Below, one piece after another: positions 1 through 64,000 of a DNA stretch of 64,000 nt (positions within the stretch are counted from its first letter, which is position 1; every line of letters starts with the position of its first letter). Source of the stretch: Rhizophagus irregularis (Eukaryota > Glomeromycota > Glomeromycetes > Glomerales > Glomeraceae); NCBI RefSeq assembly GCF_026210795.1, contig NC_089429.1, positions 5,394,001 to 5,458,000 on the forward strand. The letters run 5' to 3'. The translations under genes and the position numbers were made by a program. Under the pieces are notes generated by a model, which was given only the letters and a program-made list of their open reading frames with translations, had not been told where the DNA came from and ran no database searches.

Positions 1-560
1 GATCTTTTACTTTCGGTTCTGGTTCTTTCCTCTTTTCTTTTTTGAACCACCTTTTTTCCATTTTTTTTTTCCTCTTTCTTTTTCGGTTTGGTTTTTTTTT
101 CCAACCCGAGAATTTTTTTGGTTTTTTTATTCTTTCCCTGTTTGGTTTGGTTTTTTTTTCCAAACTGAAAATTTTTTTTTTATAAATAATCCTATTGTTT
201 GGTCTTTTAAGACCGATTTTTTTTATATTATTATTTTTTTTGGTCTTTTTTTAGACCATATTATTAATTTATTTTAAAATTTTTTTTTCAGTCTTTTTGG
301 ATCAGATTATTGTTCTTTTTTTTCAGAATTTTTTTCGGTACTTATTTTTTTTTCGGTTCTTTCCTTATCCTTTTTCTTTTCCCCCAAATTTTATTTTTTG
401 CTTTTTTTTTCAATTTTCTTAATTGTTATTTTTTTTTCCCAAACCACATTCTTAAACCATTTAGATTTAGATCAGTGATCGGATTGACGCTGTGGCACCA
501 CGGTAATTGCCTTTTTTCCCGATTCTTATTATTATTAGTAATATTTTCCTAATTATTTTT
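1..560. repeat. T-rich degenerate repeat
   Basis: Long T runs alternate with short blocks such as TCGGTTTGG, CCAACCCGAG and GTCTTTTTAGACC, so the stretch reads as a degenerate low-complexity repeat. Open frames here are phenylalanine/leucine runs produced by T tracts and have no protein character. I see no gene. Confidence 0.6.
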
Positions 561-699
561 TAGGCTCAATATAAATAGACTGAAATAATTTACTTATTTA
601 TTTTTTGTAAAAATAGATCGGTTTAGTAAATTCTATGGGAAAATGTTTTTTCATGACAATAGATTGTTATAATTGATTTTTGGGGGATTGTGAAATATT

Positions 700-1350
700 T
701 TTTTGGGAGGATTGCTAACTGACGCCTGGGCGGTTTTTTATCAAATATGTCACATGATGTACAAATTTATTAGTCGGCTGATGGCTGATTTTTTAACTTG
801 GCTATTTTGATCGGTTAAACTTAAATTTTATTGCGATGATATTTATAAAAAAAAAATTTTTTTGCATATTTATTCAAAATAATCTTATTTGATAAAATTT
901 TATTTGCAAATATTAAAATTTAAGCCACACATTTACGATTTTAAAGAAAAAAATCACTGTATTTAAACAATAACAATAAATAAAAAGATAAATAAATTAC
1001 AATGACCAAGGAGAAAGATGCTAATAAAAAAATGAAATAACAATGGAGTAATGGAAAGTAATAGAAGATGAAAGAGAAAAAAAGAGTAATGAGAAGCAAA
1101 AAGGAGAAATAGGATATGATGAGAGATGAAAAGTAGTGATAGGAAACGAAAAGAAGTGACGGGAGACGAAGAGGAGTGATGGGAGGTAAAAAGGAGTGAT
1201 GGGAGACGAAGAGGAGTGATGGGAAGTAAAAAGGAGTGATGGGAGACGAAGAGGAGTAATGGGAAGTAAAAAGGAGTGATGGGAGACGTAAAGAATTGAT
1301 GAGAAGATGAAGAGGAGTGATGGGAGACGTGTGTTATTATTACTCTCTTT
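700..1350 (+). repeat. Dispersed repeat, copy 1 (with AG-rich GGGAGACGAAGAGGAGTGAT ladder)
   Basis: The segment runs from a GACGCCTGGGCGG block, through CAAATATGTCACATGATGTA and GCAAATATTAAAATTTAAG, into a purine-rich ladder at 1090-1330 that repeats a GATGGGAGACGAAGAGGAGT-type unit of about 20-40 bp. The same order of blocks recurs in the same orientation at 25020-25820, so it is a dispersed repeat of roughly 600-800 bp. No coding capacity was recognised. Confidence 0.7.
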
Positions 1351-1800
1351 ATTACTCTCTTACTTGATGGGCAAGTATCATTCCCGCTGCAACGCGACAG
1401 GTTACATCTAGTATATACTATTAAAATTTAATATTGACAATAGTATATAATCTATAATGTGATGAACAATAATTTTTAATGTTAAGTTTCGGAGAAATCC
1501 CCCTATTTATATAAAATTATGTATCACGTGTATGTGATATAATCCGCAGTTCGATCAACTAAATTTTTTTTAACCTTTTTTTTAACCTTTTTTTTTAACA
1601 TTTTTTTTTTAAACTTTTTTTTTGAACCTTTTTTTTCATTTTTCCCTTTTCTTTCATTCGCCCCTTCATTTCCCTTCATACCCTTCTTTTGTCTCTCCTT
1701 TATTCTTTCCTTTTCCTTCCCTTCTCTTTTCCCTTTACTTTTACATTTCCCATTTCTTTTTTTTCTTTTTTCCGACCTTTTGTTGAAAAATCTTACTAGC
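1351..1800. other. Intergenic, T-rich; no gene seen
   Basis: Contains a short tandem TTTTTTTAACC run at 1565-1640 followed by a pyrimidine-rich CCTTTTCTTTC stretch. Nothing gene-like is visible. Confidence 0.5.
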
Positions 1801-3420
1801 TATCTCTCCTTAGATGCGAACTTCGGTAAATTTGTCTTTTTTTTTAATTGTTTATTTTTTAACTAACGATTTCTAATAGTTGTTTTTCTTACTTTTTTTT
1901 AGACGATTTAGTTCTTCGGCTATTTTGACACGTGGGAATAAGGTGGAAATTTTTTTTTTTCTTAATTATCTATTTCAATGAAACGTTTTTAACATTTCAA
2001 CTTTTTTCTTTTTTTTTTAGGCAGTTCTTTCGGTCTTTTTAGACGCAAATCTCGGTAAGTTATTCAATTTTTTTTTTTAATTGTTTTGTTTTAACGAACA
2101 GATTCTAACAATTCGTTTACTTTCTTTTATCTAGGCGATTCTTTTAATTTTCTTTGGATATAGGATTCTGGTATGATATTTTTTGTTTTTTTTTTTGTTT
2201 TTTCTTTAATTATTTTATTTAATGAACTTTATTAATAGTTCGTTTTTCTTCTTTTAGAGTTGCCAATTCTCTTTGGAAATAGAAATGAGTGTCCATCTCT
2301 TGTGGAAATAGAGGTAGGTTTTTTTTTATAGTTTGTTGTTTTTTTTTGTTTTCGTCTTTGGTACTAAATTTTCTTCTTTTTAGGACTTATCTATCGGATA
2401 TGTGGGATTTTGGTGAGAAATCAGACAATATTTTTTAATGTTTCTTTATATTTTTTTAACGAACCGTTTTTTAATATTTTGGGGTTTCTTTTTTTTAGGT
2501 GACCGGATCTTAAAAGTATTGTATCAGAACTTTCTTTGAAATTATTCCTTTTAACGAAACATTTTACTAACGTTTTGATATTTCTCCTTTTTTTTAGGCA
2601 ACAGATCTTTGAAAAATGTTAATTTCAGTAAGTATTGAAACTTTTCTTTGAACTTATTCCTTTAACAAAACATTTTATTAACCTTTCAATATTCTCTTTT
2701 TTTTAGGTTGAGCGTGTCTTGGACACGTGAAGTTTTTTATAGGTAAACGAAATACAACAAATTGCCCGAATCTTTGAAAAAAATGGTTAGACCAAATATA
2801 TTTAATATATATGAATATTGAATTTTTTTTAGAAAAGAACAATTATTTATTTGATTTAAAAGATTTTTTTTAATTTATACTTTAATGAAACGTTTTACTA
2901 ACGTTCTCTTTTTTTTAGACGGCCAGTACCTGGGCGCGTATTGTTTCGGTAAGGGATTCCAAAATATATTTTATTAATTTAATTCTTTTAGTGAAACGTT
3001 TTACTAACATTTCAATTTTCTCTTTTTTTTTATATGCAGTCAAGTCCTTGGACGCGCAGAATTTTGGTAGGGGATTCTTTCTTTAACGAAACGCGGAATT
3101 GGTAAGTTTTTTCTCTGCTTTAGTTTATTTATTCTAACGAAATTTATTTTAACATTCCAAATTTTATTCTTTTTTTTGATAGGCCTGAACGTATGGATTT
3201 TGAAAAATTTCTTTTTTTAGACAGATTTAGAACGTGGATTTTGGTAGGAAGACGAATATGTTTTTTAATCTTTTTATTTAACGTTAACAAAATGTTTCTA
3301 ACATTTCGTTCTTTTCCTTTTTTTAGACGAGTGTGTTGGTTTTCAGATTTTGGCAAGTATTTTCTTTATCTTTAATTATATTAACGAACAGTTACTAATG
3401 TATAATTTCTTTAATAGCGT
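1800..3420 (+). repeat. Tandem ladder of about 12 micro-exon-like cassettes
   Basis: About twelve units of roughly 110-150 bp follow one another. Each has a T-run ending in AG (for example 2019-2020, 2133-2134, 2256-2257, 2382-2383, 2497-2498, 2596-2597, 2705-2706, 2917-2918, 3038-3039, 3219-3220, 3325-3326). Next comes a 22-56 nt non-T-rich segment, and then a donor-like GTAAGT/GTAGGT/GTAAGG (for example 2055, 2171, 2314, 2413, 2743, 2949, 3067, 3243; a GC donor near 3353). Between donor and next AG lies a recurrent TTAACGAAACG...TTACTAAC...TTTCAA block that looks like a branch-site region. The inserts share ends such as GATTTTG and GGACGCG. Either this is an expanded exon-intron array of an unknown gene or a repeat that mimics one. 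No long product can be read with confidence. Confidence 0.6.
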
Positions 3421-3721
3421 TTACATCAAAAAAAGATGAAGAATGGTGAAGAGAGGAGTATTTAAAGGAGGATAGAGGAAATGTATTTTACAATTAAAAT
3501 TACAGATGTATTTTTACAATAAAATTTACAATATATTTTACAATAATTTGTTACAATTTATATTAAATATACATATTAATAAATTAATATTACAATTAAT
3601 ATTATATAACTATTGTACGATGTCCCTACAAGACCAATAACGAGTATCTTAACATGGTTTGTATATAATGTACTGTAATATTAATTTTACAATACATTTA
3701 AAAAATTTTAAGTTGTTAGCA

Positions 3722-4255
3722 AAGAAATTACGCAAATACTAAATTGATGGTAAGAATTTCATTTATTGGTATTTTATTCAATGATAAAGGCTTTAAATAT
3801 TTATAATTTTCTTCTTTTTCTTTGTTTTATTAAAAAAAAAGAATGTAATCGTTGCCAAGGAACTAAGTCGTATTGTTCAAAACGAAAGTATGTATGATAA
3901 AAATATGAAGAAAAACTCATTTTTTACTAGCATGTACTATAACTTTTTTTATTATTATGTAGATATTAGAACGTATTCGCTTCATCCTGGTGTAATTAAT
4001 ACAAATATCAATCACATGAATAACAGATATACAACTTATTTTATAAATTTAGTAGTAATGATGTTTGAAATATCAGCTGAACAAGGTGCCATCAATACTC
4101 TTTATCCTGTACTTTCTCCCGAAAATAAAGAAACAGGAGAGTACTATAACGAAGGAATTAAACAGGAGCCAAGTAAAGTTGCAAATGATCAAGAAGTTGC
4201 AGATAAATTGTGGAAAGTTTCTGAACAATTATTAAGAGAACGTGGATTGATTTAA
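3722..4255 (+). pseudogene. SDR copy A, 5'-truncated
   Basis: Only the 3' part of the SDR gene family is present: the last nine codons of exon 4 (NYANTKLM, retaining the catalytic Y and K, ending 3749), exon 5 (3842-3887) and exon 6 (3963-4255, HPG motif and a stop after RERGLI). Splice sites are intact. Exons 1-3 and most of exon 4 are missing; sequence upstream of about 3722 is unrelated repeat. It is closest to copy B at 7020 (shared NNRYTTYFINL block). Whether it is transcribed from an outside promoter cannot be told. Confidence 0.85.
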
Positions 4256-4854
4256 ATATCAAGTTTTCTTTGTTTTCTTCTTGTATTACACAGTAACATT
4301 TTAAATAGATAAATATAAATATTGTATGTGTTTTTAAAGAATAGTATAAAAAATAAATTCTTTATTTGATAATATTAAAATTAATGAATATTTCATTATT
4401 CGCGTGTTATATATAATTTATATCAAATCATTAGTCGCGTGGAATGATCCTATATGTTCTATCGAATATTCTCAAAAAAAATTTTCGAGGTTTTTATTAT
4501 GAAAATCTCGGACATGTGATAATTTTAAAGTAGAGCCTTAATTCGTTACGTTTGAATAATACTTGAATAAACAAATTATAATTTACATTTTCGAATAAAT
4601 TAACTGAGTTTTATGTTCATGTTTAATAATAGACATCGATAAATAACTAAAAAAAATATGTTCAAGCTAATGGAAATTTTTTAACTTGGTTGATGAATTT
4701 GAAGCTGCCGATCAACTCTGCAATTTCATTTAATTATTTCTTTTGTTCAGGTGATAATGATGATGTAATATCGAATAGGTAAATACCAACTAACCCTTTC
4801 AACCATTTTAAATTTTTTTAAAAAATTTACTTATTGTACATTATCTATAATTAG
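4256..4854. other. Intergenic; no gene seen
   Basis: AT-rich spacer after SDR copy A with an AATAAA-type signal near 4350. No coding or repeat structure was recognised. A short T-rich tract before 4855 ends in TTAG, probably the acceptor of the kinase relic. Confidence 0.4.
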
Positions 4855-6040
4855 GAATGGATCAAAAAGAAAATAAAAGATGTTGAATATAGCGAATTTA
4901 AAGACGTTAAAGAAATTGGTAAAAGAGGATTTGGTGTTGTAAATAGGGTGGCAACTAATGATGGAATGCAAGTTGCACTTAAAAGCATTATCGAGAAGAA
5001 AACTTCAAAACTTGAAGATGATGATATTAAAAAGTTTGTAAATGAGGTAAAAAATTTTATTTTTGTCAATTTACTGTATACAAAGTTAAAATTTAACATA
5101 TTATGCTCATTTCATTCTTTATTCAGATAAAACTTGTTCGTATGGTTGGTTTTCATCAATGTCAATGGCTTTCTTGGAATATCAAAGGGTTATTAAAAAT
5201 TTTATTAATAATTTAAACATTAACAACTTTTAAAATTACATTAATCTATTTAAATGAATAGATGATATCGGGAATTATATTATGGTATTGGAATATGCCA
5301 ATGAAGGAAATTTAAGAGACTATTTGATAAATGAAAAAATGGAGAGATTTAAGGAAGAAAGATTCATTAGAATGGAAGGATAAGATTCTTATGGCATATG
5401 ATGTTACTTGTGGATTAAATGTTTACAATCCAAAGACATAATCCATAGAAACTTGGTAAACCAATAATTTTTATAATACATTTAATATTTAACGTATCGT
5501 TTCGTTAAATAATGTTAATAATTATAACACACAAAAAACATATTAGTGAATAGTGAATAATGGTGGATTATTAACTAAACAACTAATGGAATTACATCTA
5601 GCTAGTACTGTAGTAGTTCAGTAGCTACTAGGATGAGAATGATTGAATATATTGAACCACAATGTAAACTATAAAAGAGACAAAAAATCTGATATTTATA
5701 GTTTAGGTGTTCTATTTTGGGAAATTATAAGTGGACATCCTCCTTTTTTCAAAAAGTATCTTTGCATTATGTCGTTGCATTTGTGGTGGTTATAGAGAAG
5801 AACCAATTGAAGGTACGCTTTTAGAGTATAGTCAACTTTATCAAAAATGCTGGGGTAGAGATACGACTATCTCTCGTGGAATCGAAATCGCAACCTGTGT
5901 ATTTCATATGTCTCAACTTCGCGAAAATTACAACTTCCCATATATTGCTACTTGTTGGGTGGCAGCACATCAATTTTAGAACAACTTAACAGAATATTTA
6001 ATGATAAATTTAAGGTTGTAGACCAAATTTTGTAACCTGT
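4855..6040 (+). pseudogene. Protein kinase (TKL/Ser-Thr type) relic
   Basis: Sequential kinase subdomains are readable but in different frames. 4855-5046 carries a glycine loop (GKRGFGVV) and the VALK lysine and ends at a donor GTAAAA. 5127-5190 carries IKLVRMVGFH, corresponding to the alphaC region. About 5262-5380 reads IMVLEYANEGNLRDYL (hinge). About 5385-5460 is the catalytic-loop region, where the usual HRDL appears as HRNL. 5560-5760 reads DKKSDIYSLGVLFWEIISG (subdomains IX). 5815-5860 reads GTLLEYSQLYQKCW (C-lobe). Frames change between blocks, several stops occur, and no DFG motif was found, so it is a dead copy. The wording of the motifs resembles the large kinase expansion of Rhizophagus-type fungi. 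Confidence 0.8.
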
Positions 6041-6104
6041 TGATTGCGAATTAAATGAAAATATAACGTAACGAGTCAAATGGTAAAAAAAAGTCAGAAC
6101 GATA

Positions 6105-6205
6105 TGATGGTGGTAATAATTATTAATAATAATGATGACGGTAGTGCTGATGGTGATGATGATGGCGATGGTGATGGTGATCGTGATCGTAGTAGTGGAG
6201 CTAAG
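6105..6205. repeat. GATGGT-type trinucleotide microsatellite
   Basis: Imperfect GATGGT/GATGAT/GTGATC repeats. The serine/proline-rich frame on the opposite strand is a by-product of this repeat and is not called as a gene. Confidence 0.7.
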
Positions 6206-7019
6206 GGCAAAACAGACATAAAATTCTCTTTATAACATTTTCCGAATGTGAAGAATATTTTCAAGAATTTGTAATCCGTGTTCATTTAATGCAAAAATTG
6301 ATAAATATGCTGATTCTAGACGAAAGAGGTACAACATAGTAGTATACACGCTATAAACAATTGGAATATTCATATCCGTATCCGAGAATATATTATATCA
6401 GGTGGGTTGTTCACGAGTGGAGGAGGGGAGGACAAATGTCGAAACCATTGTGCTTGAATTCTGAGGACAGCATTTCTATGTAATAACTGAACCTATCTCG
6501 TCATCCGAATAAATTATCTAGTTTTAGGTTTCTACCGAATCATTTTTATTACATTTAATTAAAATAAATAAAATTATTGTTATTTTTATAATGGCTGTTA
6601 ATAAAAACTATGATAAGATAAATGAATACTTATTAATATATTCATTGACCAATTACTTTGGATATTACTTTCTGGTCATTTGATCATTTAAAGGATCATC
6701 ATTTGTCATTTGATTTTGATTGGTTGACATCTTATCACATGATTTAATTGAAATTATACCCTGAATACTAGTAAATTTTAGAATCGGAACATGATCGGCA
6801 TCGGCCGATAATTTATCCGAATTTTATTTGTCGTTATCCCTAATTATAATTAATACTTATCTAATATTGTATTACACACATTCAAATAAATTCCCATGTA
6901 TTGAATGTTGTGTACTTTTTCGTGGAATAATTTGTTTCCGAATAATTTATTCCGTACTTATAAAAAGAAATTGAAATCTACAATAATTATTTTAGTTTTT
7001 TTTAAATTAAAAAAAAAAA
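6206..7019. other. Intergenic upstream of SDR copy B
   Basis: No gene was recognised. A TATA-like CTTATAAAAAG lies near 6957, about 60 bp before the start of copy B, at the same spacing as the TATATAAAG boxes of the other copies. The conserved GCTCAAA tail of those boxes is missing here, so this promoter differs. Confidence 0.4.
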
Positions 7020-8413
7020 ATGCCAGTCAAATTAGATAATAATTACGATTTGTCAGGATACGTTATAATTCTTACTGGTGCGACTGATGGTAAATAAATT
7101 CAACTCCACTTAAAATAATTCAATCACTTTGCTTACATTTTATATTATTTATTAGGTATCGGTAAAGATATGGCAAGAATTTTAGCTGGATTTAATCCAA
7201 AACGATTGATTTTACCAGTTCGTAATAAAGAAAAAGGAAATATTTTATTAGAATATATTAAATCTTCTAATGGACATGCAAAGAATGTTGAAATTTGGGA
7301 AATGGATTTAGCAGATTTACAAAGTGTAAAAAACTTTGCTAATAAATTCATCAAAGAAGTTGGAGAATTACATATGTTATTAAATAATGCAGGTAATCTT
7401 CGGAGTCCCTTGCAACGGACTTATTGCCCAATACTTTCATGCTGGAGGGAGTAGACTACCTTCACCTACCAATTTTTCTGGAAGTAAGTTTCGAAGCGAA
7501 ACTTGGTTATTAATACTATTGCATTTTTTATCTGTATTTATCTATTCGACGTATCTTTCGCCGTAGGAGTAATGTCTAGCAATCAAGTTATTAAAACAAA
7601 GGATAACCTTGAAATACAATTTCAGGTAAATTTATTATTATTTTTTTATCTACAAATCGTTTGTATAGCATTCGCTTTATAACATTCATATATTATTATA
7701 GGTCAACCATTTAGCGCCATTTTTACTTACTTTATTGTTATTGGATACAATAAAAAAATCGGTTTCCGCTGAATTACCCGGAAAAATTGCATTTACTAGC
7801 TCATCTGGTCATTTCAATGGCGAGATTGACTTTGACAACTTAAATCTCGAAAAACGTTCTAGCTACTGGCATCCTATTAAAGGAAATTACGGAAATACTA
7901 AATTGATGGTAAGTATTTCATTTATTGGTATTTTATTCAATGATAAAGACTTAAATTTTTACGTTTTTCTTCTTTTCCTTTTTTTTTTAAAAAAAAGAAT
8001 GTTATTGTTGCCAAGGAACTAAGTCGTATTGTTCAAAACGAAAGTATGTATGACAAAAATATGAAGAAAACTCATTTTTTACTAGCATGCATGTACTGTA
8101 ACTTTTTTTTAATTATGTAGATATTAGAACGTATTCGCTTCATCCTGGTATAATTAGTACAAATTTAAACCACATGAATAACAGATATACAACTTATTTT
8201 ATAAATTTATTGATAATGATGTTTGAAATATCAGCTGAACAAGGTGCCATTAATACTCTTTATCCTGTACTTTCTCCCGAAAATAAAGAAACAGGAGAAT
8301 ACTATAACGAAGGAATTAAACAGGAGCCAAATAAAATTGCTAATGATCAAGAAGTTGCAAATAAATTGTGGAAAGTTTCTGAACAATTATTAAGAGAACA
8401 TGGGTTGATTTAA
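7020..8413 (+). CDS. SDR copy B: short-chain dehydrogenase/reductase, 303 aa
   Basis: Six exons: 7020-7089, 7156-7392, 7567-7625, 7702-7908, 7998-8043 and 8121-8413. Joined they give 303 residues, normal for a classical SDR. The Rossmann fold signature TGATDGIG is at residues 19-26. A basic ARN-type motif (here VRN) after the second strand suggests NADP(H). An acidic D74 follows the third strand, NNAG is at 100-103, the catalytic serine is in TSS (154-156), and Y185-x3-K189 is the catalytic pair, with HPG in exon 6. The family oxidises or reduces alcohol/ketone groups on small or lipid substrates; the substrate here is unknown. The nearest known groups are retinol-dehydrogenase/WWOX-like SDRs. 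No signal peptide is seen. Intron 2 (174 bp) is longer than in the other copies because of an inserted segment near 7400-7500. All introns are GT-AG and the start ATG follows an A-run. Confidence 0.9.
7395..7515 (+). repeat. Insert within intron 2 of SDR copy B
   Basis: Compared with the same intron in copies C-I, copy B holds about 100 extra bp with a base composition richer in G+C (blocks CTTCGGAGTCCC, GCTGGAGGGAGTAG, CTTCACCTACC, GTTTCGAAGCGAAACTTGG). The inner TTCGAAGCGAA part is a small palindrome. It is probably a fragment of a dispersed repeat; no terminal repeats or target duplication could be defined. Confidence 0.45.
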
Positions 8414-9088
8414 ATACCAAGTTTGCTTTTTTCTTTGTAACAATTTTTTTGTACACACAGTAAATATAAGTTAACTTCAGTTATTATAAATAGTATATAC
8501 CAGTATGTGTTTTTAAAGAATAATATAAAATAAATCCTTTATCCAATATTACTGTATTTACGACTTACAACATTTTACTACGGTAAACGGAATTAAATTA
8601 TTTACGACATACTGTATTACTGTATGTACTCATTATACTGTAAATGATATAATTAGGGAATTTCGGTGGCACCTATACCGAGATGAGAGCTCTTGAAAAA
8701 TAAAGAAACGCGAAAATAGTGTAATGAAAGACTCAAATAAAGTTGTATTAAATATTTGCGTAGATAATAGTTACACAAGCACATGCAAGTGACACTCGGG
8801 ACATTCGGCAATACTCGGTAAAATTCAGAGTCAGACTAAGATAAAAATTATATCGTTAAATTCGGAGCACTGATCCGAGTATATGCCGAGTTACTTTCGG
8901 CAAGTGATTAAAGTGTCACCCGTATCTTATGAAAACAGCAGTAATGAAAATGTGAAATGATGTACAACCGAGTTTCTTTTATTATCCTTATTACGCGCTG
9001 CGGATATGAACAGTCAATTTATCTATTTAAAGCTCAAAATTCTCACTTGAAGTTCTAAACTGTCGACTCCAAAAAAAAAAAAAAAAAA
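8414..9088 (+). repeat. Upstream segment of SDR copy C, shared with copies D and E
   Basis: From about 8545 (ACTGTATTTACGACTTACAA) to the start codon, the sequence is collinear with 18370-19026 and, apart from two MITE insertions, with 28320-29752. It includes CACCTATACCGAGATGAGAG, GACACTCGG and GATCCGAGTATATG blocks. The similarity shows that the upstream region was duplicated together with the gene. Copy C has lost part of the TTGAATCTGA segment present in D and E. Confidence 0.8.
9024..9038 (+). promoter_or_regulatory. TATA-like core promoter of SDR copy C
   Basis: TATTTAAAGCTCAAA, about 65 bp before the ATG. The same TA-rich box plus GCTCAAA appears at a matching position in copies D, E, F and H, so it is probably the core promoter of the family. 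Confidence 0.6.
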
Positions 9089-10390
9089 ATGCCAGTTAAA
9101 TTAGAAATTCAAGATTTGTCGAAATATGTTATAATACTTACTGGTGCAACTGATGGTAAAATATTTTTTTTCAAAATTAAAATTTTTCTTAGTATGATAA
9201 TAATTCTTTTTATTTAATTTTAAGGCATCGGTAAAGAAATGGCGAGGATTTTAGCCAAATCTAATCCCAAGCGATTGATTTTACCGGCTCGTAATATAGA
9301 AAAAGGAAATAAGTTATTAGAATATATTAAATCTTCTAATGGGAATGCAAACAATGTTGAAATTTGGGAAATGGATCTAGCAGATTTACAAAGTGTAAAA
9401 AACTTTGCTAATAAATTCATTAAAGAAGTTGGAGAATTACATATTTTAATTAATAATGCAGGTAAAAAAAAAAAATGAAAATAAAAATAGCGACTTATTA
9501 ATCACGTTTCACGTTTATATATTTACTTATTTGAAATATTTTGTAGGAATAGTCGTTCAGAATCAAATAATTAAAACGAAGGATAACCTGGAATTACAAT
9601 TTCAGGTAATTAATTTACTACCTTTTTTTTTCAAGTCGTTTATTTTTGATATTCGCTTATTAACTTTTATACATTATTCAGGTCAATCATTTAGCACAAT
9701 TTTTACTTACTTTATTGTTATTGGATACAATAAAAAAATCGGTTTCTGCTGAATTACCTGGAAAAATTGCATTAACTAGTTCAGAAGCAAATCAGTTTGG
9801 AGAAATTGATTTTGATAATTTAAACCTTGAAAAAGGTAATTACTGGAATCCTATTAAATCCTATGGAAATACGAAATTGATGGTAATTATTTAAATCAAA
9901 TTTCATTTTTAATAGTTTTAAATCTTATTAAAAAAATTTTATTATTTTTGATTTTTGATTTTTTTTTAAAAAAGAAAGTTATTGTTGCCAAGGAATTAGG
10001 CCGTTTAGTTCAAAACGATAGTAAGTATTATAAAAAAAAAAAATTTTTTTACAGCATGAAAGAAAAATGTTTTAACTCTTTTCTTTTAAACATGTAGATA
10101 TTACAACATATTCGCTTCATCCTGGTATGATTAGTACAAATATAAACCACATGAATAACAGATATACAACTTATTTAGTAAATTTATTAGCAATGGTGTT
10201 TGGAATAACAGCTGAACAAGGTGCCATCAATACTCTCTATCCCGTATTTTCTCTCGAAAATAAAGAAACGGGAAAATATTATAATGAAGGTATTGAAAAG
10301 GAACCAAATAAAGTTGCTAATGATCAAGAAGTTGCAAAGAAACTATGGGATGTTTCTGAAAAAATATTAAAAGATCATGGAATGATCTAG
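9089..10390 (+). CDS. SDR copy C: short-chain dehydrogenase/reductase, 300 aa (mosaic)
   Basis: Exons 9089-9155, 9225-9461, 9547-9605, 9682-9882, 9975-10020 and 10098-10390 join to 300 residues with all SDR motifs intact (TGATDGIG, NNAG, TSS, YGNTK, HPG). Exon 5 begins AAA GTT, giving KVIVA where the other copies have NVIVA. The copy is a mosaic. Exons 1-3 and the last 55 residues match copies D/E. Exon 4 (SSEANQFGE...NYWNPIKSYG) matches copy F. The segment after HPG (HMNNRYTTYLVNLL) matches copies A/B. This suggests gene conversion or unequal crossing-over in the array. Function is as for copy B. Confidence 0.9.
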
Positions 10391-11665
10391 AAATTTTATT
10401 TATTTTTTAATTTATCTTATTTTTATTTTTGTAATAATTACTCTGTATTATTTAAATAAAATAAATTAGCATTTCACTTATTGTCGTTGTAAGATTCTGA
10501 ATTAAAATGCGAGGCAATAATTCGACTATAATTTTAGACTAAAATCTACCCTATAAAAAACTTTATCCGTTATTTCTGTAAAAACTCCGTAAAATGAGCC
10601 TTTCACGGATCCATTCACCGGAAATGTAAATAAATCGATAAATTCCGTGATATAAGGTTATTAATTCCGGAAATATGAGCCTTTTACGGAAAAAGATGGA
10701 ATATAAAAAACGGATCGATTTTTTTACAAGGCTAGTCAGAATTTAATAAAGTCGTTATAGGTACGAATTTCTTTGAAAACTTTAAATAAATATATGCCGA
10801 ACCTTCTTAGATCGTAGGTTATACTATTCATACCTTCATTAACTTGTAACTATCAATTTTTCGTGTGTAAAAATCCTAATACTGATATCTGGTACAGTAT
10901 CATTTCACATCATTCTTCAATGTATATATAACTCTTTGTTGTTTTAAAATTTAATCATTCATACATTTTAAAATGCTGTAACTTATAGCATAATGGAATA
11001 AAAAAAATTTCTGTGATAATAAATCAAAGACTTTGACCATGATTAGGTTGTTCCAACTTTGATTGTTTGCTTAACGTCCAGATTTTCTATGTATAGTGTG
11101 ATAGACTATTATTGTGTTGTAAATTTAGCAAGCATAAAATTGTAACTCATGTTCTTGCCGTGTAATAAAGATTTTAATATACAATACTTCACCTTTTATT
11201 GCGTCAATTATTATCTATATTATTTTAATAGAACGTATCAAAGTAAGAAACGAAGGAACTTTTAAGAGAACCATATATAACTAGGAATACTTTACTGTTT
11301 TAGATATTCAAATTGGATGTAAATGTCACAAGTGAAGTTGCTGTTACTCAATTTCATTGACATTAACGTGTTATGGAGTAGAAAAAAGTATGTATCTGTT
11401 TTGGGAGTAACGAAAATATTTCATTTTTGAAGATATAGATTAGGGATAAAATATTATGATTTAAAAAGATTATGTGTTAGCAACTTGCGTGTGAAAAAAA
11501 CGTTCGAAACGTTTTTTGTACAATAATATATTTAAAAAAACGTTTTGCATCGATGATAACAGAATATTCTCTGAGTAAACATCTCATCAAGCATTACTGA
11601 TTCGTCATCCGTTATTGGTAAATAAATGGATGATCCGGTTTCAAATCGGATAAATCCTCGGATTG
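10391..11665 (+). repeat. Downstream flank of copy C, duplicated after copy D
   Basis: The sequence is collinear and highly similar to 20336-21690, from the 3' UTR through blocks such as AATGCGAGGCAATAATTCG, CTTTTACGGAAAAAGATGG, GTTCTTGCCGTGTAATAAAG and GGATGATCCGGTTTCAAATC. D carries short insertions (for example near 21035 and 21500) and C a different small one near 10880. No open reading frame or RNA gene was recognised. It marks the size of the duplicated unit: about 3 kb including gene and both flanks. Confidence 0.85.
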
Positions 11666-12429
11666 GCGGTGTAATGCCGTAGTATACATAGTGAATTTAT
11701 TAATTGTAAGGCGCAGCATTATATTTAGAATTAGTGTATAAATTTTTAGTAGTTTAAAATTGTATATCAATGGTCCGAAATGACGTTAAACTATATAATA
11801 GAGAACTATAAGTTATCAGGTGATTACGTCCGAGATGACGTTATTTTTATTTTTATTTTTAAAATCCACGTTCCGAGATGACGTTAAAGTCGTTAAACTA
11901 GTAGATCATTTTTAAAGAATTATATCAAGTGATTAAGGTTATCAGGTGATTCAAATTTGAAGATCATTTTAGAAGAAATCTATAATTAGGAAATTTACAT
12001 TTTTGGAAGTGGATTTGAAGGTCAAAAACGAAGAAAAATTCAAAATTTCAAAAACATGATAAACGCTAAGTATTGAAGTGTGCGGTTCGTTTGGGCATAA
12101 AATTAAAATTTTTGGTTTTGCCACAAAACATAGTGATGAAAGGCGCAAGAAGTTTCTTTAAGAAAGTATTTTTAGATTTATATAAAAAGGGGTAAATATT
12201 GACTTTGTGGAAATTCAGGATACGAATTTGGGGATTTATTTAGATAAATCACCCCATTCGGGTGATCATCAAAGGTTATAACCTTACGATTTATGTCACA
12301 AATGCATAGGTTATAACCTTATATGGGCGGCCCATGGGCCATAATTTAATGTCACGTGACCCGATTTTTTAATTCTGGCCCAACATGCGCAATTTTGGCA
12401 TGTTAATTTTGGAACACGTTACATGCGCT

Positions 12430-13140
12430 AATTACTGTACATGTTACCCAAATGTAACATGCGGTGATTCAGACGCATGTTATTCATCCGTAACATGCGA
12501 TAAATTGGGCGCATGTTACCCATCTGTAACATGCAGTGATTCAGACACATGTTACGGATGGGTAATATGCGTTAATTCTGGCGCATGTTACTCATTTATA
12601 ACATGCACTAATTTGGGCGCATGTTACGCTTCTGTAACATGCGTTAATTCTGGCGCATGTTACTCATCCATAATATGCATTAATTCTGGCGCATGTTACT
12701 CATCTGTAACATGCGTTAATTCTGGTGCATGTTACGCTTCTGTAACATGCATTAATTCTGACGCATGTTACTCAATCGTAATATGCGTTAATTCCTGTGC
12801 ATTTTCGTTCTTAACGTCAATTAATTAGGTACATTACGCTTCGTAAGTACGTTAATTCTGGCGCTATTCTTTCATCCGTAACATGCGTTAATTCTGCATG
12901 CGCTGTACTCGTCAAGTTAGCATGTGTTAATTCTGGTGCATGTTACGCTTCTGTAACATGCGTTAATTCTGGCGCATGTTACTCATCCGTAATATGCGTT
13001 AATTCTGGCGCATGTTACTCATCCGTAATATGCGTTAATTCTGGCGCATGTTACTCATCCGTAACATGCGCTAATTTGGGTACATGTTACTGGCGCATGT
13101 TCCCTACAGTAACATGCAGTAACTCTAGTTCATATTCCTT
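12430..13140. repeat. 36-bp minisatellite, left arm of foldback
   Basis: The unit is GCATGTTAC + 6 nt + GTAACATGC + GTTAATTCTGGC, so each unit contains its own 9-bp inverted pair around a 6-nt loop. About 18-19 units occur, with a disturbed stretch near 12790-12910. Because 36 is divisible by 3 and the unit lacks stops, a false 12-residue repeat protein (CYSSVTCVNSGA) can be read. Confidence 0.85.
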
Positions 13141-14019
13141 ACTGTAACATACAGTGATTTTAGTACATATTTTTATATCCAAAATACCAAATATTTAATA
13201 CTGAGTATTACCAAAATCAATGCATATTATATTATAGAATATTGCATATTATGCATTAGAAATAGTATATATAACTTTATTAAAGATGGCCATTTTTTTA
13301 AAATCAAAAAAATAATAAAACAATAAAAATAACAAAAAAAATAAACAAAAAAAAAATAAATAAACAAAAAAAAAATAAACAACAAAAAAAAAAATAAACA
13401 ACAAAAAAAAAAATAAACAAAAAAAAAAAATAAACAACAAAAAAAAAAATAAACAACAAAAAAAAAATAAACAAAATAAAATAAAAATAACAAAAAACAA
13501 ATGATTTGCATAGTATATTTTAAAATTTATAAGTAATTAATTTTATGATCATGTAAATCACTTTACTGATGCAAATATAATAATCATTTGTTTTTTCTTA
13601 TTTCTATATATTTAATTTTTTCCTTTTTATTTTTTATTTTTTTTTATTTTTTTTTTGTTAATTTTATTTTTTTTTGTTAATTTTTTTTTTGTTAATTTTA
13701 TTTTTTTTTATAAATTTTATTTTTTTTTATAATTTTATTTGCTAGTTTTATTTATTTTTTTTTGTTTATTTTTTTTTTGTTTATTTTTTTTTTTTTGTTA
13801 TTTTTTTTTTTGTTTATTTTTTTTTTTGTTATTTTTATTGTTTTATTATTTTTTTGATTTTAAAAAAATGACCATCTTTAATAAAGTTATATATATTTCT
13901 AATGCATAATATGCAATATTCTATAATATAATATGCATTGATTTTGGTAATACTCAGTATTAAATATTTGGTATTTTGGATATAAAAATATGTACTAAAA
14001 TCACTGTATGTTACAGTAA

Positions 14020-14760
14020 GGAATATGAACTAGAGTTACTGCATGTTACTGTAGGGAACATGCGCCAGTAACATGTACCCAAATTAGCGCATGTTACAGA
14101 TGAGTAATATGCGCCAGAATTAACGCATATTACGGATAAGTAACATGCGCCAGAATTAACGCATATTACGGATGAGTAACATGCGCCAGAATTAACGCAT
14201 GTTACAGAAGCGTAACATGCACCAGAATTAATGCATGTTACGGATGAGTAACATGCGCCAGAATTAACGCATATTCCGGATGAGTAACATGCGCCAGAAT
14301 TAACGCATGTTACAGAAGCGTAACATGCACTAGAATTAACGCATGTTATGGATGAGTAACATGCGCCAGAATTAACGCATATTATGGATGAGTAACATGC
14401 GTCAGAATTAATGCATGTTACAGAAGCGTAACATGCACCAGAATTAATGCATGTTACGGATGAGTAATATGCGCCAGAATTAACGCATATTACGGATGAG
14501 TAACATGCGCCAGAATTAACGCATGTTACAGAAGTGTAACATACATCAGAATTAATGCATGTTACGGATGAGTAACATGCGCCAGAATTAATGCATGTTA
14601 CAGAAGCGTAACATGCGCCCAAATTAGCGCATGTTATGAATGAGTAACATGCGCCAGAATTAACGCATATTACCCATCCGTAACATGCGTCTGAATCACT
14701 GCATGTTACAGATGGGTAACATGCGCCCAATTTATCGCATGTTACGGATGAATAACATGT
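14020..14760. repeat. 36-bp minisatellite, right arm of foldback
   Basis: Mirror image of the left-arm array, about 20 units, more regular than the left copy. Unit variants (TCATCC versus GCTTCT in the loop; TTAATTCTGG versus TAATTTGGG) alternate in the same order in both arms, so the arms were copied or corrected as blocks. The 288-residue frame on the - strand is an artefact of the repeat. Confidence 0.8.
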
Positions 14761-14768
14761 GTCTGAAT

Positions 14769-17751
14769 TAGTGGTCCGATCTGTGGATATGAAATCCGGA
14801 TATCTGTACAGATATGTGGATATCCGGATATAAATTTTAAGTAACGGATAGAAAATTACGGATATACAGATATCCATGGATATCTGTGCAGATATCTGTT
14901 ATGCATGTTAATTTTGTATAACGGTTGATCAAAAAACGCGAATTCGCGTAATAAAATGTGATATTGACTAAAAAAGTGTTACTTTATAGATTTTTAGTCT
15001 AGCCTTTTTATGACAATGTCCAGTGAAAATTTAGCAGAGATTCCGCAGCCAGAAAATTTTGAAACCTTGACTCCTAGAACAAGTGGATCAAAAAGACCAA
15101 GGCAAAGGGTACGTGAACCATTAAACCAGCAAAATTTAGATCAAAATGAACCTATAGTTGAGTTAGAATCAGATACAGACATAAATGACCAGCAAAAAAC
15201 TGGTAGAAATAATGTAAAACGAAAAAAAACTTCAATAAAAATAGACTTAAATAAAATAGCTGACCAACTAGTTTTAATTCCAAATGCCAAGCCACCAGGA
15301 CAAAGTTGGATATGGGGTTACTTTGATCAATATGAACCAATTGAACAATATAAAAGGATTGTAAAATGTTTAGTTCAAGTTCAACGGAAAAATGGTGTAG
15401 AATCGTGTGGTCATTTTATGGGTTCTGATAATTCTACTGGCAATTTTATTGTTCATCTTGCTTCACATCGAATTACTGAGGAAAGTCATAAAAGAAGGAT
15501 GGGCGAGATACAAAAAAATAATCAGTTATCACAAACCCGCATAGATGAAATTATTCGAAATAATCCAGATGTCAAAAACTGCCGGGACAGAAAATTTGTT
15601 GGAATTTTAATTAAAGACAATAGACCAATTAGTATATGTAATGATGAAGGTTTAATTGAATTTATTCGCGAATTTGATTCAAATTATCAAATTCCAAGTG
15701 ATAAAATAATTCACCAACTATTAGCCGAAGCATACAATCAAATCAAAGTTGTTTTAGTAAAAAAATTTAATGAAGAAATTATTTCTTGCTCCATAACAAC
15801 AGACTTATGGACTGCACGAAGTAGAAGCGGATACATTGGTGTTACATGTTCCTTTGTTAACAATAATTTTGATATTTGTGAAGCAATCTTAGCAGTTCAA
15901 TACGTACCTTATCCTCATACTGGTGATAATATTTGTGAAGTACTACATGATATTATTTCAAATTGGAATCTTACTGGTAAGATCTTTACAATGACGACAG
16001 ATAATGGTTCTAATATGGTAAAAGCTGGAAGATTAATGAATGAGCTTACAAGACTTCCTTGTACAGCGCACACATTGCAACTAGTTGTGGGGAAGGGATT
16101 ATTGCCAGCTGAAGTTTTAATTGCACGAGCCAAAAGATTAATAAATTTTTTTACTTCACCCAAACAAACGGAAAAATTACTGGAAATTCAGAAAAGAACT
16201 AACCATATCAATAATAACGAAGTAATTAACAAAATTTTATTTTTTAAAAAAAAATTCTATTTTTCAAAGAAATATATTAACTAATTAATTTACTAATATT
16301 TTTATGCTACATTTTCATTACAGAATTTAGAAAAAAATGATGAATACCTTCGAATGATTGCTGATGTAGACACGCGATGGAACTCCAGTTACCTTGCATG
16401 GAAACGTTTAATAAAAATCAAAGATCTCATTGATATTCTGGCATCTACTATGTTAATTGATCCTGATCTCTCAACACGACGTGATGGGAAGCGACTGAAA
16501 AATATAAATCTAACAGAAAATGAATGGCAAGAAATAAGTAAATTAATCATAATCTTGGAAGATTTTGCTGGAGCAACTGAATATTTGGGCGGAAGTAAAT
16601 ACGCAACTATTAGTTTAATGTATAGCGTTTTAGCAATGATTAAACAAAAGATTTTACCAGATAATGATTCCAATGTGGAGGACATAGACTTAACCAATTC
16701 GGATACAGCCTTTGATGATGATGTTGGTTATGAAGATGCTCCAGAAGATGAATCTATTTCTGAACAACCTAAACGGAGAAAAATTAATATTAATACGCCA
16801 CAAAATTGCACTGATCTTGAAAAACGTGTTAAAGCAGCACTTTACCGATCAATGAATCATTATTGGGAAGTTCCACAAGAGCAAGGGATGTTGGCTGCTT
16901 TACTGGATCCAAGATTCAAAGAACTTAGATTTGCCTCTAATTCATTGCGTATTAGAACCCAAGAACAATTGAAAAGTGCTTACCAAGAAATGAAAAATTT
17001 AACTAGTAATGAAGATCAAGAATCTGAATTACAGCCAGTGTCTTGTTAGCAAGGATGTTTCAAAATGATGCTATTAGCATTGACGAAGTAGCTAATTATT
17101 TAGCTCTCCCCAAGATTCATCATGATGATTGTCCTTTAACATGGTGGAGAATTAATAAGACTAGGTTTCCAGTGCTGTCAAAATTAGCAAGAAAATATTT
17201 GGCCATCCCTGCTACCTCTACTCCGAGTGAAAGGCTTTTTAGCGAAGCTGGTAATGTAATGACTATAAAAAGGACACAATTGGCGCCAAATATGTTAGAA
17301 AATTTGGTGTTTTGTAAGAAGAATTGGCGTCTAGCTGGAGGAGTTTTTCCATTAAAATATTAGTTGATAGTGAATAATTGAATAATGTAACAAGAAGCGA
17401 ACAATCTAATTGTTTCGTTTCGTTTTTTGCTTTTTGGGCGTAATTGAGAAATAAACTAACCGGATTTAGCTAATTTTCTTGCATCATTATCAAAAGAAAA
17501 GTGGCTTAGAAAAAATTTTTTTTATTGTAATAAAATAAACTATGCAAGTTTAAAATAAATTTAATAAAATTTTATCCGTTTTCTTATATTATTATCCGGA
17601 TAAATCTGCATCCGGATTATCTGTTAATTAAATTTATCTGCGCAGATTTACCCGGATTTAACCGGATTTTTTACGGGTAACAATCCGTATCTGTAATAGG
17701 GTCCGCGGATTATCTGTACGCGGATAAATGGATATCCGGATCTGACCACTA
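14769..17751 (+). mobile_element. hAT DNA transposon, 2983 bp, inserted in the foldback right arm
   Basis: Terminal inverted repeats TAGTGGTCCGATC (left) and GATCTGACCACTA (right) match at 12 of 13 positions. The target duplication GTCTGAAT occurs at 14761-14768 and 17752-17759, the 8 bp expected for hAT. The intact left arm shows the corresponding empty sequence. Subterminal regions (14780-14900; 17580-17745) are full of ATCCGGATAT, ATATCTGTACAG and GCGGATAAAT repeats, as is usual for transposase-binding sites. It carries one transposase gene. Both ends are complete, so it is recent, although the transposase may be mildly damaged. Confidence 0.93.
15010..17363 (+). CDS. hAT transposase (BED zinc finger, hATC dimerisation domain)
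   Basis: Exon 1 is 15010-16221 (404 codons; an alternative ATG is at 15016), with an intron 16222-16323 (GTAATT...ACAG) and exon 2 from 16324. A BED-type finger lies at residues about 100-155 (W100, C120, C133, H149, H153). The RNase-H-like core shows TTDLWTA (D265) and TTDNGSNM (D331), followed by the LPCTAH block and, in exon 2, VDTRWNSSY. The C-terminal hATC block reads IPATSTPSERLFSEAG near 17205-17255. Near 17030-17050 the frame changes: one frame ends in a stop at 17049 and the hATC frame continues. A 29-nt GT-AG segment at 17006-17034 would restore the frame if spliced, but that is very short for an intron; a frameshift is the simpler reading. The enzyme would excise and insert the element in the nucleus. 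Confidence 0.85.
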
Positions 17752-18113
17752 GTCTGAATCACCGCATGTTACATTTGGGTAACATGTACAGTAATTAGCG
17801 TATGTAATGTGTTCCAAAATTAACATGCCAAAATTGCGCATGTTGGGCCAGAATTAAAAATCGGGTCACGTGACATTAAATTATGGCCCATGGGCCGCCC
17901 ATATAAGGTTATAACCTATGCATTTGTGACATAAATCGTAAGGTTATAACCTTTGATGATCACCCGAATGGGGTGAGATAAATATTTTAAGTTACATTTA
18001 ATATTGTTAAACCAAGCATATACTAATGTATTTATTTATATTATTAATAAAGTATTATTTTGTTAAACCTAAGGTGGCAAACGTGATTATCAAGGGCTTA
18101 GGTCTTACAGCGG

Positions 18114-19026
18114 ATTGACGGATCAACACCTTAAATGTTTTTCTTAAAAAAAATTATTTTTTAAAACTGTTCTAGTAAATGTTTAATTATTTTTACTGTT
18201 ATTGTTTTTTTGTTTTTTTAAACAAAATTAACATTACTACAACTTATAGTTTTTACTTCTCATGATTCTTAAATCTATGATTTATTATTATTAAAGATGA
18301 AACACAGGATTAAGTTTTTTTTCTTAAAAAAAAAAAAAAGTCTTATCAATTTACGGTATGTAAATTACGGCATCACGGCATTACTGTATTTACGACTTAC
18401 AACATTTTACTACGGTAAACGGAATTAAATTATTTACGACATACTGTATTACTGTATGTACTCATTATACTGTAAATGATAAATTAGGGAATTTCAGTGG
18501 CATCTATACCGAGATGAGGGCTCTTGAAAAATAAAGAAACGCGAAAATAGTGTAATGAAAGACTTAAATAAAGTTGGTTGTATTTGAATCTGAACAAATA
18601 TTAAATTATTGCGTATTGTAGACAATAATTTCACAAGTAATATTTATGACAACCTTGACAACCATACAAAATCACATGCTAAGAGACACTCGGCAATACT
18701 CAGTAAAATTCAGAGAATGAGACTAAGGTCTTTAAATTCGGAGCACTGATCCGAGTATATGGTTTTTATTTCATTCTAACCTCTGCCGAGTTTTTTCGGA
18801 AAGTAATAAAAGTGTCTCCCGTAACTTATGAAAACAGCAGTAATGAAATGTGAAAATGATGTACAGTACAACCGAGTTTCTTTTATTATCCTAATTTATC
18901 CTTATTACGCGCTACTAGATGGTATGATATACATTCTGCGGATCGGCGGATATGAACAGACAATTTATCTATATAAAGCTCAAAATTCTCACTTGAAATT
19001 CTAAACTGTCGACTCCAAAAAAAAAC
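18114..19026 (+). repeat. Continuation of copy-C flank and upstream segment of SDR copy D
   Basis: 18114-18260 continues the duplicated downstream flank (collinear with 21692-21860). 18290-19026 is the upstream segment shared with copies C and E. Blocks include AACACAGGATTAAG, TACGGTAAACGGAATTAAA, CACTCGGCAATACTC and GATCCGAGTATATGG. No gene was seen. Confidence 0.75.
18970..18984 (+). promoter_or_regulatory. TATA-like core promoter of SDR copy D
   Basis: TATATAAAGCTCAAA, 57 bp before the ATG, followed by the shared leader TTCTCACTTGAAATTC and GTCGACTCC. Confidence 0.65.
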
Positions 19027-20335
19027 ATGCCAATTAAATTAGAAATTCAAGATTTATCGAAATATGTTATAATCCTTACTGGTGCAACTGATGGTAAAAT
19101 ATTTTTTTTCAAAATTAAAACTTTTCTTAGTATGATAATAATTCTTTTTATTTAATTTTAAGGCATCGGTAAAGAAATGGCGAGGATTTTAGCCAGATCT
19201 AATCCAAAGCGATTGATTTTACCAGCTCGTAATATAGAAAAAGGAAATAAGCTATTAGAATATATTAAATCTTCTAATGGGAATGCAAACAATGTTGAAA
19301 TTTGGGAAATGGATCTAGCAGATTTACAAAGTGTAAAAAACTTTGCTAATAAATTCATTAAAGAAGTCGGAGAATTACATATTTTAATTAATAATGCAGG
19401 TAAAAAAAAAAAATGAAAATAAAAATAGTGACTTATTAATCACGTTTCACGTTTATATATTTACTTATTTGAAATATTTTGTAGGATTAATCGTTCAGAA
19501 TCAAATAATTAAAACGAAGGATAACTTGGAAATACAATTTCAGGTAATTTACTACCTTTTTTTTCAAGTCGTTTATTTTGGTATTCGCTTATTAATTTTT
19601 ATACATTATTCAGGTCAATCATTTAGCACAATTTTTACTTACTTTATTGTTATTGGATACAATAAAAAAATCAGTTTCTGCTGAATTACCTGGAAAAATT
19701 GCATTAACTAGTTCAGAACTTAATTATTTTGGTGAAATTGATTTTGACAATTTAAACCTTGAAAAGGGTAATTATTGGAATTTTCTTAAATCCTATGGAA
19801 ATACGAAATTGATGGTAAATATTTAAATCAAATTTCATTTTTAATAGTAAAATCAAAAAAAATTTTTTTTTTATTTATATTATTTTTGATTTTTGATTTT
19901 TTTTTAAAAAAAAGAATATTATTGTTGCTAAGGAATTAGGCCGTTTAGTTCAAAACGATAGTAAGTATTATTAAAAAAAACTCATTTTTTTTACAGCATG
20001 AAAGAAAAATATTTTAACTCTTTTCTTTTAAATATGTAGATATTACAACATATTCGCTTCACCCTGGTTTAATTCAAACAAATGTAAGTCATTTAAATAG
20101 CACCTTCTCGAATATTTTAAATAGATTAATTATAAAAATAAGCGGAGAAATAACAGTTGAACAAGGTGCCATCAATACTCTCTATCCCGTATTTTCTCTC
20201 GAAAATAAAGAAACGGGAAAATATTATGATGAAGGTATTGAAACGGAACCAAATAAAATTGCTAATGATCAAGAAGTTGCAAAGAAACTATGGGATGTTT
20301 CTGAAAAAATATTAAAAGATCATGGAATGATCTAG
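19027..20335 (+). CDS. SDR copy D: short-chain dehydrogenase/reductase, 301 aa
   Basis: Exons 19027-19093, 19163-19399, 19485-19543, 19614-19814, 19915-19960 and 20040-20335 give 301 residues. Motifs are complete: TGATDGIG, ARN, NNAG, TSS, YGNTK, HPG. The gene begins MPIKLEIQDLSKY and is almost identical to copy C in exons 1-3 and to copy E in exon 4. The post-HPG segment reads HLNSTFSNILNRLIIKI, unlike C. The stop is TAG after HGMI. Flanks on both sides are duplicated from copy C, so the two arose by segmental duplication. Confidence 0.92.
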
Positions 20336-21890
20336 AAATTTTATTTTATTTTTAATTTTATCTTACTATTTTTATTATTGTAATAATTACTCTGTATTAT
20401 TTTATTTAAATAAAATAAATTAGCATTTCACTTATTGTCGTTGTATGATTCTGAATAAAATGCGAGGCAATAATTCGACTATAATTTTAGACTAAAATCT
20501 ACCCTATAAAAAAACTTTATCCGTTATTTCTGTAAAAACTCCATAAAAATGAGCTTTTCACGGATCCATTCACCGGAAATGTAAATAGTAAATCGATAAA
20601 TTCCGTGATATAAGGTTATTAATTCCGGAAATATGAGCCTTTTACGGAAAAAGATGGAATATAAAAAACGGATCGATTTTTTTACAAGGCTGGTCAGAAT
20701 TTAATAAAGTCGTTATAGGTACGAATTTCTTTGAAAACTTTAAATAAATATATGCTTAACCTTCTTAGGTCGTAGGTCGTACTATGCATACCTTCATTAA
20801 CTTGTAACTATCAATTTTTCGTGTATCGTTTCACATCATTCTTCAATGTATACATAACTCTTGGTTATTTTAAATTTTAATCATTCATACGTTTAAAATG
20901 CTATAACTTTATAGCATAATGGAATAAAAAAAAAATCTCTGTGATAATAAATCAAAGACTTTGACCATAATTAGGTTGTTCCAACTTTAATTGTTTGCTT
21001 AACGTCCAGATTTTCTATGTATAATGTAAAAATTCGTAAATCTTTAGAGTTTTGTTTTTAACATGCTTAAATAGACTATTATTGTGTTGTAAATTTAGCA
21101 AGCATAAAATTGTAACTCATGTTCTTGCCGTGTAATAAAGATTTTAATATACAATATTTCATCTATTATTGCGTCAATTTTTTCTTTTATTATCTATTTT
21201 ATTTTTTAATAGGACGTATCAAAGTAAGAAACGAAGGAACTTTTAAGAGAACCATATATAACTAGGAATACTTTACTGTTTTAGATATTCAAATTGGGTG
21301 TAAATGTCACAAGAGAAGTTCCTGTTACTCAATTTCATTGACATTAACGTGTTATGGAGTAGAAAAAAGTATGTATCTGTTTTGGGAGTAACGAAAATAT
21401 TTCATTTTTGAAGATATAGATTAGGGATAAAATATTATGACTTAAAACGATTATGTGTTAGCAACTTGCGTGTGAAAAAACGTTCGAATCGTTTTTTTAA
21501 TTAAAATAACGTTTCGTAACGATTTTTGTACAATAATATATTTAAAAGAACGTTTTGCATCGATGATAACAGAATATTCCCGGGGTAAACAATAACAACA
21601 TCTCATCAGGCATTACTGATTCGTCATCCGTCATCGGTAAATAAATGGATGATCCGGTTTCAAATCGGATAAATCCGTGGATTGGCGGATTGACGGATCA
21701 ACGGATCGCAACACCAGCCGTCAATCTCATTTAAATGTTTTTCTTAAAAATAAATTATTTTTTAAAACTGTTCTGGTAAATGTTTAATTATTTTTACTGT
21801 TATTGCTTTGTTTTTTGTTTTTTAAACAAAATTAACATTACTACAACTTATAGCTTTCACTTCTCATGATTCTGATCTTAAATCCACTCT
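20336..21890 (+). repeat. Downstream flank of copy D (empty-site copy)
   Basis: Collinear with 10391-11665 and then directly with 18114-18260. The join at about 21685-21695 (GGATTGGCGGATTGACGG) is the undisturbed version of the LTR-like insertion site. Similarity stops near 21890, where a different block begins that separates D from E. No gene was recognised. Confidence 0.8.
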
Positions 21891-22271
21891 ATGAAAAAAA
21901 ATTCAACCAATAAATATCCGATAAATATCTTAAAATTATTCAATCAAAAAAATGTTCAGAATGGGGTCGATTTTCCGAATACTAATTTACACGATTTTGT
22001 ACGATGTTAATAGTAGTAGATTTATTTAATTTTTGACTTATTGCTATCATGAAATCATATATTTAATGTATTTTTATTATACAGTATATAATAAATTGTT
22101 TTATATATTTTCATCATAAAATTGTGCTTATATTATCATTATTATATTATGTTCTTATTATGTTTAAGTAAAATTACATTTTAAATGTATACATTCTACA
22201 TACGATTAATAATTTATTTACCTGCCGAAATAATAAAATCATTTCTTTTTTCCTGCAAAAAAAAAATTAAA
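21891..22271. other. Intergenic; no gene seen
   Basis: AT-rich spacer between the end of the duplicated flank and the stop codon of the minus-strand gene at 22272. No structure was recognised. Confidence 0.4.
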
Positions 22272-22790
22272 TTAGCTTTTCAATTTATTAATATGCTTAA
22301 ATGATCTCATACCATTAGACTTTGCAGATGGTAATTGTTTGGTTGGTGGATTAATAGTCTTGTTATTCAAATCAGCTTGAGTGCTTAACATATTAAAGTA
22401 ATATTAGATTAGTTTTTTAAAAACAAATTATTTGGTTTAAACTAGTACATACTTAGACCTAGAAGTACGAACGCGCAGTGTACGGTTAGAATTTTGAGAT
22501 TTTTTGACAGATAGATCTGATGATCCAATAGCGTCTCTAATATTTAAAGTATTACTCTGGATTTGAGTAATTAATGGAAGACGAGAGGTAATATTAGTAG
22601 TCATCGTAGTATTTGTATTTTGTTCTGGAAGTTGTCCTTTATCAATATTCTGAATATGTAAAAATTTAATTATGTTAATACCTTTGTATTAAAATAAATT
22701 TTAATAATTCAGTCTACTCACGTTTGGTCTAAGATCATTTTTGTCCGTATTACTCCTTTTGTTATGACCATTCATCTTGCGTTTTATCAC
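22272..22790 (-). CDS. Hypothetical minus-strand gene, 3' exons
   Basis: Three exons read in phase on the - strand: 22790/22775-22722 (MNGHNKRSNTDKNDLRPN), 22649-22453 (197 nt, starting NIDKGQLPEQNTN) and 22383-22272, ending INKLKS and a stop. Introns are GTGAGT...CAG and GTATGT...AAG. Polar, Asn/Ser/Lys-rich sequence with no recognised domain. The ATG at 22775 may be internal, because an acceptor (TAG) lies just before 22790 and coding-like text continues upstream. The gene's 5' part would abut the large inverted-repeat element that starts at 23116, so it may be truncated. I do not recognise the family. Confidence 0.5.
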
Positions 22791-23115
22791 CTATTCAATA
22801 ATAAACCATTAAATTAGTTTTATATTTTCCATATAATATAAATTCAGTAATAAAAAACTTGAATTAGAGTTTATGGTGTAATCCTTTTACATACGTTTAT
22901 TGTTCATTATTCTTCGCATCATTTGTCTGATAGCCCAGTCACAAGCTGCTAGGAGGAAACTTCAGATTTTTGCGTATGAACTAAAATTAAATGATATTGA
23001 CATACTTATTCTAAAATATTAGTAAGGAATCATATTGTTTACTCACTTTTTTTATAATTTCACTTTTTTCATTCTCAGGTATTTTTGATATTTTCTTTTC
23101 GTATTTAGCTGTGAT
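22791..23115 (-). other. Possible upstream exons of the minus-strand gene
   Basis: On the - strand, pieces such as ACDWAIRQMMRRIMNNK (about 22946-22895) and ITAKYEKKISKIPENEKSE (about 23110-23055) look coding. The second ends at a GTGAGT donor. I could not join them in frame to the exons below 22790, so the gene is either mis-modelled or decayed. Confidence 0.35.
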
Positions 23116-24838
23116 CGAGTTGGACAAAATTATCAGACATTGTGTAGTAAAAAATCAAGCATGGCTGGACAAAATGTCACCCCGTGTCTGACATTTTACC
23201 TGTTTATGCTTGTCCCGTGCTTGATATTTATCTGTACGTGCTTGATGTTTTGTCTGTACATGATGCTTCTGTTCGTGCTTGGTAATTTTATCTGTCCGTG
23301 CTTGAGGTTTTATCTAACTGTACTTGATGTTTTTGTCCAACTGTATTTGATTTTTGTCAAAAATGTCAGCACAGGGATATTTTGTCAATCACATGTTTTT
23401 TAAGTTTAGCATAGTTTTTACACGAAGATTTTTTTTTTATTGGCTTTTTTTTTATAAAACAATTTTTGTAGAGAATTTTTATTTTTAGATAATATAGGCA
23501 AAGGCTTTTTTTGATAAAATTCTTTTGGAATTTTTTTTAATAAAAAGACTTTTTTTTGATAAAAAATTCTGTTAGAGAATTTTTTTATTGATATTTGATA
23601 GGGACATTTCTGGGTTTTTTTTTCGATGGATAATTTCGTTAAAAAATTTAAATTTCATTGGAGAATTTTTCTTTTAATAAGATTTTTTTGTTTGACATAT
23701 ACTTAATTTGTTGGAACAATTTTTTTAATAGAAGAGACTTTTTTTTTGATAGAGAATTCATTGAGAATTATTTTTTTTTGTAGAAAAATCTTTGGAGAAT
23801 TTTTTTAATAGGAAAGATTTTTTTTGATGAAAATAATTTTCAGAAATTTTTTTAACAAATGAGATTTTTTTTTGATAGAAAATTTCGTTAAGAATTTTTT
23901 TTTAATAGGAGGGAGTTTTCCTTGATAAAGAATTTCTTTTGGGAATTTTTTTAATAGGTGAAAGTATTTTTTGACGAAGAATTTTATTGGAGAATTTTTT
24001 TTTAATAGGGGGATTATTTTTGATAGAGGATTTTATTAAAGAATTTTTCTTTAATAGGAAGATAAATAATTTCGCTGAGAATTTTTTTTTGATAGAAATT
24101 TCATCATAGAATTTTTGTAAAGAATTTTTTTTTTAATAGGAGGGAAGTTTTTTTTTTAATAGAAATTCTTTTGAGAATTTTTTTTAATAGGTAAGAATCT
24201 TTGAATTTTTTTTAATAGGGAAATGTGTTTTTTGATGGAAGATTTTCGTTAGAAATTTTTCTTAATCGGGGATATTTTTTTTGATTGAGAATTTCATTAG
24301 AGAATATTTTTTTGATGGAGAATTTTGTTTAGAAATCTTAATAGAAAATTTTATTGAAAATAGTTTTTTTTTAATAAGTGTATCCAGAATTTTGGCTTGA
24401 AATTTTTTTTTAATAAAGAATTTCATATAGAGATCATTTTTTTTTTATAAAAAATTGATTGAAAAATTTATTAAATTTTACAATTTTAATAATTTTTTTT
24501 TTTTTTTTTGTTTTATTTGTTTCGTTTTAACAATTTCAGGTTTCTTGGAATTTATTTTTATTTATCTTATAATTTTCTTTAGTTTGGTATTTTTTGATTC
24601 CATTTTTAACTTAATTTTAATATTTTTTAAAAATATTTTTTTAATTTCATAAACAAATTTCTTATTATATAATCATATAATATTCATATATAACATAAAT
24701 TAAAAAGTTTTTAAAATAATGTTAGCTTTAAAAAAAGTATATAGCAGAAATTTGTTTGAAGTGTTTTTTCTTTTTATCATTAATAATATTAAACAATTGG
24801 CATAAAACATTTTTTGAAAGGTTTTTACTTCAAAATTC

Positions 24839-24955
24839 AAATCACCGGGGGTGATCATCACCGTTGGCCGGAATTATCAAATTTTACCGGCACTATATTT
24901 TTTTAATGCTGGTCGATTGTTATAATTTCAATCACCGGTGATCATCTGATAGAAA
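24839..24955. repeat. Short inverted-repeat element (CACCGGTGATCAT ends)
   Basis: AATCACCGGGGGTGATCATC at one side and TCAATCACCGGTGATCATC at the other bracket a centre with GGCCGGAATT and ACCGGCACT blocks. It resembles the small elements near 35813 and 50130 in the NGGTGATTN ends and GCTGGT core, so a family of MITEs is likely. Confidence 0.5.
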
Positions 24956-25019
24956 AATTCCTTTTGAAAATCTACTTTTTGAAAATCTACTATTTTTTAA
25001 AAATACTTTTAATATATAT

Positions 25020-25820
25020 TGCTAAATGTCGCCTGGGAGATCATCGCCTGGGTTTTTTTTTTCAAATATGTCATATGATGTATCTAATTTTTGATCGGTT
25101 AATTATTGCAAAAGATATTTTTTTTGCAAACATACTGTATTTATTTATCGCAGTTTTCAGAATTCTGTGTACGTTGTGATGATTGAGTGATTATGATTGC
25201 AGGACGATTACAGGACGATTACAGGACAACATTGTCCGATTTTTGTCTGGTAATTGTCCTGTAATCTAATAATTTTTTTATTAGATAATCTATAGGGGTA
25301 GCACAATTTTGAAAAGTGCGATAAAATAATCTTATTTAATGAAATTTTATTTGCAAATATTAAAATTTAAGTCACGCATTTACGATTTTAAAGAAAAAAA
25401 TCACCATATTTATTTTTATTGAAGTGTACAAATAAAAGAAACAATAACAATAAATAAAAAAGATAAGTAAATTACAATGATCAAGGAGAAAGATGCTAAT
25501 AAAAAAATAAAATAACAATGGAGTAATGGAAAGTAATAGAAGATGAAAGGGAGTAAAAAAGAGTGATAGGAAACAAAAGGAGAAATAGGACATGATAAGA
25601 GATGAAAAGGAGTGATGAGAGACGAAAAGAAGTGATGGGAGACGAAGAGGAGTGATGGGAGATAAAAAGAAGTGATGGAGACGAAGAGGAGGAATAGGAG
25701 ATGAAAAGGAGTGATGGGAGAGTGATGGGAGATAAAAAGAAGTGATGGGAAGAAGAGGAGGAGTGATGGGAGATGAAAAGGAGTGATGGGAGATGAAAAG
25801 AAGATGAAGAGGATATTAAA
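25020..25820 (+). repeat. Dispersed repeat, copy 2
   Basis: Same block order as 700-1350: CGCCTGGG, CAAATATGTCATATGATGTA, GCAAATATTAAAATTTAAG, ACAATGATCAAGGAGAAAG, then the GATGGGAGACGAAGAGGAG purine ladder. It carries an extra ACAGGACGATTACAGGACA stretch near 25200-25260. The serine-rich frames on the - strand derive from the ladder. Confidence 0.7.
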
Positions 25821-26948
25821 ATTGTAAAATTGAATAAAAATTTTCCAATCAATTTTTTATAAAAAAAAGATCTCTAATGAAATACTTTATTAAAAAAAGA
25901 ATATCAAGCCAAAATTCTCGATACACTTATTAAAAAAAACTATTTTCAATAAAATTTTCTATTAAGATTTCTAAACAAAATTCTCCATCAAAATTTTTCA
26001 ACAAACAATTCTCTAATGAAATTCTCAATCAAAAAAAATATCCCCGATTAAAGAAAAATTTCTAACGAAAATCTTCCATCAAAAAACACATTTCCCTATT
26101 AAAAAAAATTCAAAAATTCTTACCACCTATTAAAAAGAATTCTCAAAAGAATTTCTATATCAAAAAAAAAACTCCTCTTCTATTAAAAAAAAAAATCTTT
26201 ACCGAAATTCTCTATCAAAAAAAAAAATCTCCTCTGTTAAAAAAATTTACACTAACGAAATGAACTATCAAAAAAAAAAAAATCTTAAAATCTTACCTAT
26301 TAAATAAAAATTCTTTAATGAAATTCTCTATCAAAAACAATCTCCCTATTAAAAAAAAATTCTCTAATAAAATTCTCCGTCAAAAAATACTTTCATCTAT
26401 TAAAAAATTCTTAACGAAATTCTCTATCAAAAAAAAATCTCACTTGTTAAAAAAATTTTCTAACGAGATTATCTATCAAAAAAAAATCTTCCCTATTAAA
26501 AAAATTCTTCAAATAATTTTCTACAAAAAAAAAATTCTCAATGAATTCTCTATCAAAAAAAAAAGTCTCTCCTATTAAAAAAAAAATTGTTCCAACAAAT
26601 TAAGTATATGTCAAAAAAAAAAAATCTTATTAAAAAAAATTCTCCAATGAAATTTCTATCAAATAAAAGTTTTTGACGAAATTATCCATCAAAAAAAAAA
26701 CTTTGTAAAATTTAAAAAAAAAAATTTTTTTTTAAAACTACGCTAAAAAATGTGATCGACAAAATATCAACCCTGTGCTGACAAAGAAACTAATTCAAGC
26801 ACGTACAGAAATATCAAGCACAGACAGTCAGGCACGGTGTAACATTTTGTCAACCAACTCGGCTTGCCAACCCATCATAGGGTACACCACAATTTCCCGA
26901 CAGACGATTTCCCGACAGGACATTTTCCCGACAACTTTGACCAGCATT

Positions 26949-27201
26949 ACAGCAAAATTCAAAATATACGGGACACTTGAGAAATTTGATTGTCGGGTTG
27001 TCGGGTAGCCGGGTTACTCGGCAGTAGGTTATTTAATAATAATAGTATATCAGATTATATAATCGTATTATATAAATAAATATAGTATAATAGTATATAA
27101 CATGTAACAATTAATTACTTTACCTACTGCTGAGTAACCCGGCTACCCGACAACCCGACAATCAAATTCTCAAGTGTCCCGTATATTTTGAATTTTGCTG
27201 T
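26949..27201. mobile_element. Hairpin MITE, 253 bp, Tc1/mariner-like ends
   Basis: Arms of about 80 bp are nearly perfect inverted repeats: ACAGCAAAATTCAAAATATA at the left and its complement ending GCTGT at 27201. Shared blocks are ACGGGACACTTGAGAA and TTGTCGGGTTGTCGGGTAGC. The A/T-rich loop (about 27030-27123) is unrelated. Flanks read TA at both sides (CATTA / TAAATT), consistent with a TA target site. Non-coding. Confidence 0.8.
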
Positions 27202-27399
27202 AAATTAAACGTATTCAATAATTACTTACCCGGTAACTGTTGTATATGGGGTATATGGGCTTATCTATATTAAGTGTCTTAGGAATATCAATGTACCTTT
27301 ACATTACTTGGCTTTTCAATTGGAACTGACTTTTTATTTTTGAATTATAAATTGAATATTCACAAACATATAATAAATTTTACTCAAGAATTGATAAAT

Positions 27400-27720
27400 A
27401 CGTTTCTTAGATGAATTATCACTGGTATCATCTGAGTCTACATCAAATCCATGGCTATTGGTGGCCTTGTTATGATTAGCAGTTTGAAGTCTTTCTAAAG
27501 TTTCTAATCTTTTGAGGATAGCAGGCATTACATTATTTGCTACTGAAGATGTATCGTCTTCATTATCTGAAGATTTGTTTACTACTTTCTGTTTCAATAT
27601 CTACAACGGACTGGTTTGCATCCTCTTCATTTATATTTGTTTTTTGTTTATTTTTATTAATTTTTTTTTATTTTTATTATAAGCCATCTTGTTTTAAATA
27701 TAAACTTGAGATTCAAATTT
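27400..27720 (-). pseudogene. Decayed acidic/Asn-rich protein fragment
   Basis: On the - strand, EEDANQSVVDIETESSK (frame 1, from about 27638) passes without an intron into another frame, SDNEDDTSSVANNVMPAILKRLETLERLQ (27580-27480), then DVDSDDTSDNSSKKR near 27420. It looks like an N-terminal acidic and coiled-coil segment of a larger fungal or transposon-encoded protein that has lost its frame and 3' part. No domain was recognised. Confidence 0.4.
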
Positions 27721-28225
27721 TACAATATTAGATAAAGATAAATATACTTTGTCAATTGCTGTGCTTCAAAATCAGTTAGTCAATAATCAATCATTTAATA
27801 ATATATTTATAATATCTAATTGTTATATTGGTCAGTGAGATTATTATTGTTTGACAAATTTGGTTATAAGATTTTACACAAACAATATCCAATTTTCACT
27901 TTATTGAAATTGATAAATTATTTTATATCATAGACAAAGAGGTTGATAGTGATGAATAACAATTTACAACAACAAAAATATCAAATACTGCGTAATTATT
28001 GGATAAAATACATAATAATAATGTACATTTTTATACGACTTAATATTACAAATATTGTGCAATTATTGGATAAAATACACAATAATAACGTGCATTTTTA
28101 TACAATTATTATACACACAATAATTCCTAGCTATTTATTATACAATATTGAGCTCACTTTGGACATAACCCGTACAAGGCCTTACAAAAACATGATATAA
28201 TCCGAATGATTTTTTTTTATAGGGC
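27721..28225 (+). other. Intergenic with a local 65-bp duplication
   Basis: Two imperfect copies of a TGGATAAAATACA...AATAATAA(T/C)GT(A/G)CATTTTTATAC unit lie at about 27983-28045 and 28048-28112. Nothing coding was recognised. Confidence 0.5.
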
Positions 28226-28476
28226 TATGATTTATTATTGTGATGGTTTTATTAAAGGCGAAACGCAGGATTAAGTTTTTTTCTTAAAAAAAAAAAGAGT
28301 CTTATCAATTTACGGTAAGTAAATTACGGCATCATGGCATTACTGTATTTACGACTTACAACACTTTACTACGGTAAACGGAATTAAATTATTTACGACA
28401 TACTGTATTAATGTATGTACTCATTATACTGTAAATGATATAATTAGGGAATTTCGGGTGCACCTATACCGAGATG

Positions 28477-28860
28477 TATAGGTGTCGTCGAAATTAATTA
28501 CGGATTTTACCACGGTTACGGCACGTGCCGCATTGCCGACCGTAAAAACCGTAAAATTTTATTAAGGCATTAAGTTCGGCCAGAGTTAAATGATCTTCGC
28601 GATAATTTCCTTTTTGGAATATGGTGTAACCGTTGTGTAACTCGATTCTCCATTTTTGATGGGAAGCAAAATTTCCTTTTTTGGAAATTTGTGTAACGTC
28701 ACGTGATATAACAACAAAAATTCGGCCGGCATTACCGGAATTACCGGCATTATAAACCTATTTACGGCATTACGGATAATTTACGGATTTCGCCGAATTA
28801 ATTACGGTATAGCCGAAATGCCAAAATTGCCGTAATTCATGAATTTCGACGACAAGTATA
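28477..28860. mobile_element. hAT-like MITE, 384 bp, in the promoter of copy E
   Basis: Ends TATAGGTGTCGTCGAAATT and AATTTCGACGACAAGTATA are inverted repeats. The 8-bp duplication CCGAGATG flanks it (28469-28476; 28861-28868). Copies C and D show the uninterrupted CACCTATACCGAGATGAGAG at the same place, which proves the insertion. The body contains ATTACCGG/TTACGGCATTACGG and GCACGTGCC blocks and has no coding capacity. Confidence 0.88.
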
Positions 28861-28908
28861 CCGAGATGAGAGCTCTGAAAAATAAAGAAACACGAAAATA
28901 GCGTAAAT

Positions 28909-29162
28909 TCATACTTGCCGTCGGAATTAATTACGGCATATGAAGCTTATTACCGTAATATATTAAATCGCCGTAATGCCGTAATTATTTAATGCCAAAT
29001 ATACAAAAATTACGCAAAGAAAGTAAATATTTTTTTTTGGTTATGCCGTAGATAATTTGTAATCCGTAAATCTATAATGCATGATTTGTTAGATATTTAA
29101 ATGATAAATCCATATTTCGTAATGCCGTAATTTCAATCGGCAATTCCGACGGCACCTATACA
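28909..29162. mobile_element. Second hAT-like MITE, about 250 bp, in the promoter of copy E
   Basis: Ends TCATACTTGCCGTCGGAATT and AATTCCGACGGCACCTATAC are related to the element at 28477 (same TATAxxTGxCGTCG core). Flanks GCGTAAAT and GCGTAATG look like a slightly decayed 8-bp duplication. Copies C and D lack it (AATAGTGTAATGAAAG). Confidence 0.78.
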
Positions 29163-29171
29163 GCGTAATGC

Positions 29172-29335
29172 AAATAAAGTTAGTTGTATTTGAATCTGAC
29201 AAATATTAAATTATTATTGCGTATTGAGATAAAGTTAGTTGCATTTGAATCTGACAAATATTAAATTATTGCGTATTGTAGATAAAGTTAGTTGCATTTG
29301 AATCTTACAAATATTAAATTATTGCGTATTGTAGA
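29172..29335 (+). repeat. 55-bp tandem repeat, three copies, promoter of copy E
   Basis: The unit AAAGTTAGTTG(T/C)ATTTGAATC...ACAAATATTAAATTATTGCGTATTG occurs three times. Copy D has one and copy C a deleted version, so the number varies between paralogous promoters. Confidence 0.8.
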
Positions 29336-29693
29336 TAATAGTTTCACAAGTAAGATTATGACAATCTTGACAACCATTTACAGGACACAAAATCACATGC
29401 CAAGAGACACTCGGCAATACCCGATAAATTCAGAGTCTGAGAGACTAAGGTAAAAATTATATCGTTAAATTCGGAGCACTGATCCGAGTATCTGGTTTTT
29501 ATTTCATTCTAACCTCTGCCGAGTTTTACCGAGTTACTTTCGGCAAGTGATAAAAGTGTCTCCCGTAACTTATAAAAACAGCAGTAATGTGAAAATGATG
29601 TACAACCGAGTTTCTTTTATTATCCTAATTTATCCTTATTACGCGGTATGATATACATTCTGCGGATCAGCGAATATGAACAGACAATTTATC

Positions 29694-29708
29694 TATATAA
29701 AGCTCAAA
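29694..29708 (+). promoter_or_regulatory. TATA-like core promoter of SDR copy E
   Basis: TATATAAAGCTCAAA, 59 bp before the ATG, followed by the shared leader ending GTCGACTCC. Confidence 0.65.
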
Positions 29709-29752
29709 ATTCTTCACTTGAAATTCAAAACTGTCGACTCCAAAAAAAAAAA

Positions 29753-31045
29753 ATGCCACTTAAATTAGAAATTCAAGATTTATCGAAATATGTTATAATC
29801 CTTACTGGTGCAACTGATGGTAAAATATTTTTTTTCAAAATTAAAATTTTGCTTAGTATGATAATAAATTCCTTTTATTTAATTTTAAGGCATCGGTAAA
29901 GAAATGGCGAGGATTTTAGCCAAATCTAATCCCAAGCGATTGATTTTACCAGCTCGTAATATAGAAAAAGGAAATAAATTATTAGAATATATTAAATCTT
30001 CTAATGGGAATGCAAACAATGTTGAAATTTGGGAAATGGATCTAGCAGATTTACAAAGTGTAAAAAACTTTGCTAATAAATTCATTAAAGAAGTTGGAGA
30101 ATTACATATTTTAATTAATAATGCAGGTAAAAAAAGAAAATAAAATAAAAATAGCGACTTATTAATCACGTTTATATATTTACTTATTTGAAATATTTTG
30201 TAGGATTAGTCGTTCAGAATCAAATAGTTAAAACGAAGGATAACTTGGAAATACAATTTCAGGTAATTTACTACCTTTTTTTTTCAAGTCGTTTATTTTT
30301 ATTCGTTTATTAACTTTTTATACATTATTCAGGTCAATCATTTAGCACAATTTTTACTTATTTTATTGTTATTAGATACAATAAAAAAATCAGTTTCTGC
30401 TGAATTACCTGGAAAAATTGCATTAACTAGTTCAGGAGCCAATTATTTTGGTGAAATTGATTTTGACAATTTAAACCTTGAAAAGGGTAATTATTGGAAT
30501 TTTCTTAAATCCTATGGAAATACGAAATTGATGGTAAATATTTAAATCAAATTTCATTTTTAATAGTAAAATCTTATTAAAAAAATTTCTTTTTACTTAT
30601 TTTTTGATTTTTTTTTAAAAAAAAGAATGTTATCGTTGCCAAGGAATTAGGCCGTTTAGTTCAAAACGATAGTAAGTATCATAAAAAAAAATTCATTTTT
30701 TTACAATATGAAAGAAAAATGTTTTAACTCTTTTCTTTTAAATATGTAGATATTACAACATATTCGCTTCACCCTGGTGTAATTCAAACGAATATAAGTC
30801 ATTTAAATAGCTCCTTCTCGAATATTATATTTAGATTTCTTATAAGAATAAGCGGAGAAATAACAGCTGAACAAGGTGCCATCAATACTCTCTATCCCGT
30901 ATTTTCTCTCGAAAATAAAGAAACGGGAAAATATTATGATGAAGGTATTGAAAAGGAACCAAATAAAGTTGCTAATGATCAAGAAGTTGCAAAGAAACTA
31001 TGGGATGTTTCTGAAAAAATATTAAAAGATCATGGAATGATTTAA
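29753..31045 (+). CDS. SDR copy E: short-chain dehydrogenase/reductase, 301 aa
   Basis: Exons 29753-29819, 29890-30126, 30204-30262, 30333-30533, 30626-30671 and 30750-31045 give 301 residues with all catalytic motifs (TGATDGIG, NNAG, TSS, YGNTK, HPG). Closest to copy D (FLKSYGNTKLM in exon 4; GEITAEQGA in exon 6) but with its own post-HPG segment (HLNSSFSNIIFRFLIRI). The 3' flank after the stop differs from D, so the duplication with D ends in exon 6. Its promoter is the most rearranged of the array. Confidence 0.92.
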
Positions 31046-31321
31046 AAGTTCGATTTTTTTTTTAAAGATAAAAATAATTTTTTTATTTCTATATTTTTAT
31101 TTATTTTTTCTGTCACTTAGTCAAATTGTCAATAAAATAACTTTATTATACAAAAAGAAATAAATCCCAATTTACTATCAATTAATCCACAATATTAAGT
31201 TGTAACAAAATTAGTAATTTATGAATAATTGTATGAGAAACCCGATTTTCAACCGTCACGCTTATCATCCTCGTTATCGTTAATGACATTTAGTTTTTTA
31301 ATTAAGATTAAAATAACTGTA
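31046..31321. other. 3' flank of copy E; no gene seen
   Basis: AT-rich, with an AATAAA-type signal near 31130. Nothing else was recognised. Confidence 0.4.
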
Positions 31322-31818
31322 TACAGTCAAACTTCGATATACCGATGCTTCCGGTATTGGTAAAAAGTATCGGTACATTGAAATATCGGTACATATATGT
31401 AATTAGTAGATTATAATGCAGGCCAAAATCTAACTCTGGCTCGCACTATACTTAATTCCAAGTTCAAAATTTCCAAAATTTCTTTAATATATTATGTATA
31501 ATGTGAATAGAAAAAAATCCAATTCCGGACATAATTAAGAAGGATGCTCAAATTTTAAAGTTACAATTTTTTAACTCAGGCCAAACTTATAGTGCCGGCC
31601 GGAATTAACACTAGTGTAACCAAAATTATTGGTACATCTTAATATACATTACTATAAAGGGACCAGGAGGTTGTATCGGTATACATTACATCGCGAAATT
31701 ATATTTAATATCGGTATAATGAGGTTTTTTTTATTAGTGATGAAACGGGACAACAAAAATTTATCGGTAAAAGCAATTATCGGTATATAGAGTATCGGTA
31801 CATCGAAGTTTGACTGTA
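31322..31818. mobile_element. Pogo/Tigger-like MITE, about 0.5 kb
   Basis: Ends TACAGTCAAACTTCGATATA (31322) and ATCGAAGTTTGACTGTA (31818) form terminal inverted repeats that begin CAGTCAAACTTCG, the typical look of pogo-like ends, with TA at both borders. Subterminal ATCGGTACAT repeats occur on both sides. No coding capacity. Confidence 0.75.
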
Positions 31819-32180
31819 TAAAGTTCAAATTTTTGAAAAATTAATTCTGCCGGATTCAAAATCTGTCTTAAGACCGGGCCGTTAACATCCCAAGGTAAAA
31901 AATAAATCGAAATTTGTTTAAAATTTCTGATGTTCAAATTATTATACGAATAATATTAACTCCCAATATTGCATATCATATATATACTTTAAATCTTATA
32001 CTCCTATTTATGCATGAGGATCAAAAGATCAGACCATTAAGGAATATTTCATTTACTAAGCATATCTCAATATTGACAAAATGGAAAAGAACTATCGTTA
32101 AGGATATATTAATAATTTCAATGAGAAGTCGTACAATCGAATTCCTATATGAAATCGGCTGAATTTTCATTTAATTTAAT
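31819..32180 (+). repeat. Spacer segment, copy 1 (duplicated at 33030-33345)
   Basis: Blocks AAAATCTGTCTTAAGACCGG, GGGCCGTTAACA and TTTCTGATGTTCAAATTATTA reappear in the same order near 33058-33140. They precede the SDR relic at 32240 here and the complete copy F there, so an SDR gene and its upstream region were duplicated and this one decayed. Confidence 0.65.
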
Positions 32181-32239
32181 AGTAAAAATTAGTAAAAATT
32201 TTATTTAAATTTTTTTACGAATTATATAATATCAACTTT

Positions 32240-32450
32240 TTTACGTTTAAATATGCAGATATTGCAATATATTCGCTTCGCTTCAACCTGACGTCACTTG
32301 AACTATGCCATCTCAAATTTTTTACACAAAATTCTTACAATAATAATTAGGTTAGGAATTGAAGATGAGCCAAATAAAGTTGCATAGACTTATCGTACAA
32401 AAAAAAAATTTCATCAATTATACAAAATTAGTAATTTACTGGCTGTAACC
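32240..32450 (+). pseudogene. SDR relic L (exon 6 fragment)
   Basis: AAATATGCAG acceptor and ATATTGCAATATATTCGCTTCG (start 32259) match the beginning of SDR exon 6. ACTATGCCATCTCAAA and GAGCCAAATAAAGTTGCATA match copy F's LNYTISN and EPNKIAYD regions. HPG is lost and large parts of the exon are missing. Non-functional. Confidence 0.75.
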
Positions 32451-33030
32451 TGTTGCGTTGCAACAGGATTAATGAGTTTAAATCTTGAACAATACTTAGG
32501 TAAATTAATTATAAATAAATATAGTGAAAAATGAATAATAAAAAAATTGATAAGTAAATAAAATAAAATTAATAATAAAAAAATTCAACTTTTGACCAAT
32601 TAAAGAAATTATTTTCGGTTTGAATAAAAAAAAAAAGAAATTTAAAATTTCAGGAAAAATTTCGGCCCACAAGAACCGGAAAAAGTATTTTAAAAAAATA
32701 AATAAATTTCCCGGTTATAAGAACCGAAATATATATATATATATAAAATAATAAAGAAAAAAAAGCCCATTATATGATGGTCAATTGCAAGGACAAATTG
32801 AACAAATTACAAATACATACGCTCAATGGGTCAATGAGACAATGATTATCATTAGCAAAATAAATATCCGATTAACCGGACGCATGACCATGATTATAAC
32901 TATTGGGCGCAGATACATCACGCAATTTGATCGTATGAGAAGAACGATTTTCATATACTTGTTATCGTTGATGACACAGCTTAATTAAAAACTTAAAATA
33001 AACTATATATAAAGTTCGGACTTTCACCAT
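32451..33030. other. Intergenic; no gene seen
   Basis: Contains a CTGTAACCTGTTGCGTTGCAAC motif near 32441-32465 and paired AAGAACCGGAAAAAG / GGTTATAAGAACCG blocks near 32671-32730. Nothing coding was recognised. Confidence 0.4.
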
Positions 33031-33420
33031 TAATAGTCCGATATCCGTTGGATCCAAAATCTGCCTGAAGACCGGGCCGCTAACACCCCTAGATAAAAAT
33101 ATACTCTTGAAATTTAAAATTCTGATGTTCAAATTATTAAATTTTTTTCGCTATCGGTATCGGTAATAATTCATTCCCGAATATGTGTAGATTGATCTCT
33201 TTGAATTTACCGCATCCTAATAAAGCATAGTTAATTTCTTCAACTTGTGTTTAATACGTACCGTAAGTCTTATGCTCTTATTTAGTTACACTTTAATTTA
33301 TTGTGCATGCAGATCAAACCATTAGACTTCGTCAGCATAATTACGTTTATTCCATCATTTTCTATCAATATTATGACAGTCGGTATTTCGTCGATCTTAT
33401 CCATTAAGAATATTCATTCA
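33030..33420 (+). repeat. Spacer segment, copy 2 (matches 31819-32180)
   Basis: Same block order as copy 1, leading into the promoter of copy F. This supports a local tandem duplication of spacer plus SDR gene. Confidence 0.6.
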
Positions 33421-33465
33421 ATTAATTAATATATTGTACAATAATATATATGGCGCTTCTTAAAT

Positions 33466-33520
33466 CATATAAAGCTCAAATACAAATAACTCGGCTTCTT
33501 AAATTATTTAAAGCTCAAAT
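33466..33520 (+). promoter_or_regulatory. Duplicated TATA-like box, SDR copy F
   Basis: CATATAAAGCTCAAATACAA at 33466 and TATTTAAAGCTCAAATACAA at about 33506 are two copies of the family's core promoter with the same downstream ATAAxTCG tail, 40 bp apart. The second is about 73 bp before the ATG. Confidence 0.65.
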
Positions 33521-33578
33521 ACAAATAATTCGACTCAAATAACTTACTTGAAAAAAGTTCTAAGCCGTCAACTTCAAA

Positions 33579-34875
33579 ATGTCAGTTAGATTAGATAGGC
33601 TCGATTTATCAAAACACGTTATAATTCTTACTGGAGCTACTGATGGTAAAATAAATTCAACTTATGCACTTCAAATAATTCAATCACTTACATTTTATAT
33701 TATTTAAGGTATCGGTAAAGATATGGCAAGGATTTTAGCTGGATTTAATCCAAAACGATTGGTTTTACCAGCTCGTAATAAAGAAAAAGGAAATAATTTA
33801 TTAGAATATATTAAATCTTCTAACGGACATGCAAATAATGTCGAAATTTGGGAAATGGATTTAGCAGATTTACAAAGTGTAAAAAATTTTGCTAATAAAT
33901 TCATCAATGAAGTCGGGGAATTACATGTTCTAATTCATAATGCGGGTAATAATAATAAATGAATATGAAAATAATAACAGTAACTTTTTTAATCGAGCTT
34001 ATTTATTTATTTATTTGATATATTTTGTAGGTATAGGCGTTCAAAATCAAATCATTAAAACGAAGGATAACTTGGAAATACAATTTCAAGTGATTAATTT
34101 TCTTTTTGTTTTCTCGTTTGCTTGAAATCTCTTTTTAATATTTATATACATTATTTTAGGTCAACCATCTAGCACCATTTTTACTTACTTCATTGTTATT
34201 GGATACAATAAAAAAATCAGTTTCTACCGAATTACCCGGAAAAATTGCATTAACTAGTTCAGAAGCAAATCAGTTTGGAGAAATTGATTTTGATAATTTA
34301 AACCTTGAAAAAGGTAATTACTGGAATCCTATTAAAGCCTATGGAAATACGAAATTGATGGTAATTATTTAAATTAAATTTCATTTTTAATAGTAAAATC
34401 TTATTAAAAATTTTTATTTTATTTATATTATTATTTTTTAAAAAAAGAATGTTATCGTTGCCAAGGAATTAGGCCGTTTAGTTCAAGACGATAGTAAGTA
34501 ATATAAAAAAAAAAAAATCATTTTTTTTACAGCATGAAAGAAAAATATTTTTAACTCTTTTCTTTTAAATATGTAGATATTACAACATATTCGCTTCACC
34601 CTGGTGTAATTCAAACGAATATTGGTCACTTGAATTATACCATCTCAAACGTTTTATTCAATATTTTTGTATCAATACTTAGGCTTAAGATATCATCCGA
34701 ACAAGGTGCCATGAATACTCTTTATCCTATATTTCCTCTCGAAATTAAAGAAACAGGAAAATACTATAATTTAGGAATTGAGCATGAGCCAAATAAAATT
34801 GCATATGACCAAGAAATTGCAAAAAAACTCTGGGATGTTTCTGAACAAATATTAAAAGATCACAATATGATTTAA
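33579..34875 (+). CDS. SDR copy F: short-chain dehydrogenase/reductase, 302 aa
   Basis: Exons 33579-33645, 33709-33945, 34031-34089, 34160-34360, 34448-34493 and 34577-34875 give 302 residues. Begins MSVRLDRLDLSKH. TGATDGIG, TSS, YGNTK and HPG are intact, but the usual NNAG motif reads HNAG (CAT AAT GCG G at the exon 2 end), a change at a conserved structural asparagine neighbour. Exon 4 is nearly identical to copy C. The post-HPG segment is HLNYTISNVLFNIFVSIL. The end reads KDHNMI. Function is as for copy B; activity may differ if HNAG weakens coenzyme binding. Confidence 0.9.
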
Positions 34876-35149
34876 AGTTCAATTTTTTTTTTAAGAAAAA
34901 AATTTTAATATTATAAAACTTCTCTACTATGTTACGTAGTAACATTTTATCTTATCAAATAAATTAATTCTATCGTACAAAAGAAATAAATTCCAATTTA
35001 TGAATATTAAAAGATCATGAATTTTCTGTTTTCATGTTTTCATAGTAATCACTTGCTTAAATAATGCTACCATAATTATGTATAACAATTACACTACAAT
35101 TCGGTTTTAATAATTTATACTCGTACAACTCGTTATCGCTAAGGAGATT
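34876..35149. other. 3' flank of copy F; no gene seen
   Basis: AT-rich; a TTACGTAGTAACATTTTATC motif near 34932 is shared with the flank of copy G near 38245. No other structure was recognised. Confidence 0.4.
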
Positions 35150-35812
35150 CGGTCGCTCAAATCCCGAAACTCAAAATTTCGACAGTACATTATACAGTAT
35201 TATCCTGACATCTAAATGCCCAAATCCCGAATTTTCAAGCCATAATTCCATAGTATATATGATCTCGAAAGATAATCGACCCAAATTTCATAATCCTGAG
35301 AAAGTCACAATACCTAAATTTTATAATGCCGATACTTTATAAGCCCGAAAGACAAAATACTGCAATTAAAATTCTATCGTTATCGCTTAGCATTTATTGT
35401 GAAATTTATTTTTATTTTATTTATAGGAAAAAAAAAACTTTATTGAAACCCTAAATTTCAAACAATATCGTTAAGATCATCTTAACGACCCCATTTTGAT
35501 ATTGTAACAATAACAATATCAAAACAATTTCATTACAATATCATCACAATATCACTTACCGTTACGATATAAATATAATATTATAATGACATTGTGTTGA
35601 TATCTTATAATAAATATCAAAACAAAGTCGTTAAGATAATCTTAACGATATCGCTAACAATATCACTACGATATTATTCAATATCATTTTGATATTGTAT
35701 AATAGCTATATTGTGACGATATCATAATGATATCAAATAATCAAAACGATATTATTTTGATAATCGTTTAAAATAATAATGAGATTTCTGTAAGGAAGAG
35801 GTATTGCTAAAT

Positions 35813-35941
35813 ATCACCGTTGGTGATTGGCACCTTACCTGAATTAGGATAAATTTTGGGCAGAATTAAAAATGTCACGAAACTCTGCCCGTTAATATTT
35901 GCTAATGCTGGTACGGTGAGAATCACCTGAGATTTAGTAAT
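35813..35941. mobile_element. Short MITE (ATTGCTAAATATCACCG end)
   Basis: The end ATTGCTAAATATCACCG pairs with GGTGAGAATCACC...GATTTAGTAAT at the other end. The core carries GCAGAATTAAAAATGTCACG and GCTAATGCTGGTACGG. The same ends and core occur in reverse orientation at 50130-50285. Confidence 0.6.
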
Positions 35942-36081
35942 GTCTAAAAAGACATTGTTTTGATTTTTGAAATCGTCATTTTAAAAATTAAATTAATAAT
36001 AAATTTAATGAAAATTTTCAAGTCCTCAGATTAATTAACAAAAATGAAGTCAACGGAGTGTGATACGTTGTGATAAATAAA

Positions 36082-36130
36082 CCTAACCTCCCTAACCTAA
36101 CCTAACTCTAATCCTAACCCCTAACACTAA
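36082..36130 (+). repeat. Telomere-like CCTAACC stretch (interstitial)
   Basis: CCTAACCTCCCTAACCTAAC, then CTAATCCTAACCCCTAAC: degenerate CCCTAA-type repeats, the complement of TTAGGG telomere units. Only about 50 bp and imperfect. Confidence 0.5.
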
Positions 36131-36425
36131 TAGGGTGAGAATTTCCCTCCAGTTAAACGTAGTTATTTCAAAATTAATAAACTATATGAATAATTTCATA
36201 ATTAGTAAAATATAGAAAGAGAAAATTTACGTGTTGTATTTCGGTATATAAAGTGTCGGGTTTTTTTGTATCGGGATTAAAAATTTCTAGAAGACATTTT
36301 GGGATTATGATTTTGTTGGGAATTATGGGATTCGGAATTTGGGATTATAAAATTTCAGGATTTGGGATGTTAAGATAGTGTACTTGTAGGTATCTTGAGT
36401 TTCAGGGATTTCGTACCAACCCTCT

Positions 36426-36890
36426 TAGTTTTTTTCATTTTTTATTACTAATACATATGTCATTGCGTACATAATAATTACTTTTTTAAGAAATAAACTT
36501 TTAGTAAATATCAACACAACAGCGCCAACCATACTATTTTTTGCCAAGACTACGGTTAATTAATTTTCCATTTTATTATTGTACCAACTAGCTGAAACCA
36601 CACCTTAAGTCCTTAATCCTAATTCTGTAATTGTGGTCACATGTTCCCAAACTTAAAGTTTCAATACCGAAATAACAATATTAATTGAATATGTTTAACA
36701 ATTAATTAATCAAAAATAGGTTCACTTTGTCGAAAATTTAACTGGTTAAGTCCATTATTCAATGTTACACTTATCCGAATTTTTCCTCAATGACACTGTA
36801 TTAGACTTAATTAAAAACTCTACTTAAAATAAGCTCGAAATTCTCGAGGAGAAAAAAAAAAAAAATTTCTTTAATTTGTAAATTTCAAAA
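36426..36890. other. Upstream region of copy G
   Basis: No gene seen. A weak version of the family promoter (ACTTAAAATAAGCTCGAAAT, about 36821) sits about 70 bp before the ATG. The TATA core is degenerate, so copy G may be weakly expressed or use another site. Confidence 0.4.
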
Positions 36891-38180
36891 ATGCCAGTTA
36901 AATTGGATAAACTCGATTTATCAAAATACGTTATAATCCTTACCGGCTCAACCGATGGTAAATATTTTTTCTCAAAATTAATTATACTTAATAAAATATT
37001 AATTCTTTTATTCTTCTTATTATAAGGCATTGGTAAGGAAATGGCAAGAATTTTAGCCGGATTTAATCCCAAGCGATTGGTTTTACCAGCTCGTAACAAA
37101 GAAAAAGCAAACAATTTATTAGAATATATTAAATCTTCTAATGAACATGTAAATAATGTTGAAATTTGGGAAATGGATTTGGCCGATTTACAAAGTGTAA
37201 AAGATTTTGCTAATAAATTCATCAAGGAAGTTGGAGAATTACATATTTTAATTAATAATGCAGGTAAATAAAAAAGAAAAATAAAATTGAAAAATAAAAA
37301 AAAAGAAGAGCTTTTTTTAACCACGTTTTTTGAACATCTTTTAGGTGTAGGCTTACAAGGTCAAGTCATTAAAACGAAGGATAACTTGGAAATACAATTT
37401 CAGGTAATTAATTTTTTTTTTTTCAATTTTGTTTGTATATTATTCACTTTTTTTAACATTTGCACATTATTTAGGTCAATCATTTGGCACAATTTTTACT
37501 CGCTTTATTGTTATTGGATACGATGAAAAAATCAGTTTCTGCCGAATTACCTGGAAAAATTGCATTACTTAGTTCAAATGTTCATAAAGTTGGCGAAATT
37601 GATTTCGATAATTTAAATCTTGAAAAAGGCGCCTACTGGAATCCTCTTAAATCTTATGGGAATACTAAATTGATGGTATGTATATTAAAGTATATTAAAG
37701 TCTGTTTTTTTTATTAAAGAATCTTTGGTTATTTATATACTTTTATTTCTATTAATAAAACAAGAATGTTATTATTGCCAAAGAATTAAGTCGTTTGGTT
37801 CAAAACGAAAGTAAGTATTAAACTTATTTTTGTCGGCATGTAAGAAAATCATTTTTAATTCTTTTTCTTTTAAATATATAGATATTACAACATATTCGAT
37901 TCACCCTGGGATAATTCAAACAAATATTGGTCACTTGAATGGCGCCTTCGCGAACTTTCTAGCTAAAATTTTTATAAAATTATCTGGATCTGAAATATCA
38001 GCCGAACAAGGTGCCACCAACGTTCTTTATCCTATATTTTCTCTCGAAAATAAAGGAACAGGAAAATATTACAATGAAGGAATAGAAGAGGAGCCAAATA
38101 CAATTGCAAATGATCAAGAAATTGCAAAGAAACTATGGGATGTTTCTAAACAAATATTGAAGGATCATGAAATGATTTAA
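36891..38180 (+). CDS. SDR copy G: short-chain dehydrogenase/reductase, 302 aa
   Basis: Exons 36891-36957, 37027-37263, 37345-37403, 37475-37675, 37765-37810 and 37882-38180 give 302 residues. Coenzyme motif TGSTDGIG (S in place of A), NNAG, LSS with the catalytic serine, YGNTK and HPG are present. Intron donors are GTAAAT, GTAATT and GTATGT. The post-HPG segment is HLNGAFANFLAKIFIKL, followed by GSEISAEQGATNVLYP. The end is KDHEMI. It is among the more diverged copies at the nucleotide level. Confidence 0.92.
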
Positions 38181-38454
38181 AAGTTGATTTTTATTATTTT
38201 TTTTTAAAAAAAAAAAAATTGTTTGTTTATTATAACAACTTCTCTATGTTACGTAGTATTATCAAATAAATTAATTTTATCGTATAATTAATTTTATCGT
38301 ATAAAAAGAAATAAATTCCAATTTATGAATATTAAAAATTCATGGATATTCTGTTTTTATAGTAAACGGCCCACATATGACCAAAGAACAATAATCACTT
38401 ACTTAAATAATGCTGTCATTAAATTTAACAATTATGTACAGTATAACAATTCAA
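38181..38454. other. 3' flank of copy G; no gene seen
   Basis: Shares the TTACGTAGTA motif and AAAGAAATAAATTCCAATTTATGAATATTAAA-type text with the flank of copy F. This indicates that copies F and G also share a 3' segment by duplication. Confidence 0.5.
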
Positions 38455-38895
38455 TTGGTATCCGGACTTTTCGCTGAAGTCCATTTTACCAAAACCCATT
38501 TCGCCGAAGTCATTTCACTGAAATAAATTTTCGCCAAAGTGTCATCTCATCCAATAGCCATTTCGCTGAATGGATTTTTTTTTTTATAATAAACGTACAT
38601 ATATCTCCGCTGAATGGACATTTTGAAACCATTTCGCCGAATGGACAATTTCACCGAAACAACTTTATTTTTCTATTTTTTTTTTTAAAACTCGAATAAA
38701 TCTTCAATTAAGCAATCATGATAAATAAATGCATATAAAAAAGAAAATTAAACATTAAAATGGAATTCGGCAAAATATCCATTCGGCAAAACTTCTATTT
38801 AATGAAATTCCCTTTCGGAGAAACCTCATTTCGGCAAGATGGCTTCAGCGAAATTGGTTTCGATTTCGGTGAAACGTACCATAACGGCGTAATCA
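38455..38895. mobile_element. MITE rich in TTTCGCCGAA
   Basis: The left end GGTATCCGGACTTTTCGC and the right end GTTTCGATTTCGGTGAAACG with ATTCGGCAAAA blocks are inverted copies. Inside are many CATTTCGCCGAA/TTTCGCTGAATGG repeats. Related text occurs at 51740-51890 and, shortened, at 46735-46820. Non-coding; the frame at 38760-39008 derives from it. Confidence 0.65.
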
Positions 38896-39774
38896 TTACA
38901 CAAATAATGATATTTTGGATATTTTACCTGAATTTCGTATTCGGGATTCACCGATGCCTTGGAGCATCGGTGTACATGGAGTATTTATTAGAAGTATTTA
39001 TCGAATGAGTCTCCGCCGATCACTGATTATCCATCATAGGTGTCTATCAAAAAAAAAAGTATGTGCTGCAATGTGCCAGTCCGAAACAACGGAGTCGGTA
39101 CACTACAGAAAAATTGATTGGTAAATATTGCATCCTCAATGTTCATAGAAAGCTCTTACATTATTCAAGAAAAAGACTTAAAATGTAAGATCTTAGGCTA
39201 AAATTGCAGATATCTCAAAATTTTTTCACCAATCATATGCAGCATCACCCTGTCATGCATATCTATGTGACTGACATCGCGTCCCGGCCTTGTAGTAAAG
39301 CTAGTAAAGCTCTCCACTAGCTTTATCTTTGTATAATTTCTTAATTCCGGTAGCCAATACTACCAGTAAAATTATATATTTCAAAACTATATTGTAGATA
39401 ATCTTGTTACGTAACTACCGCCGCAACCGTCTAACATGATCTGATTAGCTAATCCGCTAACATCTGCTGATCTATTTTTTAGACGGCAGATGTTATTTAT
39501 ATTACGGAGTTCTCTGCTAAAATGTGACTTCGCTGACATAGTAATATTAATTCAGCTTCATGTTAGCGTCAGCCATCGGCTGCGGTGTACCGTGCACCGA
39601 CTGCACCAACTGACATTAGATTCGCAACCTTAAAGGTGTTTGGGCGGCCTGGCCTTATAGGACCGCCATATCGTACTGTGCCTATCTAAAGCCAGCACAG
39701 AGGATATGATATTCACGCTCTATAATACTTAGAAATTATTTCTATACCCTCTTGCACATCACACTTAAATGCCA
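38896..39774. other. Intergenic, less AT-rich; no gene assigned
   Basis: Base composition is closer to coding than its neighbours (for example 39560-39700), but frames are short and I recognise no protein. Contains AAGCTAGTAAAGCT duplications near 39297 and an ATCTGCTGATC...GGCAGATG inverted pair near 39465-39495. Confidence 0.35.
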
Positions 39775-40344
39775 TCATTGCTCTATATAAAAATTCTTCC
39801 CTATACAGTACAAAGAACATATATAGACAATATGTCTATGACACCTCTCAACATTTTCCAAAGATATATGATTATCATGCCCTCTCCTACATGTATAAAA
39901 TACCAACTGAATTTCTTGTCCAGCAGCCACTGTAGAAGCATCTACTTCACTCTGGTCTGTAGCGCTATCTCTTCTAATATGAGGTTCAAACTCTACAAAA
40001 TTGATTTCCAAAAGTTAGTGAACCAATTCCTTATTGTATCTGCTGTTGATGTGTGCTGTCCTGTAGTTAAGCCTAGGACAAAAAAGCTAAATAGGGATCC
40101 TATCTACGTACACGGAAATGTATGGCACACCATAACCCGTAAATATGCGGATTTCATAGTTAATTAAAGCCTGTATGGAAAACCTACCTGTGTTATTGGA
40201 AGCAATTCGTTCAACGAATTGAGAGTTGGAGATATTCCCAACGGTAGAGATACCATTAATACGGTTCCTGTGTTCACGAGCCCTAACCATATCTCTCACA
40301 GTCTTTCTAGCACGTTGCATAAAGCTTTTTCGATTAACTGGCAT
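39775..40344 (-). CDS. Hypothetical minus-strand gene, two exons, 124 aa
   Basis: Exon 1 is 40344-40188 (starts MPVNRKSFMQRARKTVRDM, ends NNT). The intron 40187-39993 has donor GTAGGT and acceptor TTTTGTAG, with CACTAAC as a likely branch site 22 nt upstream. Exon 2 is 39992-39775 (EFEPHIRRDSATDQSEVDAS, then VFYTCRRGHDNHISLENVERCHRH). The two join in frame to 124 residues. N-terminus basic (Arg-rich); exon 2 has a C-x3-GHDNH and C-H-x-H pattern that could bind a metal. I do not recognise a family. It may be the N-terminal or middle part of a longer gene, since a GTGTCA donor-like site lies within exon 2. Confidence 0.5.
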
Positions 40345-40879
40345 CTACAAAAGCAAATTATAACCAGACGTTAGTTCATACTATACATACTATATAATGA
40401 ACTAACGACTCTAACGACTCCCTAGAATGAAAGTATCCTGTTGTTGATGGTTAGCAGATTATAAAAAAACTACAGAAAAGAAAAACACACTCTGTCTCTT
40501 TAAAGTGCCTTCCAAGGCGTTTTGTCAGTTTCGAAGTGTCTTGAGGATCTTACAAAAAAAAAAAAAAGGTTTCGAAGTATCTTGTGGGTCCTACAATAAA
40601 AAAAAAGTGATAAAGTTTTAAAGCGTCTACAATAAAAAAAAATGAAAAGGTTTCGTCGCGACTACAATAAAAAAAAATAAAAAAAATTCCAATTAAAAAA
40701 TACTAACATTCCAAATAAAAAATACGCGACTATATAAGACAGGTGCATGAAAATTAGCCAATGGATGTTGGATGCTTAGTTACATCATTTTTATGGCCTA
40801 AAATACAAACCGACAAATCACATGATTATTACATGATTATTATATAAAAAATGTAAACACTCTTAAATTATCAATTATC
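40345..40879. other. Intergenic with short tandem repeats
   Basis: 40480-40690 holds about four diverged units of TTTCGAAGTxTCTTG...CTACAATAAAAAAAA. A GTTAGTTCAT...ATGAACTAAC inverted pair lies at 40370-40406. No gene was recognised. Confidence 0.45.
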
Positions 40880-42500
40880 TAAATGGCAAACCGACAAAAT
40901 TAATTTCTACATCAACCAACGAAACAGCAACCTTACAGAAAATCAAACGAAAATGATAAAATCAATTCTAGAACGTAAACCAAGAAATCTACAAATGACT
41001 CTACTAAATATAATACTATTCCGTTTGGTTGCCGGAAGTGTGGCAAAACATATACCAAGAAAGTTAACCAAGAATATTGGGACTGTTTTAACAAAGCGAT
41101 AACAGTGGAAGATATCATCATAACCAAGAAAAATCTCAATAGAGGAAACCTTCAGGACCGTCAGGAGTCACTTACGAAGACCTAATACATTTAGACAAAT
41201 CGGTTTTAGAAATACTTTCATACATTTATAATGCATACCTTAAATTTGAAACAACTCCCAATGCTTGGAAAGAAGCATTGCTATTTCCAATCCTAAACCG
41301 TTCGACTGGAATTGTCAATTAATCAATACACGACCGATTACACTATTGGAAACTCCACGTAAACTATTAGTTAAAATATTCACAATTAAACTTAACAATG
41401 TCTTATATCAACACGAAACATACTGGAATACAATAACAAAGCGGGAATTTCAGGAAATCTACGCTAGAGCCTCTTTTTATGATTCAACATATAATCGAAC
41501 AATCAAGACTTAACAAAAACAACGAATTATGGATCATCCTACAAGACCTATCAAAAGCTTGTGATCGTACATATCTATTCTTCGATTGGGCATTACAAAG
41601 AGTGAATTTACCTAATCACATTACTAATTTTTTTTGTGACCTTTTCACTAATAGAATTAATAAAATCATTCTACCTAAAGGGTTATCTACCGTATAGCGC
41701 TGCATATAGTACCCTGGTACTATTCAAGAAAGTCCGCTTAGATTGAATAATACTCGGGGGGATACTATAGGAGGAGGGGGTACTATTAAAAGGGGGTATA
41801 TTGGAAAATCGAATTTTGATTAGTACCGGGGTATTTTTCAAAAATACCCGAATGTGAATTTGAATAATACCCCGGTACTATTTGAAAGGGGTACTATTAC
41901 AAGGGGGTACTGTATGCAGCGCTATACGGTAATCAATATAACGTTCTACAAGGTTTAGATCAAGGAAAGGTAGTTTCTCCTTTACTCCGGAACCTCTATT
42001 ACGACCACTTATTTCAAAAAATCAACGAACAGACCGATTTACATTATCATACTTCATCGACTCGTATCAGAAACATCAACGACCGCTCAAAAGATATTAC
42101 ATACGAATTTGCCACATCTTTAGTGGGATATTTAGATGACACGACATAGTTTTCATCTTCATTGTCGCAAGCTAATGAAAAAATTATCAATCGCCAATCC
42201 CTTTTACGACTTCACTAAAATTAAAATCAATAAAGAAAATACAAAGCTCTAATTAATCAAGAATTAGAAACCAACAATGCTGCATTAGACATCAACGGAT
42301 CATTAACGAATGCAGTAGTGTCCTCATCCAGGAAAGGACTGGAAAGGTGAACGGATCCATACATTAACGCCTCTGATAGACATCATCAAATCATTTCAAA
42401 AATTAAATCAATAGTTTACCACCATTATAACATCATGAAAACAAAAAATTAATTCACGATCACGTTAGATACAAATAACACTCCCTAAAATAGAATACCT
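40880..42500 (+). pseudogene. Non-LTR (LINE-type) reverse transcriptase relic
   Basis: Pieces of an RT domain appear in several frames. SGVTYEDLIHLDKSVLEIL with NAWKEALLFPI spans 41165-41290, then NPKPFDWNCQL and NTRPITLLETPRK (41290-41360). ELWIILQDLSKACD (the first catalytic Asp region) is near 41530, NVLQGLDQGKVVSPLL near 41940-41990 and LVGYLDD (second catalytic Asp pair) near 42125. Frame changes and stops are frequent, so it is dead. No 5' or 3' end, poly-A tail or target duplication could be fixed. A MITE splits the domain at 41688-41931. Confidence 0.85.
41688..41931. mobile_element. MITE inserted in the RT relic, 244 bp
   Basis: TACCGTATAGCGCTGCATA (left) and ATGCAGCGCTATACGGTA (right) are inverted repeats, with TA at both borders as for Tc1/mariner-type insertion. 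The body is GGTACTATT/GGGGTA-rich (AGTACCGGGGTAT, AATACCCCGGTAC). Taking it out rejoins the RT text from GLSTV to NQYNVLQG in the expected order, so the insertion came after the LINE. Confidence 0.85.
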
Positions 42501-43789
42501 TATTCAACATACCAATTTAACCTTTAAACAACCCCAATACTGATGATGACATCAAAAGAATATTTTTTTTCATTCATGAGCTTATTTAAAGTGATTTCTA
42601 ATTTCTGAAGTAATTAATATCTAGTTGCAATCAAAAACAAATAAGTCTAATATATTAAAACTATGCTTCACGGTTTAGAATCGGCAATAAACTAGAAAAA
42701 ATTGTGTTTAATTCAACTACAACAGGAACTGACCAAAACGATAACATGGAAAGTAAGCGTATTTATTTTAGTTGATATCTGATATACTGTATAGTAGATA
42801 TATTTTTATTATAAAAGCATGTTATTATAATTGAATCTCGTCCGACTTAAATGAATTCTCGTTTATAAGCACCCGCACGTTCTCCTCGGACCGCAGTTTG
42901 GAAGAAAATACGCATTATGGAGTAATAGCATAACGAGCATTCCTCAGTTCGTGGTACGTTGCTATAAAATCTCATTGACTTTTCTAATAAGTTACATATT
43001 ATTTCATAAACATTCAACCTTTTAGCAGTCTAGCTTTTAGTAATTCATGATAAAGTAATCCAATAATAAAAATACTCTATATTTTACCAATATTTACATA
43101 ATGGTTACCGAACATCCTATTACCTTTGTACATTTTCCGCATGTAAATCCCTTTAGAATAATTATAAACGAATTGAATTTCTAGTTCAGTCGATTATAGT
43201 AGAATTATTGTCTTATTTGTTGCTACAGCGGACGCTCCAAGAGAGGCTGTACGTTAACAGTTAAATTAATGAAGTTATTTTAAAATCCGCTAGCCGAATC
43301 TCGTTCTACTATGTAACACTACAGCGTGCTATAGTTGTATAAATAAAAGTTAAATGATTTTCATTTGGTAGATATTTTAGGCATTTCATAATTTTTTTTT
43401 ACGGAAAAAATTTACATTATTACATTAGAGAAATAAAAAGAAATATCTTGGTTAATAAAAAATCCGAAATTAGATTATTTATAGATTTAATTATAAAACT
43501 ATTGTAATAAACTACCATTTATAAATAATTTTATTACAGTAATTTCAATTAATTATTTTGGTAAACCCCTATAAAACAGCTCGGCCACTCGGCTAATCTT
43601 GGCCTCATAAACGCAGCACTATCGTTTCCGCCAATCACATTGAATACCGCAGTTACTCGGCACTTCGCCAATGTGAAATGCCAAGTAACTAATAAATAAT
43701 TTATAATATTTTGTATTCCCTACTTAAATTAATTATTTCCTCACTAGCCAATTTACTTGGCTGAAATTTTTTCGTAGTAATTTCATGTT
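42501..43789. other. Intergenic; no gene seen
   Basis: Mixed-composition spacer. Weak landmarks: GCTACAGCGGACGCTCC near 43224, CAGCTCGGCCACTCGGC near 43577 and TTACTCGGC near 43653. None forms an RNA gene or a coding frame I can support. Confidence 0.35.
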
Positions 43790-44354
43790 TTCCTAGTACA
43801 GGTGCTGTTCTTGAATTTTTTTATGGATTGCAGATTTTGTGGCTCATGTGGCGGTGAAGATGATGATGTAGAATACCAGGGCATTTCCTTGGTAGATTTT
43901 GATATAAAATTTTGATTGTTAATACAAATAAAACTAAAATTATGTAGTTCTAAATAAAACTTTCCTTCAATTGATGTTAAAGCATCTGAAAAAAAATGGA
44001 AGATCCACGTTTAACATTGTAGTCTGATTTTTTTAGCAGTTTCCATTTGAATGAAATAATATGATTGGAATCTCAGTTGGTTTACCTTTAGCCATATAGC
44101 CTGAGATGATATTTTCAAATTGTGTCAAGATTTGTAAAAAGTACTGAATCTGATACCAAAGCTTGCCTACAACGTTGTCCTTCTTCCAATTTTCGTCAAG
44201 AGAGTAAACACTATAATATTAAATATTTCAGTTGAGCAGCATCTGAGTCACCTTCAAGTCTTGTATATCGAATGGCTATTCCTATGAAGAATTCACCTGG
44301 CGTTTTCTCTCTATATTCCGAAATATAAAGAATTGTTGAGAGCTGTACAGGCAT
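43790..44354 (-). pseudogene. Coding-like minus-strand relic, unknown protein
   Basis: On the - strand: MPVQLSTILYISEYREKTPG, then IAIRYTRLEGDSDAAQLKY (from ATG 44354). After a frame change, VYSLDENWKKDNVVGKLWYQ with LTQFENIISGYMAK (44200-44090) ends at a GTAAAC donor. A further stretch, TTMLNVDLPFFSDALTSIEG and KFYLELHNF (44020-43940), follows a stop. The text is protein-like in amino acid choice and order but cannot be joined into one frame. The family is not recognised. Confidence 0.4.
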
Positions 44355-44359
44355 TAGAA

Positions 44360-44730
44360 ATTAAAAATTTAAGCGTAAAATTTTTTTTTAAAAGAAAAGG
44401 TGTTAAAAGGTTTTTTTTGTTGTGTTGTGTGGGAAATCCCAAAAATTAATAAAAAACGATGACGATTTCTAAAAAAAACCAATGATGATTTCTCATGTGA
44501 AAAATTTCATTAATTTTTTATATTGTATTTTCATTTCTTTATGAAGCCTAATTCAGCGCACATTGGGATTATGGCCTGACCCAATTAAGTTAAATAATAC
44601 GCCTAATGCGCCACTGCAAATCCTATATAAAAATCCGTAGCAGACACATAATGGACGATCCAATTTAAATATGCAGGGTAGTCTTAACGTCACCGTCGCG
44701 GCAGGGATTTTTTTATAATTGAAAATATTC
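44360..44730. other. Upstream region of copy H; no gene seen
   Basis: Contains a GATGACGATTTCTAAAAAAAACC / GATGATTTCTCATGTG local repeat near 44457-44500. Nothing else was recognised. Confidence 0.4.
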
Positions 44731-44745
44731 TATATAAAGCTCAAA
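44731..44745 (+). promoter_or_regulatory. TATA-like core promoter of SDR copy H
   Basis: TATATAAAGCTCAAA, 69 bp before the ATG and identical to the boxes of copies D and E. Confidence 0.65.
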
Positions 44746-44799
44746 AATTTTCACTTTTGAAAAAAAAAAATTCTTTAATCTTAAATTTCAAAAAAAAAA

Positions 44800-46150
44800 A
44801 TGCCACTTAAATTAGATAACCTCGATTTATCAAAACATGTTATAATCCTTACTGGTGCAACCGATGGTAAAAAAAAAAATTTTTTTTAAAATTAAAATTA
44901 TGCTTAATATAACATAAATTCTTTTATTTTATTTTAAGGCATCGGTAAAGAAATGGCGAGAATTTTAGCTGGATTTAATCCCAAGCGATTGATTTTACCA
45001 GCTCGTAATATAGAAAAAGGAAATAATTTATTAGAATATATTAAATCTTCTAACGGACATGTAAATAATGTTGAAATTTGGGAAATGGATTTGGGCGATT
45101 TACAAAGTGTAAAAAATTTTGCTAATAAATTCATCAAAGAAGTTGGGGAATTACATATTTTAATTAATAATGCAGGTAATAAAAAATTAAAAATAATACT
45201 GTCGATCAAATCAATGCTGTTTGAAATGAAATTATAGTTGTGAAAAGTCAACTTACTTCATTAGAAAGTCAGTCCATTTATTTTTTTGATATATTTTATA
45301 GGTGTAAGTGTACAAAGTCGAGTCATTAAAACAAAAGATAACTTTGAATTACAATTTCAAGTAATTTATTTATTTTATTTATTTATTTATTTTTATTCGC
45401 AAATCGTTTGTTACTTTGTTTCACTTTTAACATTTATTATATATTGTTTTTAGGTTAATCATTTGGCACCATTTTTACTCATTTGGTTGTTATTGGATAC
45501 GATGAAAAGATCGGTTTCCGCTGAATTACCTGGAAAAATTGCATTTACTACTTCAGTGTCCAATCAATTTGGCGAAATTGATTTTGATAATTTAAACCTT
45601 GAAAAAAATAATTCTTGGCATCCTTTTAAAGGTTACGGAAATACTAAATTGATGGTAAGCGATATCAAAGATTGTTTATTTAAATAATAAAATCTTTTTA
45701 TTTATTTATATATTTTTAATTTTTCTTTAAAAAAAAAAGGAGATTATTATTTCTAAGCATTTAGGTCGTATGGTTCAAAGTGAAAGTAAGTATTAAAATT
45801 ATTTTTATTATCATATAAGAAAAAAATTTGTTTTAACCCTTTTCTTTTAAATATATATAGATATTACAACATGTTCAATTCACCCTGGTATAATTCATAC
45901 AAATATTACTCAATTGAGTAGCCCTTTATTTGCTTCTATATTTAAAATTCTTACAAAAGTAATTAGAGCTGAGATAACAGCTGAACAAGGTGCCATCAAC
46001 GTTCTTTATCCTGTATTTTCTCTCGAAACGGGAAAATACTATAATGAAGGAATTGAGGATGAACCAAATAAAATCGCTTACGATCAAGAAATTGAAAAGA
46101 AATTGTGGGATGTTTCTGAACAAATATTAAAAGATCATGGAATGATCTAA
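44800..46150 (+). CDS. SDR copy H: short-chain dehydrogenase/reductase, 299 aa
   Basis: Exons 44800-44866, 44939-45175, 45302-45360, 45454-45654, 45740-45785 and 45861-46150 give 299 residues. TGATDGIG, NNAG, YGNTK and HPG are intact. The serine motif is TTS, keeping the second (catalytic) serine. Exon 5 is unusual (EIIISKHLGRMVQSE), with the acceptor shifted into an A-run followed by GG. Exon 6 has a short deletion (SLETGKYY without the ENKE found in the others). The post-HPG segment is QLSSPLFASIFKILTKVI. It is probably functional but more diverged. Confidence 0.9.
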
Positions 46151-46949
46151 AGTTTAGTTTTCTTATTATTATTCTTTTTATAACAAATTTTCTTTATGTT
46201 AACGTACAATATTATTATCATCATATCTATTTATCTTATCAATTATTACCTTATAAATTATTACCTTATAAATTATTATCTTATCAATTAAACGAATTTA
46301 TTGAAAAGTAAATTTTTAAAAAGTTCGTATTTTATCCTCATTTTCGTTTATGACATTTGATTTAATAAAAACATCTAAATCGTCCTATTATTCAAGCCGT
46401 AATAAGAGAAATAACTTGTTAGAATCTGTCGTTTTCATTTTAGTATATTTTCCATTTATTTTTTATATTTAAAAGTATAAATAAAAACCGTTGAATTAAG
46501 AACAAAATAAAGACAAATAGTTGTGTAGAAGTTGTGGAATATCTTAAACCGCTATCCGTCGGATTACGGATATCCGCTAAAAAAATTCGGATTTATGATA
46601 ATACCGGATTGGATTTCTCGGATAATTGAATAATGGACAATGTCCATCAATAATAATATCACAAATTTGTTTTTTTGATTATCCTTCGGATATCCCGTCG
46701 AATTTCCCGAATCCGGCGGATTTTTCGGATGACGGATGATGATCGGGACGTTTTGCCGAAAAATTTGGCCAACATCATGCAGAATTATGAATAACTCAGG
46801 CCAAAGATTATTTTTTCGGGTGATCTTTTTTTTTAGTAACATTCAGACGAAAATCATGCAAATCATCAATCAACGAGAAAGCGTAATTAATAAATTACAG
46901 GCCTATCTTCACATGCTATGATCAAATTGAATTTTATTTAATTATAGCT
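46151..46949. other. Spacer between copies H and I, with an inverted-repeat remnant
   Basis: Near 46549-46745, ATCCGTCGGATTACGGATAT and GGCGGATTTTTCGGATGACG form an imperfect inverted pair about 190 bp long. It is joined to a TTTTGCCGAAAAATTTGGCC block at 46750 that is related to the CGCCGAA MITEs. A triple ATTACCTTATAAATT repeat is near 46235. No gene. Confidence 0.5.
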
Positions 46950-46964
46950 TATATAAAGTTCAAA
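46950..46964 (+). promoter_or_regulatory. TATA-like box upstream of SDR copy I
   Basis: TATATAAAGTTCAAA, 70 bp before the ATG. One base differs from the family box (GTTCAAA instead of GCTCAAA). Confidence 0.6.
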
Positions 46965-47019
46965 AATACCTACTTGAAAAAAGTTTAAATCCTCGAACAA
47001 TTAACTTCAAAAAAAAAAG

Positions 47020-48293
47020 ATGCCTGTTAAATTAAATAACTACGATTTATCAAAACATGTTATAATTCTTACTGGTGCAACTTATGGTAAATAAATTCAA
47101 CATATACACTTCCACTTCGAATAATTCAATCACTTATATTTTGTATTATTTAAGGCATTGGTAAAGAAATGGCAAGAATTTTATCACTATTTAATCCAAA
47201 GCGATTGATTTTACCAGCTCGCAATAAAGTAAAAGGAAATAATTTATTAGAATATATTAAATTTTCTAATGGACATATAAATAATATTGAAATTTGGGAT
47301 ATGGATTTAGAAGATTTACAAAGTGTAAAAAAATTTGCTAATAAATTCATCAAAGAAATTGGAGAATTACATATCTTAATTAATAACTGAATGCGGGTAA
47401 AGGAAATAATTAATAATAGGGAATTTTTAATCGCGTTAATATATATTTAATTAATTGATATATATTTTATAGGTATAATCGTACAAAATCAAATCATTAA
47501 AACGAAAGATAACTTTGAATTACAATTTCAAGTAATTTATTTATTTTTTTGCAAGTTCGTTTGTTTCGTTTTTAACATTTATACATTTTATATATCAATT
47601 TTAGGTCAATCATTTAGCACCATTTTTACTTACTTTAATGTTATTGGATACGATGAAAAAATCAGTTTCTGCTGAATTACCTGGAAAAATTGCTTTAACT
47701 AGTTCAGAAGCCAATAAATTTGGCGAAATTGATTTTGATAATTTAAATCTTGAAAAAGGTAGTTATTTGAATCCTTTTCAAGCTTATGGAAATACGAAAT
47801 TGATGGTAAGCATAGTTATTAATTTAATAATGAAGTTTTATTTATATATAATTTATTTATTTATTTATTTATTTTAGAATGTTCTTGTTACAAAGGAATT
47901 AAGTCGCATAGTTCAAAACGAAAGTAAGTATAGTTAAACCCATTTCTTACTATCAGTAAGAAAAATATTCTAATTCTTTTTCTTTTTAAATATACAGATA
48001 TTACAACATATTCGCTTCATCCTGGAGTAATTATAACAAATATAAATCATTTGAATAGAAACTATTTAAATTATCTCCTTTACATATTATTAATAATATC
48101 TAGGGTTGAAATAACGACTGAACAAGGTGCCATCAACGTTCTTTATCCTGTATTTTCTCACGAAAATAAAGAAACGGGAAAGTATTATAAGGATGGTGTT
48201 GAAGAGCCAAATAAAGTTGCGTATGATCAAGAAGTTGCAAAAAAATTGTGGGATGTTTCTGAAAAAATTTTAAAAAATCATGGAATGATTTAG
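47020..48293 (+). pseudogene. SDR copy I: nearly complete copy with a 5-bp insertion
   Basis: Exons 47020-47086, 47155-47396, 47473-47531, 47605-47805, 47878-47923 and 47998-48293 match the family. At the exon 2 end, where the others read AAT GCA G, this copy reads AACTGAATGCGG. Exon 2 is 242 nt instead of 237, an insertion of 5 bp that creates TGA in frame and abolishes NNAG. The coenzyme motif is also changed (TGATYG instead of TGATDG). Downstream exons, splice sites, the YGNTK motif and HPG remain intact, so the damage is recent or the insertion is an assembly error. If real, the product stops at about 100 residues. Confidence 0.85.
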
Positions 48294-49431
48294 ATTTGAT
48301 TTTCATTTTTATTTATTTGTATATGCGACATTGTGTTACATCTTAATTAATAAACGCTATTATCATACAAAAGAAGAGTTATATCATGGGCATCATGGGC
48401 ATGCTAAATCTCACCGCAGGGCGCAGGTGATTTTCAGCGCACCAGCATTAGTCAGATAATTCCAGCAGAAATTTATTTACAGTCCTAAAAAAACGCGTAG
48501 TAAATTTTTTATTCTTACTGATCAGCATTTTGGTTGAAATTGTTATTAATTAATATTAAGTAATATTGATATTATGATTTAGTAATACCTTAGACATTCT
48601 GCATTTTCTTTAGGGCAACATCACTCCTGGAACCGAACAATCACTACAGAACTACTTGAAATTTTTTATTTACGAATTTATCAACATATATGTTCTAGAA
48701 AAAAGACGTTATAAGGGCAAACAACCTTCATCATCCTCTACTATGACAAAAAACAAAAAGGTAATCCAAAGAATTATAAAGAAAATGTAATTGAAATTCG
48801 ATATTCGCTATGTTCTGTTCATTGTACCATCACAATAGTCCGTTTCATTTGTTTGCATTTGTAACGAGATTCTTAGAATGGAAACTAGGCATTAGTCCTG
48901 ATGACAAAAAAAGTGCTAAAATCTTATATCACATAGACTTTCCCTTGATCACAAAAAATCTCTAATCTAACCGAGCTATGAACGGAGTGAATACTAATCA
49001 TGTCATGTAAACTAAATCAATTAATGTTCGAATACTTACTATTTATTAAAACTATACACACTGTACGTATTATAAGAATTTTGAAATAGGAGCAAGAAAT
49101 GGTATTACATAGTATAATATAATCAAATGCTGTGAAATTTTTTACCTCAGTTGCTAATCCCCAATTTATGCTATAGTTTCGAAATTACTTAAAGTTCTCT
49201 CGCAGAGCTTAAAACTTTATATGATCCGTGTGGGTGGGAATGATATCGATATACGTAGATATTGGTGACTACTGTATGCATTTATAATTCTAATAAATTT
49301 GCAGTTTAAATTTACATATGCTTTTACTTTATACAAATTAGCAAATAAAGAAATCCATACAATACAGCCTACTCTACAAATGATTTAATTGAATAAGTGT
49401 TAAAATCAAACAAACAGCATGTCAATGCTTT
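48294..49431. other. Intergenic; possible coding relic near 48600-48990
   Basis: 48600-48780 reads in pieces like a protein but no frame holds. A GCTAAATCTCACCGCAGGGCGCAGGTGATT block at 48400 resembles the end of the MITEs at 35813 and 50130. No feature can be supported further. Confidence 0.35.
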
Positions 49432-50112
49432 TCATTCTTTTTCTTTTTTTTGTTGCTTCTCTTCTTCACTCATTTCTGATCTATGCTTTTGTAATATCTC
49501 AGTTACATCAATCTCCTCAAAATATTTCTCGGGTGACTTATTCCATTCTTCAACTAATTTATCATATGCATTTATTGGTACCAATTCGCGAGTAAACTCA
49601 TCAACATAACAAAGATTTTCACGATTAAAAAGGTAATTTGTTAAAGCTTCTTTCAGATTACCTCCTCCACGTATCATGCTATCATCTATGCGAGACCAAA
49701 GATAAATAACACCATCAGAACCTTCTAGCCAAAAGACTGAATCATCATATGTTACAAACATGAGGCGGAAATCAGTAATGCCATACAATTTGTTGAAGAG
49801 TCGGATCTCACGGTCATCCAAAATATTTTTGTTTGCATCTTTGCGATATGGATATTTAACTCAAGGAGCAATGGCAGATCCTGTGTGTGCTGCGGCTCGC
49901 GCACCTGTAAGGCACTAGGAACGCTTCGTATAAAATTCGTGAATTTTCGCTCCTCCTCGCAAGTCTCTCCAAATACGTCCATAACTACAGTAAAATTTTT
50001 CAGATAAAAAAAAACACAGACTCAATCCAATAAGACAGTGGCTTACTTCTTGTTCAGTATTTATATTTAGCAAAGTAATGTGCGTCAACTGAGATATGGT
50101 TTGATGTAACAC
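49432..50112 (-). CDS. Hypothetical minus-strand gene, multi-exon, unknown family
   Basis: The last exon runs from about 49870 to 49432: YPYRKDANKNILDDREIRLF, then LMFVTYDDSVFWLEGSDGV, IRGGGNLKEALTNYLFN, and a Glu/Lys-rich tail ending KKEKE and a stop. Upstream text on the same strand includes MLHQTISQLTHITLLN (from 50112), a GTAAGC donor near 50048 and an acceptor TGTAG near 49984. It continues LWTYLERLARRSENSRILY or, in another frame, MDVFGETCEEERKF. The phase of the middle junction (49870-49925) could not be resolved, so exon borders are uncertain. Mixed alpha/beta look, charged C-terminus, no recognised domain or signal peptide. Confidence 0.55.
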
Positions 50113-50129
50113 AATGTAATGTGGGAAGT

Positions 50130-50285
50130 ATTATACATGTGACTCATGGTGATAGTACACTGATGGTACCATTACTAATTTTGGCGTAAACTAGTGGTAC
50201 GGCAAATATTAATGGGTGGAGTTTTATGACATTTTTAATTCTGCCTCCTGGTAGGGTGACAATCACGGTGATATTTAGCAATACT
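50130..50285. mobile_element. Short MITE, reverse relative of the one at 35813
   Basis: Ends GTGACTCATGGTGATAGTAC and GGTGACAATCACGGTGATAT...TAGCAATAC, with a core of ATGACATTTTTAATTCTGCC, are the reverse complement of the blocks at 35813-35941. Confidence 0.6.
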
Positions 50286-50549
50286 CATATAATTAGTAAG
50301 TGTCGAGATTAACAATTATGACAAGCGCGTATTGTGTACGTACGGTCAACGGATTAACAACTTATCCATAACGGTATATGGATATATGGATTAGCGCGTG
50401 GACATCTGATAGCAATCAATTGCATCGAAAAACTTATATGATCTATCGTATCGAAAGAATTAAAAGAAAGAAGAGTAACAAAAGTTCGTTTATATTTAAA
50501 AAGAATTAATATTTTAAAGTTAAAACTTATTATTATTTGCCTATAAAAA

Positions 50550-51523
50550 CAAAACGTTAGTGCGACCGATGATATTATAATAATACATTTTGTGAAATTT
50601 ACTGTCGGTGTACTATAAATTACTAAACAAATATAGTTTATTTTATTTTAACGCTTTAAGGCATCAATAAAGAAATGGCAAGAAATTTATCTGGATTTAA
50701 TTCTAAACGATTGCCTTTATCAGAAAAATCAAACAATGTATGAAAATAATTAAATCTTCTAACGGAATTGTAGATAGCGTTGAACGACTTACAAATTGCA
50801 AATAAGTAGGAAATTACACATGTTAATTAATGTTGTAGGTAATAAAAAAAAAGAAAAAAAGAGTAATAATTAATTACGTCGGTATTGCATCTACATATTT
50901 TAGTCCGGAGTGTAGCAGCCAATTATTTTTATAGAATGAAAAAATCAGTTTAAGCTGAATCACCTGGAAAAATTGCATTTACTAATATCACATTTACTAC
51001 TAGTTCTGAAAAAGGTGCTTTTATTTCAGGCTTATGCGAATATTAAATTAAAGGTAAAGTTATTTTTTTATAAAATCTGATTATTTAATAATTAAGATTT
51101 ACGTACGTATAAAATATTTATTTAAATACGCTTTTCATTTTTTAAAAATAAAATTACAGTATTATAGCTACTAGCGTGTAGTTCAAAATGAAAGTAACTA
51201 AAGTATTATTTTAAAGATCAAATTTTTCGTCAGCTTTAAATTTTTCGTTAGATTTGTTAAAAAATAAAAAGATATTTTACATTTACAATCATCAAATATG
51301 TAAATATTAAAAATTATATTCTGATATAATGTTAAATAACGTGTCTGACCTATTCGGATATTTTATCTTAACGATAATAATGAAATTTACAAGTTCAGTG
51401 CATTTTAATATTGTACTTTTCTAAAGAATATTATCATGAAAGGGTACCAAATAAAATTGTAAATGATCGAAAAGTTACAAGGAATTTATGGAATATTCTG
51501 AACGAAATAACGGAATGATTTAA
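50550..51523 (+). pseudogene. SDR relic J, strongly decayed
   Basis: Recognisable remains in order: exon 1 tail (GTGCGACCGATG, about 50560); exon 2 from 50661 (GCATCAATAAAGAAATGGCA, so GIG has become GIN) to about 50840; exon 4 parts near 50935-51050 (AAAAATTGCATTTACTA, GAAAAAGGTGCTT); exon 5 part near 51170-51195 (GTTCAAAATGAAAGTAA); exon 6 remains to the stop at 51521. Many deletions and substitutions. The YxxxK pair is lost. It is older than copies A, I and L. Confidence 0.85.
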
Positions 51524-51739
51524 ATTATTCTTGTCATTAGTAATATTTGTTTAAGAATTGCATATACAGTACATAATTATATATGTATACAATTATTATG
51601 CATTGCACAATAACAAATAAATATTGCAATTTTTTTTACCTGTCCATGGCGTAATTTTCGGCAATTGACGACTGCGATTTCTTATTAATCATATATCGTA
51701 ATATTATCTCCTGATCGGCACCATTTACACGATTAAGCC

Positions 51740-51890
51740 GCTTATACCATTTTTGGTATCAGGACATTTCGCCGAAAAATTATCTCTGGCCTGAGTTATT
51801 TATAATTCTGCATAATGTTGGCCCTATTTTTCGGCGAAACGTCCTTTCGGCGAAATGGCTTTCGGAGAAATGTACCGTAACCTATATTTT
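51740..51890. mobile_element. CGCCGAAA MITE, short copy
   Basis: GGACATTTCGCCGAAAAATT and TTTTTCGGCGAAACGTCC form an inverted pair around TTATAATTCTGCATAATGTTGGCC. The end GAAATGTACCGTAACC is shared with the element ending near 38895 (GAAACGTACCATAAC). Confidence 0.65.
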
Positions 51891-52115
51891 TTAAGTGTAA
51901 TAGTAATAGTTCTAAACTTTTTTACTCACTTTTTTAAAATTTTTAAAATGAAGAATTAAAAAATAACCAATCGAAAGAAAATAAATATAATATAATTATC
52001 ATTATACTCACCAATTGAGAATGTGCTTTTTAAATGAACGAAATGAACGAAATGGCAAAATTTCAACATGGTCATCATTTATCCGATCCAAGTAAGGTAT
52101 GTTTTCATACAGTAT

Positions 52116-52542
52116 CCTTATAAAAGTATTTATATTTAAAATATAATTAAAAACTTTTTAAAATATATTTAATTTAAAAATTGCGAAATACTTATAATAT
52201 ACTTAAAATGTATTTAAAATTATCTTAAAATATATTTCTAATATATTTAATTTTTGCCCATATACTTAAAATATACTTAAATTATACTTAAATTAAAATT
52301 TAAGTATATTATAGATATATTTTTTACATACTTAAAATATACTTAAAATATATTATGAAATATATTATAAGTATATTTTAAGTATATGGGCAAAAATTAA
52401 ATATACTAGACATATATTTTAAGATAATTTTAAGTATATTTTAGATATATTAAAAATATATTATAAGTATTTTGCAATTTTTAAATTAAGTATATTATAA
52501 ATATATTTTAAATATATTTTAAGTATAATACTTTTTATAGGG
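52116..52542. mobile_element. Foldback MITE made of AAGTATATTTTAAG units, about 0.43 kb
   Basis: The left arm starts CCTTATAAAAGTATT, and the right arm ends ATACTTTTTATAGG. Inner blocks GCCCATATACTTAAAATATA (left) and TATTTTAAGTATATGGGC (right) match as inverted repeats. Arms are about 170-200 bp each and almost purely A/T. Non-coding. Confidence 0.75.
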
Positions 52543-52599
52543 AATATGACCGGTAAAATATTACCGATGTACGCCGAATTCTTATTTTTGCATCGTTTT

Positions 52600-52630
52600 A
52601 CGTAGGTTACGTAGGTTACGTAGGTTTAGT
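52600..52630 (+). repeat. GTAGGTTAC tandem triplet
   Basis: ACGTAGGTTACGTAGGTTAC followed by GTAGGTTTAG, three 9-10-bp units. Confidence 0.6.
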
Positions 52631-52754
52631 TTTTTCCAATAAATTCTTGTTCATTACAAATTATTTTTACTCGTATTACGAAAAAAAAATTATATAAAGG
52701 ATTTCAATTTTTACTTTTCTTTTTATAATAAAATCATTTCAAATTAAAAAATTA

Positions 52755-52970
52755 TAATCATTTCAAAGAACTAAAAATCTTTCAAATAATTAAATCCTTT
52801 AAAGAATTAAAATTTTCCAAAGAATTAAAATCTTCCAAAGAATTAAAATCTTTTAAAGAATCAAAATCTTTTAAAGAATCAAAATCTTTTAAAGAATTGA
52901 AATCTTTTAAAGAATCAAAATCTTTTAAAGAATTAAGCTCTTTAAAATAATTAAAATCTTTTAAAATTTC
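52755..52970 (+). repeat. AAAGAATTAAAATCTTTT tandem array upstream of copy K
   Basis: About a dozen units of 18-19 bp lie directly before the start region of SDR copy K (ATG 53033). This copy lacks the TATATAAAGCTCAAA box of the others, so its promoter has been replaced; the nearest TATA-like text is ATTATATAAAGG near 52690. Confidence 0.75.
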
Positions 52971-53032
52971 AAATATATCAACAAAATTAATATTTTTTAC
53001 AAACGTTTAAAAGATAACCTAAAAAAAACAAA

Positions 53033-53567
53033 ATGTCTGTCAAATTAGATAACTACTACGATTTATCTCAATATGTTATAATCCTTACTGGTGCAACTGA
53101 TGGTAATTAATTTAATTAATTAATTTAAATATTCACGAAATAATTTTTACGCAAATCATTCAAAATTTTTTACGTTTGAAAATCGATCGTTATAATTCAC
53201 CTAATAAAATCTTTCGTATATTATTATTCTTTTTTTAAAAAAAAAGGTATCGGTAAAGAAATGGCAAGACTTTTATCCGGATATAATCCAAAACGATTGA
53301 TTTTAACAGCTCGTAATAAAGTAAAAGGAAATTCTTTATTAGAATATATTAAAATTTCTAATGGAAATGCAAAAAATGTTGAAATTTGGGAAATGGATTT
53401 AGCAGATTTAAAAAGTGTAAAAAATTTTGCTAATAAATTTATTAAAGAATTTGGAGAATTACATATGTTATTAAATAATGCAGGTTACGTTGGTGGTACA
53501 GAAGTTGTTAATACAAAAGATGGATTGGAACAACAATTTCAGGTAAATAATAATTATGGTATAGTTC

Positions 53568-53598
<31 letters not shown>

Positions 53599-54337
53599 TA
53601 TATATATATATACGTATAATTGATACTGTATATTATTTTTAGGTCAATCATTTAGCACCATTTTTACTTACTTTATTGTTATTGGATACGATGAAAAAAT
53701 CCGTTTCGACCAAATTACCTGGAAAAATTGCATTTACTAGTTCAGCATTACAATCCACGGGTGAAATTGATTTCGATAATTTAAATCTTGAAAAAGGTGC
53801 TTACTGGAACCCTTTTAAAGCTTATGCAAATACTAAATTGATGGTAAGTATAATTAAATAGTATGTACAATATTAAGGTTTTTTTTTTATTTATATATAT
53901 TTTTATTTCTTATTTTAAAGAATGTTATCGTTGCCAAGGAATTAAGTCGTATAGTTCTAAACGAAAGTAAGTACATTTCTTGTTCTTGCTATAATAGATA
54001 ATATAAGAAAAATAATTTAACCTTTTTTCTTTTTTTTAAATATGCAGATGTTAAAACATATTCGCTTCATCCTGGTGTAATTAAATCAAATATAAGTAAT
54101 ACAACAGATTATGTCTCATATTTTCTACTCTCGGTAATGTTATTCTTTGCAAGTCCAACTGAACAAGGTGCAATCAATACTCTTTATCCTGTACTTTCCC
54201 CTAAAAATAAAGATACAGGAAAATATTATCATGAAGGTATTGAAAGGGAACCAATCGAAGTTGCAAAAGATCGAGAAGTTACAAAGAAATTATGGAATGT
54301 ATCTGAACAATTATTAAGAGAACGTGGAATGATTTAA
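53033..54337 (+). CDS. SDR copy K: short-chain dehydrogenase/reductase, 300 aa, lacking intron 2
   Basis: Exons 53033-53102, 53247-53542, 53643-53843, 53921-53966 and 54048-54337 give 300 residues. The second exon equals exons 2 and 3 of the others fused without gain or loss of a base (237 + 59 nt), reading NNAGYVGGTEVVNTKDGLEQ. Coenzyme motif TGATDGIG, NNAG, TSS, YANTK and HPG are intact; alanine replaces glycine in the YxxxK loop. The post-HPG segment is shorter (NTTDYVSYFLLSVMLFF). The third intron holds an (ATA)n/(TA)n microsatellite at 53567-53612. It is the most diverged complete copy and lies convergent to the gene at 54613. Confidence 0.92.
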
Positions 54338-54612
54338 TTTAATGTAATGCACATTCATGGGGGTAATTGGGGGTATGCCGTATGCAAGTATCTGTCTGGT
54401 ATGCAATAAAGTATGCACAGAAATTACAAATAACTATTTTAAATTACAATAAACAAACAAACAAATAATTAAATCATCATTATTAATATTATTTAATTGT
54501 ATTAATATTTATAAATTCAATAAATTCAATAAATTTTCAATAAATTTTTAATAAATTTTAATACATTTCATATTATTAAAATCCACAATTTTTCAAAGTA
54601 TTTTTTTTATTA
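54338..54612. other. Convergent 3' region between copy K and the minus-strand gene
   Basis: 275 bp of A/T-rich UTR with AATAAA-like runs for both strands. No further feature. Confidence 0.5.
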
Positions 54613-55536
54613 TTATTTTGTAATAGAATCAACAGTCATTTCATAATTATCTAAAGAAACTTTTGCACGTTCCCAAGAAATTAGAATTGATTTTATATTA
54701 AAATTACTTATTTGAGCGGTTCCTTTCCTTGCATTATGAATAAAATTTTGAGTACTTATCATATGATAATGATGTCTAGACCAAAAAGTTTCAAATAAAT
54801 TTACACCATCTTTAAATAATTCAATATTATCCATAACTTTATCAATATATTGAGAATTTTGAATTAAATTATCAAGTTGATTTTCTTTAATAAGAACTTC
54901 TTGTTTAAATTTAAAAGATAATTTATTACCAAAATACCAACCTAATAAACCACCAGTAAACATTGAAGTGAATAAAGTTAAACCACAATCAAATTTTGGT
55001 AAAATTATAACAGTAGTAAAATTTGATAAACTTCCAATACCAAAACCAAAAATTATACCAGTTTTTATAGAATTCAATTTTTCTTGTCTTATAGAATATT
55101 TTAAATTTAAAATTGATTGATTAAGTGAATTTTGTTCATTATTTAAAAAAGATTTATGAGATTGAAATTCTTTTGAAATTTTTTGTAAAGTATTAGAAAT
55201 ATCTTTATAACCACTTTTAATTAAATCAAATTCTTTTGCTAATTCTGATATCATTAAATCTGGTTTAATATTTACTAATTCTTTAGTTTTAAAATTTTCA
55301 AGTAATTGAATAATATTTGATGTTGAAGAAGAAAATGTTCCTTGACATTGTGTTAAACTTGCTTTTGTTAATAAATGAAATGTACGACCTTGTAATCCTA
55401 TTTCTTCTACTAATTTTGAAATTATTTCATCTTTTATTTTAGATTCTGGATAATTTGCGAATCTTTTAAGTGTAGATTCTAATCCATTTAATTCAAGATT
55501 TGTAGGATATGTAAAATTTGGATTTGTTGGAATCAT
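54613..55536 (-). CDS. Hypothetical coiled-coil / two-helix membrane protein, 307 aa
   Basis: Single exon from ATG 55536 to the stop at 54613. The frame stays open upstream only because of a Tyr/Arg/His-coding minisatellite, so the ATG is the sensible start. Residues 30-155 are helical and heptad-rich (for example residues 95-150). Two hydrophobic segments follow: about 159-179 (GIIFGFGIGSLSNFTTVIIL) and 185-203 (GLTLFTSMFTGGLLGWYFG, glycine-rich). A charged helix spans 205-245 and a C-terminal region follows with FWSRHHYH at 251-258. The order helix bundle - hydrophobic hairpin - helix suggests membrane anchoring or insertion. No signal peptide is visible. I recognise no named family. Composition is well protein-like and the gene looks intact. 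Confidence 0.8.
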   Translation of the reverse strand: MIPTNPNFTYPTNLELNGLESTLKRFANYPESKIKDEIISKLVEEIGLQGRTFHLLTKASLTQCQGTFSSSTSNIIQLLENFKTKELVNIKPDLMISELAKEFDLIKSGYKDISNTLQKISKEFQSHKSFLNNEQNSLNQSILNLKYSIRQEKLNSIKTGIIFGFGIGSLSNFTTVIILPKFDCGLTLFTSMFTGGLLGWYFGNKLSFKFKQEVLIKENQLDNLIQNSQYIDKVMDNIELFKDGVNLFETFWSRHHYHMISTQNFIHNARKGTAQISNFNIKSILISWERAKVSLDNYEMTVDSITK

Positions 55537-55559
55537 ATTTATGTGTGATTTAAGTGTTG

Positions 55560-55665
55560 ATTTAGGTGATTTGTAACGGTAGCGGTAACGGTGGCGGTAA
55601 TGGCAACGATAGCGGTAATGGTAATGGTAACGATAGCGGTAAAGGTAATGGTAACGATAATCAGT
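55560..55665. repeat. GGTAACGATAGC minisatellite
   Basis: 6- to 12-bp units (GGTAACGGT, GGTAATGGTAACGATAGC) lie just upstream of the gene on the - strand. Read through, it would code Tyr-Arg-Tyr-His repeats. Confidence 0.75.
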
Positions 55666-55668
55666 CAA

Positions 55669-58378
55669 AAGGTGAAAAAGTAAAGCTCAAAAGTTGAAAA
55701 GTAGTAATAATCCAAAAGTTGTAATATTCCAAAATTTTGTAATAAGTCAAAAGTTGTAATAATCCAAAAAGTGTAATAATCCACGTAATAAGCCAAAAAG
55801 TGGTGAAATCAAAAAAAAATTTTGTTAACTTTTTTTTATCCCGCAGATCCTTTTTTCAACGTGGTATCAAATCGTGATTATATCGAATATAATAAAACTC
55901 GATGAAATTATCTAAATCATTAAAAAAAAAAAAAAATATTAATCTTTTAAATATTTTTTTAATAAACCATTTTAAATATCTTACCTAAAAGTTGTTCAGA
56001 ATGAAGAAATCATGAAAAGAGAAGTCCGCCACACTTTATATAACCTGATATGCTAAAATATGCAATTAATGTAAATATGCATAAAGATGCTATATTTAGT
56101 TGTAAAACCAAACAAAGACAATCAATCATACGTGCGTACGCACGGCTATTATTTATTTATTTAAAAAAGAAAAATTTTTTTCCGATAGACCGATACTTTT
56201 AATATTTTCGGCCGAAAAAAAATCAAATAGCATTAAAAAAAAAATTGTAAAAAAAAAGTTGTAAAAAAGTAAAAAATTTTTTGTAAAAAAATTTTTTATA
56301 ATTATTTACAAAAAAAAATATATATATAATATATATTATCCTTAATGTATCATTTTCATTCAAAAGCCACTCATTTTTCATTAATATTACAGTCTTTGTG
56401 TCATGTCTTTTTTGATCTAGTTAAAAAAAGTTAAAAATGTTTAAAAAATGAAAGTAGGCGTTTTATGTATTTTATGTATCGACATTTTTACTTACTATAT
56501 CAGATAAAATCAATGAAAAAAAAAAAAAAAATAGATTAGATTTATTTATTTTAATAATTATCTCTTTTTTGTCATAATTTCTCAGTTTTTTTTTTTTTAA
56601 ACAAAGCAAGATTATGTCGGATCTTTGGGATAAGAAAAAATACTCAGCATAATGAAGTAATAAATATACGATTTATTAAACAAACAAACAAAAAAATATA
56701 TATATATAAGGTATATAAATAATTTTTCTAGAATATTCTAATAATTATTTTAAGTCATTATTATTTTAAAAAAAAAACTTATTATATTGTGATCAACAAA
56801 AGAATAGAAGTATCTTTTAGAAAAAAAATATACTAAAAATATGAAACAAATTTACTAAATAAATTAAACCATTTACCAATTAAAGTGTATTTTTTTTTTG
56901 TAGAAAAAATTGTAGAAAAAAAATATTCTTAATAGAAATTCATAAAGTTTTGTATACGGAATTTAATATCCTAAAGAAATTACTTTTTATATAAATTTCT
57001 TATTTTGTTAACTAATATGAGATGTTTGTTTAGGTAACAAACAAAATGCACGTATTTCGGTGAATCGGGGGTGAAAAATGAAAATCATATACAAATATAT
57101 TAATATCACGATAAGTTGCAGATCCAACCACATTCCTTTATATAAAGACTGATGAATGTATCCACAAATTCACAATTAAAATTGGTAATACAAAAAAATT
57201 ATTACAAATGATTATAAATTATCATAAGCCAGAGCGTGTGATTACGACTTACGAGGTTTGGTATACTGCGTTGACTCCTGATACAGTGATACTCCTGATA
57301 TAACCTGCTCGTTCGGATTTGATTATACGTCGAATTAATCTATTAATGGTAATGAATTTACAAAACAAATCGATCAACTTTTGACTAATATCAACTATTA
57401 AAGTTGTTATAAATTGCCTAGCCAAAAATATCATTTAAATGATGACATACTGCATGTAAATGTTTAAATGTTTGAGAAAGAGGATATTGCGCCAACATTC
57501 AATACGTAATAAGATACAGTATATAGTAAGTGAAATACTGTACATAATGTTGTATAAATATTATTACATATGTATTAATTATTATCAATTTAAGTTGGAA
57601 ACGCGAGCGATGAGAAATTTTCTGGAATGATACATTGATACATGATACTTACTACTGCACTACTGCTTATACTGTACTTTACGTGAAAATTTAAAGTTCA
57701 ATACTTATTATTTCAATTATAGTTTTACCCAATTTTGGATAATAAGTGATGTACATATTAAATTTAATGCATAATGACTGTCAGAATTTCAGTGGGTGAT
57801 ACAGTTTCAAAAAACATTGTGTGAATGCAAGAATTTCTAATTTTTTTTAAAAAAAAAGATTCTTAGATGATGCAAATGTAAATGGGCTTGCTGATCAGAC
57901 AATGATTCCCTAAGTCGTATAACGATACTTTTTAATAAAAATCAAGATACAGTATGCCAAATTAAGTGTAATGCAGGATTTGCAGGTAATATTTGTTTAA
58001 AATTTTAATTATTTTCAAATATTTTAAAAATCTTTTTACCAAAAAAATCATTAAGTTCAATTTATTTATACAGATAAAAATTATCATTTATGATAAATGT
58101 AATTAATTAATTAAAATAACAAAATCTTGAAACCTTAAAAAAATAAATTTAAAACTAATACATAAATTTCATATTGTTCTTAGATTGATTAATAATTATC
58201 GTTTGAGAAATGGAAAAAAAATGGAAAAAAAATGAAAAAAAACGAAAAAAACGGGTAATTTACTCCATTATCATTCGGAAATATATGGATATAAATTTTC
58301 ATACGTTAAGTTGATTGATAAATTCGCGTTTCTTTATAAAACTTTTTCGTTTATCTATATTTTTTTTTTTTCATGAAA
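55669..58378. other. Long intergenic region; no gene seen
   Basis: A/T runs dominate. CCAAAAGTTGTAATAATCC-type repeats (about five short copies) lie at 55690-55800. A (TA)n tract is near 56315-56335 and 56697-56712. A 61-codon frame at 57249-57434 has no supporting features. I see no RNA gene or mobile element with definable ends. Confidence 0.4.
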
Positions 58379-58692
58379 TTAATTAATTAAATCATCAATT
58401 CGTTCATTCATAATAATTTTTTGATTTTTTAACTTACATCTACGTTTTTCATGAGCGACATGCCCGGCATCTTCACCTTTTCGAGCATCTTCTCTATTTC
58501 CCACTCCTCCTTTAATAGATAAATTTTATGATCGTTAGAATTTAAAATAAAAAGAAAAAAGAAAATTGAAAATAAGTATTTACTGTATTTACGATATTCT
58601 CCGGTGGAATTCTTTGGAGATTGTACAGATTGTACTGAAATAATCAAGAGGATCATAAAAAATAAGATAAAGAAGATTTTATTTTGAACCAT
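58379..58692 (-). CDS. Small secreted peptide precursor, 79 aa
   Basis: Exon 1 is 58692-58584 and exon 2 58509-58379, with donor GTAAAT and acceptor TTAAAG. Residues 1-22 (MVQNKIFFILFFMILLIIS...) form a clear signal peptide with a long hydrophobic core. The mature part is charged and polar (PKNSTGEYRKYRGVGNRED, then RKGEDAGHVAHEKRRCKLKN), with dibasic KRR and single-basic sites that could be processing points. One cysteine remains. The frame ends at TAA in IDDLIN. A strong GTAAGT donor lies just after the KRRC codons, so a further exon in place of the last residues is possible. A role as a secreted effector or signalling peptide is a guess; no family was recognised. Confidence 0.55.
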
Positions 58693-60688
58693 TTTTTTTT
58701 ATAAATTGAAAAAAAAAAAATTTGGGAGTGGGAAAAAATTGAAAAATCGGAATTATTAATTTTTTTTTTTCAAAAAATACATTCATAATGATGGCGCCAT
58801 TTAAATAAGAAAAAAAATTTTTTTTAAAAGACAAATATTGTTTTAGAAGAATTATTTTTATCACCAGTAAAAAATCGTGGGGTAACGTTTGACCAAGTTA
58901 ATTTGTTATATGCAGTAAACAATTTACTTGTTTGCTCATTTAGTGTGTGATCACGTGATATTTGATCTTTTTTTTTAAAAAAAAAAGAATCTTCATTCGA
59001 AGAAAAAATTATTTTAAAGTTCATGATCAAATGATTTGTTTAATAACTTTCTAGAAATTATTATTGTTTTGCAAATGAACAAAATAATAAATATTAAAAT
59101 GTTATTGTTGTCCAGGTTCAGAATCAAAAAGATTATAAAGTGTAATAATTGGCGAAAGAGTAATAAGAGTAATATTAATTAAATATATCAAATATGCATT
59201 ATATTAATTATGTATGTATGTATATATATATTATTATACTGTCACATGAATCACGTAATAAAACTCTAATATTTATATCAAATATCTTTTAAAAAATATC
59301 TAAATCAATTAATTATCACGCAGTAAAAGTACACGGAATGAATCCATATTAATGTTTACATAATCAATATTTAATATTTCTTCACTTTGCATAATTTAGG
59401 CACCTCTCATGTGTAGGCAACTTAATACTCTCTCACCTTATTTTGGACATCTATAAGTTTCATTTTTATCGTTCATACAGTACTTTTAATTCTTATTATG
59501 CACATTAATGAACACAGCATAAAATGCACAGCCCTTACATTAGCTTAAACTTTTTTGCAGACAATATCGAAATATCGGGTTTTGCTTGTTGTAATTACGA
59601 TTAAAAGTGCATTGTTAATCATGCGAGAATATGTGACTTACTAAAAATATTTTATACTTTCAACTATCGATTAAAAGGTGTAATAATATAATTATTAGTA
59701 TTTAAGAACGAAAAGACCAAAGATACATGAAAATACATGAAGATATATGTACAGTATATTGCAATTTATTATATATGTAATTTTAATAATATTAAAAAAA
59801 TATAAATTATCATAATAAAAGTTGTTTCGTTTAAAAAAACTTATTTCCCGATATATTCTATCGATAAATATTTGTTTTCCTTTTTTTCTTTAGGGGAAAA
59901 AAAAAATGGAAATTGTTTTCTAAAAAATGTTATAAAATGTGAAATTATTGTTCTCCTCAAAAAGTATTAAAGCCATTCCGAATAATAACTAAATGATCTT
60001 CACTTAACATCTAAAAAAGATTCGATTAAATGATCTACATCGTACGTTTATTACTTTTTGATTACTTTGTGTAATACTTAAATTATATTTAAAATTAAAT
60101 AGTATATCATAAACTAAACCTCTTTTAAATATCGTTGGGTTTCTAACTTATAATCAATCAATTCTTTCATCAATTCTTTCGTTTTAATATTTTTTTTTTT
60201 TGTAATTAAATTATCTATCTAAAAAACCAATCTTTTGATTCGAAAGTTTATTTAGTACACGATTATACTAAAAATATCCCCGATTGTGGTACAACCTGAC
60301 TCATTATTTTTTAGTATTTTTAATTACTTGTAAATTTGCAATTAGTTCAAAGTTTACTATGTAATCATTGTATTCATTGTATTCTCAATAGATAATCCTT
60401 GCATTTTCCTTTTAATTCAATTTATTCGTCATATAGATTTAATTTAAATGGAAATATTATTTCCTAATTTAATCTTTCTCTCGTAATTATAACTTACTAA
60501 TACATAAATGGTTCATTGAAAAATAAAAAATATCATTCATTTAATGGATGAAAAAACAATAATTGTAAATCTGATAATGATAATCGATCAAAATTTAAAA
60601 TTATAAATATTCTTAAAATTCGACTGAATTCTTTTTAACTTTTTTTTTCAAAAAAATAAAAAAAAAGTCTTCAAATTCCTCTAAAATC
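58693..60688. other. Intergenic upstream of the FAD oxidase; no gene seen
   Basis: A/T-rich without clear repeats; a short (TATG)n/(TA)n tract is at about 59210-59235. Pyrimidine-rich GAATTCTTTTTAACTTTTTTTTTC precedes the start at 60689. No TATA box of the SDR type. Confidence 0.4.
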
Positions 60689-62200
60689 ATGAACAAATAT
60701 CCACCAAAAAAATTGATCAAAGATATTGATTCTACTGATGTTCAAAATTTTAAGTTATCATTTAATTCTTCTACCAATGTATTATCAGAAGGTGATGAAG
60801 GTTATGAAAAAAGTATAATAAGATGGGCTGATAACGCAATTAAAAAGGCGGGAATTGTTGTTCAAGCAACTTGTCTTGATGATATCGTTAAAACTGTTAA
60901 ATTCGCTAGTAAAAATCATTTGGATTTTGCCGTAAGTTGTGGTGGTCATTCAAGTTCTGGTACTTCAAGTTCTGAAGGTGGTGTAGTATTAGATATGAGA
61001 AAGTTAAATAAAGTAAGAGTTGATGTTGAAAAGAAATTAATTTATGCTCAAGGTGGTGCTTTATTCGGTGATGTTGATAATGAAGCTTGGAAATATGGTT
61101 TGGCTACTGTAGGTGGTATAGTTGATCATACAGGAATTGGTGGTTTAACTTTAGGTGGTGGTTTTGGTCATTTGACAGGTAGACATGGTTTAACGATCGA
61201 TAATGTGGTGGGTGCCACCATTGTTACTGCTGATGGTGAAGTGAAAGAATTATCTGAATCCAAGAACAAAGATTTATTTTGGGCAATTAGAGGTTGTGGT
61301 GCTAATTTTGGTGTTGTCTATGAATTTATTTATAAAGCACATGAACAAAAGGAAGTTTTTGCTGGTGTTATAGCTTATCCTGCTGAAAAATTAGATACTA
61401 TTATTGAAGCTATTAATATTTGGCTTAAAAATCGTCGATCAGAAAACGAAGGTATGGCAGTTGTTATTTCTAGATCTCCTCCAGAAAATAAGGTATTTAA
61501 TCATGTTATATATGATATTTTTTTTTTTTTTTTTTAAAAAAAAAAATAGATATATTAACTTTTTTCTTTTTTTTAGCCAATTATTGCACTCCTGTTATTT
61601 TCTAATGATCCATCGGAACAAGTTTTTAGAGAAAGATATTCAGTTATTTATAATTGTGGTGAACCTATAATGGAACAAGTAGGATGTATGCCATATCCTA
61701 AATTAAATACTTTAGCAAATGGATTCGCTAGCTTTGGAGATCGTAAAGCAATGTTTAATGCTCATATTACTCATTTAGATCTTTCAAATATTCGTGAAGC
61801 TTATAATTCTTATATTAAATTTACTGATGAAAATCCAACTACCTCTCAATCATACCTTGCATTTGATTTATATGGTACTGAAAAATTTTGTTCTGTACCT
61901 ACTGATTCAACAGCATTTTATCCTCGTAAACCTTTTTATAATGTAGTTATAGTTCAAAGATGGTTAAATGAAAAGGATGATAAAATTGTTTATGATTGGG
62001 CAAAAAAGATACAAAATATTATTAGTAATGATGAAGAAAAATCTCTTTATGTTAATTTTGTTGATATGTCAGATGATATAGGATATAATGAAAATAGAAT
62101 AAAAAGTACTTGGGGTGATAATCTTGAAAAATTGAAAGAATTGAAAGGAAAATATGATCCAAATGTTTTCTTTAGAAAAGGTGCTATCATTTGGCCATAA
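60689..62200 (+). CDS. FAD-linked oxidase (berberine-bridge-enzyme-like), 475 aa
   Basis: Exons are 60689-61492 and 61577-62200, separated by an 84-bp GT-AG intron (GTATTT...TTTAG) holding a T-run. Residues about 52-190 are a FAD_binding_4 (PCMH/VAO-type) domain: SCGGHSSSG with His87 as the probable covalent FAD site, [20 protein letters not shown] (141-160) with the GxGGxTxGGG flavin loop, GLTIDNVV, and [17 protein letters not shown] (197-213). The second covalent Cys site of plant BBEs is absent, so the flavin is probably singly attached. The C-terminal BBE domain ends in [15 protein letters not shown]. The enzyme class oxidises sugars or other alcohol/carbon substrates with O2, giving H2O2; substrate unknown. 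No signal peptide is seen, so cytosolic is likely. Full family length. Confidence 0.93.
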
Positions 62201-62650
62201 AAAAAAATTAATTTTAATTTTTAATTTTATTAGTCTAAATACTATATAATTTTATTACTTTTTACTTTTTTTTACTTTTTTATTTTACTTTATTTTTATT
62301 TTATTTATACAGTAGTATTACTTGTGTATTTTATTATTCAGTAGTATTACTTGTTTATTTTATTTTTTACTTTCTTTCATTATATTATTATTAAGCAAAA
62401 TTTTTTGTTTCGCTTTATTATTTTTTGTATTACCCGAAAGAATTGATTATTAAATAAAAGTTGTTTGTGTCCATCTACTACCTGTACGGCTGTACCTTTG
62501 TATCACCTATTATTATTTGTATCATTAAGAAATTTTAACCAATAAAAATTATTTGTAGTATAAATTGTAATATAAAAAAGTCAATTAATAAATTATATTA
62601 AACTGAAGATATATACTTTGAATGATAATGAACTTTTGTGTTGAATTAAA
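62201..62650. other. 3' flank of the FAD oxidase
   Basis: A short duplication of CAGTAGTATTACTTGT is at 62311 and 62339, and polyadenylation-like AATAAA is near 62453. No gene. Confidence 0.5.
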
Positions 62651-62654
62651 AATT

Positions 62655-63130
62655 TAATCCCCTGTCGCACTGTCACTCTTACTAATTTTTAAAAATTGCG
62701 TGTGATTAGCTGAGTTTATAAAATGGCCGGGAATCTTCGTTTACTTATTTCCCGGCCTCATATAGATAGCCGGGAAATTACTAAAATAGTTAATATTTAA
62801 TGAGTAACACGCTCCAGCGGATTTGTGTATTATTTATTCCATGGGGAGTTGGGAATAATAGGGTTTTTTTTCCCTTCCCCTTCCCATGATATAAATGGGT
62901 AATCCCCTGTCGTACTAAGTGTCACTCATGATCACCTTCATACTAATTTTTAAAAAATTGCGAGTGATTAGCCGAGTTTATAAATGACCGGGAATCTTCG
63001 TTTAGTTATTTCCCGGTCTCATATAGATAGCCGGGAAATTACTAATTTTAGTTTAAAATAGTTAAAATAGCTAATATTTAATGAGTGACACGCTCCAGGG
63101 GATTACCCATTTATTTCCAACTCCCCATGA
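62655..63130. mobile_element. Duplicated MITE pair with CCCGGC core
   Basis: A unit of about 165-205 bp (AATCCCCTGTCG, CTAATTTTTAAAAA, GTGATTAGC, GGGAATCTTCGTTTA, TTTCCCGG, CATATAGATAGCCGGG, TAATGAGT(A/G)ACACGCTCC) occurs at 62658-62823 and again at 62900-63107 in the same orientation. The second copy has full ends ATAAATGGGTAATCCCCTG and CAGGGGATTACCCATTTAT (62891-63113). An outer pair CCATGGGGAGTTGG / CCAACTCCCCATG brackets it. Confidence 0.7.
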
Positions 63131-63411
63131 AATAAATAACACAAATAAATACATTATTTATTAGGAACGTGCTTATTTACAGTATATTTTTTTTTTTAAT
63201 TTTTAAAAAAATAAAACGATAGATTGAGATTCATTCCGTGTGAAGATAAGTAATAGGGTATCGATAACTTTCACGTTGCAGCCGTGAAAGGCATGAATAT
63301 ATCATCAAAAAAAAAAATCACTGGCGACCAATTAGTAAAGTATCAATATTTTGCCGTCAATAAAATGTCCGTAACTCATCGAATAACTCCGAGGATCAAT
63401 ACTGCGAGAGC

Positions 63412-63452
63412 AATCTACGTATAATTGTGGTCACCACAATTATACGTAGATT
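63412..63452. repeat. 41-bp near-perfect palindrome
   Basis: AATCTACGTATAATTGTGGT and its exact reverse complement ACCACAATTATACGTAGATT are separated by a single C. No loop space, so it would extrude as a cruciform or form a hairpin in single-stranded form. Confidence 0.9.
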
Positions 63453-63599
63453 AGAGGTTGGAACCGGATTTAAAAAATAAATTCGGTTTCATTTTAACTT
63501 ATAATATATCCGGTTCCTTCGAATCCTTCGGTGTATGGAATATGGATTTATTATGTCCGGTTTCTAGTGCTTCGACCCGGATGAAAACCGTCATCCGGA

Positions 63600-63730
63600 T
63601 TACACAAAAAAAAAATCCGGATTATATCCGGATTGACCCGGATTTTGAATCCGGATCAGATAATCCGGATTATATCCGGATTGACCCGGATTTTGAATCC
63701 GGATCAGATAATCCGGATAGAAACCGGAAA
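63600..63730. repeat. 45-48-bp tandem repeat rich in ATCCGGAT
   Basis: Two complete units of ATCCGGATTATATCCGGATT...GACCCGG...TTTTGAATCCGGATCAGATA plus a partial third. Each contains several ATCCGGAT/AATCCGG palindromes. Frames on both strands are repeat artefacts (NPDYIRIDPDFESGSD). Similar CCGGAT motifs occur in the hAT ends and near 46560-46740. Confidence 0.8.
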
Positions 63731-63744
63731 CCGGATTGGATTTA

Positions 63745-64000
63745 CAAATGATCGGCAATAATTCTGGCCAGAATTCATAACGCCGGCCAGAATTACAAAT
63801 GTGTAACATTAAATTTTCATGCCAGCCGATAAAAAATTTTTTGCCCGGTGGCTAAACTATTTTCCGGTGTCACGTGATGTTAATTTCGGCCAGAATTACA
63901 AATTTGGCCAAAATTATCCAAGACCACGAAATTTACATAATTCCAATTTCATTAAATACTTTTCTTTAAAACAATTTCATATTATTTCAGCATTGTCTCA
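63745..64000. other. Repeat-like window end
   Basis: Several TCGGCCAGAATTACAAAT / GGCCAGAATT blocks and GTCACGTGATGTTAA suggest a dispersed element that runs past the window or decays here. No ends could be fixed. Confidence 0.4.

What the first reader, a model, noticed from the sequence alone, without database searches (positions are those of the whole stretch)
1800..3420. Tandem ladder of about 12 micro-exon-like cassettes with conserved donor, branch-like and acceptor signals
Each 110-150-bp unit repeats the same order: T-run + AG acceptor, a 22-56-nt non-T segment, a GTAAG/GTAGG donor, then a TTAACGAAACGTTTTACTAAC-type block with a branch-like CTAAC. Splice-like signals are better conserved than the short inserts, which share GACGCG and GATTTTG pieces but differ otherwise. 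That is the reverse of a plain satellite. It could be a gene built from serially duplicated micro-exons (an exon-shuffling or diversity cassette), or a repeat whose ends mimic introns. This is the least explained structure in the window.
Basis: partly seen in the sequence, partly recalled or inferred. Interest (0 to 1): 0.75.

Follow-up and report, generated by a model that had tools for sequence, protein, structure and literature searches.

The report
Tandem array of intron-separated micro-exons
A 1.6-kb stretch of a eukaryotic, probably fungal, genome holds about 13 diverged head-to-tail copies of a short exon-like piece plus an intron-like piece; the splicing signals are well kept but no protein can be read across the pieces, so it looks like a worn or non-coding micro-exon gene, though a satellite that imitates introns is not excluded.

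Summary
Window 1800-3418 (+) has 13 tandem units (91-144 bp, one of 212): T-run plus AG, an exon-like segment (26-61 nt in the 12 units with a donor), a GT/GC donor, and an intron-like block with an AACGAAACGTTTTACTAAC-type branch region. An ordered branch/AG/donor scan gives 10 hits (8 of 13 units) against 0.65 in shuffles.

A control tempers this: two other T-run arrays score 2 and 3 hits in 592 and 619 bp. That is a similar density per kb but fewer per repeat copy, and they have few YTAAC sites (1 and 2, against 18 in the ladder).

Donor columns resemble a 5' splice site. Intron lengths match ten introns inferred by eye in neighbouring genes. Exons are mutually related (z 5.4 without the last 6 nt), but less than the branch block (z 11.1). 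Tandem exon-intron duplication fits best.

Coding is not supported: full inclusion gives 68 aa (shuffle mean 66.5); free skipping 128 (shuffle mean 107; 12% reach it); two spliced readings have no Pfam match.

Best reading: a spliced, or formerly spliced, array, now decayed or non-coding. No RNA reads or genome were available.

The parts
1800..1825 (+). exon-like segment 1 (weak acceptor; holds ATG at 1814; donor GTAAAT)
1826..1902 (+). intron-like block 1 (TAAC/TAAT branch, T-run, AG)
1903..1942 (+). exon-like segment 2, donor GTGGAA
1943..2020 (+). intron-like block 2
2021..2054 (+). exon-like segment 3 (alternative acceptor at 2025), donor GTAAGT
2055..2134 (+). intron-like block 3, best profile match (E 6.5e-9)
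2135..2170 (+). exon-like segment 4, donor GTATGA
2171..2257 (+). intron-like block 4
2258..2313 (+). exon-like segment 5 (56 nt, looks internally doubled), donor GTAGGT
   Evidence: (by eye)
2314..2383 (+). intron-like block 5, most diverged; the one block of 13 not found by the profile
2384..2412 (+). exon-like segment 6, donor GTGAGA
2413..2498 (+). intron-like block 6
2499..2597 (+). unit 7: acceptor and branch block kept, homologous donor missing (only GTATTG at 2516)
   Evidence: intron 86% identical to unit 8 over 72 columns
2598..2627 (+). exon-like segment 8, donor GTAAGT
2628..2706 (+). intron-like block 8
2707..2742 (+). exon-like segment 9, donor GTAAAC
2743..2918 (+). intron-like block 9 (176 nt, extra sequence at its 5' side)
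2919..2948 (+). exon-like segment 10, donor GTAAGG
2949..3039 (+). intron-like block 10
3040..3066 (+). exon-like segment 11, donor GTAGGG
3067..3182 (+). intron-like block 11, holding a partial second exon/donor copy near 3080-3110
   Evidence: (by eye)
3183..3243 (+). exon-like segment 12 (61 nt; looks like two exon copies with a shrunken intron between; alternative acceptors 3221, 3225), donor GTAGGA
3244..3326 (+). intron-like block 12
3327..3352 (+). exon-like segment 13, GC donor GCAAGT
3353..3417 (+). intron-like block 13, weakest of the 12 profile matches (E 0.0025)
3418..3470 (+). possible last exon, stops in all three frames

Best explanation
A tandem array of about 13 diverged exon-intron cassettes on the + strand. 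One short exon plus one intron of ordinary length for this region was copied head to tail, probably by unequal exchange in the T-rich, mutually similar introns (inferred). The transcript is, or was, spliced by the ordinary spliceosome at the T-run AG and GT/GC sites (inferred from the signals; not shown). The exons drifted faster than the branch-point block and share no reading frame now, so the locus is most likely a decayed micro-exon gene or a spliced non-coding transcript.
For: Ordered branch/AG/donor units: 10 hits (8 of 13 units) against 0.65 in shuffles. Intron blocks share descent: 12 of 13 found by profile, best match outside the array E 1.5. Exons are related too: z 5.4 without their last 6 nt, 0 of 300 shuffles reaching it (12 units). 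Donor information: 2.00 bits at +1, 1.59 at +2 and -1, 1.35 at +3, 0.72 at +4, 1.19 at +5, 0.22 at +6; the one departure at +2 is a GC donor (12 sites). YTAAY within 45 nt of AG in 12 of 13 units; YTAAC 18 times in the ladder, 1 and 2 times in the two control T-run arrays, i.e. 11 against 1.7 and 3.2 per kb. Lengths 65-176 against 66-174 in 10 neighbouring introns. Exon-like G+C 39%, intron-like 21%. No coding signal.
Against: No transcript evidence. The control T-run arrays give 2 and 3 composite hits, a similar density per kb. The donor sites were picked partly for having GT/GC, and exon columns -6 to -4 are as informative (1.18, 1.18, 0.96 bits) as some donor columns, so shared descent explains part of that profile. 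Exon and intron distances agree weakly (r 0.13, p 0.12 with the intron 3' end; r 0.21, p 0.03 with its 5' end). Only 2 of 10 neighbouring introns have the branch motif, so the ladder's strong motif is not typical here. Unit 7 lacks its donor, and units 5, 11 and 12 look rearranged.
Confidence: 0.6

Rival explanations
1. A diverged satellite of T-rich repeats whose edges happen to look like introns; never spliced.
For: This sequence has other T-run arrays (23739-24330 and, inverted, 25951-26569), and they reach 3.4 and 4.8 composite hits per kb on their T-run strand against 6.2 in the ladder (4.9 by distinct unit). Donor-type words GTRAG/GTAGG/GCAAG: 1, 3 and 9, i.e. 1.7, 4.8 and 5.6 per kb.
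Against: Per repeat copy the ladder has far more hits: 8 of 13 units, against 5 in roughly 25 copies of the 49-bp unit (copy number estimated as length divided by 49). YTAAC is 11 per kb against 1.7 and 3.2. Donors sit at homologous places in 12 of 13 units, and the one departure at +2 is the tolerated GC type. Exon-like parts have nearly double the G+C of intron-like parts.
Confidence: 0.18
2. A working protein gene built of micro-exons, with exon skipping choosing in-frame combinations (a diversity or secreted-protein gene).
For: With free skipping a 128-aa open path exists. The longest ATG-to-stop path is 110 aa and starts at the ATG in exon 1 with a hydrophobic beginning. Exons 9-14 are open together. 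Exon G+C 39% is above six neighbouring dehydrogenase exon stretches, 29.5%.
Against: None of these beats shuffled exons clearly: 68 aa without skipping (38% of 300 reach it), 128 aa with skipping (12%); 110 aa from ATG with skipping (14.5% of 400), 32 aa without (73%). Only 5 of 12 exons are multiples of three, 7 of 12 with alternative acceptors. Two spliced readings have no Pfam match up to E 1.
Confidence: 0.15
3. Introner-like elements: one mobile intron inserted many times into a single exon.
For: Introns resemble each other far more than exons do, and exon-intron congruence is weak.
Against: The exons are themselves homologous outside the splice-site edge (z 5.3-5.4), and the joined exons give no open frame beyond chance. 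No copy elsewhere in the window below E 1.5.
Confidence: 0.07

Closest known systems
Tandem exon duplication (general mechanism)
   Same: Homologous exons and introns head to tail, in splice-signal order.
   Different: As I recall it, exons are normally kept and introns drift, and the frame is kept; here the intron branch block is the best kept part and no common frame is seen.
Schistosome micro-exon genes (MEGs)
   Same: A run of very short exons; fast exon change.
   Different: MEGs are mostly very small symmetrical exons with a signal peptide (passages of PMC4350168), with introns up to 5 kb (abstract start of PMC10526429 in a listing). Here 5 of 12 exons are symmetrical in length, introns are short and no protein is seen.
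Fungal introner-like elements (ILEs)
   Same: Introns that are copies of one another, with splice signals.
   Different: [quoted passage not shown] Here the copies seen are in one array, diverged, with related exons; the rest of the genome could not be searched.
SP7-like repeat effectors of arbuscular mycorrhizal fungi
   Same: Possibly the same fungal group (lineage recalled, not tested); tandem repeat design.
   Different: They have a signal peptide, hydrophilic imperfect repeats in the protein and a conserved intron before the first repeat (passages of PMC11333574). No in-frame repeat is seen here.

Membership tests
Tandem exon-intron duplication array | exons homologous to each other beyond splice-site edges | tested here: met
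   12 of 13 units (unit 7 left out): z 5.4 without last 6 nt, 0 of 300 shuffles
Tandem exon-intron duplication array | introns homologous to each other | tested here: met
   12 of 13 blocks found by a profile built from all 13; z 11.1 on 12 units
Tandem exon-intron duplication array | exon and intron histories agree | tested here: inconclusive
   Mantel r 0.13 (p 0.12) and 0.21 (p 0.03)
Tandem exon-intron duplication array | sites used by the spliceosome | not testable with these tools
   no RNA reads available
Micro-exon gene (MEG type) | mostly symmetrical exons (multiples of three) | tested here: not met
   5 of 12, or 7 of 12 with alternative acceptors
Micro-exon gene (MEG type) | open reading frame through the exons | tested here: not met
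   68 aa, shuffle mean 66.5; 32 aa from ATG, shuffle mean 43
Micro-exon gene (MEG type) | signal peptide | not tested
   no supported first coding exon
[quoted passage not shown]
   no genome held; none elsewhere in the window below E 1.5
Introner-like element | flanking exons unrelated to each other | tested here: not met
   exons related
SP7-like effector | in-frame amino-acid repeats | tested here: not met
   frames of homologous exons differ and several hold stops; the SP7 sequences themselves were not compared
Non-spliced T-run satellite | splice-like words no commoner than in other T-run arrays of the genome | tested here: inconclusive
   composite hits per kb similar (3.4, 4.8 against 6.2, or 4.9 by unit), YTAAC much commoner in the ladder

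The most novel reading that the evidence does not exclude
A probably fungal gene that makes many short isoforms by skipping among 13 tandem micro-exons, with introns kept alike by exchange at the branch block while the exons diversify.
Probability: 0.1. Interest if true: 0.75.

Novelty: new variant of a known kind. Interest (0 to 1): 0.4.

Why it matters
If spliced, it would in my judgement be an unusually dense micro-exon array for a fungus (not surveyed here), showing exon cassettes multiplying while the splicing signals, not the exons, stay the conserved part. That gives a natural series for asking which intron signals a low-G+C eukaryotic spliceosome needs and how micro-exon genes are born or decay.

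Tried and rejected
Rfam on the whole window: 0 matches at gathering score. RNA fold of 12 of the 13 branch blocks (unit 5's left out): no consensus pair predicted, so the block is not explained as a hairpin. CpG decay as the cause of exon change: CpG is not depleted in exons (observed/expected 1.36, window 1.24). Codon-position bias in exon differences: 1, 4, 1 for exons 1 and 3 alone, but 13, 10, 10 for exons 8, 10, 11 and 67, 93, 83 over 11 exons; no consistent excess. Copies elsewhere: two patterns, each in viral contigs and genome contigs, 0 matches each; phage records in distant mode, no match. These collections are viral and prokaryotic, so the absence says little. A mobile-element boundary: comparing 1-1800 with 3401-4300 gave one 48-column 81% direct AT-rich match (1413-1455 with 3567-3613), otherwise weak matches; not pursued. 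Literature: searches (15 of 18 papers listed; 0 papers; 1; 9; 3; 0; 3); none of the listed titles and abstract starts described such an array. I read passages only of three papers (PMC11333574, PMC4350168, PMC4457414). In one search several intron ends were off by one or two bases; one search uses the corrected ends. In some searches the nulls shuffle single bases within each exon; 'full inclusion' leaves unit 7 optional. In one search unit 7 was given an arbitrary exon end (2526). In some searches unit 7 was left out, and its exon counts as intron in the G+C figure.

Full report
What is there. The stretch 1800-3418 on the + strand holds 13 head-to-tail units, each a T-run with AG, a short exon-like segment, a GT or GC donor (12 of 13 units), and an intron-like block, 12 of 13 with a YTAAY word within 45 nt of the AG. 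Tandem Repeats Finder does not report the array as such, presumably because the copies are too diverged. A profile built from the 60 bases before each of the 13 acceptors finds 12 of the 13 blocks with E from 6.5e-9 to 2.5e-3; the next match, E 0.98, is a partial copy inside unit 11, and the best outside the array is E 1.5, on both strands of 64 kb. The blocks match by construction; the point is that nothing else does. The block TTAACGAAACGTTTTACTAAC with up to 3 mismatches occurs 4 times, all in the array.

Is it more than chance. A scan for the ordered set (branch motif, pyrimidine-rich AG, donor 10-65 nt further) gives 10 hits in the array. Two acceptor pairs (2021/2025 and 2258/2260) count twice, so these are 8 distinct units of 13. 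The mean in 500 dinucleotide shuffles of the stretch is 0.65, with a maximum of 5. The densest other 1750-nt stretch has 3 hits on + and 4 on -.

A control against the reading. The window's other T-run arrays are shorter than 1750 nt, so I looked at them by themselves. The array at 23739-24330 (+) gives 2 hits in 592 bp and the inverted one at 25951-26569 (-) gives 3 in 619 bp: 3.4 and 4.8 per kb, against 6.2 in the ladder, or 4.9 by distinct unit. Donor-type words are 1.7 and 4.8 per kb against 5.6. YTAAC is 1.7 and 3.2 per kb against 11.1. So the loose scan hardly separates the ladder from T-run arrays by density. What separates it is the branch word, the homologous place of donors in 12 of 13 units, and the share of copies hit (8 of 13 units, against 5 in roughly 25 copies of 49 bp, my estimate from length).

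Does it look like splicing. Aligned at the exon ends, the 12 donors give 2.00 bits at +1, 1.59 at +2 and -1, 1.35 at +3, 0.72 at +4, 1.19 at +5 and 0.22 at +6. The only departure at +2 is a GC donor followed by AAGT. The sites were chosen partly for having GT or GC, and exon columns -6 to -4 are also conserved (1.18, 1.18, 0.96 bits), so shared descent explains part of the profile. Ten introns in two neighbouring short-chain dehydrogenase genes, inferred by eye from comparing the paralogues, serve as a yardstick: lengths agree (65-176 against 66-174), but YTAAY is in only 2 of 10 of them against 12 of 13.

How it arose. Exon segments are related to each other beyond their splice-site edge (z 5.4 without the last 6 nt, 0 of 300 shuffles), but the branch block is more alike (z 11.1) (12 units). 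Mean pairwise z is 0.68 for exons and 3.69 for intron 3' ends (13 units). Both parts being homologous points to tandem duplication of exon plus intron. The agreement of exon and intron distances is weak (r 0.13, p 0.12; r 0.21, p 0.03), so exchange or conversion within introns, or partly separate histories, remain possible. Units 5, 11 and 12 look like fusions, by eye.

Is it a protein gene. With all exons included (unit 7 optional) the longest open stretch is 68 aa, against a mean of 66.5 in 300 sets of shuffled exons (38% reach it). With free exon skipping it is 128 aa against 107 (12% reach it). From ATG to stop it is 110 aa with skipping (14.5% of 400 reach it) and 32 aa without (73%). Five of 12 exons are multiples of three, seven with alternative acceptors. 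Neither of two spliced readings matches a Pfam family up to E 1. Differences between exons do not consistently concentrate at one codon position. In one frame, exons 1, 3 and 11 read alike (LDAN or LDAQN), which hints at an old coding repeat but was not tested further. So a working coding gene is possible but unsupported.

Where it is. The window has 27.5% G+C, a short-chain dehydrogenase cluster (adh_short E 2e-13 on one exon), a gene with a sub-threshold DUF659 match (18.8 bits, cut-off 34.7) and an FAD-binding oxidase. No genome is held for it. I take it to be a fungus of the Rhizophagus kind from recall of such genomes; no call shows this. Directly downstream lies a 3' fragment of a dehydrogenase gene (3721-4279, 92% identical to 7879-8435), with no sign of belonging to the array.

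Verdict. The likeliest state is a worn or non-coding micro-exon array. The kind (tandem exon duplication) is known; what is unusual is the density and that the introns, not the exons, are the better conserved part.

Noticed in passing
3721-4279 and 7879-8435: Truncated 3' copy of a short-chain dehydrogenase gene, 92% identical to the full gene downstream; part of a tandem cluster with another copy at about 9090-10390. A further relative probably lies on the + strand near 36824-37360, seen as the same antisense ORF.
   Followed up: partly
12421-13091 and 14067-14770: Two arrays of a 36-bp unit in opposite orientation (by eye from the consensus), each readable as a 12-aa repeat (ORFs 12373-12828 + and 14011-14898 -), with A- and T-rich arrays between them, just before a gene with a weak DUF659 match (hAT-type, label recalled).
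   Followed up: no
23739-24330 and 25951-26569: T-run arrays of about 49 bp in inverted orientation; they give 2 and 3 loose splice-signal hits but few YTAAC words.
   Followed up: partly
1117-1329 and 25599-25800: Near-identical roughly 20-bp minisatellite consensus (TGATGGGAGACGAAAAGGAG type) at two distant places, with a similar scrap by eye near 3432-3480.
   Followed up: no
29163-29343 and 63614-63718: A 53-bp unit in 3.4 copies (92% matches) and a 48-bp unit in 2.2 identical copies.
   Followed up: no
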